A stretch of DNA of 64,000 bases from Poseidonibacter lekithochrous (GTDB taxonomy: Bacteria; Campylobacterota; Campylobacteria; Campylobacterales; Arcobacteraceae): positions 62,001 to 126,000 of the forward strand of contig NZ_CP054052.1 of NCBI RefSeq assembly GCF_013283835.1, written 5' to 3'. Each line of letters begins with the position of its first letter. Positions within the stretch are counted from its first letter, which is position 1. Positions 1 through 64,000 of the stretch are shown here, one piece after another. The position numbers and the translations under genes are program-made. Below the pieces are notes generated by a model. The model worked only from the letters and a program-made list of their open reading frames with translations. It had not been told where the DNA came from and searched no databases.

Positions 1-62
1 GTTGTTTAACTAGAAAAAATAAAAATAAAAGATTTAATGAATAGATTTACGTGGGGAGAATT

Positions 63-2084
63 ATGGAAAATACTAATGAAATAACTAGAGAAGTATATTG
101 GAATGTGGGGAATAATGCCACTACTATTGGACTAATGTATTTTTTTACTTTTTTATCAATGGGATTACTAGTATATCTTTTTTACAAAAGATACAAGGTA
201 TACCAATTAGGAAGACCTTTAAATAGAACAGACAATATGGGTCAAAGAGTTAAGTATATGCTTACAAATATGATGGGTCAAATAAGAGTTAAAAGAAATA
301 GTAGACCTGGAATTGCTCATAGTATATTCTTTTGGTCGTTTATAGTTTTATTTATTGGAACATTTTTAGTATTTATCCAAGCAGACATAACAAATCTTTT
401 ATTTGATTATGTTTTTCTAAAAGGTGATTTCTACAAAATTTATTCATTGTCTTTAGATATTGCAGGTTTTGTTGGAATTATTATGATGACAGCATTATTT
501 GTAAGAAGATTTGTTTTTAGACCTAAAAATCTAATTACTTCAAGAGATGACACAATTATTCATATTCTTTTATATGTAATCTTAATCACTGGATTTCTAA
601 TTGAAGGTGTGAGAATGGCTGCTACGGAGCTTATAACTAATCCTGAATGGATGATTTTCTCACCAATTGGTATGATTATTGCAAATATGCTTTCAGAAGT
701 AGCTTCATCTACTTTATTACTTTCTCACAAAATATTATGGTGGTTTCATCTTTTTATTGTTCTTGCCTTTTTTGTGGTAATTCCTTTAACAAAATTAAGA
801 CATATGTTTACAATTACTGCAAACTATGTATTTAAAGATAATGGTCCTACTGGAAAATTAGTAACTTTAGATATGGAAGATGAAAATGTTGAGTCTTTTG
901 GAGCTTCAACTGTAAAAGATCTTACATGGAAAGATATCTTCGATGTAGACGCATGTATTAGTTGTAACAGATGTGAAGATATCTGTCCTGCTAATGCTAC
1001 TGGTAAACCTTTATCTCCTATGAGTGTAATTCATAAAATAGGGGATGCTGCTTTTAATGATCCAGATAGAAATTTAGTTGAAGATATTGGACAAGATGCT
1101 ATTTGGTCATGTACAACATGTAGAGCATGTGAGGACATCTGTCCTTCAGGAAATGAGCATGTAAGTAAAATCGTAGATATTAGAAGAAACCTTGTTTTAA
1201 TGGAAGGTGAATTTGCTGGTGAAGAAGTAATGAAAGCTATGGACAATGTTGAAGTAAACGGAAATCCTATGGGATTAGCCCTAGCTTCAAGAGGAGATTG
1301 GACTGAGGGATTAGATGTTGTAATTATGGGTGATTCAACAGATGTTTTAATAAATCCAGTTGATGTTCTTTATTATGTTGGTTGTTATGCTTCATTTGAT
1401 GCAAGAAACCAAAAGATTGCAAGAAACTTTGTTGAAATTTGTAATGCTTCAGGTATTAAAGTAGGAATTTTAGGAAAAGAAGAAAAATGTTGTGGTGAGC
1501 CTATTCGTAAGATGGGTAATGAATATTTATACCAAGAATTAGCAAAAGAAAATATTGAAAATCTTCATAAATATAATGTTTTAAAAATCGTAACTACTTG
1601 TCCACATTGTTTTAATACTTTGAATAAAGATTATAGGGATTTAGGTTTAGAAACAGAAGTAGAACACTATACCGTTTTCCTTGATAGATTAGAAAAGCAA
1701 AAACGTATTCCAATGGAAGAAAAAGAGTTTGATTGTACGTATCATGACTCTTGTTATTTAGTTAGACACAATGATATTGATTCAGAACCTAGATCTCTTT
1801 TAGACTCAGCTGGGGCAAATATCATTGAAATGGCAAAAAGTAAAAAAGATACTTCTTGTTGTGGTGCTGGTGGAGGAAGAATCCTTGCCGAAGAACACCT
1901 AGGAAATAAGAAAATCAATGTTGATAGAGTGAATATGGCACAAGAAACAGGTGCTCCTACTTTAATTTCTAACTGTCCTTTCTGTCTTACAATGTTTGAA
2001 GATGGAATTAAAATGGCAGATTGTGAAGATAGTTTAGTTGTAAAAGATTTATCAGAAATTATAGTTGAAAGACTAAAAAAATAA
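63..2084 (+). CDS. Membrane FeS oxidoreductase, EtfD-like ETF:(mena)quinone oxidoreductase
   Basis: The N-terminal third has several hydrophobic helices resembling a NarI-type cytochrome b domain. The middle has two ferredoxin motifs (CISCNRCEDICP and CTTCRACEDICP). The C-terminal half has two CCG-type cysteine domains (GCY..EKCCGEP and DSCY..CCGAGGG). This order is known for the membrane partner of electron-transfer flavoproteins that passes electrons to menaquinone. EtfB and EtfA follow at once (13-nt gaps), which supports that role. The start is taken at ATG 63 because GGGGAG lies just upstream; the GTG at 51 overlaps that ribosome site. The product is 673 residues. A heterodisulfide-reductase-like oxidoreductase is the more general alternative name. 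Confidence 0.88.
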   Translation: MENTNEITREVYWNVGNNATTIGLMYFFTFLSMGLLVYLFYKRYKVYQLGRPLNRTDNMGQRVKYMLTNMMGQIRVKRNSRPGIAHSIFFWSFIVLFIGTFLVFIQADITNLLFDYVFLKGDFYKIYSLSLDIAGFVGIIMMTALFVRRFVFRPKNLITSRDDTIIHILLYVILITGFLIEGVRMAATELITNPEWMIFSPIGMIIANMLSEVASSTLLLSHKILWWFHLFIVLAFFVVIPLTKLRHMFTITANYVFKDNGPTGKLVTLDMEDENVESFGASTVKDLTWKDIFDVDACISCNRCEDICPANATGKPLSPMSVIHKIGDAAFNDPDRNLVEDIGQDAIWSCTTCRACEDICPSGNEHVSKIVDIRRNLVLMEGEFAGEEVMKAMDNVEVNGNPMGLALASRGDWTEGLDVVIMGDSTDVLINPVDVLYYVGCYASFDARNQKIARNFVEICNASGIKVGILGKEEKCCGEPIRKMGNEYLYQELAKENIENLHKYNVLKIVTTCPHCFNTLNKDYRDLGLETEVEHYTVFLDRLEKQKRIPMEEKEFDCTYHDSCYLVRHNDIDSEPRSLLDSAGANIIEMAKSKKDTSCCGAGGGRILAEEHLGNKKINVDRVNMAQETGAPTLISNCPFCLTMFEDGIKMADCEDSLVVKDLSEIIVERLKK

Positions 2085-2097
2085 AAAGGATATATAG

Positions 2098-2865
2098 ATG
2101 AAAGTACTTGTATGTATTAAACAAGTTCCAGATATGGAATCAAAATTTAAAGTAAATGCTCAAAATAATTGGTTTGATGAAAATGATTTAGCTTATCGTA
2201 TAAATGAATATGATGAATATGCTATTGAACAAGCTGTTCAATTAAAAGAGCAATTATCAGATGTAGATGTTACTGTTTTATGTGTAGGTCCTGCAAGAGT
2301 AAAAGAAGCTATAAAAAAAGCCTTAGCAATGGGGTGTGATAGAGCTGTTCATATTGAGGATACAGAGTCTTATATAAAAGATTCATCTCAAGTTGCTAGT
2401 TTAATTGCTGATTTTGCTAAAGATAAAAGCTATGACATTATCTTCACTGGAATGCAGTCACAAGATAGAGGTTCTGCTCAAGTTGGAGTTATCGTTTCTG
2501 AGTTATTAAATATTGCTTGTGTATCTACCATTGCAGATTTTGAATATAACGAAGGAATTACAGTTAAAAGAGAGCTCGAAGGTGGATTAAAATCTATTAT
2601 CAAAGTAGATACTCCTGTTGTATTAACTTGCCAGTTAGGTCTTAATACTCCAAGATACCCTACTTTACCTAATATTATGAAAGCAAAAAAGAAAGAACTA
2701 ATAACTATTGATAGTTTGGAATTATCAAGTAGTGATAGTTTAAATGAAACACTTAATTTTTATTATCCACAAAAAAGTGGTGGTAGCCTTATTTTAGAAG
2801 GTGATGTTCCAGAGCTTGCAGATAAATTAATTGCAATATTAAAAGAAAAAACTTCGGTTCTTTAG
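2098..2865 (+). CDS. etfB: Electron transfer flavoprotein beta subunit
   Basis: The 255-residue protein starts KVLVCIKQVPD, a hallmark of EtfB, and carries the AMP-binding region around residues 115-130 (IFTGMQSQDRGSAQVG). With EtfA it forms the soluble FAD/AMP heterodimer that takes electrons from acyl-CoA dehydrogenases. The gene lies between the membrane quinone reductase and etfA in one operon. No acyl-CoA dehydrogenase is present in the window, so the electron donor must be encoded elsewhere. Confidence 0.95.
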   Translation: MKVLVCIKQVPDMESKFKVNAQNNWFDENDLAYRINEYDEYAIEQAVQLKEQLSDVDVTVLCVGPARVKEAIKKALAMGCDRAVHIEDTESYIKDSSQVASLIADFAKDKSYDIIFTGMQSQDRGSAQVGVIVSELLNIACVSTIADFEYNEGITVKRELEGGLKSIIKVDTPVVLTCQLGLNTPRYPTLPNIMKAKKKELITIDSLELSSSDSLNETLNFYYPQKSGGSLILEGDVPELADKLIAILKEKTSVL

Positions 2866-2878
2866 AAAGGAAATTATT

Positions 2879-3790
2879 ATGAAAATATTATTAGTTGGTG
2901 AGTATAGAGAAAATAAGTTATTAGATGTAACATATGATTTAATAGGATTTGCAGATAAATTAGAAGCAGATAAAGTTATGTTAGCAGTTGGTTATGAAGA
3001 GGATATTCCAAAGTTTGATGGAAAACTTTATTTAGCAGATGCAAAGGCTCTTGGGGAGTATAACCCAAGTGCACATAAACAATTAGTTTTAGATGTGGTA
3101 GAAAAAGAGAATCCAGATTTAATTGTGTTTATACATTCTTCTTTTGGTTGGGATTTAGCTCCTAGAGTTGCTACTTCATTAAAAGCTACACAATTTACTG
3201 AAGTAATTGATTATAAAGATAACTCTTTTATTGTTCCTTCTTGTAATTCAAAATTAAGAAGAGAATTAAAATCTAAAACAGCTAAAACTGTTATTACTAT
3301 TCAAGCAGGAGCTTTCACTCCTTTAACTGAAGCCCTAGGTACGCCAGAAATTGAAAACATATCTTCTGATGCTTCATCAAATGTAAACTTTGTGGCTTAC
3401 GAAGAAGCAGAAGAAAAAGGTTTAGATTTAACAAAAGCAGAAATTATTGTAACAGCTGGTCGTGGAGTTGGTAAAAAAGACAATATTCCAATTATTCAAG
3501 CACTAGCTGATAAATTAGGTGGAGAATTGGGTGCTAGTAGACCAGTTGCTGATAATGCATGGGTTGATCAAAGCCATCAAGTTGGAACAACAGGACAAAC
3601 AGTTTCTCCTAAATTATATATAGCTTGTGGAGTTTCAGGAGCTATTCAACACTTAGCAGGAATGAAAAAATCAGAATTTATTGTTGCTGTTAATACAGAT
3701 AAAGATGCACCTATCAATGAAGTAGCTGATATTTTGGTTGTAGCAGATGTACTTCAATTTGTACCAGCGTTAACTTCTAAATTATCATAA
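2879..3790 (+). CDS. etfA: Electron transfer flavoprotein alpha subunit
   Basis: The 303-residue protein has the usual EtfA layout: an N-terminal nucleotide-binding-like domain and a C-terminal FAD domain. The FAD signature is seen near residues 200-285 (GASRPVADNAW, GQTVSPKLYIACGVSG, and AVNTDKDAPI). It is translated 13 nt after etfB with an AAAGGAA ribosome site. It pairs with EtfB and is expected to hand electrons to the membrane FeS protein encoded upstream. Confidence 0.95.
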   Translation: MKILLVGEYRENKLLDVTYDLIGFADKLEADKVMLAVGYEEDIPKFDGKLYLADAKALGEYNPSAHKQLVLDVVEKENPDLIVFIHSSFGWDLAPRVATSLKATQFTEVIDYKDNSFIVPSCNSKLRRELKSKTAKTVITIQAGAFTPLTEALGTPEIENISSDASSNVNFVAYEEAEEKGLDLTKAEIIVTAGRGVGKKDNIPIIQALADKLGGELGASRPVADNAWVDQSHQVGTTGQTVSPKLYIACGVSGAIQHLAGMKKSEFIVAVNTDKDAPINEVADILVVADVLQFVPALTSKLS

Positions 3791-3811
3791 AAATAAAAGT
3801 GGAGATATATT

Positions 3812-4453
3812 GTGGATATAGATTTTTGGAATGAGAGATGGGAAAAGGATCAAATTGCTTTTCATATGAAAGAAGTTAATCCTATGTTAATTAAATATTT
3901 CCATAAATTAAATCTATCTCAAAAGAAACGTATATTTCTGCCTTTATGTGGAAAGACTTTAGATATTGCATGGTTATTACAAAAGGGTTATTCTCTTGTT
4001 GGTATTGAGTTAAATAAAGAGGCAATTGATGCACTTTTTGAAGAGTTAAATATTACTCCCTTAATATCAAAAGAGAATGACTTTATTAAATACAGTGCAA
4101 AAAATATTGATATTTATGTGGGTGATTTTTTTAAAATGAGTGCAGAGATATTAAAATCTATTGATGCTATTTATGATAGAGCAGCACTAGTTGCACTTCC
4201 TTTAGAAATGCGAATAGAGTATGTATCTCATCTTTTAAATATTACAAATGTAGTACCTCAATTATTAATTAGTTATGACTATGACCAAAGGATTATGAAA
4301 GGCCCTCCTTTTTCAGTTCCTTTTAGTGAAATAGAACAGCACTATGGTGATTATTATGAGATAACACTACTTAATGAAAATATTGATATTCCAAGTGGTT
4401 TAAAACGTAAATCACATGCTATAGAGACTGTTTGTATATTGCAAAATAGTTAA
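3812..4453 (+). CDS. Thiopurine S-methyltransferase family protein
   Basis: The 213-residue protein opens DIDFWNERWEKDQIAFH, the typical N-terminus of bacterial TPMT, followed by the SAM-binding segment LPLCGKTLDIAWL and YDRAALVALP. Family members methylate sulfur, selenium or tellurium compounds with S-adenosylmethionine. The start is a GTG at 3812 after GGAG; there is no in-frame ATG nearby. Its position inside an acyl-CoA operon, 21 nt after etfA and 30 nt before the dehydrogenase, is unusual, and its substrate here cannot be told from the sequence. Confidence 0.88.
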   Translation: MDIDFWNERWEKDQIAFHMKEVNPMLIKYFHKLNLSQKKRIFLPLCGKTLDIAWLLQKGYSLVGIELNKEAIDALFEELNITPLISKENDFIKYSAKNIDIYVGDFFKMSAEILKSIDAIYDRAALVALPLEMRIEYVSHLLNITNVVPQLLISYDYDQRIMKGPPFSVPFSEIEQHYGDYYEITLLNENIDIPSGLKRKSHAIETVCILQNS

Positions 4454-4483
4454 TAAATATAAAAAATTAGAAAAGGCAAAGAA

Positions 4484-5341
4484 ATGAAGATTAAAGAAGT
4501 TGGAATTATAGGTTCTGGACAAATGGGTAATGGAATTGCTCATGTTTGTGCCTTATCAGGATATAAAGTAGTTTTAATAGATATTGCTCAAGATGCGCTC
4601 GATAAAGCTATGGGAGTTATTAATAAAAACCTTAGTAGGCAAGTTCAAAAAGGAAAAATTACTCAAGAAGATATGGATAGTTCTTTAAATAGAATATCTA
4701 TTAGTACTGATTCTAGTACTTTAAACAATGCTGATCTTATTATTGAAGCTGCCACTGAAAACTTTGATTTAAAAGTAAAAATATTCAAAGGTTTATTAGA
4801 TCATATTAAAGGTGATTGTTTATTATCTACAAATACTTCAAGTATGTCTATTACTAAACTTGCAGCAGCTACAAATAGACCAGAGAAATTTATAGGTTTA
4901 CACTTTATGAATCCAGTTCCAGTAATGAAGTTAGTTGAGCTTATTCCTGGAATTGCTACTAGTGATGAGATGTTAGAAACTATAAAAGAGTTTGCCCAAT
5001 CTCTAGGTAAAACAGTAGCAACTTCAAAAGATTACCCTGCTTTTATTGCAAATCGTATTTTAATGCCTATGATAAATGAAGCTATTTGTGCTTTATATGA
5101 AGGTGTAGGAGATGTTGAATCAATAGATACTGCAATGAAACTTGGAATGGGTCATCCTATGGGACCATTGGCTTTAGCTGATTTTATTGGTCTTGATACT
5201 TGTTTAGCCATTATGAATGTGCTTCATGAAGGCTTTGGTAATCCAAAATATAGTCCTTCCCCATTATTAGTTAAATATGTAGAAGCTGGATGGTATGGTG
5301 TTAAATCTGGAAAAGGTTTCTACGATTACCCTAAGAAATAA
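4484..5341 (+). CDS. hbd: 3-hydroxybutyryl-CoA dehydrogenase
   Basis: The 285-residue protein has the NAD-binding GxGxxG near its start (GIIGSGQMGNGIAH), the TNTSSMSIT segment, the catalytic His in GLHFMNPVPVMKLVE, and the C-terminal domain ending GWYGVKSGKGFYDYP. Its length and domains match single-function dehydrogenases (Hbd/PaaH) that interconvert 3-hydroxyacyl-CoA and acetoacetyl-CoA. With the thiolase and CoA transferase encoded downstream it would link butyryl/crotonyl-level intermediates to acetyl-CoA. No enoyl-CoA hydratase lies in the window. Confidence 0.93.
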   Translation: MKIKEVGIIGSGQMGNGIAHVCALSGYKVVLIDIAQDALDKAMGVINKNLSRQVQKGKITQEDMDSSLNRISISTDSSTLNNADLIIEAATENFDLKVKIFKGLLDHIKGDCLLSTNTSSMSITKLAAATNRPEKFIGLHFMNPVPVMKLVELIPGIATSDEMLETIKEFAQSLGKTVATSKDYPAFIANRILMPMINEAICALYEGVGDVESIDTAMKLGMGHPMGPLALADFIGLDTCLAIMNVLHEGFGNPKYSPSPLLVKYVEAGWYGVKSGKGFYDYPKK

Positions 5342-5358
5342 ATTTCTAGGAGAAAATT

Positions 5359-5790
5359 ATGAGTATCTGGAATAAAAAACTTAGCTTATCTGAACTTAAT
5401 GCTATGGGTAAGAATACAGCTATTGAGAATTTAGGTATTAAACTTACTGAAATAGGAAATGATACTTTAGTAGGTGAAATGCCAGTTAATTCAAAAAGTC
5501 ATCAGATTCATGGAATCTTACATGGTGGTGCATCTGTTTTATTTGCTGAAACATTAGGAAGTTTAGCTGGTGTAATGGCTTGTAAAGAAGGATTTACGGC
5601 TGTTGGCTTAGAGATTAATGCAAATCACTTAAAAGGAGTAAAAGATGGTATTGTAATAGGTGTTGCAAGTGCTATTCATATAGGAAGAAGTACTCATGTA
5701 TGGGATATTAAAATTACCCATAAAGAAACAGGAAAAATTGTATGTGCTTCAAGATTAACAGTAGCAGTTATAAAAGAAGTGAAAGAGTAA
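5359..5790 (+). CDS. Hotdog-fold acyl-CoA thioesterase (PaaI/MenI-like)
   Basis: The 143-residue single hotdog domain has the PaaI-type motif HGILHGGASVLFAETLGSLAG around residues 50-70, with a candidate catalytic Glu in that helix, and ends in a typical beta strand (ASRLTVAVI). Relatives hydrolyse phenylacetyl-CoA, 1,4-dihydroxy-2-naphthoyl-CoA or short acyl-CoAs. It follows hbd by 17 nt with an AGGAG site and precedes a second thioesterase by 3 nt. The context suggests release of CoA from stalled acyl-CoAs, but a menaquinone role cannot be excluded. Confidence 0.85.
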   Translation: MSIWNKKLSLSELNAMGKNTAIENLGIKLTEIGNDTLVGEMPVNSKSHQIHGILHGGASVLFAETLGSLAGVMACKEGFTAVGLEINANHLKGVKDGIVIGVASAIHIGRSTHVWDIKITHKETGKIVCASRLTVAVIKEVKE

Positions 5791-5793
5791 TAT

Positions 5794-6168
5794 ATGAAAG
5801 TAAGAATATATTATGAAGATACAGATGCCGCAGGTATTGTCTATCATGCAAACTTTATAAAGTTTTGTGAGAGAGCTAGATCTGAGGTGTTTTTCAAAGA
5901 AGGTTTATCTTCCCACGATGAATCTCTAAAAGAACATTTTGTTGTAAGGAATATAGTATGTGACTTTGTGCAAGTTGCATTTTTAGGAGATTTACTAGAA
6001 GTAAGAACCCAAATCCTAGAGAGAAAAAATTCCTCAGTAATACTAAAACAAGATATATTAAAAGGAACAGAATTAATTTGTAGTTTTGAAGTAGTTTTGG
6101 TCTATGTTAAAAACTATAAAGCTATGAAAATACCTGATAATATTTACAATATATTAAAAGAAATCTAA
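5794..6168 (+). CDS. YbgC-type acyl-CoA thioesterase
   Basis: The 124-residue protein starts KVRIYYEDTDAAGIVYHANF, the 4-hydroxybenzoyl-CoA thioesterase/YbgC signature in which the Asp of YEDTDAAG is catalytic. The rest is one hotdog domain. It is the last gene of this operon, 3 nt after the preceding thioesterase and just before a strong hairpin terminator. YbgC is usually linked to tol-pal in other bacteria; here it sits with acyl-CoA genes, so a metabolic housekeeping role is more likely. Confidence 0.87.
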   Translation: MKVRIYYEDTDAAGIVYHANFIKFCERARSEVFFKEGLSSHDESLKEHFVVRNIVCDFVQVAFLGDLLEVRTQILERKNSSVILKQDILKGTELICSFEVVLVYVKNYKAMKIPDNIYNILKEI

Positions 6169-6172
6169 CAAT

Positions 6173-6206
6173 ACAATAGCTATATCCGCCTCCTTATAGC
6201 TATTGT
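6173..6206 (+). terminator. Rho-independent-type terminator of the etf operon
   Basis: A perfect 10-bp stem (ACAATAGCTA at 6173-6182 with TAGCTATTGT at 6197-6206) has a 14-nt loop and starts 5 nt after the last stop codon. The loop is C/U-rich, and its 3' edge reads CCTCCTTA, like the anti-Shine-Dalgarno end of 16S rRNA. The following T run is short (TCTT), so termination strength is inferred from the stem. Confidence 0.75.
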
Positions 6207-6291
6207 TCTTATGAAAAATCTAATTAAAAATTTATTTTATAAATTAATCTTTTGCTTATATCATTGCCATCATTTTATCATTATTTACTCA

Positions 6292-6297
6292 TATACT
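6292..6297 (+). promoter_or_regulatory. Predicted sigma-70 promoter of atoDAB
   Basis: TATACT stands 43 nt before the first start codon of the CoA-transferase operon, preceded by T-rich stretches. That is the usual Campylobacterota promoter form, which lacks a -35 box. The terminator just upstream means this operon needs its own promoter. Confidence 0.55.
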
Positions 6298-6340
6298 TTC
6301 ATTGTAAATAACAAATCTAACTTATAAAAGGAATATTGGG

Positions 6341-6988
6341 ATGGATAAGAAAATAGAAATAAGTGAAATTGGAAAATTTCTTACAGACGGTATGACAATT
6401 TCCATTGGTGGATTTTTAGGCTGTGGAAATGCTCATAATATTATTGATGAGATTTTAAAAACAGATGTAAAAGATTTAACATTAGTTGCTACTGATACTT
6501 TCTTTGAAGGAGAAGGTGTAGGCAAGTTAATTACTAATAAAAGAGTATCAAAATTAATGGCCAGTCATATTGGTACAAATAAAGATACTCAACAACAAGT
6601 AAATGATGGACTTATTGAAGTTGAGTTAGTTCCTCAAGGTACATTAGCTGAGAGATTAAGATCAGCTGCCGCTGGACTTGGTGGTGTTTTAACTAAAACA
6701 GGTTTAGGAACATTAGTTCAAGAAGGTAAAGATGTAGTTACTGTTGATGGACAAGAGTTTATCTTAGAGAAACCTATTCATATTGATTTAGCAATTTTAA
6801 AAGCACATAAGTCAGATAAAGCAGGAAACCTATTATACAAAGGTGCAACAAGAAACTTTAATGTTCCAATGGCAGGAGCTGCGAAGATAACTATTGCAGA
6901 AGTTGAAGAAATAGTTGAAAATGGTGAACTAGATCCAAGTTTTGTACATACTCCATTTGTATATATTAATCATATTATAAAGGCATAA
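6341..6988 (+). CDS. atoD: CoA transferase subunit A (acetoacetyl-CoA type)
   Basis: The 215-residue protein has the family I CoA-transferase alpha-subunit signature: DGMTISIGGFLGCGN near residues 17-31 and PQGTLAERLRSAAAGLGG near 107-124. It pairs with the next gene product, 2 nt downstream, to move CoA between acetoacetyl-CoA (or another short acyl-CoA) and acetate or succinate. The gene has its own predicted promoter and an AAAGGA ribosome site. Exact acyl specificity cannot be read from the sequence. Confidence 0.92.
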   Translation: MDKKIEISEIGKFLTDGMTISIGGFLGCGNAHNIIDEILKTDVKDLTLVATDTFFEGEGVGKLITNKRVSKLMASHIGTNKDTQQQVNDGLIEVELVPQGTLAERLRSAAAGLGGVLTKTGLGTLVQEGKDVVTVDGQEFILEKPIHIDLAILKAHKSDKAGNLLYKGATRNFNVPMAGAAKITIAEVEEIVENGELDPSFVHTPFVYINHIIKA

Positions 6989-6990
6989 AA

Positions 6991-7626
6991 ATGGCAGCAA
7001 AAGAAATTATTGCACAAAGAGTTGCAAAAGAGTTTAAAAATGGTGATTTTATTAATCTTGGTATTGGACTTCCTACTTTAGTAGCTAATTATATTCCTGA
7101 AGAAGTAAAAATTGTTTTACATTCGGAGAATGGTTTTGCTGGATTATGGGATAAAGCGGAAGAGCATAATATTGATAAAGATGTTATTGATGCTGGTGGA
7201 ACACACGTAAAACTCCAAGATGGTGGTGTTTTCTTTGATTCTGCTACTTCTTTTGAAATTATTAGAGGTGGACATATTGATATTACTGTATTAGGAGCTC
7301 TTGAGGTGGATTCTAGTGGTAGTTTAGCAAGTTGGAATATTCCTGGGAAATATGTACCTGGTATGGGTGGTTCAATGGATTTAGTAAGTGGAGTAAAAAA
7401 AGTAATTGTTGCAATGCAACATACTGCAAAAGGACTTCCTAAAATACTTGAGCAATGTACTCTGCCTTTAACTGGTAAAAGTGTAATTAGTATGATTATT
7501 ACGGAGTTAGGTGTATTTGAATATATAGATGAAAAACTACATTTAACAGAGTTAATGGGTGATACTTCCTTAGATCAAATAAAAGAACTTACCCCTGCTA
7601 CTTATACTGTTGCACTTAGAAATTAA
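6991..7626 (+). CDS. atoA: CoA transferase subunit B (acetoacetyl-CoA type)
   Basis: The 211-residue beta subunit carries the catalytic glutamate in HSENGF (Glu46), which forms the glutamyl-CoA thioester intermediate in this family. It also has the glycine-rich LGIGLPT and GKYVPGMGGSMDLV segments. It forms a heteromer with the preceding alpha subunit. The thiolase gene follows by 17 nt, so acetoacetyl-CoA produced here can be split directly to acetyl-CoA. Confidence 0.93.
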   Translation: MAAKEIIAQRVAKEFKNGDFINLGIGLPTLVANYIPEEVKIVLHSENGFAGLWDKAEEHNIDKDVIDAGGTHVKLQDGGVFFDSATSFEIIRGGHIDITVLGALEVDSSGSLASWNIPGKYVPGMGGSMDLVSGVKKVIVAMQHTAKGLPKILEQCTLPLTGKSVISMIITELGVFEYIDEKLHLTELMGDTSLDQIKELTPATYTVALRN

Positions 7627-7643
7627 TTAATAAAAGGAAATGA

Positions 7644-8837
7644 ATGAAAGTATATATAGTTGAAGCAAAAAGAAGTGCTATTGGAAGTTTTTTAGGGACT
7701 CTAAAAGACGTGAAACCGGGGGACTTAGCTGGACAAGTAATAAAAGATTTAACAAAAGACATTGATAATTCTATTGTTGATGAGGTTATAGTTGGAAATA
7801 TTTTATCAGCAGGACATTCTCAAGGTATTGGAAGACAAGCTTCTATTTATGGTGGATTACCAGAATCTACAGTTGCTTACTCTATAAACATGTTATGTGG
7901 TTCAGGAATGAAAGCTGTCATGAATGCTATTAGTGAAATTAAAGCAGGTGAAAAAGATGTAATTATTGCAGGGGGTGTTGAAAGTATGTCATCTGCTCCT
8001 TTTTTAGTTTCATCAAAAGCTAGAGCTGGATTGGGCCTTGCTGAAACAAAACTTGTTGATTCAATGAGTGATGCTTTAGTTGATGCTTTTGAAGGTTACC
8101 ATATGGGTATTACAGCAGAGAATATTGCCCAAAGATTTAATATTACAAGAGATAAACAAGATGAATATGCTATTAATTCTCAGAAAAAAGCTGCCATTGC
8201 AGATGATGCAGGAAAATTTATAGATGAGATTACTCCAATTACAATAAAAACAAGAAAAGGTGAGATTGTTTTTGATAAAGATGAGTACATAAATAGAAAT
8301 ACTTCACTAGAAAAATTGCAAAAACTTAGACCTGCATTTAAAAAAGATGGAACAGTTACTGCTGGTAACGCATCGGGAATTAATGATGGTGCTAGTTTCA
8401 CCTTAATTGCTTCAGAAGATGCTGTAAAAAAATATAACTTAAAACCATTAGCAGAAATTGTTGATGTCTCTCAAGTTGGTATTGACCCCTCTGTTATGGG
8501 ATTAAGTCCTGCTTATGCAATTGAAGAACTTTTAAAAAAGACAGATATTTCTCTTGAAGAAATAGATCTTTTTGAAATTAATGAAGCTTTTGCTGCTCAA
8601 GTTTTAGGTGTATTTGAATTATTAAAAGAAAAAGTAAATCTAAATGATGAAATTATTCAAGAAAAAATGAATATTAATGGAAGTGGAATTGCTTTAGGAC
8701 ACCCAGTAGGCGCTAGTGCCAATAGAATTATAGTTTCTCTTGTTCATGAAATGCAAAAACAAGATTCAAATTATGGCCTAGCTTCACTATGTATTGGTGG
8801 AGGTATGGGAACGGCTATTTTACTTAAGAAAGTTTAA
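7644..8837 (+). CDS. atoB: Acetyl-CoA acetyltransferase (thiolase)
   Basis: The 397-residue protein has all three thiolase signatures: the nucleophilic Cys85 in NMLCGSGMKAV, the His-containing GHPVGASANR, and the C-terminal base Cys in CIGGGMG. It catalyses reversible condensation/cleavage between two acetyl-CoA and acetoacetyl-CoA. It is the third gene of the atoDAB-like operon. No polyhydroxyalkanoate gene is nearby, so degradation of acetoacetate or short fatty acids is the simpler reading. Confidence 0.95.
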   Translation: MKVYIVEAKRSAIGSFLGTLKDVKPGDLAGQVIKDLTKDIDNSIVDEVIVGNILSAGHSQGIGRQASIYGGLPESTVAYSINMLCGSGMKAVMNAISEIKAGEKDVIIAGGVESMSSAPFLVSSKARAGLGLAETKLVDSMSDALVDAFEGYHMGITAENIAQRFNITRDKQDEYAINSQKKAAIADDAGKFIDEITPITIKTRKGEIVFDKDEYINRNTSLEKLQKLRPAFKKDGTVTAGNASGINDGASFTLIASEDAVKKYNLKPLAEIVDVSQVGIDPSVMGLSPAYAIEELLKKTDISLEEIDLFEINEAFAAQVLGVFELLKEKVNLNDEIIQEKMNINGSGIALGHPVGASANRIIVSLVHEMQKQDSNYGLASLCIGGGMGTAILLKKV

Positions 8838-8855
8838 TAATCTTTTCTATTATGC

Positions 8856-8861
8856 TACAAT
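8856..8861 (+). promoter_or_regulatory. Predicted promoter of the 8.9-kb two-component system
   Basis: TACAAT preceded by TATGC forms an extended -10 element, 27 nt before the histidine-kinase start and 19 nt after the thiolase stop. It suggests the kinase/regulator pair is transcribed independently of atoDAB. Confidence 0.5.
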
Positions 8862-8887
8862 TTTTATAAATAGGGATTGGTATACAA

Positions 8888-10000
8888 ATGGATAAAAAAT
8901 ATTATTATGATTTAGAAAAAAAATTAAATTTCGAGGATGTATTATTGGATGCCCTACCCAATCCCATATATTATAAAGACGTAAAAGGTGACTTTATTAG
9001 ATGTAACTCTCGTTTCTCAGAGCTTACTAATACTTGTAAAAGAGAAATCATAGGCAAATCTGCCTATGAGTTCTTCCCTAAAAGTGCTGCTGATAGAAAT
9101 AAACTAATTGATAAACAAATAATGAAAACTTTAAAACCCTATGAAGATGAAGTTCATTTCATAAAAGATGATGGGGAAGTTAGATACTACAAATTAAGTA
9201 AAGCGGTTTGTCAAAATAGAGACTGTGTTGTAGAAGGCATAGTTTGTATTATGACTGATATTACTGACAGAATTAAAGAAAAAGAAATCTTAATCCAACA
9301 AAGTAAATTTGCAGAAATGGGTGAAATGATTGCTTCAATTGCTCATCAATGGAATGAACCTTTAGTTGAACTATCTGCGCAAGTTCAGAAGATGGAGCTA
9401 TTTTATTCAACAAACCAAATTGATAAAAAGAAAGTCTCTGATTTTGTATCTGAATCAATGGTTCCTATTCAATACATGTCTGAAACTCTAAGTGATTTTA
9501 GAAACTTTTTAAAACCTTCCACTATCAAAGAAGAATTTGATTTAAAAATAGCAATTACTGAAATCTTTGATATTGTTGGGAAACAAATCTTTTATTTTAA
9601 TATTAAAGTAGATTTTGATTATGACAAAGAAGAAGACTTTTTTATTCTGGGATATAAAAATCAGTTAAAACAAGTAATGCTTAATATTATAAATAATGCA
9701 AAGAACAAGATTATTGGTTCTTATGAAGAAATAGATTTTGATGGTGTAATTACAATTAGATTAACAAATACAGATACTCTAAGTATTATTGAAATAATTG
9801 ATAATGCAGGACCTATTAAAGATGACATTATTGGACAAATATTTGAACCTTTTTTTACTACAAAAGAGAATGGTACTGGTTTTGGACTATATATGGCAAG
9901 AACAATTATTGAAGATAAAATGTCGGGAAAAATTGCTGTTAAAAATGATGGAGATAATGTAATCTTCTCAATTGAAATACCAAAAATGGGAAAGTCTTAA
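8888..10000 (+). CDS. PAS-domain histidine kinase, soluble
   Basis: The 370-residue protein has one PAS domain (about residues 12-130; LPNPIYYKDVKGDFIRCN). A dimerisation region follows with His153 in the atypical H-box AHQWNEPL, then an ATPase domain (NIINNAKNKI, IIDNAGPI, GTGFGLYMA). It has no signal peptide or transmembrane helix, so it is likely cytoplasmic. It is closely similar to the C-terminal half of the kinase at 11311-13503 on the opposite strand. The cognate regulator starts 2 nt after its stop. Its signal is unknown; its position after the thiolase operon is only suggestive. Confidence 0.9.
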   Translation: MDKKYYYDLEKKLNFEDVLLDALPNPIYYKDVKGDFIRCNSRFSELTNTCKREIIGKSAYEFFPKSAADRNKLIDKQIMKTLKPYEDEVHFIKDDGEVRYYKLSKAVCQNRDCVVEGIVCIMTDITDRIKEKEILIQQSKFAEMGEMIASIAHQWNEPLVELSAQVQKMELFYSTNQIDKKKVSDFVSESMVPIQYMSETLSDFRNFLKPSTIKEEFDLKIAITEIFDIVGKQIFYFNIKVDFDYDKEEDFFILGYKNQLKQVMLNIINNAKNKIIGSYEEIDFDGVITIRLTNTDTLSIIEIIDNAGPIKDDIIGQIFEPFFTTKENGTGFGLYMARTIIEDKMSGKIAVKNDGDNVIFSIEIPKMGKS

Positions 10001-10001
10001 A

Positions 10002-10649
10002 ATGAAAATATTACTATTAGAAGATAATAAAACATTAAATGAAACAATTAAATTAAAGTTAGAATTAAAAGGTTATAAAGTACATTCGTATACTTGTGGG
10101 CAAGATGCATATGACAATATTACTAATGGCTATTCATGTTTTTTACTTGATATCCATGTTCCCAATGTTGATGGTATAAAAATCCTTAAAAAAATTAGAG
10201 AATATTATGAAGAGTGTCCAGTTATTATAATCTCTTCAACTGTTGAGCTTGATATTATTAAAAAATCTTACAATTTTGGATGTAATGACTATTTGAAAAA
10301 ACCTTTTTTTATTGATGAATTAGAAATCAAAGTTGATAAATTATGTAATATTCCTAAAAAAGAAATATCTTTAGGGTTTAATTGTATATTTAATTTTACA
10401 GAGAGCACATTACTTGTTGATAATAAAAAAAATGAGTTAACAGAAAAAGAGAGTTTATTAGTAAATCTATTTGCCATAAATTTAAATAAACTAGTTACTT
10501 ATGAGAATATACAAAACTATGTTTGGAAAGGTGAATATGCATCTATTGATGCTATTAGAACACTAATTCGAAGACTTAGAAAAAAAATGTCTTCTCTTAC
10601 TATTAAAGCATCTTCAAATAGAGGATATTCTCTTCTTTTAGAAGAGTAA
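10002..10649 (+). CDS. OmpR-family response regulator
   Basis: The start is taken at ATG 10002, in a TAAAATG junction with the kinase; an in-frame ATG at 9972 lies inside the kinase and would add ten unlikely residues. The receiver domain has the acidic pair LLEDN, the phospho-acceptor Asp50 in CFLLDIHVPN and the Lys in YLKKPF. The C-terminal half is a winged-helix domain ending IKASSNRGYSLLLEE. The protein is 215 residues and is a paralogue of the regulator encoded convergently at 10665-11309. Confidence 0.9.
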   Translation: MKILLLEDNKTLNETIKLKLELKGYKVHSYTCGQDAYDNITNGYSCFLLDIHVPNVDGIKILKKIREYYEECPVIIISSTVELDIIKKSYNFGCNDYLKKPFFIDELEIKVDKLCNIPKKEISLGFNCIFNFTESTLLVDNKKNELTEKESLLVNLFAINLNKLVTYENIQNYVWKGEYASIDAIRTLIRRLRKKMSSLTIKASSNRGYSLLLEE

Positions 10650-10664
10650 GATTCCTCTTAAGTA

Positions 10665-11309
10665 TTAATTAGATTTAAATATATATCCAGTATCTACAAC
10701 AGTTTGAATATAATCTCTTACAAGTACCTTTCTTAGGCGTCTAATAAGGCTTCTAATTGATTCAAGTGAAGCAAAACTTCCTTCCCATACATAATTCTCA
10801 ATTGTTTCATATGATAAAACTTGATTTTTTTTAGTCAAAAAAAGATTCATTAGTAATCGCTCTTTTTTTGTTAGTCTTTGTTCTTCATTATCAATTACAA
10901 CAGTTGATGATTTATAATCAAAATAACAGTTATCATCAAAATGGATAAAATCATCTTGAATATTACATAGCTTTTCTATTTTAATTTCAAGTTCATCAAT
11001 AAAAAATGGTTTCTTTAAATAGTCGTTACAGCCAAAATCATAAGATTCTTTAATCACATCTAATTCAACAGAAGCTGAAATAATGATTACAGGAACATCA
11101 TCATAGAACTCTCTAATTTTTTTAAGTATCTTAATTCCATCAACATTTGGAACATTAATATCTAAAATAAAACAGCTATATCCATCGGTAATTTTTTCTA
11201 GAGCATCAGCCCCATCCAAACAGGCATCTACATTATAATTTTTTAAACTCAATCTTTTTTTGATAGTCTCATTTAGCTTTTGATTATCTTCTAAGAGCAG
11301 GATTTTCAT
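10665..11309 (-). CDS. OmpR-family response regulator, paralogue
   Basis: The 214-residue regulator has LLEDNQKLNETIK, the Asp in CFILDINVPN, YLKKPFFIDELEIK and a winged-helix domain ending VVDTGYIFKSN. The first 120 residues are very similar to the regulator at 10002-10649, and the two genes converge with only 15 nt between them. It follows its kinase by 1 nt. It probably shares the transcript of lutABC and the kinase. Confidence 0.9.
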   Translation of the reverse strand: MKILLLEDNQKLNETIKKRLSLKNYNVDACLDGADALEKITDGYSCFILDINVPNVDGIKILKKIREFYDDVPVIIISASVELDVIKESYDFGCNDYLKKPFFIDELEIKIEKLCNIQDDFIHFDDNCYFDYKSSTVVIDNEEQRLTKKERLLMNLFLTKKNQVLSYETIENYVWEGSFASLESIRSLIRRLRKVLVRDYIQTVVDTGYIFKSN

Positions 11310-11310
11310 T

Positions 11311-13503
11311 CTAAACCTTTTTATGAGGTAATTTTATTGTAAATATAACATCATTACCTTTATTTTTCACACTGATTGTACCTCTCATTTTGTCTTCTAT
11401 GATTACTTTTGCCATATAAAGACCAATTCCTGTACCATCTTCCTTAGTTGTGAAATATGGTTCAAATATTGAAGTTATTATTTTTTCATCAATACTTCCC
11501 CCATCATCGATAATTTCAATAGTATTAAAATTATCACATCTTTCAATGTTTATATCAATATTACCTTTATCATTGGTATCAATATTACTTTCAATGATTT
11601 TATTCTTTGAGTTATTAACTAGATTTAATAAAACTTGTTTAAACTCATTTTCATATCCATAAATCAATAATTCTTCATTTTTATTTTTATAATTAAATCT
11701 CATATGAATATTTGAATAAAATACTTGTTTCCCTATTATTTCATTAATATCATTTAATGCTTTAGAAATTGAGAAAAGTTTTTTCTTAGTAGATGGTTTT
11801 AGGAAGTTTCTAAAATCACTTAAAGTTCTAGACATATATTTTATTTGTATCATAGAATCATTTACAAAATCTTTTACATCCATATCTTTTAATTCATTTA
11901 AAAGGTAAGTTGTTTGAATATCTTGTACTAAAGCTGATAGTTCTACTAGTGGTTCATTCCATTGGTGAGCAATTGCTGCAACCATATCACCCATTTCAGC
12001 AAGTTTACTTTGTTGGATTAAGAACTGCTTTTGTTGTACTCTCTCTGTAATATCATCCATAATACATACGATTCCACCAACACTATCATCTATATTTTTA
12101 TATACAGCTTTATTTAAAATGATATGTTTCATATGATTTGATGAAGTATAGAATGTAAATTCTGAAGTACTTGTACTAAATGTTTGTAATAACTCTTTAT
12201 CAATATTTGTATTTTTTAAAGCTATGTCATAATCAAAAAAATCGAAAGCGGTTTTTCCTATAATTTCATCTCTTCTTTTATTAACTAAATTCGCAAAACC
12301 TAAATTACAGCCGAGAAATTTACCATCAACATTTTTATAATAAATAGGATTAGGAATGGTATCTAGTAAAACTTTATCAAATTCAAGTCTATTAGATAAG
12401 GCTAGTTCTACTTTTTTTCTTCTTTGAATATTTGCTCTTAAAGTAAGAACAATTACACTTAGAATCATAATTATTACAATAGCTGTTACAATAAATTTTG
12501 TAAACTGCTTGTATACAGAACTAGGCTCATTTATTATTACAAATTCATTTACATGTTTTGAGATATCAATATCAAATCTTTTTAATTCCTTGTGATCAAA
12601 CATATATAGATTAGGAGATTTCTCTAGGGTAGGTATGTCAGTAATAGCTACACCATTTAAAACCTTAAATGCCATATCTGATATTGCTTCACCTTGTGCA
12701 ACTGCAGAGGTTAATAGACCACCTACAATCCCATAATTTAAGTAAAAATCCCAAAGACCATAAATAGGTACGGGGCTAACTGCTTTTACTTCTTTAAAAC
12801 TTTGTTTATATGTAAAATATTTGCCTGTGGTATCTTTGAAAAGTAAGACAAATAAAATGGCATCATTTTTACCTAAATTCTTAACTTTTTCTTTTAGGTT
12901 TTCAATTTCCATTTTATCAATGTATTCAACTTGAAATCTATCTTCATATTTTGGAATAATATTTCTTAGATCTCTTTTTACTGCAAGACCTGTTTTTGAT
13001 CTATCATTAATTATAAGTAGTTTATTTAGCTTTGGATGTAAGTCAGATATTAATTCAAAGTTTTTTTCTAAATCTACTTGTTCTACTACACCTGTCATAT
13101 ATTTTTTCATGTTGTTTTCATCAAGTAAAGCTTTATCAAAATTATTGATACCACAGAACAGAACAGGAAGTTCCTTAAATAAATACTCATGATATTTAAT
13201 TGCAAAATCAAAGGCATTATTATCGCTTGCGATAATTAAATCAAAATCTCTTTTTTTGAATTGTTGTTTGTATAGGTTTGCAAGTTTATCTAAGTATATT
13301 GGATCAGCAACTCTTTTGGTGTCCATATAAACAGTTGTAAGTTCTATATTATTGAATTTTGAGAAGTTTTTCTCGATAGTTTTTGAAATATCATCACTCC
13401 AAACATAACCTTTGTGATATGAATGGAGTAATAAAACCTCTTTGGGTTTATTCGCGTATAAACATGTAATAAATAACAAGCTAAATAGTAAAAATTTCTT
13501 CAT
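11311..13503 (-). CDS. Histidine kinase with periplasmic ABC-binding-protein-like sensor and PAS domain
   Basis: The 730-residue protein begins with a signal peptide (KKFLLFSLLFITCLYA). A periplasmic domain of about 300 residues follows, resembling the ABC substrate-binding family PF04392 (VLLLHSYHKGYVWSDD; ISDLHPKLNKLLIINDRS). A transmembrane helix lies near 337-358. Then come a PAS domain (IPNPIYYKNVDGKFLGCN), the H-box AHQWNEPL and an ATPase domain (GTGIGLYMA). The cytoplasmic half is paralogous to the kinase at 8888-10000. It starts 26 nt after lutC, so it may be cotranscribed with the lactate genes and could sense a small organic molecule; that link is inference. Confidence 0.9.
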   Translation of the reverse strand: MKKFLLFSLLFITCLYANKPKEVLLLHSYHKGYVWSDDISKTIEKNFSKFNNIELTTVYMDTKRVADPIYLDKLANLYKQQFKKRDFDLIIASDNNAFDFAIKYHEYLFKELPVLFCGINNFDKALLDENNMKKYMTGVVEQVDLEKNFELISDLHPKLNKLLIINDRSKTGLAVKRDLRNIIPKYEDRFQVEYIDKMEIENLKEKVKNLGKNDAILFVLLFKDTTGKYFTYKQSFKEVKAVSPVPIYGLWDFYLNYGIVGGLLTSAVAQGEAISDMAFKVLNGVAITDIPTLEKSPNLYMFDHKELKRFDIDISKHVNEFVIINEPSSVYKQFTKFIVTAIVIIMILSVIVLTLRANIQRRKKVELALSNRLEFDKVLLDTIPNPIYYKNVDGKFLGCNLGFANLVNKRRDEIIGKTAFDFFDYDIALKNTNIDKELLQTFSTSTSEFTFYTSSNHMKHIILNKAVYKNIDDSVGGIVCIMDDITERVQQKQFLIQQSKLAEMGDMVAAIAHQWNEPLVELSALVQDIQTTYLLNELKDMDVKDFVNDSMIQIKYMSRTLSDFRNFLKPSTKKKLFSISKALNDINEIIGKQVFYSNIHMRFNYKNKNEELLIYGYENEFKQVLLNLVNNSKNKIIESNIDTNDKGNIDINIERCDNFNTIEIIDDGGSIDEKIITSIFEPYFTTKEDGTGIGLYMAKVIIEDKMRGTISVKNKGNDVIFTIKLPHKKV

Positions 13504-13529
13504 TATGAACCTTCTATTTAGCTATTATA

Positions 13530-14120
13530 TCAAGATTTAGTAAAAATAACGTATCCAGATTTTGGACCGTGTGCTCCAATTACTAGTGATTGTTCAATAT
13601 CTGCTGTTTTTGAAGGTCCAGAAATAAATACACCATATCCTACGTTCTCAAAATTGATTTTTTGATATGCTTCATGCATATTATTGATAATATCTTTTTC
13701 ATCAATTACAATTACAATATTTTGAGCAATAAAATATAATGATCTATGTCTATTATCTTCATTTTTCATCCAAATAGCACCATTTTCAGCAACTGCAAAA
13801 TTACCTTTTACAACTGCTAAATCAACATCTCTTAAATTATGTGGATCTTCTTGTTCATTTGAATCAAAGTTTCCAAGAGTAAATCCATCAACATTAGATG
13901 CTATAACTTTTTCATCTTTATATAAGTCTTGAACAGTTTGATCTAAGTCTTTTTTATCAATTACTAAAGCTTTCCCTCCAACACTTTCCAGCATTGTAGA
14001 GAATTTTGCAAATTTGTCTTCGAATGTAATTCCAAAGTTCTCATAAGATGATGGTAATTCAACATCTGGTACAACATTGTTTTCCTTAATCTTATTTAAG
14101 ATTTTTTCTTTACTAGTCAT
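13530..14120 (-). CDS. lutC: Lactate utilization protein C (LUD domain)
   Basis: The 196-residue protein is a stand-alone LUD domain with the conserved AVAENGAIWM and the C-terminal GYGVFISGPSKTADIEQSLVIGAHGP segments (the latter spread over residues 158-186). LutABC together oxidise L-lactate to pyruvate in a flavin-independent iron-sulfur system. The gene overlaps the end of lutB by 8 nt. A two-component system follows in the same direction after 26 nt. Confidence 0.92.
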   Translation of the reverse strand: MTSKEKILNKIKENNVVPDVELPSSYENFGITFEDKFAKFSTMLESVGGKALVIDKKDLDQTVQDLYKDEKVIASNVDGFTLGNFDSNEQEDPHNLRDVDLAVVKGNFAVAENGAIWMKNEDNRHRSLYFIAQNIVIVIDEKDIINNMHEAYQKINFENVGYGVFISGPSKTADIEQSLVIGAHGPKSGYVIFTKS

Positions 14121-15486
14121 CTAAGTCTCCTTGTTCAAACATTTCTTTAAAGCTTTTTTCCGCCATTTTAGGCATATCTCTTTGTTTTCCCCATGCATTT
14201 GCTTTATTATAAACAAGTGAATCTGGAAGTTTTGGAACAACTTTTCTAGCAATTTTACCAGCTAAATCAAATAGTTTTGGTTTAGTCATAAGCCATGCTG
14301 TAACTTTCATTGCCATTTTCTTTTTAGAGTCAATTAAATTCATTTCACTTAAATCTTGTCTTCTTGAATATAGTTGTGAATCTAAATCAATTTTAACTGG
14401 ACATACATTTGTACATGAACCACATAAAGTACAAGCAAATGGTAATGAGTTATGTTTCTCTGGCTCTTTAACTGATCCTAAAATTGAACCAATTGGTCCT
14501 GGAATAACATACTCATAAGAGTGACCACCAGATCTTCTATAAACAGGACATGTATTCATACATGCACCACATCTAATACAGTTTAATGCTTTTTTATATT
14601 TTGATGAACTTAAGAATTCACTTCTTTTATTATCAACAATAATAATATGCATCTCTCCACCCTCAATAGGTCCATGGAAATGTGAAGTATATGATGTAAT
14701 TGGTTGACCAGTTGCCGATCTTGCTAATAATCTTGTAAATACAGATAAATCTTCTAATCTTGGAATAACTTTTTCAATACCCATAGATGCAATATGTAAA
14801 TTAGGAACAGATGCTCCCATATCAGCATTACCTTCATTTGTACAAACAACAACACCACCAGTATTTGCAATTGCAAAGTTAACACCAGTCATTCCAGCTT
14901 CTGCGTTCAAGAAGTCTTCTCTTAGTGAAGCTCTTGCTGCTCTTGTTAAATAAGTAGGATCATCATTACCTTTTTCAGTTCCTAATTTTTCGTGGAATGT
15001 ATCAGATACGTCCATTTTTTTAAGGTGAATTGCTGGTAATACGATGTGTGAAGGTGGTTCATTTCTTAATTGAACAATTCTTTCACCTAAATCTGTATCA
15101 ATTACTTCGATACCTCTTTGTTCTAAGAATGGATTTAAATGACACTCTTCTGTTAACATAGATTTTGATTTAACTAATTTTTTAACATTTTTTGCTTTTA
15201 AAAGTTTGTATGCAATTTCATTATGTTCTGTGGCATCTGCTGCATAATGTACTGTAATACCTTTTGCATTTGCATTTTTTTCAAACTCTAAAAGATATGT
15301 ATCAAGATTAGCCATTGTATGACTTTTGATTCTACTTGCATATTCTCTTAATTGTTCCCATTCAGGAATAGATTTTGAAGCTACATCTCTTTTGGCTCTT
15401 ACAAACCATAAAGCTTCATCATGCCAATGCATTCTCTCATCATTAGCTACGAACTCTTTGGCATTTTTTGCATGATCTGTACTCAT
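14113..15486 (-). CDS. lutB: Lactate utilization iron-sulfur protein B
   Basis: The 457-residue protein has an N-terminal LUD domain (ANTGGVVVCTNEGNADM near residues 207-223) and two ferredoxin clusters (CIRCGACMNTCP and CTLCGSCTNVCP) in the C-terminal third. This is the domain order of LutB/YkgF. It overlaps lutA by 4 nt (ATGA) and lutC by 8 nt, giving tight translational coupling. It is expected to be the electron-carrying core of the lactate oxidase complex. Confidence 0.93.
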   Translation of the reverse strand: MSTDHAKNAKEFVANDERMHWHDEALWFVRAKRDVASKSIPEWEQLREYASRIKSHTMANLDTYLLEFEKNANAKGITVHYAADATEHNEIAYKLLKAKNVKKLVKSKSMLTEECHLNPFLEQRGIEVIDTDLGERIVQLRNEPPSHIVLPAIHLKKMDVSDTFHEKLGTEKGNDDPTYLTRAARASLREDFLNAEAGMTGVNFAIANTGGVVVCTNEGNADMGASVPNLHIASMGIEKVIPRLEDLSVFTRLLARSATGQPITSYTSHFHGPIEGGEMHIIIVDNKRSEFLSSSKYKKALNCIRCGACMNTCPVYRRSGGHSYEYVIPGPIGSILGSVKEPEKHNSLPFACTLCGSCTNVCPVKIDLDSQLYSRRQDLSEMNLIDSKKKMAMKVTAWLMTKPKLFDLAGKIARKVVPKLPDSLVYNKANAWGKQRDMPKMAEKSFKEMFEQGDLDD

Positions 15487-16232
15487 AGTTCTTCTCCTGC
15501 TAAGATTTGAACGATATGCATTACTTTAATAGGATAGTTGTTTCTATTAATAAGTCCATCCATGTGCATTAAACATGACATATCAGCTCCTGTCATTACA
15601 ACAGCTTCTGATTCAAGGTGATCTTTAATTCTATCTTTACCCATTGCAACAGATACATCTTCTTCTGCAACAGAGAATGTTCCACCAAAACCACAACACT
15701 CATCTTTTCTTTTTAAATCTACTAACTCAATACCTTTAACTGTATTTAGAATATTTTCTAATTTTGAGTTATATGGAATATTTAATTCACTAGCAGTTCC
15801 TAGTTTTAAGACTCTATGCCCGTGACATGAATTATGAAGACCAACTTTATGTTCAAATGATACATCAAAGTTAAGATTCTCAACTTTAACTACATCATGT
15901 AAAAACTCACATACTTCATAAATAGAAGCTTTTACTTTGTTGTAATCTTTATCATTATCGAAAAATGGTGCGTAATGTTCTTTTACCATTGATACACATG
16001 AACCACTTGGTGCTACAATATAATCGTAATCTTTAAAAGTTTTTACGAATTGTTTAGCTAATGCTTCGATACTTTTTGAGCATCCTGAGTTGGCCATAGG
16101 CTGTCCACAGCAAGTTTGGTTCATTGGATAATCAATCTCAAGACCTTGTTTCTTTAATACTTTATAAGTTGCTTTACAAACATCTGGATACAGTTCGTTC
16201 ATAAAACAGGGAATAAATAGACCTACTTTCAT
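15483..16232 (-). CDS. lutA: Lactate utilization protein A (CCG-domain)
   Basis: The 249-residue protein consists of two CCG domains: PCFMNELYP..QTCCGQPM in the first half and NSCHGHRV..DECCGFGGTF in the second. This matches LutA/YkgE, the subunit with a non-cubane-type FeS site in this family. It is the first gene of lutABC, with an AGGAG site 7 nt before the ATG and a TAGAAT element about 27 nt upstream. Confidence 0.93.
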   Translation of the reverse strand: MKVGLFIPCFMNELYPDVCKATYKVLKKQGLEIDYPMNQTCCGQPMANSGCSKSIEALAKQFVKTFKDYDYIVAPSGSCVSMVKEHYAPFFDNDKDYNKVKASIYEVCEFLHDVVKVENLNFDVSFEHKVGLHNSCHGHRVLKLGTASELNIPYNSKLENILNTVKGIELVDLKRKDECCGFGGTFSVAEEDVSVAMGKDRIKDHLESEAVVMTGADMSCLMHMDGLINRNNYPIKVMHIVQILAGEEL

Positions 16233-16258
16233 ATATACTCCTTCTTTGTTATAAAGTA

Positions 16259-16264
16259 ATTCTA
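16259..16264 (-). promoter_or_regulatory. Predicted promoter of lutABC
   Basis: On the minus strand TAGAAT lies 27 nt before the lutA start codon in an AT-rich, T-stretched context. It is the best -10 candidate in the 80-nt gap before lutA. No operator-like repeat was seen here. Confidence 0.45.
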
Positions 16265-16312
16265 TTCTTTACGTATGAAAAATATATGATATTTTGCTAT
16301 TTACTTAACTAA

Positions 16313-16918
16313 TTAGTCAAGTAATGGTTTTTTTAGCAAAATAGTAATGTCATTATCTAGGTAATTGTCTTTTATTGAGATCTCTTTAGAGAGGTTTTTA
16401 CAGTATGTTAGGATTTCGTTTGCACTTACATTATTAAAGCTATCTGCTTTTAGAAAATTGAATATAAAACCCTTGTTTGAGGCTTCTAGAGAGTTTTTTA
16501 TAAATAAGAACATCTCTTCTTTCTCCAATATATTCATAGCTCCACTACATATATAGTAGTCAGCTTTAGGGATTTCATCATTTAATATATCTTTTTGTAA
16601 TAACTTAATATCAGAAAATCTTTTTTTTGCTAAATTTATCATATCTTCTTCTATGTCAATGCCAATATATTCCTTGGGAATTAGATTGTTTTTGCGTAAA
16701 TAACTGTAATATTCTGCAAATCCACAGCCTGCATCTACAATTGTTGAGTCTTTTATATGATTTTTTATGAAGTAAGTAAGAATTTCAAATCTTTTATATT
16801 GAGTATATTTAGAACGCCAGTGCACAGCTTCATGCCCTACTCCATATCTTTTTATTATCTTTTTATAAAATTGAGAATTGTTTTTATTCCCAATTTTTAT
16901 TTGGTTAAATGAGCCGAT
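16313..16918 (-). CDS. Class I SAM-dependent methyltransferase, apparent ATC start
   Basis: The SAM-binding core is clear: TIVDAGCGFAEYYSYL, then IGIDIEEDMI and YYICSGAMNIL, a small Rossmann methyltransferase of unknown substrate. The only standard start is GTG 16825 (170 residues). The frame stays open 31 codons further upstream and encodes protein-like sequence (FYKKIIKRYGVGHEAVHW) running straight into the core. The open frame begins right after a TAG. The best start is ATC at 16918, 9 nt after AAAAGG and one nucleotide after the stop of the deaminase gene, giving 201 residues. The GTG start would cut off the helix preceding the SAM-binding domain. Confidence 0.75.
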   Translation of the reverse strand: MGSFNQIKIGNKNNSQFYKKIIKRYGVGHEAVHWRSKYTQYKRFEILTYFIKNHIKDSTIVDAGCGFAEYYSYLRKNNLIPKEYIGIDIEEDMINLAKKRFSDIKLLQKDILNDEIPKADYYICSGAMNILEKEEMFLFIKNSLEASNKGFIFNFLKADSFNNVSANEILTYCKNLSKEISIKDNYLDNDITILLKKPLLD

Positions 16919-16919
16919 T

Positions 16920-17354
16920 TTATAATACCTTTTCTATTGATACATTGTTATCTTTGATGAACTTTGATACAACTTCTGAGTTTGTATGCTCATAAGCTCT
17001 ATCATAAACAATTCTTGTAATACCAGCAGCTATTAAATTTTTAGAACACTCACTACATGGTTCAAGTGTTACATATATTGTTGCTCCCTCAATTGAGATA
17101 CCTTTTCTAGCTGCCCAAATAATTGCATTCATTTCTGCATGGATTTCGTAAGTTTTAGACCAATCATGGTGATCTTTTGTATATTCACCATCCCAATGGT
17201 CAGAACAGTTAGTGTAACCAGCTGGTGTACCATTGTAACCCGTTGAAAGGATTCTTCCATCTTTTACAATTACTGCACCTACTTGTTTTGAAACACATTT
17301 AGAAGCACTTGCTATTTCTTTAGCAATATTGATAAAAGTTTTGTCATTTAACAT
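16920..17354 (-). CDS. dCMP deaminase family protein (ComEB-like)
   Basis: The 144-residue zinc deaminase has the catalytic IHAEMNAI motif (zinc His plus proton-shuttling Glu) and the zinc cysteines in PCSECSKN, with the N-terminal ASKCVSKQVGAVIVKDGRIL typical of deoxycytidylate deaminases. It would convert dCMP to dUMP for thymidylate synthesis. AGGA lies 5 nt before the ATG. The methyltransferase follows with one base between stop and its proposed start. Confidence 0.9.
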   Translation of the reverse strand: MLNDKTFINIAKEIASASKCVSKQVGAVIVKDGRILSTGYNGTPAGYTNCSDHWDGEYTKDHHDWSKTYEIHAEMNAIIWAARKGISIEGATIYVTLEPCSECSKNLIAAGITRIVYDRAYEHTNSEVVSKFIKDNNVSIEKVL

Positions 17355-17536
17355 AGGATTCCTATTTTTTATTAGAATTATAGCAAAAATTGAATTATTT
17401 GAAAAAAATCAGTAAATATTGAGCGTTTTTTATAAATTTTAGTAATAAAACATGATAGTTATATGAAAATTTTGCTTTTAAACTTAAAGCTAGCTTTTCT
17501 TTAAAGGTAAAAATAAAAATATAATTTAAATTGTGA

Positions 17537-17542
17537 TAAGAT
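17537..17542 (+). promoter_or_regulatory. Possible promoter of accBC
   Basis: TAAGAT preceded by TGTGA resembles an extended -10 and lies 35 nt before the accB start. The 222-nt gap between the divergent deaminase and accB contains no open frame of note. It includes the palindromic AAAGCTAGCTTT near 17487, whose role is unknown. Confidence 0.4.
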
Positions 17543-17577
17543 ATTTAAAAAAATTGACGAAATGAAAAAGGCAGATT

Positions 17578-18042
17578 ATGGATTTTAAAGAAATCAAAGA
17601 ATTAATTAGAGTATTTGATAAAAGTGAATTAAATAAACTAAAAGTAAAAGAAGGTGAATTTGAAGTTGCTATGCAAAAAGGTTTTGAAGGTGGTACTGTT
17701 GTAACTACTTCTGCTGTTGCTGCACCTGCTGTTGCCGCTGCACCTGTTGCTGCTGCGCCTGTTGCTACTTCTGAGGCTGCACCTGTTGCTGCTGCACCTG
17801 CTGGTGATTCAATTAATTCTCCAATGGTTGGGACTTATTATGCATCTCCATCTCCTGAAGCTCCTGCATTTGTAAAAGTTGGAGATACGGTTAAAAAAGG
17901 TCAAACTTTATGTATCTTAGAAGCAATGAAAATCATGAATGAAGTTGAAGCTGAATTTGATTGTAAAATTGTTGACATGTTAGTTACAGACGGTGATCCA
18001 GTTGAATATGATATGCCTATATTTACTGTAGAGAAAATATAA
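17578..18042 (+). CDS. accB: Biotin carboxyl carrier protein of acetyl-CoA carboxylase
   Basis: The 154-residue protein has an N-terminal assembly domain (MDFKEIKELIRVFDKSELN), a flexible Ala/Pro/Val-rich linker at about residues 43-78, and a C-terminal biotinyl domain with Lys118 in EAMKIMNEVEA as the biotinylation site. It carries carboxybiotin between AccC and AccAD during malonyl-CoA synthesis. accC follows 9 nt downstream, the usual pairing; accA and accD are not in the window. Confidence 0.96.
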   Translation: MDFKEIKELIRVFDKSELNKLKVKEGEFEVAMQKGFEGGTVVTTSAVAAPAVAAAPVAAAPVATSEAAPVAAAPAGDSINSPMVGTYYASPSPEAPAFVKVGDTVKKGQTLCILEAMKIMNEVEAEFDCKIVDMLVTDGDPVEYDMPIFTVEKI

Positions 18043-18051
18043 AGATTTCAT

Positions 18052-19404
18052 ATGGCTGAAATTAAAAAAATATTAATTGCTAATAGAGGAGAGATAGTTC
18101 AAAGAGCTATTCGAACTATTAGAGAGATGGGTAAAAAGTCAGTTGCTGTTTATAGTGCTGGTGATAAAAATGCGTCTTATTTAAAACATGCTGATGAAGC
18201 TGTATGTATTGGTGGAGTTAAATCTGCTGATTCTTACTTAAATATTCCTGCACTAATTACAGCTGCAGAAATGACAGGTTGTGATGCAATTTTCCCAGGG
18301 TATGGTTTTCTTTCTGAAAATCAAGATTTTGTAGAAATTTGTAGACTACACAATATTAAATTTATCGGACCTTCTGTAGAAGTTATGGAAAAAATGGCTG
18401 ATAAATCTAAAGCTAAAGATGAGATGATCAAAGCTGGTGTTCCTGTAGTACCAGGTTCAGATGGTGCTGTTCACACTTTAGAAGAAGGTAGAAAAGTAGC
18501 TAAAGAAATTGGTTATCCAATTATGGCTAAAGCATCTGCTGGTGGTGGTGGAAGAGGAATGAGACTTGTTAATGAAGAAAAAGATTTCGATCAATTATTC
18601 ATGGCAGCCTCTTCTGAAGCATTAGCTGCATTCGGTGATGGTACAATGTACTTAGAGAGATTTATTAATAACCCTAGACATATTGAAGTTCAGGTTATTG
18701 GAGATTCTCATGGTAATGCTATTCACATTGGTGAGAGAGATTGTTCATTACAAAGAAGACACCAAAAAGTTATCGAAGAATCACCTGCAATTTTATTAAA
18801 TGACGAAACAAGAGCTCATTTACATAATGTTGCAGTTCAAGCTACTAAATACTTAAAGTATGAAGGTGCAGGAACTTTTGAATTCTTAGCAGATGATAAA
18901 CAAAACATTTACTTTATGGAAATGAATACAAGACTTCAAGTTGAGCATCCAGTTTCTGAGATGGTATCAGGACTTGATATTGTTGAATGGATGATTAAAG
19001 TAGCTGAAGGTGAAGAATTACCTAAACAAGAGAAGATTAAATTTAGAGGTCATGCTATTGAAGTAAGAATCACAGCAGAAGATCCAAATTCATTCTTACC
19101 AAGCCCAGGTAAAGTAACACAATGGATGGTTCCAGGTGGTAGAAATGTAAGAGTTGACTCTCATTTATACGCTGGTTATGTTGTACCTCCATACTACGAT
19201 TCAATGGTTGGAAAACTTATTGTTTGGGGTAGAGATAGAAATAAAGCTATTAATATTATGAAAAGAGCTCTTAATGAGTTTGAAGTAGATGGTATTAGAA
19301 CTACAATTCCTTTCCACCAAAAAATGATGGAAAATGAAGACTTCATTTCAAATAACTACGATACAAAATACTTAGAAAACTACAAAAGTCTAGACGACTT
19401 ATAA
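18052..19404 (+). CDS. accC: Biotin carboxylase of acetyl-CoA carboxylase
   Basis: The 450-residue protein is full length for AccC. It starts KKILIANRGEIVQRAIRT and has the ATP-grasp glycine loop (KASAGGGGRGMR), GERDCSLQRRHQK, the catalytic MEMNTRLQVEHPVSE, and a C-terminal domain with EDPNSFLPSPGK. It carboxylates the biotin on AccB using ATP and bicarbonate. The operon ends in a strong hairpin immediately after the stop codon. Confidence 0.97.
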   Translation: MAEIKKILIANRGEIVQRAIRTIREMGKKSVAVYSAGDKNASYLKHADEAVCIGGVKSADSYLNIPALITAAEMTGCDAIFPGYGFLSENQDFVEICRLHNIKFIGPSVEVMEKMADKSKAKDEMIKAGVPVVPGSDGAVHTLEEGRKVAKEIGYPIMAKASAGGGGRGMRLVNEEKDFDQLFMAASSEALAAFGDGTMYLERFINNPRHIEVQVIGDSHGNAIHIGERDCSLQRRHQKVIEESPAILLNDETRAHLHNVAVQATKYLKYEGAGTFEFLADDKQNIYFMEMNTRLQVEHPVSEMVSGLDIVEWMIKVAEGEELPKQEKIKFRGHAIEVRITAEDPNSFLPSPGKVTQWMVPGGRNVRVDSHLYAGYVVPPYYDSMVGKLIVWGRDRNKAINIMKRALNEFEVDGIRTTIPFHQKMMENEDFISNNYDTKYLENYKSLDDL

Positions 19405-19405
19405 G

Positions 19406-19428
19406 AATAGGAGAAAAATTCTCCTATT
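19406..19428 (+). terminator. Terminator after accBC
   Basis: A perfect 10-bp stem (AATAGGAGAA with TTCTCCTATT) has a 3-nt AAA loop and starts one base after the accC stop codon. The downstream T run is weak, but the stem is compact and well placed. Confidence 0.75.
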
Positions 19429-19457
19429 TCTAAAGCTTAAATTAATATAAAATTAGC

Positions 19458-19463
19458 TATAAT
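19458..19463 (+). promoter_or_regulatory. Predicted promoter of the DEAD-box helicase gene
   Basis: GCTATAATCCGC contains a consensus TATAAT 29 nt after the accBC terminator. The surrounding bases closely match the -10 region before rpmE (GCTATAATCCCGC). Transcription from here would give a leader of about 180 nt. Confidence 0.65.
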
Positions 19464-19469
19464 CCGCAA

Positions 19470-19647
19470 AATTGTACACATTTTATATACCTATTATACT
19501 TTGACTAGCTCAAAGATTTATTTTTTATAAACTAACCTACTTGCAAGAAAAGATTGCGCATTAGTCATATATGTTTATGTTAAATTTATATGAAGACACT
19601 ATATATAATCCTGTGTATTATTTTACAAAATTTTACTAAGGTAACGA
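19470..19647 (+). other. Long structured 5' leader of the helicase gene
   Basis: Between the predicted start of transcription and the helicase ATG lie about 178 noncoding nucleotides. A 6-bp hairpin (CTTTGA 19499-19504 / TCAAAG 19510-19515) is followed by a T-rich run, like a weak attenuator. A second fold pairs ACTAA (19531) with TTAGT (19561) and GCAA (19543) with TTGC (19554). Long regulated leaders are known for cold-induced DEAD-box helicase mRNAs in other bacteria; regulation here is inferred. Confidence 0.4.
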
Positions 19648-21240
19648 ATGACATTTAACGAATTTAATTTAAAAGATCCATTACAAAAGGCAATTGACCA
19701 AGCTGGGTTCAAAGAACCAAGTCCAATTCAAGAACAAGCAATTCCTGTAGTTTTAGCAGGTAAAGATATGGTTGGACAAGCGCATACTGGTACAGGTAAA
19801 ACTGCAGCCTTTGGTTTACCAATTATTAACCAAATGAAATGTAATGGTTCTGTTGAAGCAGTAGTTATTGTTCCTACAAGAGAACTTGCAATGCAAGTAT
19901 CTGATGAGTTATTTAGATTTGGTAAGTTTTTAGATATTAACACAGCGACTGTATATGGTGGACAATCATATTCAAGACAATTAAAGCATATTGAAAATGC
20001 TGGTATTATCGTTGCAACTCCAGGAAGATTCTTGGACTTATTAAGAGGTGGAAAAATTAAAATTGACCCTTCTTATGTTGTATTAGATGAAGCAGATGAA
20101 ATGTTAGATATGGGATTCTTAGATGATATCAAAGAAATCTTCACATTTATGCCATCAGAGAGACAAACATTATTATTCTCTGCAACTATGCCTCAAGCTA
20201 TTAAAAACTTAGCGAAAAATATTTTAAATGAGCCAGAGTTTATTACTTTAACTCAAAAAAATATTACAAACTCAAAAATCAAACAAACTTATTATGTTGT
20301 AGATGAGCACGAGAGAGATGACGCGTTAATCAGATTATACGATTTCAAGAACCCTGAAAAATCAATTATTTTCTGTAGAACAAAAAAAGAAGTAGATAGA
20401 TTATCAACTTTCTTAATATCTCAAGGATATATGGCTAAAGGTCTTCATGGTGACATGGAGCAAAGACAAAGAGAAGAAGCTATTAGAGCATTCAAATCTT
20501 CTAAATTAGAAATCTTAATTGCTACAGATGTTGCAGCAAGAGGATTAGATGTAAGTGATGTAACTCACGTATTTAACTACCATTTACCATTTGATTCTGA
20601 GTCTTATGTACACAGAATTGGTAGAACAGGTAGAGCAGGAAGAGAAGGTACAGCAGTATCTATTGTAACTCCTCACGAATTTAGAATGTTATCTAAAATC
20701 GAAAAAACTGTAGGTTCTAAACTTGAAGGTAAACAAGTACCTAATATTGATTCAGTTAAAGAGAAAAAAGTAACTGATTTAAAAGACAAAATTAAAGAAC
20801 AAGATGTTAAAGATTACGCTTTAGCTATCGTTGAAGACTTAAAAGAAGACTTTGATATTTCTACAATTGCATTCAAATTAGCATCAATGGTTGCATCTTC
20901 TACTTACGTAAAAGGTAATAACTACATTGGTAAATCTGAAAGTGACATCGAAAGACTAATCGAAAACCTTAAAAGAGGTGGTGGTGACGACAGACGAGGT
21001 GGAAACAGAGGCCGAGGTGGATACAGAGGTGGAAACAGAGGCGGTGGATCTAGAGGTGGTTCTAGAGACGGCGGTTCAAGAGGTGGATACAGAGGTGGAA
21101 ACAGAGACGGTGGATCTAGAGGTGGTTCTAGAGATGGCGGTTCAAGAGACGGTGGTTCAAGAGGTGGTTCTAGAGATTCTAGAGGTGGTTCAAGAGACGG
21201 CGGTTCAAGAGGCGGAAACAGAAATAGAAGTAGAGATTAA
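19648..21240 (+). CDS. DEAD-box ATP-dependent RNA helicase with RGG-rich tail
   Basis: The 530-residue protein has the full helicase core: Q motif (FKEPSPIQEQAIP), AHTGTGKTAAF, PTRELA, the DEAD box in VLDEADEMLD, SAT, and HRIGRTGRAGREG. After the core (about residue 365) there is a short linker domain. The last 80 residues are a low-complexity Arg-Gly-Gly/Ser tail with repeated GGSRGG and GGSRDGG units. Such tails bind RNA nonspecifically. The protein probably remodels structured RNA in ribosome assembly or mRNA decay (DeaD/CsdA/RhlE group). The repeated coding DNA (20970-21230) creates an open +1-shifted frame that is not a gene. Confidence 0.94.
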   Translation: MTFNEFNLKDPLQKAIDQAGFKEPSPIQEQAIPVVLAGKDMVGQAHTGTGKTAAFGLPIINQMKCNGSVEAVVIVPTRELAMQVSDELFRFGKFLDINTATVYGGQSYSRQLKHIENAGIIVATPGRFLDLLRGGKIKIDPSYVVLDEADEMLDMGFLDDIKEIFTFMPSERQTLLFSATMPQAIKNLAKNILNEPEFITLTQKNITNSKIKQTYYVVDEHERDDALIRLYDFKNPEKSIIFCRTKKEVDRLSTFLISQGYMAKGLHGDMEQRQREEAIRAFKSSKLEILIATDVAARGLDVSDVTHVFNYHLPFDSESYVHRIGRTGRAGREGTAVSIVTPHEFRMLSKIEKTVGSKLEGKQVPNIDSVKEKKVTDLKDKIKEQDVKDYALAIVEDLKEDFDISTIAFKLASMVASSTYVKGNNYIGKSESDIERLIENLKRGGGDDRRGGNRGRGGYRGGNRGGGSRGGSRDGGSRGGYRGGNRDGGSRGGSRDGGSRDGGSRGGSRDSRGGSRDGGSRGGNRNRSRD

Positions 21241-21251
21241 TCTCTACTTCT
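21226..21251 (+). terminator. Terminator overlapping the helicase stop codon
   Basis: AGAAGTAGAGATT and AATCTCTACTTCT form a 26-nt perfect palindrome, effectively an 11-bp stem with a TTAA loop. The stop codon lies inside it. It sits between convergent genes and could serve both strands. Confidence 0.7.
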
Positions 21252-21259
21252 TACCCCTT

Positions 21260-21472
21260 TTATTTATAATACTTTTTCAAAGCTTTCTTTGCTTTTTTAT
21301 AAGCAGCTTTAGTATCCCTTCCAAATCCCCTAAATACTCCATCTTTATTAAAAAATTCAACCATATCTAGCTTTTTACGTGTTTTAACTTTTACTACTCT
21401 AAATATGTCAAACTCTTTTTGTATCTTCTCAATATTTGGAAGATCATTCTTTGATAGTATTTGAACTTTCAT
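21260..21472 (-). CDS. Small basic protein of unknown function
   Basis: The 70-residue protein is Lys/Arg-rich, especially at its end (KAAYKKAKKALKKYYK), with alternating hydrophobic residues in the first half. I do not recognise the family. It is accepted as a gene because of an AAGGAGAG ribosome site 6 nt before the ATG, convergent placement against a terminator, and normal codon use. The high positive charge suggests nucleic-acid or ribosome contact, but nothing more can be shown. Confidence 0.6.
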   Translation of the reverse strand: MKVQILSKNDLPNIEKIQKEFDIFRVVKVKTRKKLDMVEFFNKDGVFRGFGRDTKAAYKKAKKALKKYYK

Positions 21473-21491
21473 GATTCTCTCCTTTTTTAGT

Positions 21492-21621
21492 TTTCTCTAT
21501 AAATTATAGATATAATATATAAAAAAAATCTTTTTGTCAAATTTTATTAATTTTGATGAATAATAAATAGTTAATAAAATTAACAAATTTAGAAATTTAG
21601 AAAGAATATTTTATAGAGAAA
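21492..21621. repeat. 12-bp inverted repeat between divergent promoters
   Basis: TTTCTCTATAAA (21492-21503) and its exact reverse complement TTTATAGAGAAA (21610-21621) lie 106 bp apart in the 268-nt gap between the small basic protein gene and the phosphate transporter gene. Each arm sits near one of the two divergent genes. It could be a pair of operator sites or two related promoter elements. The rest of the gap is AT-rich with no open frame. Confidence 0.45.
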
Positions 21622-21740
21622 TCAAATAAATTAACTATTTTAGTTATAAATAGCTTAAGCTTAATTAAAGGTTTAGTAAGGAATTTTCCATTACAATTCT
21701 AAAATATTTAAATTACAAAATGGTTACATAAAGGGTTACT

Positions 21741-23321
21741 TTGGATATCAAAACGTTTGAAACATTAGATAAAGCTGCTGGAAAAACGCTTCCAGGTTTT
21801 GCTAAGTTGTCACTGGCATTACTATTTATGGTAGTAGTATTTTTATGGTCTTATACATCACATGGAAATGTGCCAAATAATACATTCCTAATTATTGGTG
21901 CAGTATTTGGTGCATATATGGCAATGAACATTGGAGCAAATGATGTTGCTAATAATGTAGGTCCTGCTGTTGGATCGAAAGCTCTTACTTTAACGGCAGC
22001 TATTGTTATTGCAGTTATCTTTGAAGCTATGGGTGCATTTGTTGCTGGTGGTGATGTTGTTAAAACAATCAAAAAAGGAATTATTGATCCTGCTTTAATT
22101 TCTGACCCTCAAGTATTCATTTGGGCTATGACAGCTGCTTTATTATCAGCAGCATTATGGCTTAACTTCGCAACTTCTATTGGAGCTCCGGTATCTACGA
22201 CTCACTCTATTGTTGGTGGTGTAATGGGTGCAGGTATTGCAGCCGCTGGTTTTGCTATTGTTTCATGGGGAACTATGGGTAAAATTGCTGCATCATGGGT
22301 AATTTCACCTGTCTTAGGTGGTGTTATTGCTGCTGCCTTCCTCTATTTTATTAAAACCAAGATTGTTTATAAAAAAGATATGATAAGTTCTGCAACTAAA
22401 ATAGTGCCATATTTAATTGCAGTTATGACTTGGGCATTCTCAACTTACTTAATTTTAAAAGGTATTAAAAAACTTATTAAGTTAGACTTCTTTACAGCTG
22501 CTGGATTAGGATTACTAATTGCAATTGGAGCTTTCTTATTAGTTAGACCACTTATTGCAAAAGTTGCTATGAAATTAGAAAACTCTAGAGTTTCTGTAAA
22601 TACATTATTTACTATTCCATTAATTTTTGCTGCTGCATTACTTTCTTTTGCTCACGGTGCAAATGATGTTGCAAATGCAATTGGACCATTAGCTGCTATT
22701 AATGATGCGGTAATGAGTTCTGAGATTTCTTCAAAAGTTGATATTCCTTTCTGGGTAATGGCAGTTGGTGCTGTTGGTATTGCTATTGGACTTGCATTAT
22801 ATGGACCAAAACTTATCAAAACTGTAGGTTCTGAAATTACAGAGCTTGATCAAATGAGAGCCTTCTCTATTGCAATGGCAGCAGCTATTACAGTTATTAT
22901 TGCTTCTCAATTAGGATTACCTGTATCTTCTACTCATATTGCAGTTGGTGGGGTATTTGGAGTTGGATTCTTAAGAGAGTACTTAGATTCAAATGAAACT
23001 AGATTCTTACAACAATTAAGAAAAAAATTCAAAAAACATAAAAAAGAGTTAGATTCTATGACTAAAGAGCTTGATGAATTAGAAGCACTTGAAAAGAAAT
23101 CTAAATCTAACTACGTTAGAATTGTTGAACTTTACAAAGGTATTGAAGAGAAACAAGAAGTAGTTAAACAAGAGAAAAAAGACGTTAAAGAAGCAAAAAG
23201 TGTTAAGTATGTAAAAAGAGATGCTGTTAAGAAAATTATTGCAGCATGGGTTATTACAGTACCAGCAGCAGCAATGTTATCAGCTGCAATCTTCTTTATG
23301 ATTAAAGGAATTATGAGTTAA
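21741..23321 (+). CDS. Inorganic phosphate transporter, PiT family
   Basis: The 526-residue membrane protein has both PHO4 repeat signatures, GANDVANNVGPAVGSKA (about residue 66) and GANDVANAIGPLAAI (about residue 308), plus about ten hydrophobic helices. It also has a charged, coiled-coil-like cytoplasmic segment near residues 420-495 before the last helix. It should import phosphate (or metal-phosphate) with protons or sodium. The start is TTG 21741, following AAAGGG; no in-frame ATG or GTG gives a better N-terminus. Expression may be under the inverted repeat upstream. Confidence 0.92.
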   Translation: MDIKTFETLDKAAGKTLPGFAKLSLALLFMVVVFLWSYTSHGNVPNNTFLIIGAVFGAYMAMNIGANDVANNVGPAVGSKALTLTAAIVIAVIFEAMGAFVAGGDVVKTIKKGIIDPALISDPQVFIWAMTAALLSAALWLNFATSIGAPVSTTHSIVGGVMGAGIAAAGFAIVSWGTMGKIAASWVISPVLGGVIAAAFLYFIKTKIVYKKDMISSATKIVPYLIAVMTWAFSTYLILKGIKKLIKLDFFTAAGLGLLIAIGAFLLVRPLIAKVAMKLENSRVSVNTLFTIPLIFAAALLSFAHGANDVANAIGPLAAINDAVMSSEISSKVDIPFWVMAVGAVGIAIGLALYGPKLIKTVGSEITELDQMRAFSIAMAAAITVIIASQLGLPVSSTHIAVGGVFGVGFLREYLDSNETRFLQQLRKKFKKHKKELDSMTKELDELEALEKKSKSNYVRIVELYKGIEEKQEVVKQEKKDVKEAKSVKYVKRDAVKKIIAAWVITVPAAAMLSAAIFFMIKGIMS

Positions 23322-23337
23322 GTAGAACTATCTACTT
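23320..23337 (+). terminator. Small hairpin between convergent genes
   Basis: AAGTAGA and TCTACTT form a 7-bp stem with an ACTA loop, overlapping the transporter stop codon and the last two bases of the convergent regulator gene. It is short and lacks a long T run, so it is a weak terminator at best. Confidence 0.5.
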
Positions 23338-23728
23338 ATCTTGTAAGTTCAAAAGCATCACCGATGCTTTTTATTAAATCTTTTATTTGAGTAGGTTTTC
23401 TCAAATAGAAGGTAAATAAATCTGCAATATCTTCTAGAATATGATCCTCTTGGGAATAAGCTGAAATAGCAATAATTGGAATATCTCTTTCTACATTACT
23501 CTTAATATTTTTTGACATATCAATTCCAGAAATTTTTGGCATATTAATATCTGTTACAACAACATGAATTTCATCATTAAGTGCATTAAATTTATTTATA
23601 CCATCTTGCCCATCTATAGCTGTATGTATTTTATTAAATACAACAGAAAGTAAGGTAGCTGTTTGTTCTCTAATGAACTCATCATCTTCTACATATAAAA
23701 TGTTTATATTTTTTAAATTCTCATACAT
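23336..23728 (-). CDS. Single-domain response regulator (CheY-like receiver)
   Basis: The 130-residue protein is one receiver domain: acidic pocket in ILYVEDDEFIRE, phospho-acceptor Asp in VVVTDINMPKISG, Thr/Ser switch region IIAISAYSQ, and the Lys in YLRKPT. It lacks an output domain, so it probably works by binding another protein. The nearest kinase genes are not adjacent; a partner cannot be assigned. Confidence 0.9.
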   Translation of the reverse strand: MYENLKNINILYVEDDEFIREQTATLLSVVFNKIHTAIDGQDGINKFNALNDEIHVVVTDINMPKISGIDMSKNIKSNVERDIPIIAISAYSQEDHILEDIADLFTFYLRKPTQIKDLIKSIGDAFELTR

Positions 23729-23796
23729 TTGAAAAATATATCTAAGATTATATTACATTATGATAAAATTCCAAAAAATCTATTTAGGAATTTTAT

Positions 23797-24714
23797 ATCG
23801 AAGCACTTGTCTCAGTAGCCACAATTTATTTATTTATTATCATGGGATTTATTTTTAAAAGAGTATTTAAAAATGATGTAAATGAAAGAAGTATTGTTTT
23901 ATTAAACTTATATTTCTTACAACCTATGCTAATTTTTTGGGGTTTAACAAGAGCTCCTATAAATGATGATTTTATTCTTGCTCCTATTATTTATTATATT
24001 GCAATTTTTATAGCTTTAGTAATTGCGTATATTTACTCTCTACGGGTTTTTAGTAGGGATTACCAAGACAAATCTATCTTTATGGCTTCCTCGTTAGTAG
24101 GAAATACTGGTAATTTAGGAATTCCCCTAGGAATCGCCCTTTTTGGGGAGTCTAGCGTGCCTTATACTTCTATTTTAAATATTGCAAATATTTTCTTTAT
24201 TTATATATTTTCTGTTTATTTCTTTGCGGGAGATAAATTTAGATTTATTGATGCTTTAAAAGAGATATTTAAAATTCCTGCAATGTGGTTTGCAATTGCT
24301 GCTTTATCTTTTAATTACTTTGGATTTACTCTAAGTGCTGATTTTGATAAAGTATTTACAATGGGTGCTTATGCTGCAATTGTAATGCAATTAATCATCT
24401 TTGGAGTATTTATGTCTCAAGTAAAGATTAGAACTGCAAACTGGAAGTTATCCCTAAATATCGCTTTATTTAAACATATAGTTCTACCATCAATTGGATT
24501 ATGTGTAATTTTATACTTTGACATAGATCCTTTCGTAGGAGCTATTTTATTTTTGGAACTTATTGTTCCTTTGGCTGTGAATAATGTAAATTTATCAGCA
24601 CTATATAATTGCAAACCAATTGATACAACTTTTTCTGTATTGATTAGTTCTTTTGTATTTGTAGCTTTTATTTACGTATATATTTTAATAATTAATAAGT
24701 TTTTTGGATTGTAG
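23797..24714 (+). CDS. AEC-family transporter, apparent ATC start
   Basis: This polytopic membrane protein has about ten hydrophobic helices and AEC (auxin efflux carrier) features: NERSIVLLNLYFLQPML, SSLVGNTGNLGIPLG near the middle, and a final hydrophobic pair. The first standard start is ATG 23842, inside the first helix. The frame is open back to a TAG at 23785, and codons upstream encode the missing half of helix 1 (IEALVSVATIYLFIIM). ATC 23797 lies 7 nt after AGGA and is the best start candidate, giving 305 residues. Family members export small organic acids or similar solutes; the substrate is unknown. Confidence 0.82.
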   Translation: MEALVSVATIYLFIIMGFIFKRVFKNDVNERSIVLLNLYFLQPMLIFWGLTRAPINDDFILAPIIYYIAIFIALVIAYIYSLRVFSRDYQDKSIFMASSLVGNTGNLGIPLGIALFGESSVPYTSILNIANIFFIYIFSVYFFAGDKFRFIDALKEIFKIPAMWFAIAALSFNYFGFTLSADFDKVFTMGAYAAIVMQLIIFGVFMSQVKIRTANWKLSLNIALFKHIVLPSIGLCVILYFDIDPFVGAILFLELIVPLAVNNVNLSALYNCKPIDTTFSVLISSFVFVAFIYVYILIINKFFGL

Positions 24715-24715
24715 T

Positions 24716-26506
24716 ATGTGTGGAATAATCGGTAGTAATTTTATCTCTAGTAATTTCTCTTCTTCTTTAGAGATGTTAAATAATAGAGGTCCAGATTTTC
24801 AAAAGTCAATTAAGTTTGAGGATAAAGAGTTTGGTCATACAAGACTAGCAATAATTGATTTGGATGAAGAAGCAAATCAGCCTATGGTTTTTGATGATAT
24901 TATTTTAGTTTTTAATGGTGAGATTTATAACTATAAACAACTAATAATTGATGAAGAATTAGAGTGTAAAACTCAAAGTGATTCAGAGGTTTTAATAAGA
25001 CTTTATCAGAAGTATGGTTTTGATTTCTTAAATAAATTAAATGGTATGTTTGCTTTTTGTATTTATGATATGAAAAAAGATTTATATTTCTTTGCTAGGG
25101 ATAGATATGGTAAAAAGCCATTATTTTATTATTTTTTAGATAAAAAACTTATTTTTTCTTCTTCTATTAAATCTGTCGTTAATTTACTAGATAAAAAACC
25201 AAACTTGAATAAAGTAGCTTTATCTAAGTATATGCAGTATTTTGTCTCTTTTGGAGAAGATACTTTTTTCCAAAATGTATTTAAACTCGAAGCTGCAACG
25301 TATATGGTTTATGAGCCTAAAAAAAGTAAAGAGCTTATTCGTAAACGTTTTTATAAGATAAATACATATAAAGCTGTAAAAGATGAACATCAAGCTATTG
25401 GTGATATTGAAGAACTTTTATTTAATGCTGTTGAGTCTAGATTAGTTGGTGATGTTGAAGTAGCATCTTTATTAAGTGGAGGAATTGATAGCTCACTTAT
25501 TTCTGCTTTATATACAAAAATCTCTGGAAAAAAAATAAATACTTTTTCAGTGGGATACAATGAATATAAAAACTATTGTGAATTAGATTATGCAAAAATT
25601 ACAGCAGATCATATTGGTTCATATCATAATCCTGTAGAGATTTCTAAAAAAGATTTTATTGATAATTTTGAGGATACTATGAATGCATTAGAAGAACCCC
25701 ATGGAGATTCTGCTGCAGTGCCTTTAAATATCTTAACAAAACAGATTCATCAAAGTGGAATCAAAACAGTTCTCTCTGGAGAAGGTAGTGATGAGATTTT
25801 TTTAGGTTATGACAATTATGCTAAGTTTTTAAAGTATTATAGTTTTGAGAAAACACTAAGTGGAGATCAAAATGACTTTTTAAATGATATTATCTCTGCT
25901 TTACAGAATAATACTAAAGAGAGTGAATACCTAAGACGTATAGTTAAAAAACAAAATCTTTATAACTCTTTTGGCGAGATTTATACTGATATTCAAAAGA
26001 AAAGACTTTTTAATAAAGTTCCAACTTTCAAAAATGAGAAAGCAAAAAAAGATCCAGTTGATTGGATGAGTTATATAGACTTAAAAATTTGGCTAGGAGA
26101 GAGTTTATTATCAAAGGTTGATAGAATATCAATGAGAAACTCTTTAGAGGTTAGAACACCTTTCCTGGACTTTAATTTAGTGAATTATCTTTTCTCTGTT
26201 GATTCAAAGATAAAAGTAGGAAATACTAATAAATACTTGCTAAAACAAATAGCTCAGAAATATATTCCTGATACAATTATTAATCGAACAAAAAAAGGTT
26301 TTAATTCTCCTTTTAATGAGTGGTTAAATCAAGAGTATGGTAAATCTATTTTAGAGACAATTCTTTTTGTGAATAAGGAAACTGGATTATTTAATGAAGA
26401 GTATATAAAGCATATATATGAACTTTCTTTAAAAAGAAAATTTAAACAACATCTTTATTCTTTATATGTATTTTCATTGTGGTATAAAAAAGAGTTTCTA
26501 TCTTAA
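24716..26506 (+). CDS. asnB: Asparagine synthetase, glutamine-hydrolysing
   Basis: The start is ATG 24716 because the mature enzyme needs Cys2 as glutaminase nucleophile (MCGIIGS); the ATG at 24704 lies inside the transporter gene. The first 200 residues are the class II glutaminase domain (NNRGPD, FNGEIYNY, SDSEVL). The remainder is the ATP-pyrophosphatase synthetase domain (SLLSGGIDSSLI, SGEGSDEIFLGY, RTPFLDF). The length of 596 residues fits AsnB. Some family members amidate other substrates in surface polysaccharide clusters, but no such cluster is nearby. Confidence 0.93.
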   Translation: MCGIIGSNFISSNFSSSLEMLNNRGPDFQKSIKFEDKEFGHTRLAIIDLDEEANQPMVFDDIILVFNGEIYNYKQLIIDEELECKTQSDSEVLIRLYQKYGFDFLNKLNGMFAFCIYDMKKDLYFFARDRYGKKPLFYYFLDKKLIFSSSIKSVVNLLDKKPNLNKVALSKYMQYFVSFGEDTFFQNVFKLEAATYMVYEPKKSKELIRKRFYKINTYKAVKDEHQAIGDIEELLFNAVESRLVGDVEVASLLSGGIDSSLISALYTKISGKKINTFSVGYNEYKNYCELDYAKITADHIGSYHNPVEISKKDFIDNFEDTMNALEEPHGDSAAVPLNILTKQIHQSGIKTVLSGEGSDEIFLGYDNYAKFLKYYSFEKTLSGDQNDFLNDIISALQNNTKESEYLRRIVKKQNLYNSFGEIYTDIQKKRLFNKVPTFKNEKAKKDPVDWMSYIDLKIWLGESLLSKVDRISMRNSLEVRTPFLDFNLVNYLFSVDSKIKVGNTNKYLLKQIAQKYIPDTIINRTKKGFNSPFNEWLNQEYGKSILETILFVNKETGLFNEEYIKHIYELSLKRKFKQHLYSLYVFSLWYKKEFLS

Positions 26507-26574
26507 GAGAAAAGATTGTAAAATCCTTTTAATTTAAGAAACAATAAATATAAACAAATATTAAAGAGGACAAT

Positions 26575-26877
26575 ATGACAATATTAATACCTGTTAATGA
26601 TACAAATAGAGATGAATGTGTTATCTCTTCAATCGAAGAGAATAAATCATGGGCTTTTATCAAATTAGAAGAAGGTAAAATTGCTAGCATAGAATTTTAT
26701 AATAGAAGAGAAGAAATTACTGAATGGATTGATGCTGTTGTTGTAATTAATGAGTTAGAGTATGTTTGGCCATTTATGGATGAAGGTATTATTGCTTTAA
26801 TTGCACCAACTCAAAGAAGTATTGATGAAATTGTAGAAGCATTTCTTTTCAAAGATCTTCACGATTTCACTGTATAA
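26575..26877 (+). CDS. Small conserved protein, possibly NifX/dinitrogenase-cofactor-like fold
   Basis: This 100-residue acidic protein begins TILIPVNDTNRDECVISS, with an alternating pattern that faintly recalls the nitrogenase cofactor-binding (NifX/MTH1175-like) fold; this is weak. It has an AAAGAGGA ribosome site, and its stop codon overlaps the start of bluB (TAATG), so the two are translationally coupled. Function is not known to me; the coupling suggests it supports or accompanies the BluB reaction. Confidence 0.65.
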   Translation: MTILIPVNDTNRDECVISSIEENKSWAFIKLEEGKIASIEFYNRREEITEWIDAVVVINELEYVWPFMDEGIIALIAPTQRSIDEIVEAFLFKDLHDFTV

Positions 26878-27500
26878 TGAACTTTACTAAAAAAGACTTA
26901 GAAACACTTAATCAAATTATTGCCTCTCGACGTGATGTTAGAGGTAATAACTTTATAAATAAAAAAATCTCAAAAAAGAAATTAACTGCTATTTTAAACT
27001 CAGCACTTCATGCTCCTTCTGTTGGATATTCTCAACCTTGGAGATTTGTAATTGTTGATGATGAAAAAAGAGAAAAAGTATATAAACATTTTTCCAAGTC
27101 ATTTGAAAAAAGTAAATTAAGATTTAGAGATAAACCAATATACAATACCTTAAAACTTGAAGGTATAAAAGAATCAAATATTAATATTGCTGTGTACTAT
27201 AAAAAACCTACAAAAAATGTTTTAGGTCAAACTTATATGAAAAGATCTGGTGAATATTCTGTGGTTTGTGCAATCTTAAATATGTGGTTAACTGCTAGAG
27301 CTATGAATATTGGAATGGGATGGGTTTCTATTTTAAAACCTAAAAAAGTGAATAAAATTTTTGATATTGATAAAAAAGATTATAAATTTATAGCTTATTT
27401 ATGTTTTGGATATACAAAAGAGTTTTATGATGAACCAGAACTAAAAAAACTCAAGTGGGAAAAAGAAAAACAACTTCAAGAGTGTCTACTCAATAAATAA
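26877..27500 (+). CDS. bluB: 5,6-dimethylbenzimidazole synthase (BluB, nitroreductase family)
   Basis: The 207-residue nitroreductase-fold protein shows BluB-specific features: SRRDVRGN, LHAPSVGYSQPWRF, LEGIKESNINIAVYY, and the C-terminal GMGWVSILKP and AYLCFGYTKEFYDEPEL. BluB breaks down reduced FMN with oxygen to make the lower ligand of vitamin B12. The start overlaps the previous stop by one base. No other cobalamin gene is in the window. A general nitroreductase is the alternative, but the motif set favours BluB. Confidence 0.85.
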   Translation: MNFTKKDLETLNQIIASRRDVRGNNFINKKISKKKLTAILNSALHAPSVGYSQPWRFVIVDDEKREKVYKHFSKSFEKSKLRFRDKPIYNTLKLEGIKESNINIAVYYKKPTKNVLGQTYMKRSGEYSVVCAILNMWLTARAMNIGMGWVSILKPKKVNKIFDIDKKDYKFIAYLCFGYTKEFYDEPELKKLKWEKEKQLQECLLNK

Positions 27501-27581
27501 ATAAATCTAATACTTTTTCATTAAGCCTATTAAAACTTTCTTATTTATATAATTACAAACTTAAAAAAATTAGGAGTAATT

Positions 27582-28652
27582 ATGAAAAGAATAATTGGTA
27601 AATTAGGTGTTACATCTGTTTTACTTATTGCTATGGCAATGGCTGTCCAGGCAAAAGAAAAAGTATATAAATTTAAATTAGCTACAACTTGGGGTACAGC
27701 TGGTACACCACTTATTGACGCGCCAAAAAATATGGCAAAACTTGCAGAAGAAATGTCTAACGGAAGATTATTAATCAGAGTTGACTCTTCAAATAAACAT
27801 AAAGCCCCTTTAGGTATTCTTGATATGGTAAAAGGTGGTCAATATGATATGGGTCACTCAACATCTTATTTCTGGAAAGGTAAAGATATAAACACTTTAC
27901 CATTTACTACAATGCCATTTGGAATGACAGCACCTGAACAATATGCTTGGTTCTATCACGGTGGTGGTATGGAATTTATGAAAAAAGTTTATGATAAACA
28001 TAATGTACTTGCTTTCCCTGGTGGAAACACAGGAGTACAAATGGGTGGATGGTTTAAAAAAGAGATTAAAACTCTTGATGACTTAAAAGGTCTTAAGATG
28101 AGAATCCCTGGTTTTGCAGGTGAGATTATGGCTAAAGTTGGTGTTCAAGTTACAAATATGGCTCCAGGTGAATTATATACTTCATTAGAAAGAAATACAT
28201 TAGATGCATTAGAATGGGTTGGACCATCAATGGATATCAAAATGGGCTTTCATAAAATTGCTCCTTATTATTACACTGGATGGCATGAACCAGGTGCAGA
28301 AACTCAGTTCTATATTAATACAAGAAAGTTTAATAAACTACCAAAAGATTTACAAAAGATTTTAGTTACTGCTATGAGAGTTTCTGCTTATGATTTATAT
28401 ATTCAGAACTATCATTTATCAGCTATTGCTTTAGCAGATATGTTAACTGAATATCCAAATATTAAAATCAAAACGTTACCTTCTGAAGTTATGAAAAAAA
28501 TGAAAGAAGTAAATGCTGAATTAAGAGTTGAAATGGCGAATAAAAGTCCATTACTAAAAGAGGTTTTCCAATCTCAGGAAGCTTATCAAAAGAAAGCAAG
28601 AGAGTGGACAAAAATGTCTGATTTCTTATATTTAAAAGATAACTTAGAATAA
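27582..28652 (+). CDS. dctP: TRAP transporter substrate-binding protein (DctP family)
   Basis: The 356-residue protein has a signal peptide (VLLIAMAMAVQAKEK) and the DctP fold: KFKLATTWGTAGTP, LDDLKGLKMRIPG with the ligand-binding Arg, and ALEWVGPSMD. Its features resemble the DctP7/TakP-like subgroup that binds keto or hydroxy acids. Unusually, no TRAP membrane subunits (DctQ/DctM) are next to it; it is a single-gene unit closed by a strong terminator, so it must use a permease encoded elsewhere or act as a sensor partner. Confidence 0.9.
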   Translation: MKRIIGKLGVTSVLLIAMAMAVQAKEKVYKFKLATTWGTAGTPLIDAPKNMAKLAEEMSNGRLLIRVDSSNKHKAPLGILDMVKGGQYDMGHSTSYFWKGKDINTLPFTTMPFGMTAPEQYAWFYHGGGMEFMKKVYDKHNVLAFPGGNTGVQMGGWFKKEIKTLDDLKGLKMRIPGFAGEIMAKVGVQVTNMAPGELYTSLERNTLDALEWVGPSMDIKMGFHKIAPYYYTGWHEPGAETQFYINTRKFNKLPKDLQKILVTAMRVSAYDLYIQNYHLSAIALADMLTEYPNIKIKTLPSEVMKKMKEVNAELRVEMANKSPLLKEVFQSQEAYQKKAREWTKMSDFLYLKDNLE

Positions 28653-28656
28653 GAAT

Positions 28657-28684
28657 TAATAAATGAGCTTTGGCTCATTTATTA
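28657..28684 (+). terminator. Bidirectional terminator between dctP and the FrdB-like gene
   Basis: TAATAAATGAGC and GCTCATTTATTA form a perfect 12-bp stem with a TTTG loop, followed by AAAAA. The minus-strand gene's stop codon is the last triplet of the stem. It fits both convergent transcripts. Confidence 0.85.
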
Positions 28685-29419
28685 AAAACTCCCATTTGGA
28701 TCAAAGCCCATATCACTCATATCAAATCCCATATTAGAATCAAATGTTGCTTGATAAGGATTTGTATATCCTTTTTGACTAGCTAAACCTTGAAGTTGAA
28801 GAATATCCATCTTAGGATCTATCCCTTGAGGACAAACCATAGTACATGCTCCACATAAAGTACAATCCCAAATACCGTTACTTTGAATACTCTCAATTAT
28901 AAGGTCGTTATTAGCCATCTTTTTGTCATTTGAATATCTCAATGCTCTTGATAGTGCAAAAGGCCCTAGAAAGCTCTTATTTGCTTCGTAAACAGGACAT
29001 GAACTATAACATGAGTTACAAAGAATACAATTACTTTGTCTATCAATTTTATTTATATCTTTTTGCTCAATTTCTTCATCTGAATTATCTTGCATAAAAG
29101 AGTTTGTTTTTTCTATTAACAATGTTTCATGTGAAACATCTACTACTAAATCTTTTATTACTTTAGAATTTTTGATAGGTTCAATTACATCATTTTCATT
29201 GATATTAGTTTTACATGCAAGTCTTTCAACTCCATTTACTCTAACAGCACATGAGCCACATACTCCACTTTTACATCCACATCTATATGTTAATGTTTCA
29301 TCATGTTCTTTTTTAATTTCATTAAAAGCTTGAAGAAGGTTTGTATTAGAAACTTCAAATTCATTGTTAAATTTTTGAGGTTCATTTGCTTGATTAAATC
29401 TCTTGATATTTATTTTCAT
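28682..29419 (-). CDS. Fumarate reductase/succinate dehydrogenase-type iron-sulfur subunit
   Basis: The 245-residue protein has an N-terminal [2Fe-2S] domain (YRCGCKSGVCGSCAVRV) and two C-terminal clusters, CILCNSCYSSCP and CTLCGACTMVCP. The last motif has four cysteines with CxxCxxCxxxCP spacing, so the usual [3Fe-4S] centre may be a [4Fe-4S] cluster, as in thiol:fumarate reductases. Its start overlaps the flavoprotein gene by 4 nt. No membrane-anchor gene follows; the operon ends here at a terminator. Confidence 0.88.
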   Translation of the reverse strand: MKINIKRFNQANEPQKFNNEFEVSNTNLLQAFNEIKKEHDETLTYRCGCKSGVCGSCAVRVNGVERLACKTNINENDVIEPIKNSKVIKDLVVDVSHETLLIEKTNSFMQDNSDEEIEQKDINKIDRQSNCILCNSCYSSCPVYEANKSFLGPFALSRALRYSNDKKMANNDLIIESIQSNGIWDCTLCGACTMVCPQGIDPKMDILQLQGLASQKGYTNPYQATFDSNMGFDMSDMGFDPNGSF

Positions 29420-31020
29420 ACTACATCCTCAAATGAACAAGATACTTTATTCTCTTCTAGTACGGCTTTAGAGTTTTTCAAATAAGAAACATCAATATTT
29501 GGATAATCAACTCTATAATGACTTCCTCTACTCTCTTCTCTATTTAGTGCAGATTCTATAACAACTAAAGCAATATCAAGAATATTCCTGAACTCTAAAA
29601 ACTCTAATAAATTTTTGTTGTACTCTTTTTGTTTGTCCACAACTCCAATTTCATCAAGTGAATTTTTTATTTCATTGATTTGTTTAAGAGCTTCATTTAA
29701 ACTATTTTTATCTTTAAATAAACCGGCTTTATCAAATAGTATTTGCCCTACTTCATCTTTGCATTTATATAAGTTTATTTCATTTTTATATTCAAAGATA
29801 TTTTCTATTTCTTCTTTAATTAATTCAAGTTTATTTGAGTTGATATCTTGAACACTTATTTCATTGTCAATATTTTCAGATGCATAGCTTCCAATATGTT
29901 TTCCTAGAGTAACAATTTCTAATAGTGAATTTCCACCTAATCTATTTGCACCATGGATATTAGCTTGTGCACACTCTCCAGAGGCATATAGATTTTTAAT
30001 ATTTGTTTGTCCATTAATATTTGTTTTTATTCCACCCATTGTGTAATGAGCTGCTGGATTAATTGGTAATAATTCCTCTTCAAGTTTTACATTTGAAAAC
30101 TCTAAGGCAAGTCTTCTCTCTTGTGGCATTAAGTCATTTATTTTTTCTAAGCCTAAATGTCTAAGATCTAGATATACACTTTCTTTATTTGTGATTCTAG
30201 TATATATAGCCCTTGCTACTTCATCTCTAGCTTTAAGTTCGTCAATAAATCTATTACCATCTTTATCCACTAGATATCCACCCTCACCTCTAGCACTTTC
30301 ACTAATTAGTATATTTGAATTAACAAGTGCTGTTGGATGAAACTGTACAAACTCCATATTAGATAATTTTGCCCCAGCTCTTAATGCAATAGCAATACCA
30401 TCAGCAGTATTTGAATAAGAGTTAGTTGTAAAGTTTTGGTATATTCCTGCATATCCACCAGTAGCTAATATTATACTTTTTGAATATATCTCTTTTATTT
30501 CTCCTGATAAAATATCAAGAATTACTACACCCTTACAGATTTTATCTTCTACAATTAAATCTAATAAAACATGTTCATTAAGAAATTCAATTTTGTTTTT
30601 GATACATTGATCAAATAGTGTATGAAGAATTTTAAGTCCAGTATAATCACTAGAGTAACAAGTACGTATTTTTTTAGTTCCACCAAATTTTCTTTGAGAT
30701 ATTTTATTCTCTTTATCTCTATTAAAAGGAACTCCAATTTCATCAAGCCAGTTGATTGTATCTTTAGCATTACTACACATAAAGTTGATGTTATCTTTAC
30801 TTGATATCTCTTTAGAAGCATTGTATGTATCAGCTACATGTTGTTCTATGCTGTCTTTATCTTCATATAAAACTGCATTGATGCCACCTTGAGCTTGAAC
30901 TGTTTGAGAATGTGTTGGTTGAGTTTTTGATATAACTAAAGTTTTTGAGTTTTTTTCTTTTGCACTTAGTGCAGCACTAAGACCAGCTGCACCAGAACCA
31001 ATTATTATGACATCATACAT
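29416..31020 (-). CDS. Fumarate reductase/succinate dehydrogenase-type flavoprotein
   Basis: The 534-residue protein has the FAD dinucleotide fold (VIIIGSGAAGLSAA), the substrate region (HPTAL, ESARGEGGYL, ARDEVARAI) and HYTMGGIKTN with catalytic-type His/Arg residues. At the position where SdhA/FrdA have the histidine that covalently holds FAD (SHTVAA), this protein has Gln39 (SQTVQAQGG), so FAD is probably noncovalent. The partner is the overlapping FeS subunit gene. L-aspartate oxidase (NadB) is a related alternative, but the FeS partner argues for a fumarate or succinate reaction. Confidence 0.85.
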   Translation of the reverse strand: MYDVIIIGSGAAGLSAALSAKEKNSKTLVISKTQPTHSQTVQAQGGINAVLYEDKDSIEQHVADTYNASKEISSKDNINFMCSNAKDTINWLDEIGVPFNRDKENKISQRKFGGTKKIRTCYSSDYTGLKILHTLFDQCIKNKIEFLNEHVLLDLIVEDKICKGVVILDILSGEIKEIYSKSIILATGGYAGIYQNFTTNSYSNTADGIAIALRAGAKLSNMEFVQFHPTALVNSNILISESARGEGGYLVDKDGNRFIDELKARDEVARAIYTRITNKESVYLDLRHLGLEKINDLMPQERRLALEFSNVKLEEELLPINPAAHYTMGGIKTNINGQTNIKNLYASGECAQANIHGANRLGGNSLLEIVTLGKHIGSYASENIDNEISVQDINSNKLELIKEEIENIFEYKNEINLYKCKDEVGQILFDKAGLFKDKNSLNEALKQINEIKNSLDEIGVVDKQKEYNKNLLEFLEFRNILDIALVVIESALNREESRGSHYRVDYPNIDVSYLKNSKAVLEENKVSCSFEDVV

Positions 31021-31021
31021 T

Positions 31022-31513
31022 TTAATCCCAAAACTCTTTTATATTTTGAGAAGAGTCAATTTCAACTTTTTTTTCATTAGTCTGAGGGCTCTCTACATTT
31101 TCAATATTTATTTCATTACCTAACTCTTCTATTTTTGCTAGAGCATCTTGTAAATCTAAATCACTTATCTCTTCTACAGATTCAATATCATTAGCTACAA
31201 TATTAATATCTTCTGTTTCCCCTATTTCTTCTTCTTTTGTTTCTATCTTTTTTTCAATAGCTTTTTCTTCAACTTTTTCAACTACTTGTTTGTTTGTAGT
31301 TTTGTTTTCAAGTTCAGCTTTCATTGCTAAATATTCAGTCATGATATCTTCATACTTATTGAAATCCAATAACATAAAACTTGGTTTACCATCTCTTAGT
31401 ATGATTGCTTTTTCTATTTCGTCTTTTGCCAATTTATCAAAAACATTTTTGCTTTTTCTAATTAACTCCGTTGAAGAAAACATCTCTTTTGATGTGTATT
31501 GTAGTAAGCTCAT
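31022..31513 (-). CDS. Phd/YefM-like antitoxin-fold protein with acidic tail
   Basis: Residues 1-65 resemble the Phd/YefM antitoxin fold (SSTELIRKSKNVFDKL, AIILRDGKPSFMLLDFNKYEDIM). The remaining 100 residues are Glu-rich and probably disordered or coiled coil, ending KEFWD. It is the first gene of the flavoprotein operon, one nucleotide before frdA, and no toxin gene is near. It may be a DNA-binding regulator of this operon rather than a true antitoxin; that is inference. Confidence 0.7.
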   Translation of the reverse strand: MSLLQYTSKEMFSSTELIRKSKNVFDKLAKDEIEKAIILRDGKPSFMLLDFNKYEDIMTEYLAMKAELENKTTNKQVVEKVEEKAIEKKIETKEEEIGETEDINIVANDIESVEEISDLDLQDALAKIEELGNEINIENVESPQTNEKKVEIDSSQNIKEFWD

Positions 31514-31647
31514 TTTAACTCCTATACATATAATAATTAGTATTATAACACAAAAAAAACTTTTGTTTAAAATAATTTGTTAATAATTATGTTATAGATT
31601 TGGAGTTTTATTCTTGAATGATTCGTATTGTAGTATGTATAGAGATT

Positions 31648-31679
31648 CTAAATATCTTTGAATTTTCAAAGATATTTAG
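31648..31679 (-). terminator. Terminator of the rsmA-phoH operon
   Basis: CTAAATATCTTTGA and TCAAAGATATTTAG form a perfect 14-bp stem with an ATTT loop, beginning 10 nt after the phoH stop codon. The U tract is poor on this strand, but the stem is the longest in the region and well placed to end the seven-gene operon. Confidence 0.7.
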
Positions 31680-31689
31680 TTTGATATAT

Positions 31690-33096
31690 TTATTTTTTTG
31701 TGAAAATTTGCTCAGCCCACTCAGTAATTGGACCTCTTAATACTTTTTGCAATTTAATAGCAAAAGTATTAACAAGAGTACTTTCATCCTTAGTAGATTT
31801 TAAAAGTGTTGTTAATGCATTTGTGTATTTATTTACATAGAAGTTATCAATTTGTTTATTAGAACCTAGGATTGTAACCTTACAAGTATTATCAATTCTT
31901 GATAGAACCATTTGCATTGTTTTATTTGACATATTTTGTGCTTCATCAATGATTACAATTGCATTTGAAAGTGTTCTACCTCTCATCTCACCTACCCACA
32001 TAGTTTCAATACTATAATTAGCGATCATTTGCTCTATTCTAGCGCTTAATTCTTGTTCATCTAACTCTGGCATTGCCTCAGGGTTCTTTTTTGATTTCTT
32101 ACGCTTGTATTCGCTTCTAATGATATAGTCTAAACTATCCATTAGTGGATGGTTATATATTTTAAATTTTTCTTCTAATCCTGGTAAATATCCAACATCT
32201 TCACCCTTATCCACAGATTCAATTGAGTTTCTAATATATATAATTCTTTGGAAGTATTTTTGTCTTACTAATTTCAGCGCTGCACTTAAAGCTAAAAGTG
32301 TTTTACCAGATCCTGCTTTTGCTTCAACTATTAAAACATTATAGAAATGATTTAATAAAGCATTTGAGAAAAATAGTTGTTCTTTATTTAATGGTGTAAT
32401 TATTTGATTTCTAACCTCTACTTCATCTAATACTTTAATTCTTTTATTTTGAATATTAGCTAGTATTACTTGATCTGAAGATTTGATTTTAAAACAATAT
32501 GAATAGTTATAAGGTTTATACTCTTTATCAAAGTTAGTAATTTCTTGATTATCTAAGTTCTCTTGGTCTTCGAAGTTTATAGTGATTTCTTTAACAAACT
32601 CATAATTGAATTCATCTTTTTTTGAGCCACTTAAAGCATCTGTTTTTATATCAAGAGATATTGCTCTTGTTCTAGCCATGATATCTAGTGATAAAAATTC
32701 AACCTCTTCTTCATAATAAAGATTAGCAAATTTAGCAATTTCTAGTATCTTTCTATCATTTATAATATTAGGTGATACACTCTTGATATTAACGTCATAC
32801 TCTTCTTTAGAGATTATATCAATAGTTGTATTATCGCGGTCAATTATTTCTAGTCTAATGATTTTATATAAACCATTTTTACTTGAGCTTTTAATATTAG
32901 AGTTTTCTAATATTCTAGCAAACTCTCTAGCTTGAAAATTGATCTCTTCAAAACCACTTTTTTTACTATCAATTTCATCTAGAACTGTTTCAGGAAGAAT
33001 GATTAAATTCTTACCCTCTTCTGATAGTTTGAATATATTATTTGCATCTTCTAATAATATATTCGTATCTAATACATAATATTTATCAAAAATCAT
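31690..33096 (-). CDS. phoH: PhoH-family ATPase with N-terminal PIN domain
   Basis: The 468-residue protein has a PIN nuclease-like domain at the start (YYVLDTNILLEDANNI) and a PhoH P-loop ATPase domain (VEAKAGSGKTLLALSAAL; IVIIDEAQNMS; ILGSNKQIDN). This PIN-PhoH (YlaK/PhoH2) architecture is linked to RNA unwinding and cleavage in other bacteria. It overlaps hemJ by 4 nt and is the last gene of the minus-strand operon. Confidence 0.92.
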   Translation of the reverse strand: MIFDKYYVLDTNILLEDANNIFKLSEEGKNLIILPETVLDEIDSKKSGFEEINFQAREFARILENSNIKSSSKNGLYKIIRLEIIDRDNTTIDIISKEEYDVNIKSVSPNIINDRKILEIAKFANLYYEEEVEFLSLDIMARTRAISLDIKTDALSGSKKDEFNYEFVKEITINFEDQENLDNQEITNFDKEYKPYNYSYCFKIKSSDQVILANIQNKRIKVLDEVEVRNQIITPLNKEQLFFSNALLNHFYNVLIVEAKAGSGKTLLALSAALKLVRQKYFQRIIYIRNSIESVDKGEDVGYLPGLEEKFKIYNHPLMDSLDYIIRSEYKRKKSKKNPEAMPELDEQELSARIEQMIANYSIETMWVGEMRGRTLSNAIVIIDEAQNMSNKTMQMVLSRIDNTCKVTILGSNKQIDNFYVNKYTNALTTLLKSTKDESTLVNTFAIKLQKVLRGPITEWAEQIFTKK

Positions 33097-33617
33097 TTTG
33101 CATCTTTCGGTGTTTGTTTTAATACTTTATATACAATAAATGCACCAAGTGCTAAGGTAATTACTGTAAATAAAATTGAGAATGTTTTTGTAATAACATA
33201 CCCTACTATTAATAAAGATAGAATAGTTGGAACTTCATTATATGCTCTAAAGAAATTACCACTTTTAGTGAAGTTATCTACTGCTAATTCTTTTCTATAT
33301 TTCTCTAAAGAGAATGAATATATTACTAGAAGAAAAGCAAATAAAAGTTTTGCATGCATCCATCCACCAGCTTCAGCAGATAACAAATATGGATTCATAT
33401 ATAACATAACAGCACCACTAAATATTGTAGCCCACATAGCTGGCATACCAATGTATTTATATATTTTAAATTCTTGGATTTTAACTACATCTGTGTAATC
33501 TTTTTTATTCTTTTGTTCAACATGATAAACATACAATCTTGGTAAGTAAAAAAGCATCGCCATCCATGACATGAATGACATTACATGAAATGTCAATATC
33601 CAACTATAATATTCCAT
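33093..33617 (-). CDS. hemJ: HemJ-type protoporphyrinogen oxidase (UPF0093)
   Basis: The 174-residue membrane protein has four predicted helices and the family signature: an N-terminal His in LTFHVMSFMSWMAMLFYL, PRLYVYH, and WMHAKLLFAF. HemJ oxidises protoporphyrinogen IX to protoporphyrin IX in haem synthesis in bacteria without HemG or HemY. It lies one nucleotide after rarA and overlaps phoH by 4 nt. Confidence 0.88.
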   Translation of the reverse strand: MEYYSWILTFHVMSFMSWMAMLFYLPRLYVYHVEQKNKKDYTDVVKIQEFKIYKYIGMPAMWATIFSGAVMLYMNPYLLSAEAGGWMHAKLLFAFLLVIYSFSLEKYRKELAVDNFTKSGNFFRAYNEVPTILSLLIVGYVITKTFSILFTVITLALGAFIVYKVLKQTPKDAK

Positions 33618-33618
33618 C

Positions 33619-34800
33619 TTATTCCTTGTTTTTAATTTTCTTTATCCATTCATTTAGTGTTTTCTCAAAACCAATATTTTGGCTCTCATAAAGTTTTAAA
33701 TCTTCTTTTAAATACTCTTGTTCCACATATCCACCAAAATCATGTGGATATAAATATCCTATATGTTGAGAATCTAAATGTTTAGGTACTTCTAATATTT
33801 TACCATCTTTAACTTCATGAAGCGCTTTGTTTATAGCTTTATAAGCGCTATTAGACTTAGGAGAAGATGCTAAATAGATAATACACTGTCCTAACATTAT
33901 TCTTGATTCTGGATAACCAATTTTATTACAAGCTTGCATAGTATTTACCGCCAAATTAAAAGCATTAGGATTTGCATTTCCAATATCTTCACTAGCAAAT
34001 ATTACTAATCTTCTAGTAATAAAATCAACACTCTCCCCTCCATTTATTAATCTTGATAGATAATATAAGGCAGCATCAATATCTGAACCTCTAATAGATT
34101 TTATCATTGCACTTGCTAAATCATAATGTGAATCTGATGATGAAACACCATCTCCAATTACGTTTTCTCTTAATTCTCTTAATAAATCTATATCAATTTC
34201 TTTTGATACTTTATATGCAAAGTTTAATAAAGTAAGCATAGCTCTAGCATCGCCAGAGCTTGAAACTATAAGATATTCTTTTGCACTTGATGTCAAACTT
34301 ACATCAACTTCATCAGTAGCTTTAGCAAGAATTTTTAGCATTTCTTCTTTAGTAAAGGCTTTAAATTCATAAAGAAAAGATCTTGATCTAATCGCATTTG
34401 TTAATGTAAAAAATGGATTTTCCGTACTAGCACCAATTATGATTGCACTGTAACTTTCCATAATAGGTAATAACACTTCTTGTTGATTCTTTGAAAGTCT
34501 ATGAACTTCATCAATAAAAACAAGTGGTTTGATTAATGCATTTTTATATCTATCAAATACTTTTCTTAAATCCTCTACTTTAATACTTGTGGCATTAAAA
34601 TAGTAATAATCTGTATTTATTTCTTTTGCAATAATTTTTGCTAGTGTAGTTTTTCCAGTTCCAGGTTTACCATAGAAAAATAAGTGGGGTATGTCTTTTT
34701 GTTTTATAAGTTTGTATAGAGCTTTGTTTTTTGAGATTATATGAGATTGACCAACGAAGTTATCTAAACTTGTTGGTCTTAGTTTATTTGAAAGATCCAT
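33619..34800 (-). CDS. rarA: Replication-associated recombination protein A (RarA/MgsA)
   Basis: The 393-residue AAA+ ATPase has Walker A (FYGKPGTGKTTLAK), Walker B (LVFIDEVHRLSKNQQ), sensor 1 (IIGASTENPFF) and the C-terminal RarA/WRNIP1 tetramerisation domain (KSIRGSDIDAALYYLSRL; YPHDFGGYVEQEYL). It acts at stalled replication forks. Its start lies 17 nt inside the rluB coding region, suggesting coupling. Confidence 0.93.
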   Translation of the reverse strand: MDLSNKLRPTSLDNFVGQSHIISKNKALYKLIKQKDIPHLFFYGKPGTGKTTLAKIIAKEINTDYYYFNATSIKVEDLRKVFDRYKNALIKPLVFIDEVHRLSKNQQEVLLPIMESYSAIIIGASTENPFFTLTNAIRSRSFLYEFKAFTKEEMLKILAKATDEVDVSLTSSAKEYLIVSSSGDARAMLTLLNFAYKVSKEIDIDLLRELRENVIGDGVSSSDSHYDLASAMIKSIRGSDIDAALYYLSRLINGGESVDFITRRLVIFASEDIGNANPNAFNLAVNTMQACNKIGYPESRIMLGQCIIYLASSPKSNSAYKAINKALHEVKDGKILEVPKHLDSQHIGYLYPHDFGGYVEQEYLKEDLKLYESQNIGFEKTLNEWIKKIKNKE

Positions 34801-35593
34801 TTTCTTCGCTATCTAGGAAGTGTCTTAAATCTCTATACTCTTCTCTTGATAGGAATCTTGACTTTCCTGTAGGTAAGTTGTTTAATGAAATTCCACCAAA
34901 CTCATATCTTTTTAGGTCAAGTACGTCTAATCCGAAGTGTCCGAAGAATCTTCTTAATTCTCTATTCTTACCTTCTGAAATAGAAACTCTAATTCTAGAG
35001 AATTTTTCATCATTTTTTTGAATATCATAAGCAATAAATGGTTTAAAATTCATAGATTTAACTTTTGAATCTTTATGTCCACCAACACTTGCATCTTCTA
35101 ATTCAAGTCCAGTTTTCATTGCTTCTTCAACTTTAGGAGTAATAAAACCATTTACTTTTAATTTATATACTCTTTCTAAATCTGAATGAGTTAAAGCATT
35201 TACAACATCAACAGAATCTGTTAATAATAATAAACCTTCTGAAGCATAATCAAGTCTTCCAACAGGCATATAGTGCTTGTATTTTCTCTCTAAGCTATCA
35301 AAAATAGTTTTTCTACCCTGTGGGTCGTTTTTAGATACAATCTCACCCTTAGGCTTATTATAGATGATTACTGTAACCATTCTATTTTTATCTTCTTTGA
35401 TGATTTTTTTATTAATTAATACATCATCTTTATTTGTTACTTTAGTAGCAAGGTTAGAGACAACTTTACCGTTAACTTTAACCTTACCCTCTTCTATTAA
35501 TTTATCAGCTTCTCTTCTTGAGTAGCTACTATTATGAGAAAGAAACTTATTTAATCTAATAAGTTCTTGTTCTTCACTTTTGTTTTGTTTCAT
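34784..35593 (-). CDS. rluB: 23S rRNA pseudouridine synthase, RluB/RsuA family
   Basis: The 269-residue protein has an N-terminal S4 RNA-binding domain (IRLNKFLSHNSSYSRREADKL, spread over residues 12-32) and an RsuA-type catalytic domain with Asp in VGRLDYASEGLLLL. The C-terminal segment has RIRVSISEGKNRELRR. It should isomerise a uridine in 23S rRNA; RluB, RluE, RluF and RsuA share these motifs, so the exact site is inferred. Its ATG overlaps the kdsD stop codon by one base. Confidence 0.88.
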   Translation of the reverse strand: MKQNKSEEQELIRLNKFLSHNSSYSRREADKLIEEGKVKVNGKVVSNLATKVTNKDDVLINKKIIKEDKNRMVTVIIYNKPKGEIVSKNDPQGRKTIFDSLERKYKHYMPVGRLDYASEGLLLLTDSVDVVNALTHSDLERVYKLKVNGFITPKVEEAMKTGLELEDASVGGHKDSKVKSMNFKPFIAYDIQKNDEKFSRIRVSISEGKNRELRRFFGHFGLDVLDLKRYEFGGISLNNLPTGKSRFLSREEYRDLRHFLDSEENGSFK

Positions 35594-36555
35594 TATTTTA
35601 TTCCAGCTTCTATTAAATCGTGAATATGTAAAACACCAACTAATTTATTGTTATCATCAGTAACTACAAGTAGTTGGATTTTAAAATCTTCTACCACTTG
35701 TATAGCATCACTTGCTAATAAATCTTTGTTTTTTAATGTTTTAGGATTCAGTGTTGCAATTGTCTCAACTGCGCATTCCATTGAAAAATCTTTATTCATA
35801 AGGGCTCTTCTTAAGTCACCATCACTTAAAAGTCCAACTAATTCCTCGTTTTCATCAGTAATAATAACATTACCTAATCTACCCTCACTCATTACAATGA
35901 TTGCATCTTTAAGTTTTGTTTCACGTGAAACGATTGGAAGATTGTCTTTTCTTAATAAGTCATCTACCTTAATAAATAGTTGTTTTCCTAAACTACCACC
36001 TGGGTGGAAAGAAGCAAAGTCTTCCTTTTGAAAATTTCTTTTTTTCATTAAACATACAGCTAAAGCATCACCCATAGCCATTGTTAAGGTAGTAGAAGAC
36101 ATTGGTGCTACGTCTAAAGGACAACCCTCTTTTTCTACGTTAATATTTATAAAAATATCTGAATATTTAGCTAAACTCGAATTTTCATTTCTAGCCATTG
36201 AAATTAAAGGGATATTGAATCTTTTTAAATGCGGAAGTATCTGAACAAGTTCTTCACTCTCTCCACTATAAGAAAGACCTAAAACAATATCGTCTTTTCC
36301 AATCATTCCTAAATCCCCATGCATAGCTTCTGTAGGATGTAAAAAGAATGAACTAGTACCAGTACTAGCCAGTGTTGCAGCTATTTTAGCTCCAACAAGA
36401 CCAGATTTCCCAACACCAGTAACGATAAGTTTACCTTTTGAGTTCATAATTAAGTCAACAGCTTTCTCTATATCAAAAGATAAGTTACTTGCTGCTTTTT
36501 CTAACGCTTTTGCTTCTGTGTGTAATGTTTCTTTAATAATTTCATTAAAGTTCAT
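35593..36555 (-). CDS. kdsD: Arabinose-5-phosphate isomerase
   Basis: The chosen start is ATG 36555, behind GGAAG; an in-frame ATG at 36591 would place this gene's start inside the RNase J coding end. The 320-residue protein has an SIS sugar isomerase domain (VTGVGKSGLVGAKIAATLASTG, residues 42-63 in outline; GLSYSGESEEL) and two C-terminal CBS domains. It makes arabinose 5-phosphate, the precursor of Kdo in lipopolysaccharide. It overlaps rluB by one base. Confidence 0.93.
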   Translation of the reverse strand: MNFNEIIKETLHTEAKALEKAASNLSFDIEKAVDLIMNSKGKLIVTGVGKSGLVGAKIAATLASTGTSSFFLHPTEAMHGDLGMIGKDDIVLGLSYSGESEELVQILPHLKRFNIPLISMARNENSSLAKYSDIFININVEKEGCPLDVAPMSSTTLTMAMGDALAVCLMKKRNFQKEDFASFHPGGSLGKQLFIKVDDLLRKDNLPIVSRETKLKDAIIVMSEGRLGNVIITDENEELVGLLSDGDLRRALMNKDFSMECAVETIATLNPKTLKNKDLLASDAIQVVEDFKIQLLVVTDDNNKLVGVLHIHDLIEAGIK

Positions 36556-36565
36556 TGTTTCTTCC

Positions 36566-38536
36566 TTATTGTACAAATACAGTAGGTACAATCATTGGGT
36601 ATTTTTTATATTTTCTAATACAATGTTTTCTAACAACTTTTCTAATTTCATCTTCTAAAATTCTGTTATTTTTGAAAATACCAGGTTTTACATTTGATAA
36701 GAATGTTGTTAATAAATCTTCAATCTCTTTAGAGAAGAATTTATCTTGTTTATCAGGAACTAATCCAAATGATGTAACTTTTGGTCTTTGGCCTAGTGTT
36801 CTGTCATTCTCATTTACTTGAGCAACGATCATAACAACACCCTCGTTTGCCATTGTTTGTCTATCAATTACAATATCATCAGAGATTTTGTGATTTAATT
36901 GATTATCAATGTAAACTTTACCAGTTTTTACTGTTTTAACTTTCTTTAAATATTTAGGAGATACTTCAACTTGTTCTCCATCACTCATAATGTGTAAGTT
37001 TCGCTCTAATACACCACAGTCAACACCAGTTTTACCGTGTTTAAGTGCGTGATTATATTCTCCATGAACTGGCATAAAGAATTTAGGTTTAACTAATCTT
37101 AACATTAATTTTTGTTCTTCTTGTGCTGCGTGACCAGATACGTGAATATCAGCGTAGTCTTGGTATGCAACTTTTGCACCAGCTTTTAAAAGGTGGTTAA
37201 TAATTCCAGATACACTTGCTTCATTACCAGGAATTGCTTTCGCTGATAATACAATTTGATCTGTTGGTTTAATTTTAATATGTCTATGCTCATGAATAGC
37301 CATTCTATAAAGTGCAGACATCGCTTCACCCTGAGAACCAGTTGTAACAATTAAAACTTCTTCATCTTTATATTTATTTACTTCATGTGCATCTATAAAT
37401 TGATCTTTAGGGAATTTAACATATCCAAGACCCATTGCTAAGTCTAAGTTTTTCTCCATAGATCTACCAATTACACAGATTTTTCTTCCTGCTGCTAATC
37501 CTCTATCAATTGCTTGTGCAACTCTATGGATATTAGAAGAGAAAGTAGACATAATAACTCTACCTTTTGCTCCTGCAAAAATTCTATCAAATGTAGGTCC
37601 AACAGTTTTTTCAGTTCTTGTAAAACCTGGTGAATGTGAATTAGTTGAATCAGATGTTAATAATAATACACCCTCTTCCCCGTAATGTGCTAATCTATGT
37701 AAATCAGTTGGATAACCATCATACGGAGTATGATCAATTTTAAAGTCACCTGTGTGAATTACAGTACCTGCTTCTGTTTTAACAGCAATACAAGATGAGT
37801 CAATAATTGAGTGAGTTACGTGCATCCACTCTACTTCAAAGTCACCAATTTTAATTGGAGTTCTTTTTTGAATAGCTCTAAAGTATTTTCTATGTTCTCT
37901 CATTTTATGTTCATCAAATTTTGAACCAATCATTTCTAATGGTAATGATGTTCCATAAACTGGGAATTGCATCTCTTTAAATAAATATGGCATTGCACCA
38001 ATATGATCTTCGTGACCATGAGTAATAACGATACCTACAATTTTATTCTTGATTTCTCTAATATAAGTGAAATCAGGGATTAAGATATCAACACCATGCA
38101 TATTATCATCAGGGAAACTCATACCAACATCAACGATAATGGCACACTTTTCAGTTTCCATAACCATCATATTTCCACCAATTTCACCTAATCCACCAAG
38201 TGGAGTAATTCTAATTTTTGCATTAGTATTTAGGTTTAATTTATAATGAGGGTTTAATCTGTCTTTTTGGATTTTCTCATTAATAGCATGCGCTTTTTTA
38301 AGATCATTAATCCATCCGTGACCTTTTAATGGTAACTTTGGTTTAGGTTTTCTTTTTTTAGCATTTGGGTTAGGTTTCTTAGATTGTTCAGCTTGCTCTT
38401 TTGTTTCAGCTTCTGTTTCTGGTTGTTCTTTTGTTTGCTCTTTTGCTTCTGTATTTTCAGTGTTTTTTGGAGCAGTACTTTCAGTGTTAGTAACTTTTTC
38501 GTTTACAACAGTCTCTTCTTGTTTAATTTCTTCCAT
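36566..38536 (-). CDS. rnj: Ribonuclease J
   Basis: The 656-residue protein has the metallo-beta-lactamase/beta-CASP core with zinc ligands in THGHEDHIGAMPYL, HTGDFKID and the C-terminal VHGEYNHALKHG. An extra N-terminal 90 residues are rich in Glu, Lys and Pro and look disordered. That long N-terminal extension is also known for Helicobacter RNase J. It degrades mRNA 5'-to-3' and by internal cleavage, in place of RNase E. It overlaps rsmA by 14 nt. Confidence 0.95.
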   Translation of the reverse strand: MEEIKQEETVVNEKVTNTESTAPKNTENTEAKEQTKEQPETEAETKEQAEQSKKPNPNAKKRKPKPKLPLKGHGWINDLKKAHAINEKIQKDRLNPHYKLNLNTNAKIRITPLGGLGEIGGNMMVMETEKCAIIVDVGMSFPDDNMHGVDILIPDFTYIREIKNKIVGIVITHGHEDHIGAMPYLFKEMQFPVYGTSLPLEMIGSKFDEHKMREHRKYFRAIQKRTPIKIGDFEVEWMHVTHSIIDSSCIAVKTEAGTVIHTGDFKIDHTPYDGYPTDLHRLAHYGEEGVLLLTSDSTNSHSPGFTRTEKTVGPTFDRIFAGAKGRVIMSTFSSNIHRVAQAIDRGLAAGRKICVIGRSMEKNLDLAMGLGYVKFPKDQFIDAHEVNKYKDEEVLIVTTGSQGEAMSALYRMAIHEHRHIKIKPTDQIVLSAKAIPGNEASVSGIINHLLKAGAKVAYQDYADIHVSGHAAQEEQKLMLRLVKPKFFMPVHGEYNHALKHGKTGVDCGVLERNLHIMSDGEQVEVSPKYLKKVKTVKTGKVYIDNQLNHKISDDIVIDRQTMANEGVVMIVAQVNENDRTLGQRPKVTSFGLVPDKQDKFFSKEIEDLLTTFLSNVKPGIFKNNRILEDEIRKVVRKHCIRKYKKYPMIVPTVFVQ

Positions 38537-39317
38537 TTTTAACCTTTGTATACATTTGGCTATACAAAGATGAACTTACTTCATGAGGTCTAATATTATC
38601 GTTTATTTCAAGCTCTTCATACATTTTGGATATGAATACTTTATCAACTACTGAAGATAGGTTTTTAGAAAGTTTTTTTCTAGGTTGCATAAAACATGCT
38701 TTTAGAAAATCTTTAAAACCTTTTTCAATTGATTTATTCATATCTTTTCTTATATAAAGTATCGACGACATAACTTTTGGCGGTGGGTCAAATGATTCAG
38801 GAGGTACATCAAATAGTATCCTTCTTTCAATTGATAATGATTCACTTATGATTCCTAAAGAAGAGAATTCTTTTTCATTTACATATGCTGTAAACTTTTG
38901 TGCTACCTCTTTTTGAATCATAACTATAATGTGCTCACAGTTATCGTCTTCTAGTGCTCTTAATATAATATTTGTTGCAATATAGTATGGTAGATTTGCG
39001 ATCATGTCATATCTATCATCATAAAGAGTTTTTTGCTTATCCCAAGCTTCTAAAACATCAGTGTGGATCAGTTTTAGTTTATCCTCTTTGATTTCAATTG
39101 CAAATTTCGACTCTAAAATACTGATTAAGTCAGTATCTACTTCATAAGCAGTCATATCTTTGTACTTGACTAAGTTTTTAGTCAAATCACCTAATCCAGG
39201 CCCAATTTCCACAACATAATTATTATTGTTGGGCATCGATTGGATGATCTTATCCAAAACCGTAGTATCTTTTAAAAAATTTTGTCCGTATTTCTTTTTT
39301 GCTTTTACTTTTTCCAT
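38523..39317 (-). CDS. rsmA: 16S rRNA dimethyladenosine transferase
   Basis: The 264-residue protein has KKYGQNFLKD, the SAM-binding VEIGPGLGDLTKNL, the catalytic MIANLPYYIATNI and the C-terminal PPESFDPPPKVMSSIL. It dimethylates two adjacent adenines near the 3' end of 16S rRNA. It is the first gene of a seven-gene minus-strand operon and diverges from hisF across 73 nt. Confidence 0.95.
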   Translation of the reverse strand: MEKVKAKKKYGQNFLKDTTVLDKIIQSMPNNNNYVVEIGPGLGDLTKNLVKYKDMTAYEVDTDLISILESKFAIEIKEDKLKLIHTDVLEAWDKQKTLYDDRYDMIANLPYYIATNIILRALEDDNCEHIIVMIQKEVAQKFTAYVNEKEFSSLGIISESLSIERRILFDVPPESFDPPPKVMSSILYIRKDMNKSIEKGFKDFLKACFMQPRKKLSKNLSSVVDKVFISKMYEELEINDNIRPHEVSSSLYSQMYTKVKNGRN

Positions 39318-39390
39318 AATTGCGTAGAGTATATCTGCTTTTAACTTACAATTAGATAAGATATATAGTAATAATAATAAAGGAATTTAT

Positions 39391-40152
39391 TTGAGTAGTT
39401 TTGCAAAAAGAATAATACCATGTTTAGATGTTGATAACGGAAGAGTTGTAAAAGGCGTTAACTTTGTTGGACTTCGTGATGCAGGGGATCCTGTGGAAGT
39501 TGCGAAAAGATATAATAACGAAGGTGCCGATGAAATAACTTTTTTAGATATTACAGCTAGTCATGAAAATAGAGGAACTATTGTTGATATTGTAAAAAAA
39601 GTTGCACAAGAAGTATTTATCCCCCTAACTGTAGGTGGTGGTATTCGAAAATTAGATGATATTTATAAACTATTAAATGTTGGTTGTGACAAAGTCTCAA
39701 TTAACTCTTCTGCTGTAACAAATCCTGATTTAATTAATGAAGGTGCACAAAGATTCGGTTCTCAATGTATTGTAACTGCTATTGATGTAAAAAAAGTTCA
39801 TGATGGTTCTTACCATGTTTTTGTAAAAGGTGGTAGAGAAGATACTGGCTTAGATGCAGTTGAATGGGCAAAAGAAGTATATAACAGAGGTGCTGGTGAA
39901 ATATTACTAACATCAATGGATACTGATGGTGCTAAAACTGGATTTGAATTAGATATTACATCACAAATTTCTTCTATTGTTGATATTCCGGTAATTGCCT
40001 CTGGTGGTGCTGGAACTATGGAACACATGAAAGAAGCCTTTGATTGTGGAGCAAGCGCTGCTTTAGCTGCTTCTATTTTCCACTTTAAAGAAATTGATAT
40101 TATGGATTTAAAAAGATATTTAAGGGACAATAACATTCCTGTAAGGATTTAA
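39391..40152 (+). CDS. hisF: Imidazole glycerol phosphate synthase cyclase subunit
   Basis: The 253-residue TIM barrel has the HisF signatures: [19 protein letters not shown] with the catalytic Asp, [25 protein letters not shown] with the second catalytic Asp, and [11 protein letters not shown]. It makes imidazole glycerol phosphate for histidine using ammonia from HisH. hisH is not adjacent. The start is TTG 39391 after AAAGGA, giving the conserved N-terminus; there is no ATG alternative. Confidence 0.95.
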
Positions 40153-40154
40153 TA

Positions 40155-40832
40155 ATGAAAAAATTTATTATTCTAGTGGCTTTATTGCCACTTGCCCTAT
40201 TCTCTTATGAAATTAGCTTCAATAAAAAATTTTCTAAAACAGTTACTCCTGATTTACTAACAACTTATATAAGTATTAATATTGATGATGACGATGAAAA
40301 TTTTATTAATGAAAAAATAGAAATATTTAACAAATTTATAAGAAATGATAGTAGCGTTAATAAAAAAAATGGGTCTTTTACTTTAAGCCCAAAGTATAGA
40401 TACTATAAAGATAAACAAGAATTTACGGGTTACGTGGGAATTTTAAGATATAAAATCGAAGCAAAAACTGCAAAAAATATAAATATTTTTACTAATGAAC
40501 TAATTGCTGTTAAAAAAGGAATAGATTCAAGAAAAGTAAAATTAAATATTTCAAATGTTGCTTGGACTATAAGTCAAAGTCTACATGAAGATAGCCTTGA
40601 TGGTCTAAGAATTAATGTAATAAAGTGGATTGAAGATTATTCAAGAACACTAAGTACTTCCCTATCAAAAGAGTGTGAAGTAAAAAATATTGATATTAAT
40701 AGAAGTGCTCAAAATTTTTTAAGAGCTGAAGCCTCTGGCTTAGCATCAATGAAAACAAGGTCTGATATCGCACCTGTTAGTAGTGACAAAGAGATATCAA
40801 TAAACCCAAATTTTATACTGGAGTGTAAATGA
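40155..40832 (+). CDS. SIMPL-domain (DUF541) secreted protein
   Basis: The 225-residue protein has a signal peptide (KKFIILVALLPLALFSYE) and a domain that looks like SIMPL/DUF541: TPDLLTTYISINID, a helical middle, and LRAEASGLASMKTRS near the end. It should be periplasmic or outer-membrane associated. It lies 2 nt after hisF and overlaps the next gene by 4 nt, but the gene order does not reveal a role. Function is unknown for most members of this family. Confidence 0.72.
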   Translation: MKKFIILVALLPLALFSYEISFNKKFSKTVTPDLLTTYISINIDDDDENFINEKIEIFNKFIRNDSSVNKKNGSFTLSPKYRYYKDKQEFTGYVGILRYKIEAKTAKNINIFTNELIAVKKGIDSRKVKLNISNVAWTISQSLHEDSLDGLRINVIKWIEDYSRTLSTSLSKECEVKNIDINRSAQNFLRAEASGLASMKTRSDIAPVSSDKEISINPNFILECK

Positions 40833-41365
40833 TTATTTGTGCAGGAAGAAATGAAACTTTCCAATTTGCAGAAACTATAGGTGTTGGTTTAGTTGAATCA
40901 GCAATAAATTTAACTAGAACTTGTCTGTTTAATAAGCCTGATTACTTCTTATTTATTGGAAGTGCAGGCTCATACGGTGAACATGAAATTTTTGATATTA
41001 TTGAATCAAAAAGAGCTTCTAATATAGAATTAGGATTTTTAACTAATAGTGCTTATACACCTTTAGATAATGTATTAGAATCAGATAATAAATTTGCTAA
41101 GAATGACACAATAATTAACTCTTCTAACTATATTTCAACAGATGCAGACTTATGTAAAAAGTTTAATGAATACGGAGTTGGTGCTGAAAATATGGAGTTC
41201 TTCTCTGTATTACAAGTTGCACGTGAGTTTGAAATACCAGTTGCTGGAATATTTGTTGTTACAAACTATACAAACGAAAATGCCCATGAAGACTTTATGA
41301 AAAATCATAAAGAGGCAATGGAAAAATTAACTAAATATTTAGTTGATAAAAATATTATTAAATAA
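40829..41365 (+). CDS. Purine nucleoside phosphorylase/nucleosidase family protein
   Basis: The 178-residue protein has the nucleoside phosphorylase fold signatures FLFIGSAGSYG and GVGAENMEFFSVLQVA, where the Glu-Asn-Met-Glu segment contacts the ribose in this family. It is shorter than MTA/SAH nucleosidase (about 230 residues), lacking part of the N-terminal sheet. It may act on a modified purine nucleoside. It overlaps the SIMPL gene by 4 nt and precedes rlmN. Confidence 0.78.
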   Translation: MIICAGRNETFQFAETIGVGLVESAINLTRTCLFNKPDYFLFIGSAGSYGEHEIFDIIESKRASNIELGFLTNSAYTPLDNVLESDNKFAKNDTIINSSNYISTDADLCKKFNEYGVGAENMEFFSVLQVAREFEIPVAGIFVVTNYTNENAHEDFMKNHKEAMEKLTKYLVDKNIIK

Positions 41366-41383
41366 AAGAGAATTGGAAAGAAC

Positions 41384-42466
41384 ATGGCTAAAGCTGGAAC
41401 ACCATCAATATATGACTTTTCTTTAGATGAATTAAAAGAGACTTTAAAACCTTCATTTAGAGCAAAACAAGTATATAACTGGTTATATAAAAAATATGCG
41501 ACATCTTATGATGATATGAAAAATATCCCTAATGATTTAAAAGAACAATTAAAGAGTGACTTCCCTATTGATGTTATGACTATCTTAAAAAAAGAAGTAA
41601 GTACTGATGGTAGTATTAAATATCTTTTTAAATTAAGAGATAATTTGACTGTAGAAGCTGTACTTCTACTTATGAAAGACAAGAAAAGAAATGAAGAAGG
41701 TGTAATTGTTCGTAGTGAAAAATACACTGTATGTATCTCTTCTCAAGTAGGTTGTAAAGTAGGCTGTACATTCTGTCTTACTGCTAAAGGTGGCTTTGTT
41801 AGAAACCTTACAGTTGGAGAATATATAGCACAAATTGTTAATATCAAAAGAGATAATGATATTCCTGCAAATAAATCAGTAAATATCGTTTATATGGGAA
41901 TGGGTGAGCCTTTAGATAACTTCAAAAACTTTACAAAAGCTGTAGGAGTTTTCTCAGAAGAAGAAGGTTTATCAATTAATAGAAGAAGACAAACAGTTTC
42001 AACTTCAGGAATTGCATCTAAAATTGAAAAATTAGGTGAAATTGACTTAGGAATTCAGCTTGCGATCTCGTTACATGCAGTTGATGATGAATTAAGATCT
42101 GAATTAATCCCTATGAATAAAGCATATAATATTCAAACTATTATTGATGCCGTTAAAAAATTCCCTGTTGATACTAGAAAAAAAGTTATGTTTGAATACT
42201 TAGTTATCAGAAACAAAAATGATAGTATTCATGCAGCTCAACAGCTACTAAAACTTTTAAATGGTATTTCTGCAAAAGTAAATCTTATTTTCTTTAATCC
42301 ATATCCAGGGACTGATTATGAGAGACCTGAAGTAGAAGATATGTTAAAGTTCAAAGATTATTTAAATGATAGAGGATTAATCTGTACAATTAGAGAATCT
42401 AAAGGTATTGATATTTCAGCAGCTTGTGGACAACTAAAAGAAAAGGACGCAAATGGCATCTCTTGA
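41384..42466 (+). CDS. rlmN: 23S rRNA/tRNA adenine-C2 methyltransferase
   Basis: The 360-residue radical-SAM enzyme has the CxxxCxxC cluster motif in CKVGCTFCLTAKGG, the MGMGEPLDN segment, VSTSGIASKI, and the C-terminal catalytic Cys in IDISAACGQLK. It methylates A2503 of 23S rRNA and A37 of some tRNAs. Its last 14 nt overlap a small open frame for a membrane peptide. Confidence 0.95.
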   Translation: MAKAGTPSIYDFSLDELKETLKPSFRAKQVYNWLYKKYATSYDDMKNIPNDLKEQLKSDFPIDVMTILKKEVSTDGSIKYLFKLRDNLTVEAVLLLMKDKKRNEEGVIVRSEKYTVCISSQVGCKVGCTFCLTAKGGFVRNLTVGEYIAQIVNIKRDNDIPANKSVNIVYMGMGEPLDNFKNFTKAVGVFSEEEGLSINRRRQTVSTSGIASKIEKLGEIDLGIQLAISLHAVDDELRSELIPMNKAYNIQTIIDAVKKFPVDTRKKVMFEYLVIRNKNDSIHAAQQLLKLLNGISAKVNLIFFNPYPGTDYERPEVEDMLKFKDYLNDRGLICTIRESKGIDISAACGQLKEKDANGIS

Positions 42467-42554
42467 GATAGCATTATTAATTTTCATAGCATTAGTGGCA
42501 GTAACAGCAGGTATAGGATTTTACATAAGTAACAAAAAAGAAGAGGAGAAGTAA
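42453..42554 (+). CDS. Small single-span membrane protein (33 aa)
   Basis: A 33-residue frame starts at ATG 42453 inside the end of rlmN, preceded by AAGGA at 6-nt spacing. It encodes one hydrophobic helix (LEIALLIFIALVAVTAGIGF) followed by a charged tail (SNKKEEEK). It ends 4 nt before gltX, filling the gap exactly, and its tail supplies the GAGGAG ribosome site of gltX. That fit suggests a real, translationally coupled peptide, possibly a membrane-protein partner. I do not recognise a family. Confidence 0.6.
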   Translation: MASLEIALLIFIALVAVTAGIGFYISNKKEEEK

Positions 42555-42558
42555 TCAC

Positions 42559-43968
42559 ATGGCAATTACAAGATTTGCACCAAGTCCAACAGGATATTTA
42601 CACATAGGAGGGCTTAGAACGGCTCTATATAGTTATCTTTGGGCTAAGAAGACAAATGGTGAATTTAAATTAAGAATTGAAGATACAGACAATGCAAGAA
42701 ACAATGAGGATGCTGTAAAAGCAATCTTAGAAGCTTTCGAGTGGGTAGGTATGCCAAGTGATTGTGAGATTGAATACCAATCAAAAAGAACTGATATTTA
42801 TAAAAAGTACATTGCTCAATTATTAGAAGAGGGTAAGGCTTATAAATGTTATATGAGTAGAGATGAACTTGATGCTTTAAGAGCTGCACAAGAAGCTGCT
42901 AAAGAGAATCCAAGATATGATGGTACTTGGAGACCAGAAGATGGTAAAGTATTACCAGAAATCCCAGCTGATGTTGAGCCTGTAATTAGAATTAAAGCTC
43001 CAACGGAAGGTGCTATTTTATTTGAAGATGGTGTAAAAGGTTCTATGAAATTTGAAGCTTCACAAGTTGATGACTTTGTAATTGCTCGAGCTAACGGAAT
43101 GCCTATTTATAACTTTGTTGTTGCAATTGATGACCACTTAATGGGTATGACAGATGTATTAAGAGGTGATGATCACTTATCTAATACTCCAAAACAAATT
43201 GTTATTTATAATGCTTTAGGTTTTGATATTCCAAAATTCTATCATATGCCAATGATTAATAATCCATCAGGGAAAAAACTATCTAAAAGAGATGGTGCTA
43301 TGGATGTTATGCAATATAAAAGAGATGGTTATTTACCAGAAGCTTTACTTAACTTCTTAGTAAGACTTGGTTGGTCAAATGGAGATCAAGAGATTTTCTC
43401 AATGGATGAGATGTTAGAATTATTTGATCCAAATAATATTAACAAATCTGCATCAGCTTATAATGCTGAAAAACTTTTATGGTTAAATGCTCATTATATT
43501 AAAAATGTATCTAATGAAAGATTAGCAAATGAATTAGAATTTTTTGATTGTCACTTAGAAGGACATGATAAAAAAGAGATGATTCTTGACTTATCAAAAG
43601 AGAGAGCACAAACATTAATTGAATTAAAAGATGCAATTACTAAAATTTTAGATGTACCTAGTGAATATGAAGCAAAAGGTTCTAAAAAATTCGTAAAAGA
43701 AAATACAATTGAGATGTTAAATAATTATTTACAAGTATTAGAGTCGAATAAAGAGACTTTACACCTTGCTTGTGACTATGAAGCTGTAACAAAGCCATTT
43801 ATAGCAGATAATGAACTAAAATTTCCACAACTGTTTCAACCAATTAGAATCGCATTGACGGGTGGTACACAAGCTCCATCGGTATACGATATAATGGCTA
43901 TTTTAGGACTTGAAGAAGTAAAAAATAGACTTAATTCTGCAATGGAAAAGAATTTCAATAAAGAATAA
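42559..43968 (+). CDS. gltX: Glutamyl-tRNA synthetase
   Basis: The 469-residue class I synthetase has the HIGH-type motif in SPTGYLHIGGLRTALY and the KMSKS-type loop KKLSKRDGA, plus the C-terminal anticodon-binding helices. It charges tRNA with glutamate. Campylobacterota usually carry two such enzymes, one of which charges tRNA-Gln for later amidation; which one this is cannot be decided by eye. Confidence 0.94.
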   Translation: MAITRFAPSPTGYLHIGGLRTALYSYLWAKKTNGEFKLRIEDTDNARNNEDAVKAILEAFEWVGMPSDCEIEYQSKRTDIYKKYIAQLLEEGKAYKCYMSRDELDALRAAQEAAKENPRYDGTWRPEDGKVLPEIPADVEPVIRIKAPTEGAILFEDGVKGSMKFEASQVDDFVIARANGMPIYNFVVAIDDHLMGMTDVLRGDDHLSNTPKQIVIYNALGFDIPKFYHMPMINNPSGKKLSKRDGAMDVMQYKRDGYLPEALLNFLVRLGWSNGDQEIFSMDEMLELFDPNNINKSASAYNAEKLLWLNAHYIKNVSNERLANELEFFDCHLEGHDKKEMILDLSKERAQTLIELKDAITKILDVPSEYEAKGSKKFVKENTIEMLNNYLQVLESNKETLHLACDYEAVTKPFIADNELKFPQLFQPIRIALTGGTQAPSVYDIMAILGLEEVKNRLNSAMEKNFNKE

Positions 43969-44034
43969 TAATTTATCTTGATTATTATTTAATAATAAGG
44001 CATAATAGTTTTATTACTAGAAAGGATTAGTCAA

Positions 44035-44301
44035 ATGAATATTTATGTTGGGAATCTTTCATACAGAATGGAAGATAAAGAATTAGAAGAAGTTTTTGCT
44101 AAATTCGGCGAAGTTAAAAGCGCTAAAGTTATCATGGATAGAGATACAGGTAGATCTAAAGGTTTTGGTTTTGTAGAAATGTATAAAGCTGAATCTGGAA
44201 GTGAAGCTATCGAAGCTTTAAATGACAAAGAGTGTGAAGGTCGAACATTAAGAGTTAATGAAGCTAGACCTAGAGAAGAGAGACCAAGAAGACAATACTA
44301 G
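44035..44301 (+). CDS. RRM-type RNA-binding protein
   Basis: The 88-residue protein is a single RNA-recognition motif with RNP2 (IYVGNLSY) and RNP1 (KGFGFVEM), followed by a short Arg-rich tail (RPREERPRRQY). Small RRM proteins of this type are typical RNA chaperone-like proteins in cyanobacteria and Campylobacterota. It has its own spacing of 66 nt after gltX and ends at a strong hairpin. Confidence 0.93.
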   Translation: MNIYVGNLSYRMEDKELEEVFAKFGEVKSAKVIMDRDTGRSKGFGFVEMYKAESGSEAIEALNDKECEGRTLRVNEARPREERPRRQY

Positions 44302-44323
44302 TCTTCTAAACTGAATACTATAC

Positions 44324-44361
44324 TTAATCACAGGTACCCTTATGGTACCTCTTGTGATTAA
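44324..44361 (+). terminator. Bidirectional terminator between the RRM gene and the chemoreceptor gene
   Basis: TTAATCACA plus GGTACC pair with GGTACC plus TGTGATTAA, interrupted by a 3-nt bulge, around a 5-nt loop. The hairpin lies between the stop codons of two convergent genes and is followed by a T-rich run on the plus strand. Confidence 0.8.
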
Positions 44362-44373
44362 TCTACTTTTATA

Positions 44374-46803
44374 TTAAAAACTTTCCCATTCATCATCTGA
44401 ACTGTTATTTGTTTCAATCACTTTTTTATTTGCTGTTGGAGTTATTGCTGTTTTATTTGGTCTTGGAGCTACTTTCCGATCTACTTTAGGAGCAGAAACA
44501 GGTGTAGCTACAGCTTGTTCTTTCTCTTTAGCTTTTATCTTACCTTTTCCTTCAAAAGTATTCTTATCAACATTTTCAACAACTTCTAATGCAATAGTAT
44601 TTGTTTCTTGTGCAATAGAATTAGTTTTATCAGCAATTGCTGCATTTTGTTGTGTAAACTGATCTAATTGCCCAACTGCATCAGCAATTTGAGTCATACC
44701 AGTTGTTTGCTCTTTAGCAGCTAGAGTTACATCCTCAATTAAACTACTTGTTGCTAGAATTTTTTCTTCTAATTGATTAAATCCATCAATCATTTTTGCA
44801 CTGATTTGTTTACCATCATTTGCTTTTACTGTTGCACTTTCAACTAAGTCTTTAATCTCTTTAGCAGCTTCAGCTGATCTTGAGGCTAAGTTTCTCACTT
44901 CTTGAGCAACAACTGCGAATCCTTTCCCTGCTTCACCTGCTGTTGCTGCTTCTACTGCTGCATTAAGTGAAAGAATATTAGTTTGGAATGCAATTTGATC
45001 AATAACTGAAATAGATTCATTAATATTAATAACAGTGTCATTAATATCATCCATAGCTTTTACTGTCTGAGTAGCTAATGTTTGACCCTCATTTGCAGAA
45101 TTCTTTGTATCATCAGAGATATTAGACATCTCTTGTGCTTTTTGACTTGTTTGTTGAATATTACTTGTAATTTCATCAATAGACGCTGCTGTTTCTTCAA
45201 GAGATGAAGCTTGTGAAGTAGCATTATTACTTAAGATTTTTACATTTGTCGTTAAATCATTTGAGCTATCTTGTAATAAAACCCCATCTCTTTCATTGTC
45301 TTGTAACATGTGAGTAATCATTCTATTCATTTGAATAATCTCATTACCAATTTTTCCACATGATTGAGTGTCTAATTTGGCTGTGAAGTCCCGTTGTGTA
45401 TATTTTGTTAGGGTATCACTAATTGTATTTAAATCTTTCCCTACTAGCTCTTCAAGCTTATTTAACATACCATTTAATAAATCTTTTAATTCATTTAATG
45501 ATTCAGTTGAAGTAGATCTAGAAATTCTTTTATCTAAGTACCCTTGAGAAACAGTATTAACAATAGTTTTTACATCTTCAATAAGTAGATTATCTTGATT
45601 AATACCATTTTGTATTTTGGAAATATTTTCATTAATTCCTTTTGCCATGGTTCCAAATTCATCATTTGAATTTACTTTGATATCATTTGTTGTTGTAGTT
45701 TCTTTGTTTAAATATTTGAAGAAACCTTCTAGTCCAAATGAAATTGATTTTAAATTCTTGTTTAACTTTCTAACTGAGTAGATAATTACTCCTGCAATTA
45801 CTAATAAACCTAGAATCCCTGCAATAACAGAGAAGTTACGTACGAAGTTTGCATGATATAAATATTCATCAATAGGAACTGAGATTACAAAACTCCAGTT
45901 AATATCATCTTTACCAATTTTAAATGATTTTGAATAATAATATGACTCTACATTTGAAGCTGGTGATACATTTGAGAAAATGTGGTCTTTACCTTGTTTT
46001 GTATTATTAACAAGTTTTACATAATTTGGATGATTTTTAGTAATTTCTAAAACATCTTTACCTAAATATGCTTTTTTGTGGTGACCTAAAATCATACCAA
46101 AGTGATCAACAATAAATGTATATCCTGATTCATAAACTTTAATAGAATTTGCCATTTTTGAGAAAGTATCTAAACTAATATCAATACCAATTGAACCTAT
46201 GAATTTATTGTTATGATACATAGGAACAGCAACTGTTGACATAAGAGTTTGAACTCCATCTACTGGGTAAAGGTATGGTTTAGTAATGTACATTTTCTTA
46301 CTTTCCATTGGTCCTTGAACCCATTCAAGTGTTTCTCCATAAGCACTACCTGGATTAATTACAATTCCACCACCAGCTTTTGCTATATAGGGATTAAATT
46401 GTCCAGTCTTATCGTAAGCACCTGTGCCTTTTTTATCATTATTTGCTTTGAAAAAAAGTTCTTTCTCTTTAATTTTAAACCAAATACCAATAATAAAATC
46501 ATTCTTATTTAAAATTGATTTTGCGTAGTTAATTACTTCGTCTTCATTTAAAGCATATCCTGATTGCAGAGCAGCTTCATATTTTGATGCTAAAGATTCA
46601 GATATTGATACAGATTGATTCACTTCCCCTTGAATCTGACCTGCATATTTACCTGCAAGTTGTTCCATATAATTCTTTGCATCAGTTTCTGCCGTATCGT
46701 AGGAATACTTTGTAACAAAAAACATTGTTATTCCAAAAATCAGGATAGTAACCCCTAAAACTTGAAATAAAAGTTTGTTTCCAAAGCTAGATTTATTATT
46801 CAT
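44374..46803 (-). CDS. Methyl-accepting chemotaxis protein with dCache sensor and C-terminal EWESF
   Basis: The start is ATG 46803, because AAAGGG 6 nt upstream is its ribosome site; the ATG at 46818 overlaps that site. The 809-residue receptor has a first helix (residues 9-30), a large periplasmic double-Cache domain, a second helix near 325-345, HAMP-like segments, and a signalling domain with the conserved tip ([21 protein letters not shown] over residues 610-630 in outline). It ends in DDEWESF, resembling the NWETF pentapeptide that tethers CheR and CheB in other bacteria. The ligand is unknown. Confidence 0.92.
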
Positions 46804-46898
46804 AATGTACCCTTTCATTATTTATTACTAAATTCTAACATAAAAAATATTTTATATATACATGAAAATGACTATAAATTTCTAGTTTTGCGACATTA

Positions 46899-46931
46899 CT
46901 CCACATAAACTGCATACTAAAAACATATACT
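46899..46931 (+). promoter_or_regulatory. Direct-repeat operator/promoter, site 1 (upstream of the copper-type regulator)
   Basis: CTCCACA (46899-46905) and CTGCATA (46910-46916) repeat at 11 bp, and TATACT (46926-46931) follows after exactly 9 nt. The same layout occurs at 48991-49023 and 54861-54893. A direct repeat at one helical turn overlapping the -35 region is typical of OmpR-family activators. Transcription would start about 46938, giving a long leader before the regulator or a separate small RNA. Confidence 0.65.
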
Positions 46932-46961
46932 TAAAAAATTAGGGTGATTACTGAGAGAAGA

Positions 46962-47045
46962 AATATCGAAGCAAAGGTATTCTGTTTAGTTCGCGCTAAA
47001 AGAAAATAAAGATTTCGAAATTCTAGTTTAAATAGCTTCGATATT
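46962..47045 (+). ncRNA. Candidate structured RNA element between site 1 and the regulator gene
   Basis: AATATCGAAGC (46962-46972) pairs perfectly with GCTTCGATATT (47035-47045), 11 bp. Inside, TTTAG (46985) and CTAAA (46996) form a hairpin with loop TTCGCG. The element begins about 24 nt after the predicted transcription start of site 1. It may be a leader fold or a small RNA; it could also be DNA-level symmetry. Confidence 0.4.
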
Positions 47046-47167
47046 CCATAGGTGTTATTTAAATAACTTAAGATAATTATAGTACTTTTATATGCAGTAA
47101 GTGTGTAGTTAAAAGATAAATATTATTAATTAGAAAAGAGTATTTCTAAATGAAACAACATTTATGC

Positions 47168-47173
47168 TAGAAT
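47168..47173 (+). promoter_or_regulatory. Second, proximal promoter of the regulator gene
   Basis: TATGCTAGAAT is an extended -10 (TAGAAT at 47168-47173) 19 nt before the regulator ATG. It would give a very short leader, so the regulator could have a constitutive proximal promoter and an autoregulated distal one. Confidence 0.5.
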
Positions 47174-47192
47174 TATTTATATAAGGACAAAT

Positions 47193-47852
47193 ATGAAGAT
47201 TTTATTGATGGAAGATGATTTATTATTAAATGAGATAATAGAAGAACATCTTCAAAGTAAAGGATATGATGTCGTATCAGCTTACAGCGGAGATGAAGCT
47301 CAAGATATTGTTTATTCACAAACTTTTGATTTATTATTACTTGATGTAAATGTTCCTAATATAAACGGTTTTGATTTATTAGAAGATTTAAGAGACAAAG
47401 ATATTAAAACAGCTGCTATTTTTATTACATCTGCAAATATGATGGATGATATAGAGAAGGGTTTTAAGTCTGGGTGTGATGACTATATAAAAAAACCTTT
47501 TGAGCTAAAAGAGTTAGATTTACGAATTGAAAATATCAAACGTCTTTATAATATCTCTCCTTCAAGTCATATTCAAATAGCAGATAATATTCTTTTGGAT
47601 AAGGATAATCTTTTAATAAATAAAAATAATGAAAGAATACATATTGCTCAAAAAGAGTGTGATGTTCTAGCATATTTAATAAAAAATAAAAACAAACCAG
47701 TAAGTATTGATGAACTAAGTCTAAATATTTGGGCTTATGAAGAAGCTCCCATTGCTTCAACAATTAGAACATATATAAAAAATCTTCGTAAAATTATAGG
47801 AGATGAGTATATTCTTAATATTAGAGGAGTAGGTTATCGATTTAACAGTTAG
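47193..47852 (+). CDS. OmpR-family response regulator of the copper-type locus (CusR-like)
   Basis: The 219-residue regulator has a receiver domain (LLMEDDLLLNE, Asp51 in LLLLDVNVPNINGF, YIKKPFELKEL) and a winged-helix DNA-binding domain ending LNIRGVGYRFNS. The kinase frame overlaps its end. Its position immediately before a CusCBA-type efflux operon, and the three matching direct repeats in this locus, suggest that it controls metal efflux and the bufferin operon. That assignment is inference from context; the protein itself only shows the OmpR class. Confidence 0.9.
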   Translation: MKILLMEDDLLLNEIIEEHLQSKGYDVVSAYSGDEAQDIVYSQTFDLLLLDVNVPNINGFDLLEDLRDKDIKTAAIFITSANMMDDIEKGFKSGCDDYIKKPFELKELDLRIENIKRLYNISPSSHIQIADNILLDKDNLLINKNNERIHIAQKECDVLAYLIKNKNKPVSIDELSLNIWAYEEAPIASTIRTYIKNLRKIIGDEYILNIRGVGYRFNS

Positions 47853-48981
47853 TGAAAAAAGAACCTTCTTTCGTTTTTTATTTTTATATTTAGGCTCTGC
47901 CTTAATTTTTCTATTATTAATAGCTTTTTTTTATTTTGAAAATGAAAAAAGATTATATTTTGATTTAGTTAAATCAAATATGCAAAATACTGTCTCAAAA
48001 ATTTCTTCACGAATTATTTTTGCTCATATGACAAATAGAGAGTTTGATCCCTCAAATTTATCAAAATTAGATTCTTATGAGATTGCTTTTTATGATGATA
48101 ATAAAAAGAAAATATTTGGAAACCTAGAAGATAAAATAGATTTTTCAAAAGAGCTAAGATTAAAAGATGAACATTATATATTAATAGATGACGCAGTTTT
48201 AGGTCATTTAGGTGTATATTTTATAGTAATAAAAGAAAACTTATTCTCTAAAAAAATAAGTGAATTACAAATACAAACTCTAATGTTCTTTTTATTTATT
48301 TATTCACTTATTTCTATAATTGGATTTTATTTAGCTCGTTTATTTATTAAACCTATTAAAGAAGAGCGTGAAAAACTCAACAACTTTATTCGTGATACAA
48401 CCCATGAATTAAATACTCCAATTAGTGCTATTTTAATGTCAACAGAGAATAAAGAATTAAGTGCTAAACAGGTTGAGAGAGTAAGACTAAGTGCAAAACG
48501 AATATCTGAGATGTACAAAGATCTTATTTATATTTTCTTAGAGGATAAAGAAAAAAAAGAGATTAATATCTATAATTTAAAAACTTTAATTCATGAACAA
48601 TTAGAGTACTTTGAACCCTTAGCTTCAAAAAAGAGAATAAAAATAGATTTAGATATTGAAGATTTTAATTATAAAATAAATAGAGATGATTTTATTAGAA
48701 TTGTGAATAACTTAATTTCAAATGCTATTAAATATAATAAAATGGGTGGAGAAATATCAATTGTATTAAAAAATAAAAATTTAACAATAAAAGATACTGG
48801 TATTGGGATTCCAGAAGAAAAAATAAAAGACATTTACAAAAGATATTATCGAGCTACTAGTGAGCAAGGTGGTTTTGGAATAGGTCTAAATATTGTAAAT
48901 CATATATGTAAAAAATATAATATTAATATAGAAGTAAACTCACAAATATCAAAGGGCACTAGCTTTATTTTAAGCTTCTAA
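47836..48981 (+). CDS. Sensor histidine kinase of the copper-type locus, non-standard start
   Basis: The first standard start is ATG 47980, but the open frame upstream encodes the whole first membrane helix (EKRTFFRFLFLYLGSALIF). ATC 47836 follows AGAGGAG at 6 nt and gives 381 residues. Alternatively GTG 47852, overlapping the regulator stop, would be in frame if the A6 tract at 47855-47860 had one more A. The protein has two transmembrane helices around a short sensor domain of about 90 residues, then His190 in DTTHELNTPISAIL and an ATPase domain (NNLISNAIKYN, DTGIGIP, GFGIGLNIV). It probably senses a periplasmic metal signal; that is inferred. Confidence 0.85.
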   Translation: MDLTVSEKRTFFRFLFLYLGSALIFLLLIAFFYFENEKRLYFDLVKSNMQNTVSKISSRIIFAHMTNREFDPSNLSKLDSYEIAFYDDNKKKIFGNLEDKIDFSKELRLKDEHYILIDDAVLGHLGVYFIVIKENLFSKKISELQIQTLMFFLFIYSLISIIGFYLARLFIKPIKEEREKLNNFIRDTTHELNTPISAILMSTENKELSAKQVERVRLSAKRISEMYKDLIYIFLEDKEKKEINIYNLKTLIHEQLEYFEPLASKKRIKIDLDIEDFNYKINRDDFIRIVNNLISNAIKYNKMGGEISIVLKNKNLTIKDTGIGIPEEKIKDIYKRYYRATSEQGGFGIGLNIVNHICKKYNINIEVNSQISKGTSFILSF

Positions 48982-48990
48982 GCCCTAACT

Positions 48991-49023
48991 CTGCACACTA
49001 ACTCCACATAGAATAGCTAGAAT
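48991..49023 (+). promoter_or_regulatory. Direct-repeat operator/promoter, site 2 (upstream of the efflux operon)
   Basis: CTGCACA (48991-48997) and CTCCACA (49002-49008) repeat at 11 bp, with TAGAAT (49018-49023) exactly 9 nt downstream. The site begins 10 nt after the kinase stop codon and gives a leader of about 25 nt before the first efflux-operon gene. Architecture equals sites 1 and 3. Confidence 0.7.
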
Positions 49024-49055
49024 TCATTTATAAAATTTCAATAGGAGTAATATAA

Positions 49056-49439
49056 ATGAAAAGTTTATTCAAAATAGTAATTGCAATGTTTTTAGCAATT
49101 GGTTTTCTAAATGCTGAACCTTTATCTCAAATGGGTGAAAAGAATGGTTATGAAGTGAAATTAACTTCAGAAAAATCACTAATTGTTGGTGATAATGACT
49201 TTTTTGTTCAATTAAGTAAAGATGGTAATGTAATTACAAATGCAAAGATGAAAATAAAAGTATTCATGCCAGAGATGCCAGGAATGCCTTATATGGAATA
49301 TAAAACAAAAGCAAAACTTGTTGATGGAAAATACAAAATGATGGTAAATTTCTCAATGGGTGGAACATGGCAATATCAATTAAAATTTAAATCTAAAGAT
49401 GGAAAGATCCATACAGTTAGAGGAAGTGTGAATATCTAA
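49056..49439 (+). CDS. Periplasmic YtkA/FixH-like protein, Met-rich
   Basis: The 127-residue protein has a signal peptide (IVIAMFLAIGFLNAEP) and one beta-rich domain of the YtkA-like type, with a methionine cluster (FMPEMPGMPYMEYK) and a second MMVNFSMGGTW segment. Methionine clusters in periplasmic proteins often bind Cu(I). As the first gene of a CusCBA-type operon it could take the place of the CusF metallochaperone, though it does not look like CusF. Its stop codon overlaps the next start. Confidence 0.8.
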   Translation: MKSLFKIVIAMFLAIGFLNAEPLSQMGEKNGYEVKLTSEKSLIVGDNDFFVQLSKDGNVITNAKMKIKVFMPEMPGMPYMEYKTKAKLVDGKYKMMVNFSMGGTWQYQLKFKSKDGKIHTVRGSVNI

Positions 49440-50632
49440 TGAAAAAGATAGCTTGCCTCTTATCTCTTCTTGTTTCATCAAGTTTTGCTATAAGTCTTGA
49501 TGAAATGGTAGATAATGCTTTCCAAAACAATCAAAATTTATTAAGTATAGAAAAAGCAATATCAATAGCAGATGAAAATATCAAACTTTCAACAAAATGG
49601 AAGAATCCAACTTTAACACTTGGAGTTAATGATATTCATTTTGATGAGCCTACAAAAAGAGATTTAGAGCCAATGCAAGCTCAATATATTGGTTTTTCAC
49701 AAGTAATTCCAGTAGGTAATAAACTTGATATAAAAAAATCAATAGCTAAAAAAGATAGAAATATTATTTCTTATTCCCTAGAGGATAAGAAGTTAATCTT
49801 AGAATCAAAAATATATGAACTTTCATATAATATTTTGATTCTTGAACAAAGATTAATCTTATTACACAAATTTGAGAAAAATATCAAAAAAATTGAAAAG
49901 TTATCAAATGCTTTATATTCACATGGTAAGTCAAATCAAAATGAGATTTTAAATGCAAAAATAGCTTATTCAAATATTCAAATTCAAAAACAAAATTTAA
50001 AAAATAGTATTGATAATCTATATATAAAATTAGAACAAATTACATATGAAAAAGTTGATAAAATCGATGCTTCTTTAGATGTGAAAGAACTAGTTTTATC
50101 TATGGATATACAAAATCATCCAAAAATAAAAATGCAAAAAATTAATACTAATAAATATGAAGACCTTTCAAATTTAGAGTTGGAAAATGAAAGAGGGGAT
50201 ATTAAATTAAATCTAGCATATTTTAATAGAGATGATAAATATAAGGATTATGCAAATATTTCTGTGAATATTCCTCTATCTTTATATAAAACAGAAAAAA
50301 TCAAAGCTGTAAAAGCAAAAATCAAAGCAAAAGAGATTGCTAATAAACTTGAAGATATAAAACAAAACTTCAAAACAGAACTTAGAATTCTTCAAAACAA
50401 TATAAATAATGCATATTATAAATATGAATTAATCCAAAATAGTATTATTCCTCTAAAAAGAAAAATGCAAAGAAATATCGAAAACTACAACAGTTTTCAA
50501 GGAATAAAACCTCAAATGGCAATAAGAAATCTAAATGAATTAATCACTTATGAACTTAAAAGTTATGATCATTTAAAAGAATATTTTTCAAACTACTCAA
50601 AATCAAAATATTATATGGCAAAGGCTAAGTAA
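49439..50632 (+). CDS. TolC-family outer-membrane efflux channel (CusC-like)
   Basis: The 397-residue protein has a signal peptide (KKIACLLSLLVSSSFA) and the two long helical repeats of outer membrane efflux proteins (SLDEMVDNAFQNNQNLLSIE, then a second repeat after residue 200). It is expected to form the exit duct of the RND system. It lacks an obvious lipobox. It is translationally coupled on both sides by one-base overlaps. Confidence 0.88.
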   Translation: MKKIACLLSLLVSSSFAISLDEMVDNAFQNNQNLLSIEKAISIADENIKLSTKWKNPTLTLGVNDIHFDEPTKRDLEPMQAQYIGFSQVIPVGNKLDIKKSIAKKDRNIISYSLEDKKLILESKIYELSYNILILEQRLILLHKFEKNIKKIEKLSNALYSHGKSNQNEILNAKIAYSNIQIQKQNLKNSIDNLYIKLEQITYEKVDKIDASLDVKELVLSMDIQNHPKIKMQKINTNKYEDLSNLELENERGDIKLNLAYFNRDDKYKDYANISVNIPLSLYKTEKIKAVKAKIKAKEIANKLEDIKQNFKTELRILQNNINNAYYKYELIQNSIIPLKRKMQRNIENYNSFQGIKPQMAIRNLNELITYELKSYDHLKEYFSNYSKSKYYMAKAK

Positions 50633-51651
50633 TGAATATAAGAAAATATATAAAAACCACTCTTTTTTCACTTTTGGTATTAACAAGTGTTGATGCAAAG
50701 ATAATTGAAGTTGAACAACTATTTAATAAAAAAACAGTATTAGTAAAAGAAGAAAATGTAGGTATTACAAAAAGTTTTTATGGGAAAACTAGAATTGATG
50801 AATCAAATACTGTAGATATTACTACAAGATTTGATGGTTTTATTACTAAACTAAATGCTAATAAAAATTTAATGTATGTGAAAAAAAATGAAACTTTATT
50901 CTCTATATATAGTGATGAGATTCTAAGTATTCAAAAAGAGATTCAGATTTCAAAAAGTATAAATAAAAATTTATATAGAAGCTCAGTAGAGAAGTTAAAA
51001 GTACTTGATATAAGTAAAAGTGAGATTAATAAAATCAAAAGAGCAAAAACTTCAATGGATGGAATTAAAGTATTTTCTCCTATGAATGCCATAGTTTTAA
51101 AAAAGAATATCAATGATAAAAGTGCTGTAAAAAAAGGGAAACTACTTCTACAGCTTACCAATATTGATAAGTTATGGTTTGTAGCTCAAATCTATCAAAA
51201 AGACTTAACTTTTATAAAAAAAGATATGAAAGCTTATGTTTATATTGATGGATTAAGTCAAGCAGTAAAAACAAAAGTTGATTTTATTTATCCAATGGTG
51301 AATGAAAAAACAAAAACAATTGATGTTAGATTTATTATTGATAACAAAGATTTAAATATCTATCCAAATATGTTTGCTAGTGTGAAAATCAAAGCTGTAA
51401 ATAAAACAATGCTTACTTTACCTAAAACTGCTGTCTTAACAAAAGGAAGTAATTTTTATGTATTTAAACCTATTTCCGACAGAGAATTTGAACCTATAAA
51501 AATTGAAGCAAAAAGAATTTCTACAAATAGATATGAAATCTTAGATGGTTTAAATAAAGGTGATAAGGTTATAAATAATGCTTTATTCTTACTTGATTCA
51601 GATGCAGTTACAAATGCACTGTATGAATCAGATACAGATGATGATTGGTAG
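50632..51651 (+). CDS. RND periplasmic adaptor (CusB-like)
   Basis: The 339-residue membrane-fusion protein has a signal peptide, a split biotinyl-lipoyl-like domain (RFDGFITKLNANKNLMYVKK and later KVFSPMNAIVLKKNI), a helical hairpin between them, and a beta-barrel region (NIYPNMFASVKIK). It bridges the inner-membrane pump and the outer channel. It has Met residues but no clear Cus-type N-terminal Met triad. It overlaps the channel gene by one base and precedes the pump gene by 9 nt. Confidence 0.88.
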   Translation: MNIRKYIKTTLFSLLVLTSVDAKIIEVEQLFNKKTVLVKEENVGITKSFYGKTRIDESNTVDITTRFDGFITKLNANKNLMYVKKNETLFSIYSDEILSIQKEIQISKSINKNLYRSSVEKLKVLDISKSEINKIKRAKTSMDGIKVFSPMNAIVLKKNINDKSAVKKGKLLLQLTNIDKLWFVAQIYQKDLTFIKKDMKAYVYIDGLSQAVKTKVDFIYPMVNEKTKTIDVRFIIDNKDLNIYPNMFASVKIKAVNKTMLTLPKTAVLTKGSNFYVFKPISDREFEPIKIEAKRISTNRYEILDGLNKGDKVINNALFLLDSDAVTNALYESDTDDDW

Positions 51652-51660
51652 GAAAAGATT

Positions 51661-54600
51661 ATGGTTGAAAGTGTAATATCATATAGTATAAGAAATAAAT
51701 TTTTAATACTTTTTTCAGTAATAATTTTAAGTTTTGCATCTATTTGGGCTGTTAAAAACACAGCCTTAGATGCCTTACCTGATTTATCTCCTCCTCAAGT
51801 TATTGTGCAAGTAAAGTGGGCAGGACAGAGTCCTAAAACTATTGAAGAGCAAGTATCATATCCTTTAATCTCAAATTTAATGTCTTTACCTAATATTGAC
51901 ACAGTAAGAGCTATGAGTTCTTTTCAGAATGCTTTGATTTATATTATCTTTAAAGATGGAACTGATCTTTATGATTCAAGAAATAGAATCTTAGAGCAAT
52001 TATCTCAACTTCAAGGAACATTTCCCCAAGGTGTAGATGTGGCAATTGGTCCAGATGCAACAGGTGTTGGATGGGCTTATGAGTATGCTTTAAAATCAGA
52101 TACAAAGTCTTTAGATGAGTTAAGAACACTTCAAGATTATTATTATAAATATGCCCTTTTAGGAGTTGATGGAGTAAGTGAAATTGCTTCTATTGGCGGA
52201 TTTATTAAGAATTATGAAATCACTTTAAACCAAGATAAGTTAGTGCAATATGATTTAAGTATTAATGATGTGAAAAGCGCCTTATCAAAAAATAATGATG
52301 AAAAAGGTGGACGAATAATCTTAGAGAATGGTTTTGAGCATATGATTCAAGCCAAAGGTTATTTACAAAGTGTTGTTGATATTGAAAATATTACTATAAA
52401 AACTATGAATTCAATTCCTTTAAAAATTAAAGATATTGCAGATGTTAATATTACCTCTTCAAATAGACGTGGTATGGCTGATTTAAACGGGCAGGGTGAT
52501 ACTGTTGGTGGTATTGTAGTTGTTCGATATGGGGAAAATCCTTATGCTGTTATAAAAGCAGTAAAACAAAAATTAGAAACCCTAAATGTTGATGGAGTTG
52601 AAGTAATTGAGACTTATGATAGGTCTTCACTTATTGATAAAGCAATTGATACTTTGAAAAATACTTTAATTGAAGAGTCAATTATTGTAATGATTATTAC
52701 AGCACTGTTTTTATTCCATGCAAGGTCTGCGTTAATTATAATCATTACTTTGCCAATTACAGTACTTATTACTTTTTTATTAATGAAAGCTTTTGGAATG
52801 GGCTCAAATATTATGAGTCTTGGAGGAATTGCCATTGCTATTGGGGCAATGGTAGATGCAACTATTGTAATGGTTGAAAATGCCCATAAGTACCTGCAAG
52901 GAAAAGAAAATATCTCCAATGAAGAGCGAATAGAAATTATAATCAAATCTGCAAAACAAGTTGGTCGTCCAATATTCTTTGCATTGATTTTAGTTGTAGT
53001 TTCTTTTTTACCAATTTTTGCATTAACTGGACAAGAAGGTAGATTATTTACTCCTTTAGCTTTTACTAAATCTTTTGCAATGATTTCAGGAGCAATTTTA
53101 TCAATTACAGTTGTTCCTATTTTAATGGTATTTTTTATAAGAGGAAAAATTCTAAGTGAAAATAAAAACTGGTTAAATAAGTTTTTTATTTTACTTTATT
53201 CTCCACTTTTAAAACTCTCACTAAAATTGAGATATTTTGTTGTTTTAGCTTTTATAGGAACTATAATAGCGGCATACCCAGTGTACAAAAAACAAAATTG
53301 GGAATTTATGCCAATGATGAATGAAACTGTATTTATGTATATGCCTGTAACTCCTTATGGATTAGGAGTTGATTTAGCAAAAGAGTTAACATATAAAACA
53401 GATAAGATTCTAAAATCCTTTCCAGAAGTACAAACAGTATTTGGAAAAGCAGGGCGAGCAGATACAGCAACAGATCCAGCTCCACTTGCTATGATTGAAA
53501 CAATTGTTACTTTTAAGCCTGAAGATCAATGGCGTGAGGGAATGACATATAAGAAACTAATGGCAGAAATGGATAAAAAACTGCAAGTAGCAGGGCTTAT
53601 TAACTCTTGGACTTACCCAATTAGAGGTAGAATTGATATGCTTCTAACAGGTATACGAACACCTTTAGGAATAAAACTATATGGAAATAATCATCAGAAG
53701 CTTGAAGAGACAGCAGGTTTAATAGAGCAAGAACTTAAAAAGTTTGATAAAACACTTTCTGTATCAACAGATAAAATCAACTCTGGGTATTATTTAAATA
53801 TTGATATAGATGAAGAGATGATTTCAAGATATGGTATTTCTAAGAATGATATTTTATCTACTGTATCACTTGGGGTTGCAGGAGCTAAAGTATCTACATT
53901 TTTAGATGGTTTAGAGCGATATCCTATGACTTTGAGGTTTGAGACAAGCCAAAGGGAAGATATTACAAGTTTACGTAATTTACAAGTTAAAACAAAATTA
54001 GGTTTCCAGCCTTTAGAAATGTTTGCACAACTAAAGTATGAAGAAGGTCCTTCTGTTATAAAGTCTGAAAAAGCCTTAAATGTAAACTTTATATATATAA
54101 CACCAAAAAGCGGTGTTTCTGCAAAGCAGTATAAAGACGAAGCTAAAGCTTTATTAAAAGATATAAAATTACCTAGTGGTTTTTATTATGAGTGGGCAGG
54201 GCAGAGTGAGTATTTAGAATCAGCAATGGAGCGATTATTATATATAATTCCTCTAACTTTTGTGATTATATTTATTCTTATTTATTTTGCACTAAAAAAT
54301 ATTACATATACAATGATAATTTTCTTTACCTTACCATTTGCATTAACTGGTGGAATATTCTATTTAGATTTCCTAAACTTTAATATCTCAATTGCTGTAA
54401 TTGTTGGTTTCCTAGCTCTGCTTGGAGTTGCTGCTGAAACATCAATTGTGATGATTGTTTACTTACATGAAGCGATGTTAGAGTTAAAAGACAAATGTTT
54501 AAAAATAGAAAAAGAACATATTTACCATGCAATTTATAAAGGTGCAGTTTTAAGACTTCGACCAAAACTAATGACCCTATTTGCCATCTTAGGAGGGCTT

Positions 54601-54777
54601 ATTCCTATTATGTATATAGATGGGGTAGGTAGTGAGGTAATGCAAAGAATAGCAGCTCCTATGATCGGAGGAATGGTGTCTTCGGCATTTTTAACTTTGA
54701 TTGTAATCCCTTCAATTTTTTATATATTAGCTATAAAAAAAGGTGGAAAAATGGCAGATTGTGATTTAAGTCATTAA
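51661..54777 (+). CDS. cusA: Heavy-metal efflux RND pump, CusA type
   Basis: The 1038-residue pump has the RND architecture of twelve helices and two large periplasmic loops. Met561 (FMYMP), Met611 (PLAMIET) and Met660 (RIDMLLTG) occupy the relative positions of the three CusA methionines that bind Cu(I)/Ag(I) (spacings 50 and 49 residues, as in E. coli CusA). This favours monovalent copper or silver over zinc, cobalt or cadmium. The operon ends with a hairpin 12 nt downstream. Confidence 0.94.
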   Translation: MVESVISYSIRNKFLILFSVIILSFASIWAVKNTALDALPDLSPPQVIVQVKWAGQSPKTIEEQVSYPLISNLMSLPNIDTVRAMSSFQNALIYIIFKDGTDLYDSRNRILEQLSQLQGTFPQGVDVAIGPDATGVGWAYEYALKSDTKSLDELRTLQDYYYKYALLGVDGVSEIASIGGFIKNYEITLNQDKLVQYDLSINDVKSALSKNNDEKGGRIILENGFEHMIQAKGYLQSVVDIENITIKTMNSIPLKIKDIADVNITSSNRRGMADLNGQGDTVGGIVVVRYGENPYAVIKAVKQKLETLNVDGVEVIETYDRSSLIDKAIDTLKNTLIEESIIVMIITALFLFHARSALIIIITLPITVLITFLLMKAFGMGSNIMSLGGIAIAIGAMVDATIVMVENAHKYLQGKENISNEERIEIIIKSAKQVGRPIFFALILVVVSFLPIFALTGQEGRLFTPLAFTKSFAMISGAILSITVVPILMVFFIRGKILSENKNWLNKFFILLYSPLLKLSLKLRYFVVLAFIGTIIAAYPVYKKQNWEFMPMMNETVFMYMPVTPYGLGVDLAKELTYKTDKILKSFPEVQTVFGKAGRADTATDPAPLAMIETIVTFKPEDQWREGMTYKKLMAEMDKKLQVAGLINSWTYPIRGRIDMLLTGIRTPLGIKLYGNNHQKLEETAGLIEQELKKFDKTLSVSTDKINSGYYLNIDIDEEMISRYGISKNDILSTVSLGVAGAKVSTFLDGLERYPMTLRFETSQREDITSLRNLQVKTKLGFQPLEMFAQLKYEEGPSVIKSEKALNVNFIYITPKSGVSAKQYKDEAKALLKDIKLPSGFYYEWAGQSEYLESAMERLLYIIPLTFVIIFILIYFALKNITYTMIIFFTLPFALTGGIFYLDFLNFNISIAVIVGFLALLGVAAETSIVMIVYLHEAMLELKDKCLKIEKEHIYHAIYKGAVLRLRPKLMTLFAILGGLIPIMYIDGVGSEVMQRIAAPMIGGMVSSAFLTLIVIPSIFYILAIKKGGKMADCDLSH

Positions 54778-54788
54778 ATATAGAATAC

Positions 54789-54820
54789 AAAAGAATAATA
54801 TTTATATAAATTATTCTTTT
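54789..54820 (+). terminator. Terminator after the CusA-type gene
   Basis: AAAAGAATAAT (54789-54799) and ATTATTCTTTT (54810-54820) form a perfect 11-bp stem with an AT-only loop that could fold further. It separates the efflux operon from the bufferin operon, which therefore needs its own promoter. Confidence 0.75.
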
Positions 54821-54860
54821 ATATATAAAATTTAAAAATTATTTAGTTAAAATGAATAAT

Positions 54861-54893
54861 CTAAACATTAACTACACAAAAATTCTATAAAAT
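54861..54893 (+). promoter_or_regulatory. Direct-repeat operator/promoter, site 3 (upstream of the bufferin operon)
   Basis: CTAAACA (54861-54867) and CTACACA (54872-54878) repeat at 11 bp, with TAAAAT (54888-54893) exactly 9 nt downstream. Spacing equals sites 1 and 2. Transcription would start near 54900, about 235 nt before the bufferin start codon. This links the RiPP operon to the efflux regulator. Confidence 0.65.
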
Positions 54894-54899
54894 TCTCCT

Positions 54900-55134
54900 A
54901 GAACATTTAGCAAGAGCGAATGTTAAAAGTGAATTTATCGTTTGGTTTATTTCTTAATCAAACATGATAAGTGAAGTTTTATTAGATAGAAATTTTATCA
55001 TCCAGTATACTTTGTGGATGTTTACAATGAGTCTTGTAAATACCGATTTTGTTGGCACTATTTGCTAAACCAACTTTGCGCTAAACTAAATAAAATGCAG
55101 CGTTAATAATTTAAAAAAATATTAAGGATACAAA
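54900..55134 (+). promoter_or_regulatory. Structured 5' leader of the bufferin operon
   Basis: This 235-nt noncoding stretch holds five consecutive hairpins. They are AACATT/AATGTT (54902-54924), TTATCGTTTG/CAAAC-GATAA with a 2-nt bulge (54935-54970), CATCCA/TGGATG (54999-55020), TTTACAA/TTGTAAA (55021-55040, abutting the previous one), and GTTGG/CCAAC (55051-55074). TTTAGCAA (54906) can also pair with TTGCTAAA (55062) in the loop of the last hairpin, closing the whole fold. GCTAAAC occurs twice (55064, 55080). It may be a regulatory leader or a separate small RNA. No plausible protein gene lies in it. Confidence 0.5.
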
Positions 55135-55497
55135 ATGAGTACTAAAATGAAATTAGCAGGAATTATGTTAGGAGCGGCACTAACTACAACAGCTGCATTT
55201 GCAGGAAACGGATCTTGTGGAGCTGGTAAATGTGGTGGAGATATGAAAAAATCTGAAAAGATGGACAAAAAAGGTTCTTGTGGTGCTGGTAAATGTGGTG
55301 GCGACATGAAGAAAAAAGAAATGAAAAGTGGATCTTGTGGAGCTGGTAAATGTGGTGGCGACATGAAGAAAGATGCTAAAAAAGAAATGAAAAGTGGATC
55401 TTGTGGAGCTGGTAAATGTGGTGGCGACATGAAAAAAGATGCTAAAAAAGAAATGAAAAGCGGTTCTTGTGGCGCTGGTAAATGTGGTAGCAAATAA
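55135..55497 (+). CDS. Bufferin-like RiPP precursor with five CGAGKCG repeats
   Basis: The 120-residue protein has a Sec signal peptide (KLAGIMLGAALTTTAAFAG) followed by five copies of GSCGAGKCG separated by Lys/Met/Asp-rich linkers (GDMKK, DAKKEMKS). It has ten cysteines in all. Copper-binding bufferins and HvfA-type peptides carry EGKCG-type motifs whose cysteines are modified by DUF692/MNIO enzymes; here the motif is AGKCG with an additional upstream Cys. The next two genes encode exactly such a modifying enzyme and its partner. It is probably exported and sequesters copper in the periplasm. The antisense open frame here is a repeat artefact. Confidence 0.88.
   Translation: MSTKMKLAGIMLGAALTTTAAFAGNGSCGAGKCGGDMKKSEKMDKKGSCGAGKCGGDMKKKEMKSGSCGAGKCGGDMKKDAKKEMKSGSCGAGKCGGDMKKDAKKEMKSGSCGAGKCGSK
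55210..55488 (+). repeat. Tandem repeats inside the bufferin-like gene
   Basis: Five units encode GSCGAGKCG. The last spacings are 22 codons (66 bp) with nearly identical DNA, the earlier ones are 21 and 17 codons. The near-identity of the later units points to recent tandem duplication, so copy number may vary between strains. Confidence 0.9.
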
Positions 55498-55523
55498 TTA
55501 GATGATAAAAAAAGATAGATAAG

Positions 55524-56345
55524 ATGATAAATTTAAAAGGCTGTGGATTAGGATTAAGAAGTGATTTTCTTCTTGACCTAAAAGAAAATGAATTTCAACC
55601 TGACTGGTGGGAAGTAACTCCTGAAAATTGGATGCATATGCCCAAGTTATATGAAAAAGCTTTTGAAGAAGCTGTGTTCTCTAAACCTACAGTTGCACAT
55701 GGTTTATCTTTATCTATTGGCTCTGTTGACAAACTTAATAGAAAGTTTGTCAAACAGGTTAAAACTTTCCTTGATAGATACAATATAGAATTTTATTCTG
55801 AACACCTAAGTTTTTCTTCCCTAGATAATAAACAATCTTATGAGTTATTACCTGTACCTATGACTAAAAAAATGGTAAATGTAATAGCAGATAGAGTAAA
55901 AGAGGTTGAGGATATAATTCAAAGAAATCTGATTTTAGAAAATGCAACATATTATTTAGTTCCTTACTCAGAAATGAGAGAAGTTGACTTTATTAATGAA
56001 GTTATGGAAAAATCAGGTGCTAAAATGCTATTAGATGTTAACAATGTATTTGTTAACTCTGTAAATCACTCTTTTAAAGCTAGAAAATTCATTGATGAAA
56101 TTGATAAAAGCAAAGTAGCTTATATGCATATGGCTGGTCATTATTTCGATGAGGAAGCTAATATGAAAATTGATTCACACGGAATGCCTATTGATAAAGG
56201 TGTGTGGAAACTTTTAGAATATACTTTAAAACAAGTTGATGCTCCTGTAATGATTGAAAGAGACAATAATATCCCTCCATTAGAAGAGTTAGTTAGTGAA
56301 TACAAACAGATGAAAAAGATTTGTAAGGCAGTTAGAAATGGCTAA
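55524..56345 (+). CDS. DUF692 multinuclear iron oxidative enzyme (MNIO, BufB/HvfB-like)
   Basis: The 273-residue TIM-barrel protein has the DUF692 signatures: GCGLGLRSDF, Glu93-His94 in SEHLSF, LENATYYL, LLDVNNVFVNSVNH, His202 and His206 in YMHMAGHYF, His219 in KIDSHGMP, and MIERDNNIP. These His, Asp and Glu residues bind the two or three irons in the family. Such enzymes convert cysteines of a precursor peptide to heterocycles. It lies 26 nt after the precursor gene and overlaps the partner gene by 8 nt. Confidence 0.93.
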   Translation: MINLKGCGLGLRSDFLLDLKENEFQPDWWEVTPENWMHMPKLYEKAFEEAVFSKPTVAHGLSLSIGSVDKLNRKFVKQVKTFLDRYNIEFYSEHLSFSSLDNKQSYELLPVPMTKKMVNVIADRVKEVEDIIQRNLILENATYYLVPYSEMREVDFINEVMEKSGAKMLLDVNNVFVNSVNHSFKARKFIDEIDKSKVAYMHMAGHYFDEEANMKIDSHGMPIDKGVWKLLEYTLKQVDAPVMIERDNNIPPLEELVSEYKQMKKICKAVRNG

Positions 56346-57033
56346 TTTAGAAAGAGATGTAGAAGATAGATTCTTCGATATTATCACAAATCAAAAAGAT
56401 AATCCAAGCTCAAATGCTTATGGAGTTTATCAAAAATTAGTTTTTTATAGATATGAAGAGATTATCAAAAATACTTTCCCTGAATTTATGAAATATATTT
56501 CAGAGAATGACTTAGAAAAATCTGTATATGAATTTATGAAAACTCCTCCTTCAACTCCTTTTGTTTGGCAAATTGCAAATGATTATAGAAAATTTGTAAA
56601 GAAAAATAAAATATTTCATGATAAAAAGTTTTTATATGAACTTTTATATTTTGACTGGATTGAAGTTGAAGTAGAAATGAAAGAGTATAAAGAAGAAAAG
56701 AAATCTAAATTTTCATGGGATAATTCATATAAACTAGCGCCAAGTGCTAGAGTTAAAAAATTTAAATATGACATTATAAATAAAGACTATGAAACAAATA
56801 GAGAAAACTATCTAATAATATATTTTGATTTCGAACAAAATGAAGTTTTATTTAGAGAGATAAATCAATTTATTTATGTTCTTATTAAAAGAGCAAATAA
56901 GAAAGAGAGCTTAGAAAAAACTCTAAAGACTTTATGTAAAGAAAATGATCTTGAATTACAAGAGGCAAAAGCTGTTTTAGAAGAGGCCTTAAAAGAGTTG
57001 ATTTCTCAAGACGCTCTGCTAAAATCTAAATAG
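56338..57033 (+). CDS. DUF2063-type partner of the MNIO enzyme (BufC/HvfC-like)
   Basis: The 231-residue protein has an N-terminal helical domain like DUF2063 (GVYQKLVFYRYEEIIKNTFPEF; STPFVWQIANDYRKFV, at roughly residues 29-85) and a C-terminal winged-helix-like region (INQFIYVLIKRANKK). In known systems this protein delivers the precursor to the DUF692 enzyme. It overlaps the enzyme gene by 8 nt and converges with the MATE gene with an 8-nt overlap, so the operon has no room for a further gene. Confidence 0.85.
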   Translation: MANLERDVEDRFFDIITNQKDNPSSNAYGVYQKLVFYRYEEIIKNTFPEFMKYISENDLEKSVYEFMKTPPSTPFVWQIANDYRKFVKKNKIFHDKKFLYELLYFDWIEVEVEMKEYKEEKKSKFSWDNSYKLAPSARVKKFKYDIINKDYETNRENYLIIYFDFEQNEVLFREINQFIYVLIKRANKKESLEKTLKTLCKENDLELQEAKAVLEEALKELISQDALLKSK

Positions 57034-58384
57034 TTAAGTTACAATTCTCTTTTAGTAGCCTATTTGTATAAATATATGCAAATATAGCTGCAGAATAAAT
57101 CATAAACATAATTCCAAACCATAAATATATATAATCTAATTCAAAATATTTTACTATTAAAAATGCAATTATTAGTTTTGCAAAAATTTGTCTATATAAA
57201 CCTATAAACAGAATCATCTTTGGTTTTTTGATACCTTGAAGAGTCGATACACAAATGAATAGTATTATATATGCATAGAAAATCCAAACTTCAACTAGTA
57301 AGTAATCTAATCCATATTGCACTACAATTTCGTTTGAATCAAATTGAGAAATTATAAATTTACCAAAAATTGTAAGAGTAATAATACCAACAGTTGATAT
57401 TACAAATCCATACTTAATAGCTGTTTTTAATACCTCAATAACCCTATCATATTTTTTAGCCCCGTAGTTATTCGATACTAAAGTTAATACAGCTGTTGAA
57501 AGACCAAGAGCAGGAAGTAACATTATCTGTTCAACTCTAAATCCAATACCATATCCAGCAACTGCATGCATACCATAGTGCGAAACATAGTACGTAAGTA
57601 TTAATGAACCAAAGGCCATAGTTAACATATTTAAACTAGCTGGAAGCCCTTGAGATAGGAATTCTTTGTATACTCTTAAGTTTGGCATGAAATATTCAGG
57701 CTTCTCAAAATGAATAAGTTTTGTTTGTAAGACTTTGTATAACATGTAAAACATGTTTAGTACTTGGATTAGTACTGTAGCTATTGCAATACCTTTTATT
57801 CCCATTGCTGGAATAAAAAGAAACCCATATATAAAAATTGGGTTTAAAACTAGGTTTGCAAAGAATCCAAATATCAAAGTATTTCTATATGTTTTAGTAT
57901 CACCTTGTGCTAGAAGCACAGAGTTTAGTGAAAAGTTAAACATAAAAAATACAGCACCAAAAAGTATAGGGTTTATATATGTAATTGCAGTATCAAGATA
58001 TTCACCTTCTGCACCTAATAATGTGAATAGTGAGGGTGCTAGAAAATATCCAATAGCACTTAAAAACATTCCAACTAGGGGAATAAATATAATTCCTTTG
58101 TGGGCATAAATTGATGCAAGTTTATATCTCTTTTTTCCAAAGGCATTACCAAGTAAGGCAGTAATAGCTGATGAAAGTCCATATCCAAATCCAACGATTA
58201 AAAAGAAGATCATAAAAGATAAAGATAATGCAGCAATTGCTTGTGTTGAGATAAGACCAGCGTAAAATGTATCAACTACATTATACATAGTATTAAAAAA
58301 CATTCCTGTACTTGCAGGAATAGCTAATTGTTTAATTAGACTTGGAATATTTTCAGTTGTTAATTTTTCTGTATTTCTTCTCAA
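57026..58384 (-). CDS. MATE-family efflux transporter
   Basis: The 452-residue protein has twelve hydrophobic helices and MATE features: PSLIKQLAIPASTGMFFNTMYNVVDTFYAG at the start (residues 14-43 in outline), a second repeat after about residue 230 (QGLPASLNMLTMAFGS), and GYGIGFRVEQIM. MATE pumps export cationic drugs or metabolites using sodium or proton gradients. It converges on the bufferin operon with an 8-nt overlap; no functional link is implied. Confidence 0.92.
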   Translation of the reverse strand: MRRNTEKLTTENIPSLIKQLAIPASTGMFFNTMYNVVDTFYAGLISTQAIAALSLSFMIFFLIVGFGYGLSSAITALLGNAFGKKRYKLASIYAHKGIIFIPLVGMFLSAIGYFLAPSLFTLLGAEGEYLDTAITYINPILFGAVFFMFNFSLNSVLLAQGDTKTYRNTLIFGFFANLVLNPIFIYGFLFIPAMGIKGIAIATVLIQVLNMFYMLYKVLQTKLIHFEKPEYFMPNLRVYKEFLSQGLPASLNMLTMAFGSLILTYYVSHYGMHAVAGYGIGFRVEQIMLLPALGLSTAVLTLVSNNYGAKKYDRVIEVLKTAIKYGFVISTVGIITLTIFGKFIISQFDSNEIVVQYGLDYLLVEVWIFYAYIILFICVSTLQGIKKPKMILFIGLYRQIFAKLIIAFLIVKYFELDYIYLWFGIMFMIYSAAIFAYIYTNRLLKENCNLTI

Positions 58385-58478
58385 AGTATATCCGATATAT
58401 TAAAATTTTAAATGGTAAAAATGTAGAAAGAGTATTGTGTAAGAAGTAGTTATAGTTTAAAGAGGTGAATAAAGGATA

Positions 58479-59741
58479 TTAATCCTCTATTCTAATCATT
58501 ACAGGTTTTGCTGTAACTGCTCCTGTTTCTTCGATAGCATTTAATGCTTCGTTAATATCTTTTTCTAAACAAGTATGTGTAGATAATAAAAGATGTGCAC
58601 AAGTATCATTTAGTGGTTTTTGAATCATTTTCTCAATTGAGATGTTCTTATCACTTAAAATGTTTGCAACTTTTGCTAAAACACCTGGTTTATCTTCAAC
58701 TCTTAGTCTAAAGTAATATTTTGTTTGAATATTATCTTTAGACATTAGTTTTAAGTTCTCTCCATGTGAAGATTCAAATCCTAACATAGGAGAACCTTTT
58801 CCACGTCTAGCAATATCAACAATATTAGCAATAACTGCTGATGCTGTTGCATCTCCACCTGCACCTGGTCCATAATACATTGTTTCACCAACTTTATCAC
58901 CAATTACAGATACTCCATTCATTACTCCATCAACTTTAGCGATCATTTCGCTATTTGGAATAAATACTGGATGCACTCTTAATTCGATTTCATCTTCTAC
59001 TTTTTTAGCAATTGTAAGAAGTTTGATTGAGTAGTTAAACTCATTTGCAAAATCAATATCTTCTGGTGCAATGTTTTCGATACCTTCAATTAAGATATCT
59101 TCAGGTTTTGCATCAATTCCATAAGCAATAGAACCTAAAATTAATAGTTTATGAGCAGCATCAAATCCACCAACATCAAATGTTGGATCAGCTTCTGCAT
59201 AACCTAATTCTTGAGATTCTTGTAAAATAGTATCGTAATCAACACCTTCGTTAATCATTTTTGTTAACATGTAATTACAAGTACCATTCATAATACCTCT
59301 AATAGATTGGATATTATTTGCAGTTAATCCATCTCTTAAGGCATTAATAATTGGAATACCACCAGCTACTGCTGCTTCGTATTCAAAAGGTGTATCTCCA
59401 GCTAAATCTTGTAACTCATATCTGTGATAAGCTAGAAGTGCTTTATTTGCTGTAACAACTGCTTTACCTTTTTCAAGTGCTTTTTTTACAACTTCATAAG
59501 GTTTTTCAATTCCACCCATTAACTCAACAACAATATCAATTGATTCGTCATTTAAAACTTCATCAATATTGTCAGTTAATTTGATAGATACACCTCTATC
59601 TTTATTTAAATTAGATACTACTCCAATAGTAGGTGTTATTTCAATACCAGCTCGTGCAGTAATAATATCTTTATTATCTTTTAAAATGTTTGCAACACTT
59701 GCTCCAACAGTACCAACTCCAATAATTCCTACTTTTAACAT
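58479..59741 (-). CDS. hom: Homoserine dehydrogenase
   Basis: The 420-residue protein has the NAD(P)-binding start VGIIGVGTVGASVA, the catalytic region VAGGIPIINALRDGL, GIMNGTCNYMLTKM, GYAEADPTFDVGG, and a C-terminal ACT domain (LRVEDKPGVLAKVANIL). It reduces aspartate semialdehyde to homoserine for threonine and methionine. The ACT domain suggests feedback control by threonine. It lies 8 nt after the aminotransferase gene. Confidence 0.96.
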   Translation of the reverse strand: MLKVGIIGVGTVGASVANILKDNKDIITARAGIEITPTIGVVSNLNKDRGVSIKLTDNIDEVLNDESIDIVVELMGGIEKPYEVVKKALEKGKAVVTANKALLAYHRYELQDLAGDTPFEYEAAVAGGIPIINALRDGLTANNIQSIRGIMNGTCNYMLTKMINEGVDYDTILQESQELGYAEADPTFDVGGFDAAHKLLILGSIAYGIDAKPEDILIEGIENIAPEDIDFANEFNYSIKLLTIAKKVEDEIELRVHPVFIPNSEMIAKVDGVMNGVSVIGDKVGETMYYGPGAGGDATASAVIANIVDIARRGKGSPMLGFESSHGENLKLMSKDNIQTKYYFRLRVEDKPGVLAKVANILSDKNISIEKMIQKPLNDTCAHLLLSTHTCLEKDINEALNAIEETGAVTAKPVMIRIED

Positions 59742-59749
59742 CTAATATC

Positions 59750-60964
59750 CTATTTTTCTAAACTTTTTAAATATTTCTTTATGTTTTTAGCCGCTTGTCT
59801 AATTCTTTTTTCATTTTCAATTAATGCGATTCTAACATACTCATCACCGTATTTACCAAATCCAATTCCTGGACTTACTGCTACTTTTGCTTCTGTTAAT
59901 AATTGTTTTGAGAATTCCATACTTCCAAGGTGTCTAGCACACTGCGGAATCTTAGCCCAAATAAACATTGAGGCATTTGGTGTATCCATTTCCCATCCAG
60001 CATCAGCAAAAGCTTCAATCATTACATCTCTTCTGTAATGGTATTTTTCAATGTGTTCTTCAACACAATCTTGTGGACCATCTAAAGCAACAGTAGCTGC
60101 AACTTGAATTGGTGTAAACATACCATAATCAAGCCAAGATTTAATTCTTTTTAATGCTCCAACTAGTTTTTCATTTCCAACGATGAATCCAACTCTCCAT
60201 CCTGCCATATTGTATGACTTAGATAAAGTAAATGATTCAACTGCAACATCAAGTGCACCTTCTGCTTGGAAAATTGATGGAGTTTTATATCCATCGAATG
60301 TAATATCCGCATAAGCAATATCAGAGATAATATAGAATCTCTCTCTTTTAGCCATATCTACTAATCTTTGGTAGAACTCTGGTCTAACTGTTGCACAAGT
60401 TGGGTTATGTGGGAAATTAACTACCACATATTTAACTTTTGGAATTGATTCATCAACTGTTTTTTGAAGTCTTTGAAAGAATAGATCTTCATCAACTTTG
60501 TATTCATTGTCAAAAGTTAATTCAAATTTGTGAATTGCTGCACCACTTAGCATAAATGCATAAGAGTGAATTGGATATGTTGGATCTGGAACTACTGCTA
60601 CATCACCTACGTTAACAATTGCTTGAACTAAGTGAACATAACCTTCTTTAGAACCCATTGTTGCACAAGCATGCTTATCTGGATCTAAATAATCAACACC
60701 ATATTTTCTTTTATACCAGTTACAAATTGCTAATCTTAATTTGTAAATACCAGCAGATGCTGAATAACCGTGATTTTTTGGCTTATCAGCAGTCTCTTTT
60801 AATTTATCAATAATATGTTGTGGTGCTGGTCCGTCTGGATTACCCATAGAAAAGTCGATAATATCTTCGCCATTTCTTCTAGCTTCCATTTTAATATTGT
60901 TAACTTCTGCAAACACGTAGTTTGGAAGTCTTTTCATTCTTTCAAATTCTATTTCTGGGAACAC
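59750..60964 (-). CDS. Class I/II aminotransferase (LL-diaminopimelate or alanine aminotransferase-like)
   Basis: The 404-residue PLP enzyme has the substrate segment FSMGNPDGPAP, VVNFPHNPTCA, and the PLP lysine in TLSKSYNMAGWRVGF. The motif set is shared by LL-diaminopimelate aminotransferases and AlaC-like enzymes. Its place before hom favours an aspartate-family amino acid role, but specificity cannot be decided by eye. It follows the hypothetical secreted-protein gene by 5 nt. Confidence 0.9.
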   Translation of the reverse strand: MFPEIEFERMKRLPNYVFAEVNNIKMEARRNGEDIIDFSMGNPDGPAPQHIIDKLKETADKPKNHGYSASAGIYKLRLAICNWYKRKYGVDYLDPDKHACATMGSKEGYVHLVQAIVNVGDVAVVPDPTYPIHSYAFMLSGAAIHKFELTFDNEYKVDEDLFFQRLQKTVDESIPKVKYVVVNFPHNPTCATVRPEFYQRLVDMAKRERFYIISDIAYADITFDGYKTPSIFQAEGALDVAVESFTLSKSYNMAGWRVGFIVGNEKLVGALKRIKSWLDYGMFTPIQVAATVALDGPQDCVEEHIEKYHYRRDVMIEAFADAGWEMDTPNASMFIWAKIPQCARHLGSMEFSKQLLTEAKVAVSPGIGFGKYGDEYVRIALIENEKRIRQAAKNIKKYLKSLEK

Positions 60965-60969
60965 TTTTA

Positions 60970-61782
60970 CTACTCCTTAGTAATACTAATCCCTCGCTTT
61001 AAGTTAGCAAGAGAGTATAAATCATCTATTTTTATATATTTTGTATCAATTGGTACATCAAGTCTAAGACTTTTTTGTAAACTATCTTCTTTAACTATTT
61101 CAATTATATTTAGTTCATTGTCATAAAACACAACATTTGGATGCCATCTATTTCCACTTCTTGATATGATATTGATTGCATTTGCTGTATCAATTTTTAT
61201 CAAAAATGCTTTGGTAGATTTCTTCAAAATTAGTTGGTTATTTGTAACTAAATCTTTTGCTCTATAAATGTCACTATTAGCTGTATTAATTGTATAGTGC
61301 CACTTTAAGCTACCCTCTCTTATTATATTCTCGATCTTGCTATTTCTTAATGCAAGTGCTTGAGATAATTTGAGAGGGTTGATGGCGGCTTCTGTTTTTA
61401 GTTTAATACTCCACGTGAAACTTTCATTAATAAATCTGGCTTCTTTTGTAAAGTAGTAATAATGTCCTAAAGATTTTAATATATCTTTTATGATTGCTAA
61501 AGATTTTTTTTGTTGACCAATAAATCTAAAATCAATATCAATATATTGTGTAGTAGGGTATTTTAATTTTAATAATCCATTGTCTTGCAGTTTTTTTGTT
61601 ACTAATGGGTAGTTGATATTACCATCACTTAGGTAATATGAACTATTGTTAGAGAATAGATAATTTATTAGGTTTTGGTGCGTGTTGAATGCTTCTTCCC
61701 CTAAGATATTACCGATTTTAACATTTAAATTAGCGTTTAAAACTACAGTACATGCAATTATTAAAATTAATTTTTTTATCAT
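60970..61782 (-). CDS. Conserved secreted protein of unknown function
   Basis: The 270-residue protein has a signal peptide (KKLILIIACTVVLNANLN). A mixed alpha/beta body includes FTWSIKLKTEAAINPLKLSQAL and a C-terminal domain with RSGNRWHPNVVFYDNEL, which looks like a discoidin- or SH3-like strand region. I do not recognise a named family, though the layout is familiar from Campylobacterota periplasmic proteins. It lies between rlmB and the aminotransferase gene with short gaps, so it shares their transcript. Confidence 0.75.
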   Translation of the reverse strand: MIKKLILIIACTVVLNANLNVKIGNILGEEAFNTHQNLINYLFSNNSSYYLSDGNINYPLVTKKLQDNGLLKLKYPTTQYIDIDFRFIGQQKKSLAIIKDILKSLGHYYYFTKEARFINESFTWSIKLKTEAAINPLKLSQALALRNSKIENIIREGSLKWHYTINTANSDIYRAKDLVTNNQLILKKSTKAFLIKIDTANAINIISRSGNRWHPNVVFYDNELNIIEIVKEDSLQKSLRLDVPIDTKYIKIDDLYSLANLKRGISITKE

Positions 61783-61792
61783 TTTTTATTCT

Positions 61793-62482
61793 TTATCTTT
61801 TAAGATTGTAGATTAAAATCCCTGCTGCTACTGAAACATTTAATGAATCAAATTCATGTTCCATTCCAATAGATACTTTTAAGTCTAATTTTTTAGCAAC
61901 TTTTGGAGAGATACCATCTCCTTCGCTTCCTAAGAATAAAGCTACTTTATCAGTCTTTTCAATTTTCCCATATTTTTTAAGGTCAATTCCATCAGTAGTT
62001 GCACCAATTAATGTAAATCCAGAGTCGATTAATTCGCTCGCTAAATCTACTGATCTTGGGTGAACTGTAAATGGTAAGTCTAATAATGCTCCTGAACTTG
62101 TTCTTACAATTCCAGAGTTATTAATAGTTTTGATATTTGAAGCAATTACACCTTCTATTCCCATAGAGTAAGCTGTTCTTGCAATTGCACCAATATTTCC
62201 AACATCAGTTAATCCATCTAAAACTAAGATGAAGTTCATATTTTTGAAGTTTTTAATTGGAGCATAGTCAAATTGTTCTAATTTTAAAAAGAAACCTTGA
62301 TGATTTCCGCCTTTTGCTAGTGCTTGAGCTTTTTGATTATCCACTTTGTGAATTTTTTTGTCAAGTCTTGCAAATTGTGTAAAAAGTTTTTTATCAATTT
62401 CTTTTGAAAGAAAAACTTCTTCTATTAGTTCTGGGTGTTTTTCTAGTACGTAAAGTACGATTTGTTTTCCATATATTATCAT
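61793..62482 (-). CDS. rlmB: SpoU-family 23S rRNA 2'-O-methyltransferase
   Basis: The 229-residue protein has an N-terminal L30e-like substrate-binding domain (IIYGKQIVLYVLEKHPELIEE, residues 2-22 in outline) and a SpoU knot domain with motif 1 NIGAIARTAYSMG, motif 2 LFLGSEGDGIS and motif 3 IGMEHEFDSLNVSVAAGIL. It should methylate a ribose in 23S rRNA (Gm2251 if RlmB). TrmH-like specificity cannot be ruled out. Confidence 0.9.
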   Translation of the reverse strand: MIIYGKQIVLYVLEKHPELIEEVFLSKEIDKKLFTQFARLDKKIHKVDNQKAQALAKGGNHQGFFLKLEQFDYAPIKNFKNMNFILVLDGLTDVGNIGAIARTAYSMGIEGVIASNIKTINNSGIVRTSSGALLDLPFTVHPRSVDLASELIDSGFTLIGATTDGIDLKKYGKIEKTDKVALFLGSEGDGISPKVAKKLDLKVSIGMEHEFDSLNVSVAAGILIYNLKR

Positions 62483-62662
62483 GGCTAGATTTTATCTAAA
62501 ATTACTTGATAAACCTCTTTTACTATATTATTTTTCATTATTTTGCACTAGATATAACTAGTATTTAAAAAAGACAAATTTGAGGGTTAATTAAATAGTA
62601 TAAAGATTTGCTGTTAAATAGTGTGAGTTTGTAGAAAATACAGGAGAATAAGAAAAAAGAGT

Positions 62663-63481
62663 TTAGTCTCTTTCTTCCATTAATTCTTGGTAAATCTCTT
62701 TTGTTTTTCTTCCCGTCATTTTAGATATTAATTTTGCTTTTACTTTTGGAGCTAAATCAAGGTCTTGGATGTCCTTTAATTCAAGGCTTGAACCACATGT
62801 TTCAACTGGTTCAATTACTACAACCCATTCCCCTTTTATATTAATATCTTGGAACTCTTCAAATAAATTTTTCGAAGAATTTTTGTAAGTTTTTTGGTGA
62901 AGTTTTGTTATTTCTTTTGCTAAAAATACTGTTCTGTTTTCATCTTTTGTAGCTAATTCTTCTAATAATTTTAGAAGTCTATGTGGAGATTCATATAAAA
63001 TCGCAAGTTTATCATCATGTAAAATTGCATCTAGTTTTGAACTTCTCTCCGCGCCTTTATGGGCTAAGAATCCATGAAATGAAAATGTAGTATTAATAAA
63101 ACCACTCATTGCATACGCTGTTAAAACGGCATTTGCTCCTGGTAATACATCATATTCAATATTGTTTTTAATACAGTAATCAACTAGTGTAGCACCTGGG
63201 TCTGAAACGCATGGCATACCAGCATCACTTACGTAAACAACATTTTTAGTAAAAGTATCAATTGTTAAAGTTTTTAAAACTTGATTTTCATTGTGAGAAT
63301 GAAATGATTTGTATTCTTTGTTTGAAAAGTCTAGGTCGTTTCTTTCACCTAGTAGATTTAGAAGTTTTTTTGTGACTCTTGTATCTTCACAAAAAATTAG
63401 TTCCGCCTCCAATAAAGTGTTTAAAGACCTTAAAGACATGTCTTCAAGGTTACCTATTGGAGTGGGAACTAAGCACAGCAT
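62663..63481 (-). CDS. rsmI: 16S rRNA 2'-O-methyltransferase RsmI
   Basis: The 272-residue tetrapyrrole-methylase-fold protein has the RsmI signatures LVPTPIGNLEDMSLRSL, FCEDTRVTKKLL, YVSDAGMPCVSDPG, FHGFLAHKG and LYESPHRLLKLL. It methylates C1402 of 16S rRNA. It starts 9 nt after the rpmE stop codon and is followed by 180 nt without a gene before rlmB; nothing notable was seen in that gap. Confidence 0.95.
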   Translation of the reverse strand: MLCLVPTPIGNLEDMSLRSLNTLLEAELIFCEDTRVTKKLLNLLGERNDLDFSNKEYKSFHSHNENQVLKTLTIDTFTKNVVYVSDAGMPCVSDPGATLVDYCIKNNIEYDVLPGANAVLTAYAMSGFINTTFSFHGFLAHKGAERSSKLDAILHDDKLAILYESPHRLLKLLEELATKDENRTVFLAKEITKLHQKTYKNSSKNLFEEFQDINIKGEWVVVIEPVETCGSSLELKDIQDLDLAPKVKAKLISKMTGRKTKEIYQELMEERD

Positions 63482-63490
63482 TGTAAATAA

Positions 63491-63694
63491 TTACTTAGCA
63501 GCTGCGTATTTAGCTTTGAATTTCTCAACTCTACCAGCAGCATCAACAATTTTTTGCTCTCCAGTAAAGAATGGGTGACAAGCATTACAAATATCAATTC
63601 TCATAGTTTCAACATTTGATTTAGTTTCAAACGAGTTACCACAAGCACAAGATACTGAACATACTTTATAATCTGGGTGTATATCTTTTTTCAC
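63491..63694 (-). CDS. rpmE: Ribosomal protein L31, zinc-binding form
   Basis: The start is GTG 63694 ([11 protein letters not shown]), preceded by AAGGA; the in-frame ATG at 63727 would add eleven unlikely residues. The protein is 67 residues, the normal L31 length. Cys16, Cys18, Cys36 and Cys39 (CAC and CNAC) are the zinc ligands, so this is the C+ form. Its promoter overlaps the end of miaA. Confidence 0.95.
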
Positions 63695-63773
63695 GCCATA
63701 TTCCTTATATAAATTAATGTAAAACAAAAGATCAAATCTATGTTGTCCTTTATTAAACTCTTTGTAAGGCGGG

Positions 63774-63779
63774 ATTATA
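63774..63779 (-). promoter_or_regulatory. Predicted promoter of rpmE
   Basis: On the minus strand GCTATAATCCCGC contains TATAAT, located over the stop codon of miaA and about 80 nt before the rpmE start. It closely resembles the -10 region before the helicase gene. Confidence 0.6.
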
Positions 63780-64000
63780 GCGAAAAATACTTAAGTATAT
63801 CTGAATTTAAGTTTTGTATTATATTGGATTCTTGTTTGCCATTAAATTGACCTTTATTAAAAGTATTTTGTCTTTTTGCTAGTTTGGCTGTATTTAAGGC
63901 AACTTTCTCTTCTAGTTGTTCTTTATTTATTTTTCCATCTAAGAACTCTAAAGTTTCAATAATTCCAATTGATGACATTGCATTTGGTTCTCTTGTGTAT
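63775..64000 (-). CDS. miaA: tRNA dimethylallyltransferase, C-terminal part (cut by window edge)
   Basis: The frame runs off the end of the window. The visible C-terminal 74 residues include [20 protein letters not shown] and the family signature [16 protein letters not shown]. MiaA adds a dimethylallyl group to A37 of tRNAs that read codons starting with U. The Met at 63978 is internal; homology continues upstream past the window edge. Confidence 0.88.

Follow-up and report, generated by a model that had tools for sequence, protein, structure and literature searches.

The window analyzed here, a stretch of 64,000 nucleotides from the genome of Poseidonibacter lekithochrous, contains a two-component system, a metal-efflux operon, and a RiPP operon, all encoded on the plus strand. 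The response regulator (47193..47852) belongs to the OmpR/PhoB family and contains the Response_reg and Trans_reg_C domains, while its cognate sensor histidine kinase (47833..48981) contains the HisKA and HATPase_c domains, an arrangement like that of CrdRS. In translation, the reading frame of the kinase is kept upstream of the ATG at 47980, but there is no ATG, GTG, or TTG in that part. Both proteins score below the NCBIfam cut-offs for heavy-metal families. The efflux operon encodes a CrdA-like periplasmic protein with a YtkA domain (49056..49439), an outer-membrane efflux protein of the CrdB/CusC type with an OEP domain match (49439..50632), a membrane-fusion protein of the CusB/CzcB type with an HlyD domain match (50632..51651), and a heavy-metal RND pump of the CusA/CzcA family (51661..54777), which matches TIGR00914 with 1016 bits, above the cut-off. 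The gene order YtkA-OEP-HlyD-RND corresponds to crdA-crdB-czcB-czcA and starts directly after one of the promoter sites described below (site 2), the box of which points to how the operon is controlled.

The RiPP operon consists of an HvfA-type precursor with repeated CGAGKCG motifs (55135..55497), an MNIO maturase similar to HvfB/BufB (55524..56345) with an MbnB_TglH_ChrH domain, and an HvfC-like partner protein (56338..57033) with DUF2063 and NGO1945_C domains. The precursor, with its repeats of the KCGExKCG type, matches NF050137 at 39.6 bits against a cut-off of 19.5. The original prediction had called this a bufferin operon. Buf1/Buf2 bufferins have a DUF2282 or Buf_6/12Cys precursor, but the precursor here has no Pfam match, and the HvfA domain that passes the cut-off places it better with the HvfA/oxazolin (Buf_EGKCG) type; both types of RiPPs have been described (PMC12452194). 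As in the HvfABC clusters of Haemophilus and the Buf_EGKCG-oxazolin clusters, a signal-peptide precursor with repeated (A/E)GKCG is accompanied by an MNIO maturase and by a partner protein with DUF2063. The cluster differs from these in its CGAGKCG repeats, in a maturase and partner that contain the expected domains but fall below the equivalog cut-offs for HvfB (319 vs 360) and HvfC (87 vs 142), and in the CrdR-type box upstream.

Three sites with the layout heptamer, 4 nt, heptamer, 9 nt, and −10 hexamer had been predicted at this locus, and all three are present, with an exact 7-4-7-9-6 spacing. Site 1 (46899..46931, plus strand; CTCCACA-TAAA-CTGCATA-N9-TATACT) points toward the regulator, site 2 (48991..49023, plus strand; CTGCACA-CTAA-CTCCACA-N9-TAGAAT) is located upstream of the efflux operon, and site 3 (54861..54893, plus strand; CTAAACA-TTAA-CTACACA-N9-TAAAAT) is located upstream of the RiPP operon. 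A fourth perfect match, site 4 (47076..47108, minus strand; CTACACA-CTTA-CTGCATA-N9-TATAAT), had been overlooked; it is directed leftward and convergent with site 1. Whole genomes were scanned with the pattern, using the reversed pattern as a control. The scan of this 3.57-Mb genome, which had been set beforehand as the test that could refute the prediction, identified four exact matches in 3,568,672 bp. All of them belong to this locus, within 8 kb, and the reversed control gave none. With one mismatch allowed, the window contains five matches, as compared to 0.18 expected from window shuffles.

The layout is that of a pho box, with two 7-bp direct repeats that are separated by a 4-bp spacer and replace the −35 element. 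Pho boxes have been described as two 7-nt direct repeats placed 4 nt apart (PMC4415409), and PhoP of Mycobacterium tuberculosis has been reported to use the same 7-4-7 geometry (PMC4832192). The PhoB/PhoP box thus shares the 11-bp period with the sites studied here, but its heptamer is CTGTCAT and its targets are phosphate genes, whereas the heptamer here is CTnCACA and the targets are metal-efflux genes.

The box is conserved in related genomes. In ten genomes of the genus, the pattern matched 27 times and the reversed control not once; the box precedes the hvf/buf operon, as site 3 does, in nine of these genomes, crdA in six, and a gene for a secreted thioredoxin-like protein in five. At the level of the family, we examined 104 genomes and scored the regulator as present if there was a match with an E-value up to 1e-60. 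The 78 genomes with the regulator contained 95 exact matches to the pattern as compared to 23 for the control, while the 26 genomes without the regulator contained 8 and 6, respectively. When loci were fetched by the position of the regulator rather than by the motif, to avoid motif selection, a tandem box was present at 22 of the 25 crdA-like genes that head a pump operon, with 36-48 bp between box and ATG. In many of these, the −10 element is placed one base further away and therefore escapes the exact pattern. The prediction of exactly 9 nt between box and −10 element is accordingly true at this locus but not in general, because the spacing in the crdA promoters of the relatives is 9 bp in 30 cases and 10 bp in 15. 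Some clusters in relatives contain three heptamers, the last of which is in register with the −10 element.

In a test with a weight matrix trained without this genome, at loci that were in part fetched by the motif, the box was found at 38 of 44 crdA-like genes, at all 11 YceI genes that head hvf clusters, directly at 11 of 34 precursor genes, and at none of about 315 upstream regions of other genes from the same loci. These results bear on whether the AT-richness of the genome could produce the matches by chance, or whether they represent a vegetative promoter motif of general use. With two mismatches, the genome contains 53 matches against 28 in the control, an approximately twofold ratio, and loose matches are therefore mostly noise. 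However, exact matches are confined to this locus, orthologous promoters are strongly conserved, and the other genes at the same loci lack the box. Either origin is thus exceedingly improbable overall, and for sites 2 and 3 the conservation at crdA-like genes and the box-free upstream regions of other genes refute both.

A related box also precedes crdA in other families of the Campylobacterales. In Helicobacter-type genomes, it takes the form TTCCACA-ATTT-TTACACA-N9-TATCAT, in which the repeat TTCCACA/TTACACA differs from the CTnCACA seen here. The 18-bp box before crdA, which is represented by site 2 in this genome, is thus kept in the genus, the family, and across the order. The best match of the regulator in Helicobacter-type genomes is 40-47% identical, as compared to 28-34% for the next, in a one-way search, and in one genome (G287) the best match is located close to crdA. 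In Helicobacter pylori, phosphorylated CrdR promotes transcription of crdAB and czcAB (PMC9696931), and CrdR has been reported to bind a 21-nt sequence at crdA (PMC9927306). Because a related box precedes crdA throughout the order and CrdR of H. pylori was reported to bind there, the regulator is probably, judging from sequence comparisons and with its putative orthology to CrdR based on one-way best hits, a CrdR-type activator predicted to use a pho-box-like 7-4-7 direct repeat, and the kinase would be of the CrdS type.

The locus resembles the CrdRS/crdAB-czcBA system of H. pylori in its OmpR-family regulator with a sensor kinase, its efflux operon headed by a small CrdA-like protein, and the tandem repeat before crdA. 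It differs in that the regulator and pump genes are adjoining, while in H. pylori the regulator genes (HP1364/HP1365) are located apart from the pump genes (HP1326-HP1329), and in that the box is also found at a RiPP operon and at an RNA. The E. coli systems CusRS and HprRS (MsrPQ) are likewise OmpR-family systems, responsive to metals or oxidants, that control the Cus pump or MsrPQ. Their operators are inverted repeats, in contrast to the direct repeats of the system described here.

Sites 1 and 4 are separated by about 145 bp, and the sequence between them hardly differs between this genome and G005. Sequences that match its core are found in G003 and G006, where the stem shows compensated changes. 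The core corresponds to a structured RNA downstream of site 4 (46950..47069, minus strand; ends estimated). The RNA consists of a 5' hairpin, a long closing stem, GGAAUAUCGAAGC/GCUUCGAUAUUUC, and an inner hairpin, UUUAG-CGCGAA-CUAAA. A covariance model identified nine copies of the element in eight genomes of two genera, with five base pairs changed on both sides. In an alignment fitted to the structure, which biases the counts toward it, 92% of the cells pair as compared to 29-41% with slid partners. U-G wobbles on the strand of site 4 point to the polarity of the RNA. Outside the main locus of the species pair, the copies are located downstream of a regulator gene, behind a promoter similar to heptamer-N4-heptamer-N9-TATAAT, except in G004, where this promoter is degenerate. 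In several other Poseidonibacter genomes, the RNA is followed by an operon that encodes a SHOCT protein, either DUF411 or cytochrome c, and a further regulator.

In Rfam 15, the window gave no match at the gathering score, and the three element loci gave two sub-threshold matches elsewhere in their sequence; among 399 genomes of the order, none outside the family contained a copy of the RNA. We also rejected the idea that sites 1 and 4 enclose a 210-bp palindrome or a mobile element, as the self-alignment is within the shuffled range except for the stem and the two promoters, and the element is present only once in this genome. Most simply, the element is a small RNA or a long structured leader. 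We lean toward the view that site 4 promotes an undescribed family of small RNAs of approximately 120 nt in Poseidonibacter and one other genus of the Arcobacteraceae, always located beside genes for CrdR-type regulators and, in nearly all cases, preceded by a tandem-heptamer promoter. It would then be a metal-regulated riboregulator, here antisense to the leader transcribed from site 1, and may tune the response to copper.

The next gene in the direction of the RNA encodes a dCache chemoreceptor (44374..46818, minus strand). It starts about 258 bp downstream of the −10 element of site 4, has a −10-like element of its own, and is found at this position only in this genome (G000), G005, and G045. 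Copper has been reported to act as a repellent for H. pylori (PMC9696931).

The RiPP operon is also preceded by a 240-nt leader (54894..55134, plus strand), which in this form is confined to this genome and G005. Where the two leaders differ in sequence, the segments concerned fold into a hairpin loop and a stem; several changes in the stem are compensated, TTATCGTTTG/CAAAC-AT-GATAA versus TTATTATTCA/TGAAT-TT-AATAA. The comparison of these two sequences suggests that the leader may be a structured RNA. Searches for homologs of the leader outside G005 returned only AT-rich noise, and the folding z-scores of single leaders (−1.3, −1.6, and 0.1) are uninformative on their own. The idea of a leader common to the regulator and RiPP operons was rejected, as the similarity is not significant.

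The original prediction also included autoregulation through site 1. This site has the correct orientation and layout, is kept in G005, and is one of only four exact matches in the genome. It does not immediately precede the regulator, however, as the site is located about 290 bp upstream of the gene and 262 bp separate the end of its −10 element from the ATG, while a second −10-like element, TATGCTAGAAT, adjoins the gene. A transcript from site 1 would furthermore run antisense to the conserved RNA. A box is located within 150 bp of only two of the 95 regulator genes in the family, and there is none in most of the genus; general autoregulation is therefore not supported, and the arrangement at site 1 is special to the source species and one close relative. 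Overall, autoregulation is weakly supported, and it is about as likely as not that site 1 serves the regulator-kinase pair as a genuine autoregulatory promoter.

Sites 1 and 4 have box scores of 15.4 and 15.0, as compared to 21.1 and 23.2 for sites 2 and 3. Because of these lower scores and the CTGCATA heptamer that they have in common, sites 1 and 4 may be controlled by a different regulator than sites 2 and 3. More broadly, all boxes could belong to a paralogous OmpR-family regulator, while the neighboring regulator has another role. The genome contains several OmpR-family genes, including at least one paralog with 49% identity (e.g., G000:C1:2218113-2218763), relatives have tandem pairs of response regulators and kinases at 52-61% identity, and in other genomes the RNA element is preceded by CTACATG heptamers instead of CTnCACA. 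Against this, the sites cluster around the regulator studied here and track its presence across the family, and they mark crdA, which CrdR is known to target, the regulator studied here being the protein most closely related to CrdR. We thus regard control by a paralog as improbable. Control of the pump and the RiPP operon by one OmpR/PhoB-family regulator, as originally predicted, is by contrast strongly supported as a CrdR-type system by the enrichment of the box only where the regulator is present, by the boxes at crdA and the YceI-hvf clusters, and by the relationship to CrdR.

We infer, with considerable confidence, that the regulator acts through the tandem box to switch the pump, the RiPP, and the RNA. 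The kinase, presumably sensing periplasmic copper, would phosphorylate the regulator, which would bind as a tandem dimer to the two heptamers (CTnCACA), arranged head to tail with an 11-bp period where a −35 element would otherwise be, and recruit RNA polymerase to a −10 element 9-10 bp downstream. This would jointly turn on the CrdA-CrdB-CzcB-CzcA-type efflux operon, the operon for the HvfA-type metal-binding RiPP, and the structured small RNA at site 4. Weaker sites elsewhere would add genes for periplasmic thioredoxin and methionine sulfoxide reductases, and site 1 could add transcription of the regulator in this lineage. As the pump, the peptide operon, and the RNA share a tag and a related tag precedes crdA throughout the order, it is very probable that all three are controlled by a single old copper-sensing switch. 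The box would then represent a candidate operator for CrdR-type regulators, apparently kept through the Campylobacterales, including Helicobacter-type genomes, and place a metal-binding RiPP of the HvfA type and a Cus/Czc-type pump under a common switch. The unexpected part of the analysis was that it also pointed to a new conserved RNA within this circuit.

Instead of copper, the signal might be a different soft metal or an envelope stress of another kind, for example reactive chlorine or nitrogen species. CrdRS of H. pylori has been linked to nitrosative stress (PMC9696931), and boxes are also found before genes for MsrP, MsrA, thioredoxin, and DsbA-like proteins. Since a heavy-metal pump and an operon for a metal-binding RiPP are the best conserved of the targets, we consider such a signal rather unlikely, and copper remains the preferred reading. 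In this genome, sites with one mismatch precede the thioredoxin ortholog (score 19.0), a secreted MsrA (17.4), and MsrP (13.4); another is located inside a gene and is presumably due to chance. At one mismatch, the predicted regulon thus extends to the thioredoxin, MsrP, and MsrA genes.

A conserved structured RNA with covarying stems (about 46950-47075, minus strand) lies downstream of site 4, the minus-strand copy of the putative CrdR-type operator. Nine copies are spread over eight genomes, and the element has no match in Rfam. A second locus, found in other Poseidonibacter-type genomes (L034, L197, L200, and L201), contains a regulator, the RNA element, a SHOCT membrane protein, a DUF411 protein or cytochrome c, and a second regulator, which is itself immediately preceded by a second 7-4-7-9-like box. 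The 240-nt leader of the HvfA-type operon (54894-55134, plus strand) is present only in P. lekithochrous (G000) and the compared genome G005, between which several stem changes are compensated.

The kinase reading frame is conserved upstream of the ATG at 47980 (47833-47980, plus strand), as is the first transmembrane segment encoded there. However, this upstream frame has none of the usual start codons in G000 and G005, in which TAG replaces the TTG start of relatives. A dCache chemoreceptor gene (44374-46818, minus strand) is inserted between an RRM gene and the regulator gene, an arrangement seen only in G000, G005, and G045 among the genomes checked.

One-mismatch sites in the P. lekithochrous genome (loci L040, L039, L041, and L043) precede genes for a secreted thioredoxin, MsrP, and a secreted MsrA, and one is located approximately 550 bp upstream of a gene for a small secreted protein; a site likewise accompanies the homolog of this gene in G002. 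The first gene of the hvf operon in other genera, immediately after the box, encodes a YceI-domain protein (L123, L132, L133, and L163-L166); the hvf operon of the Poseidonibacter-type genomes contains no such gene. DUF411 proteins and DsbA-like thioredoxins are also encoded behind boxes in other genera (L067, L072, L092, L101, L108, and L113-L115).
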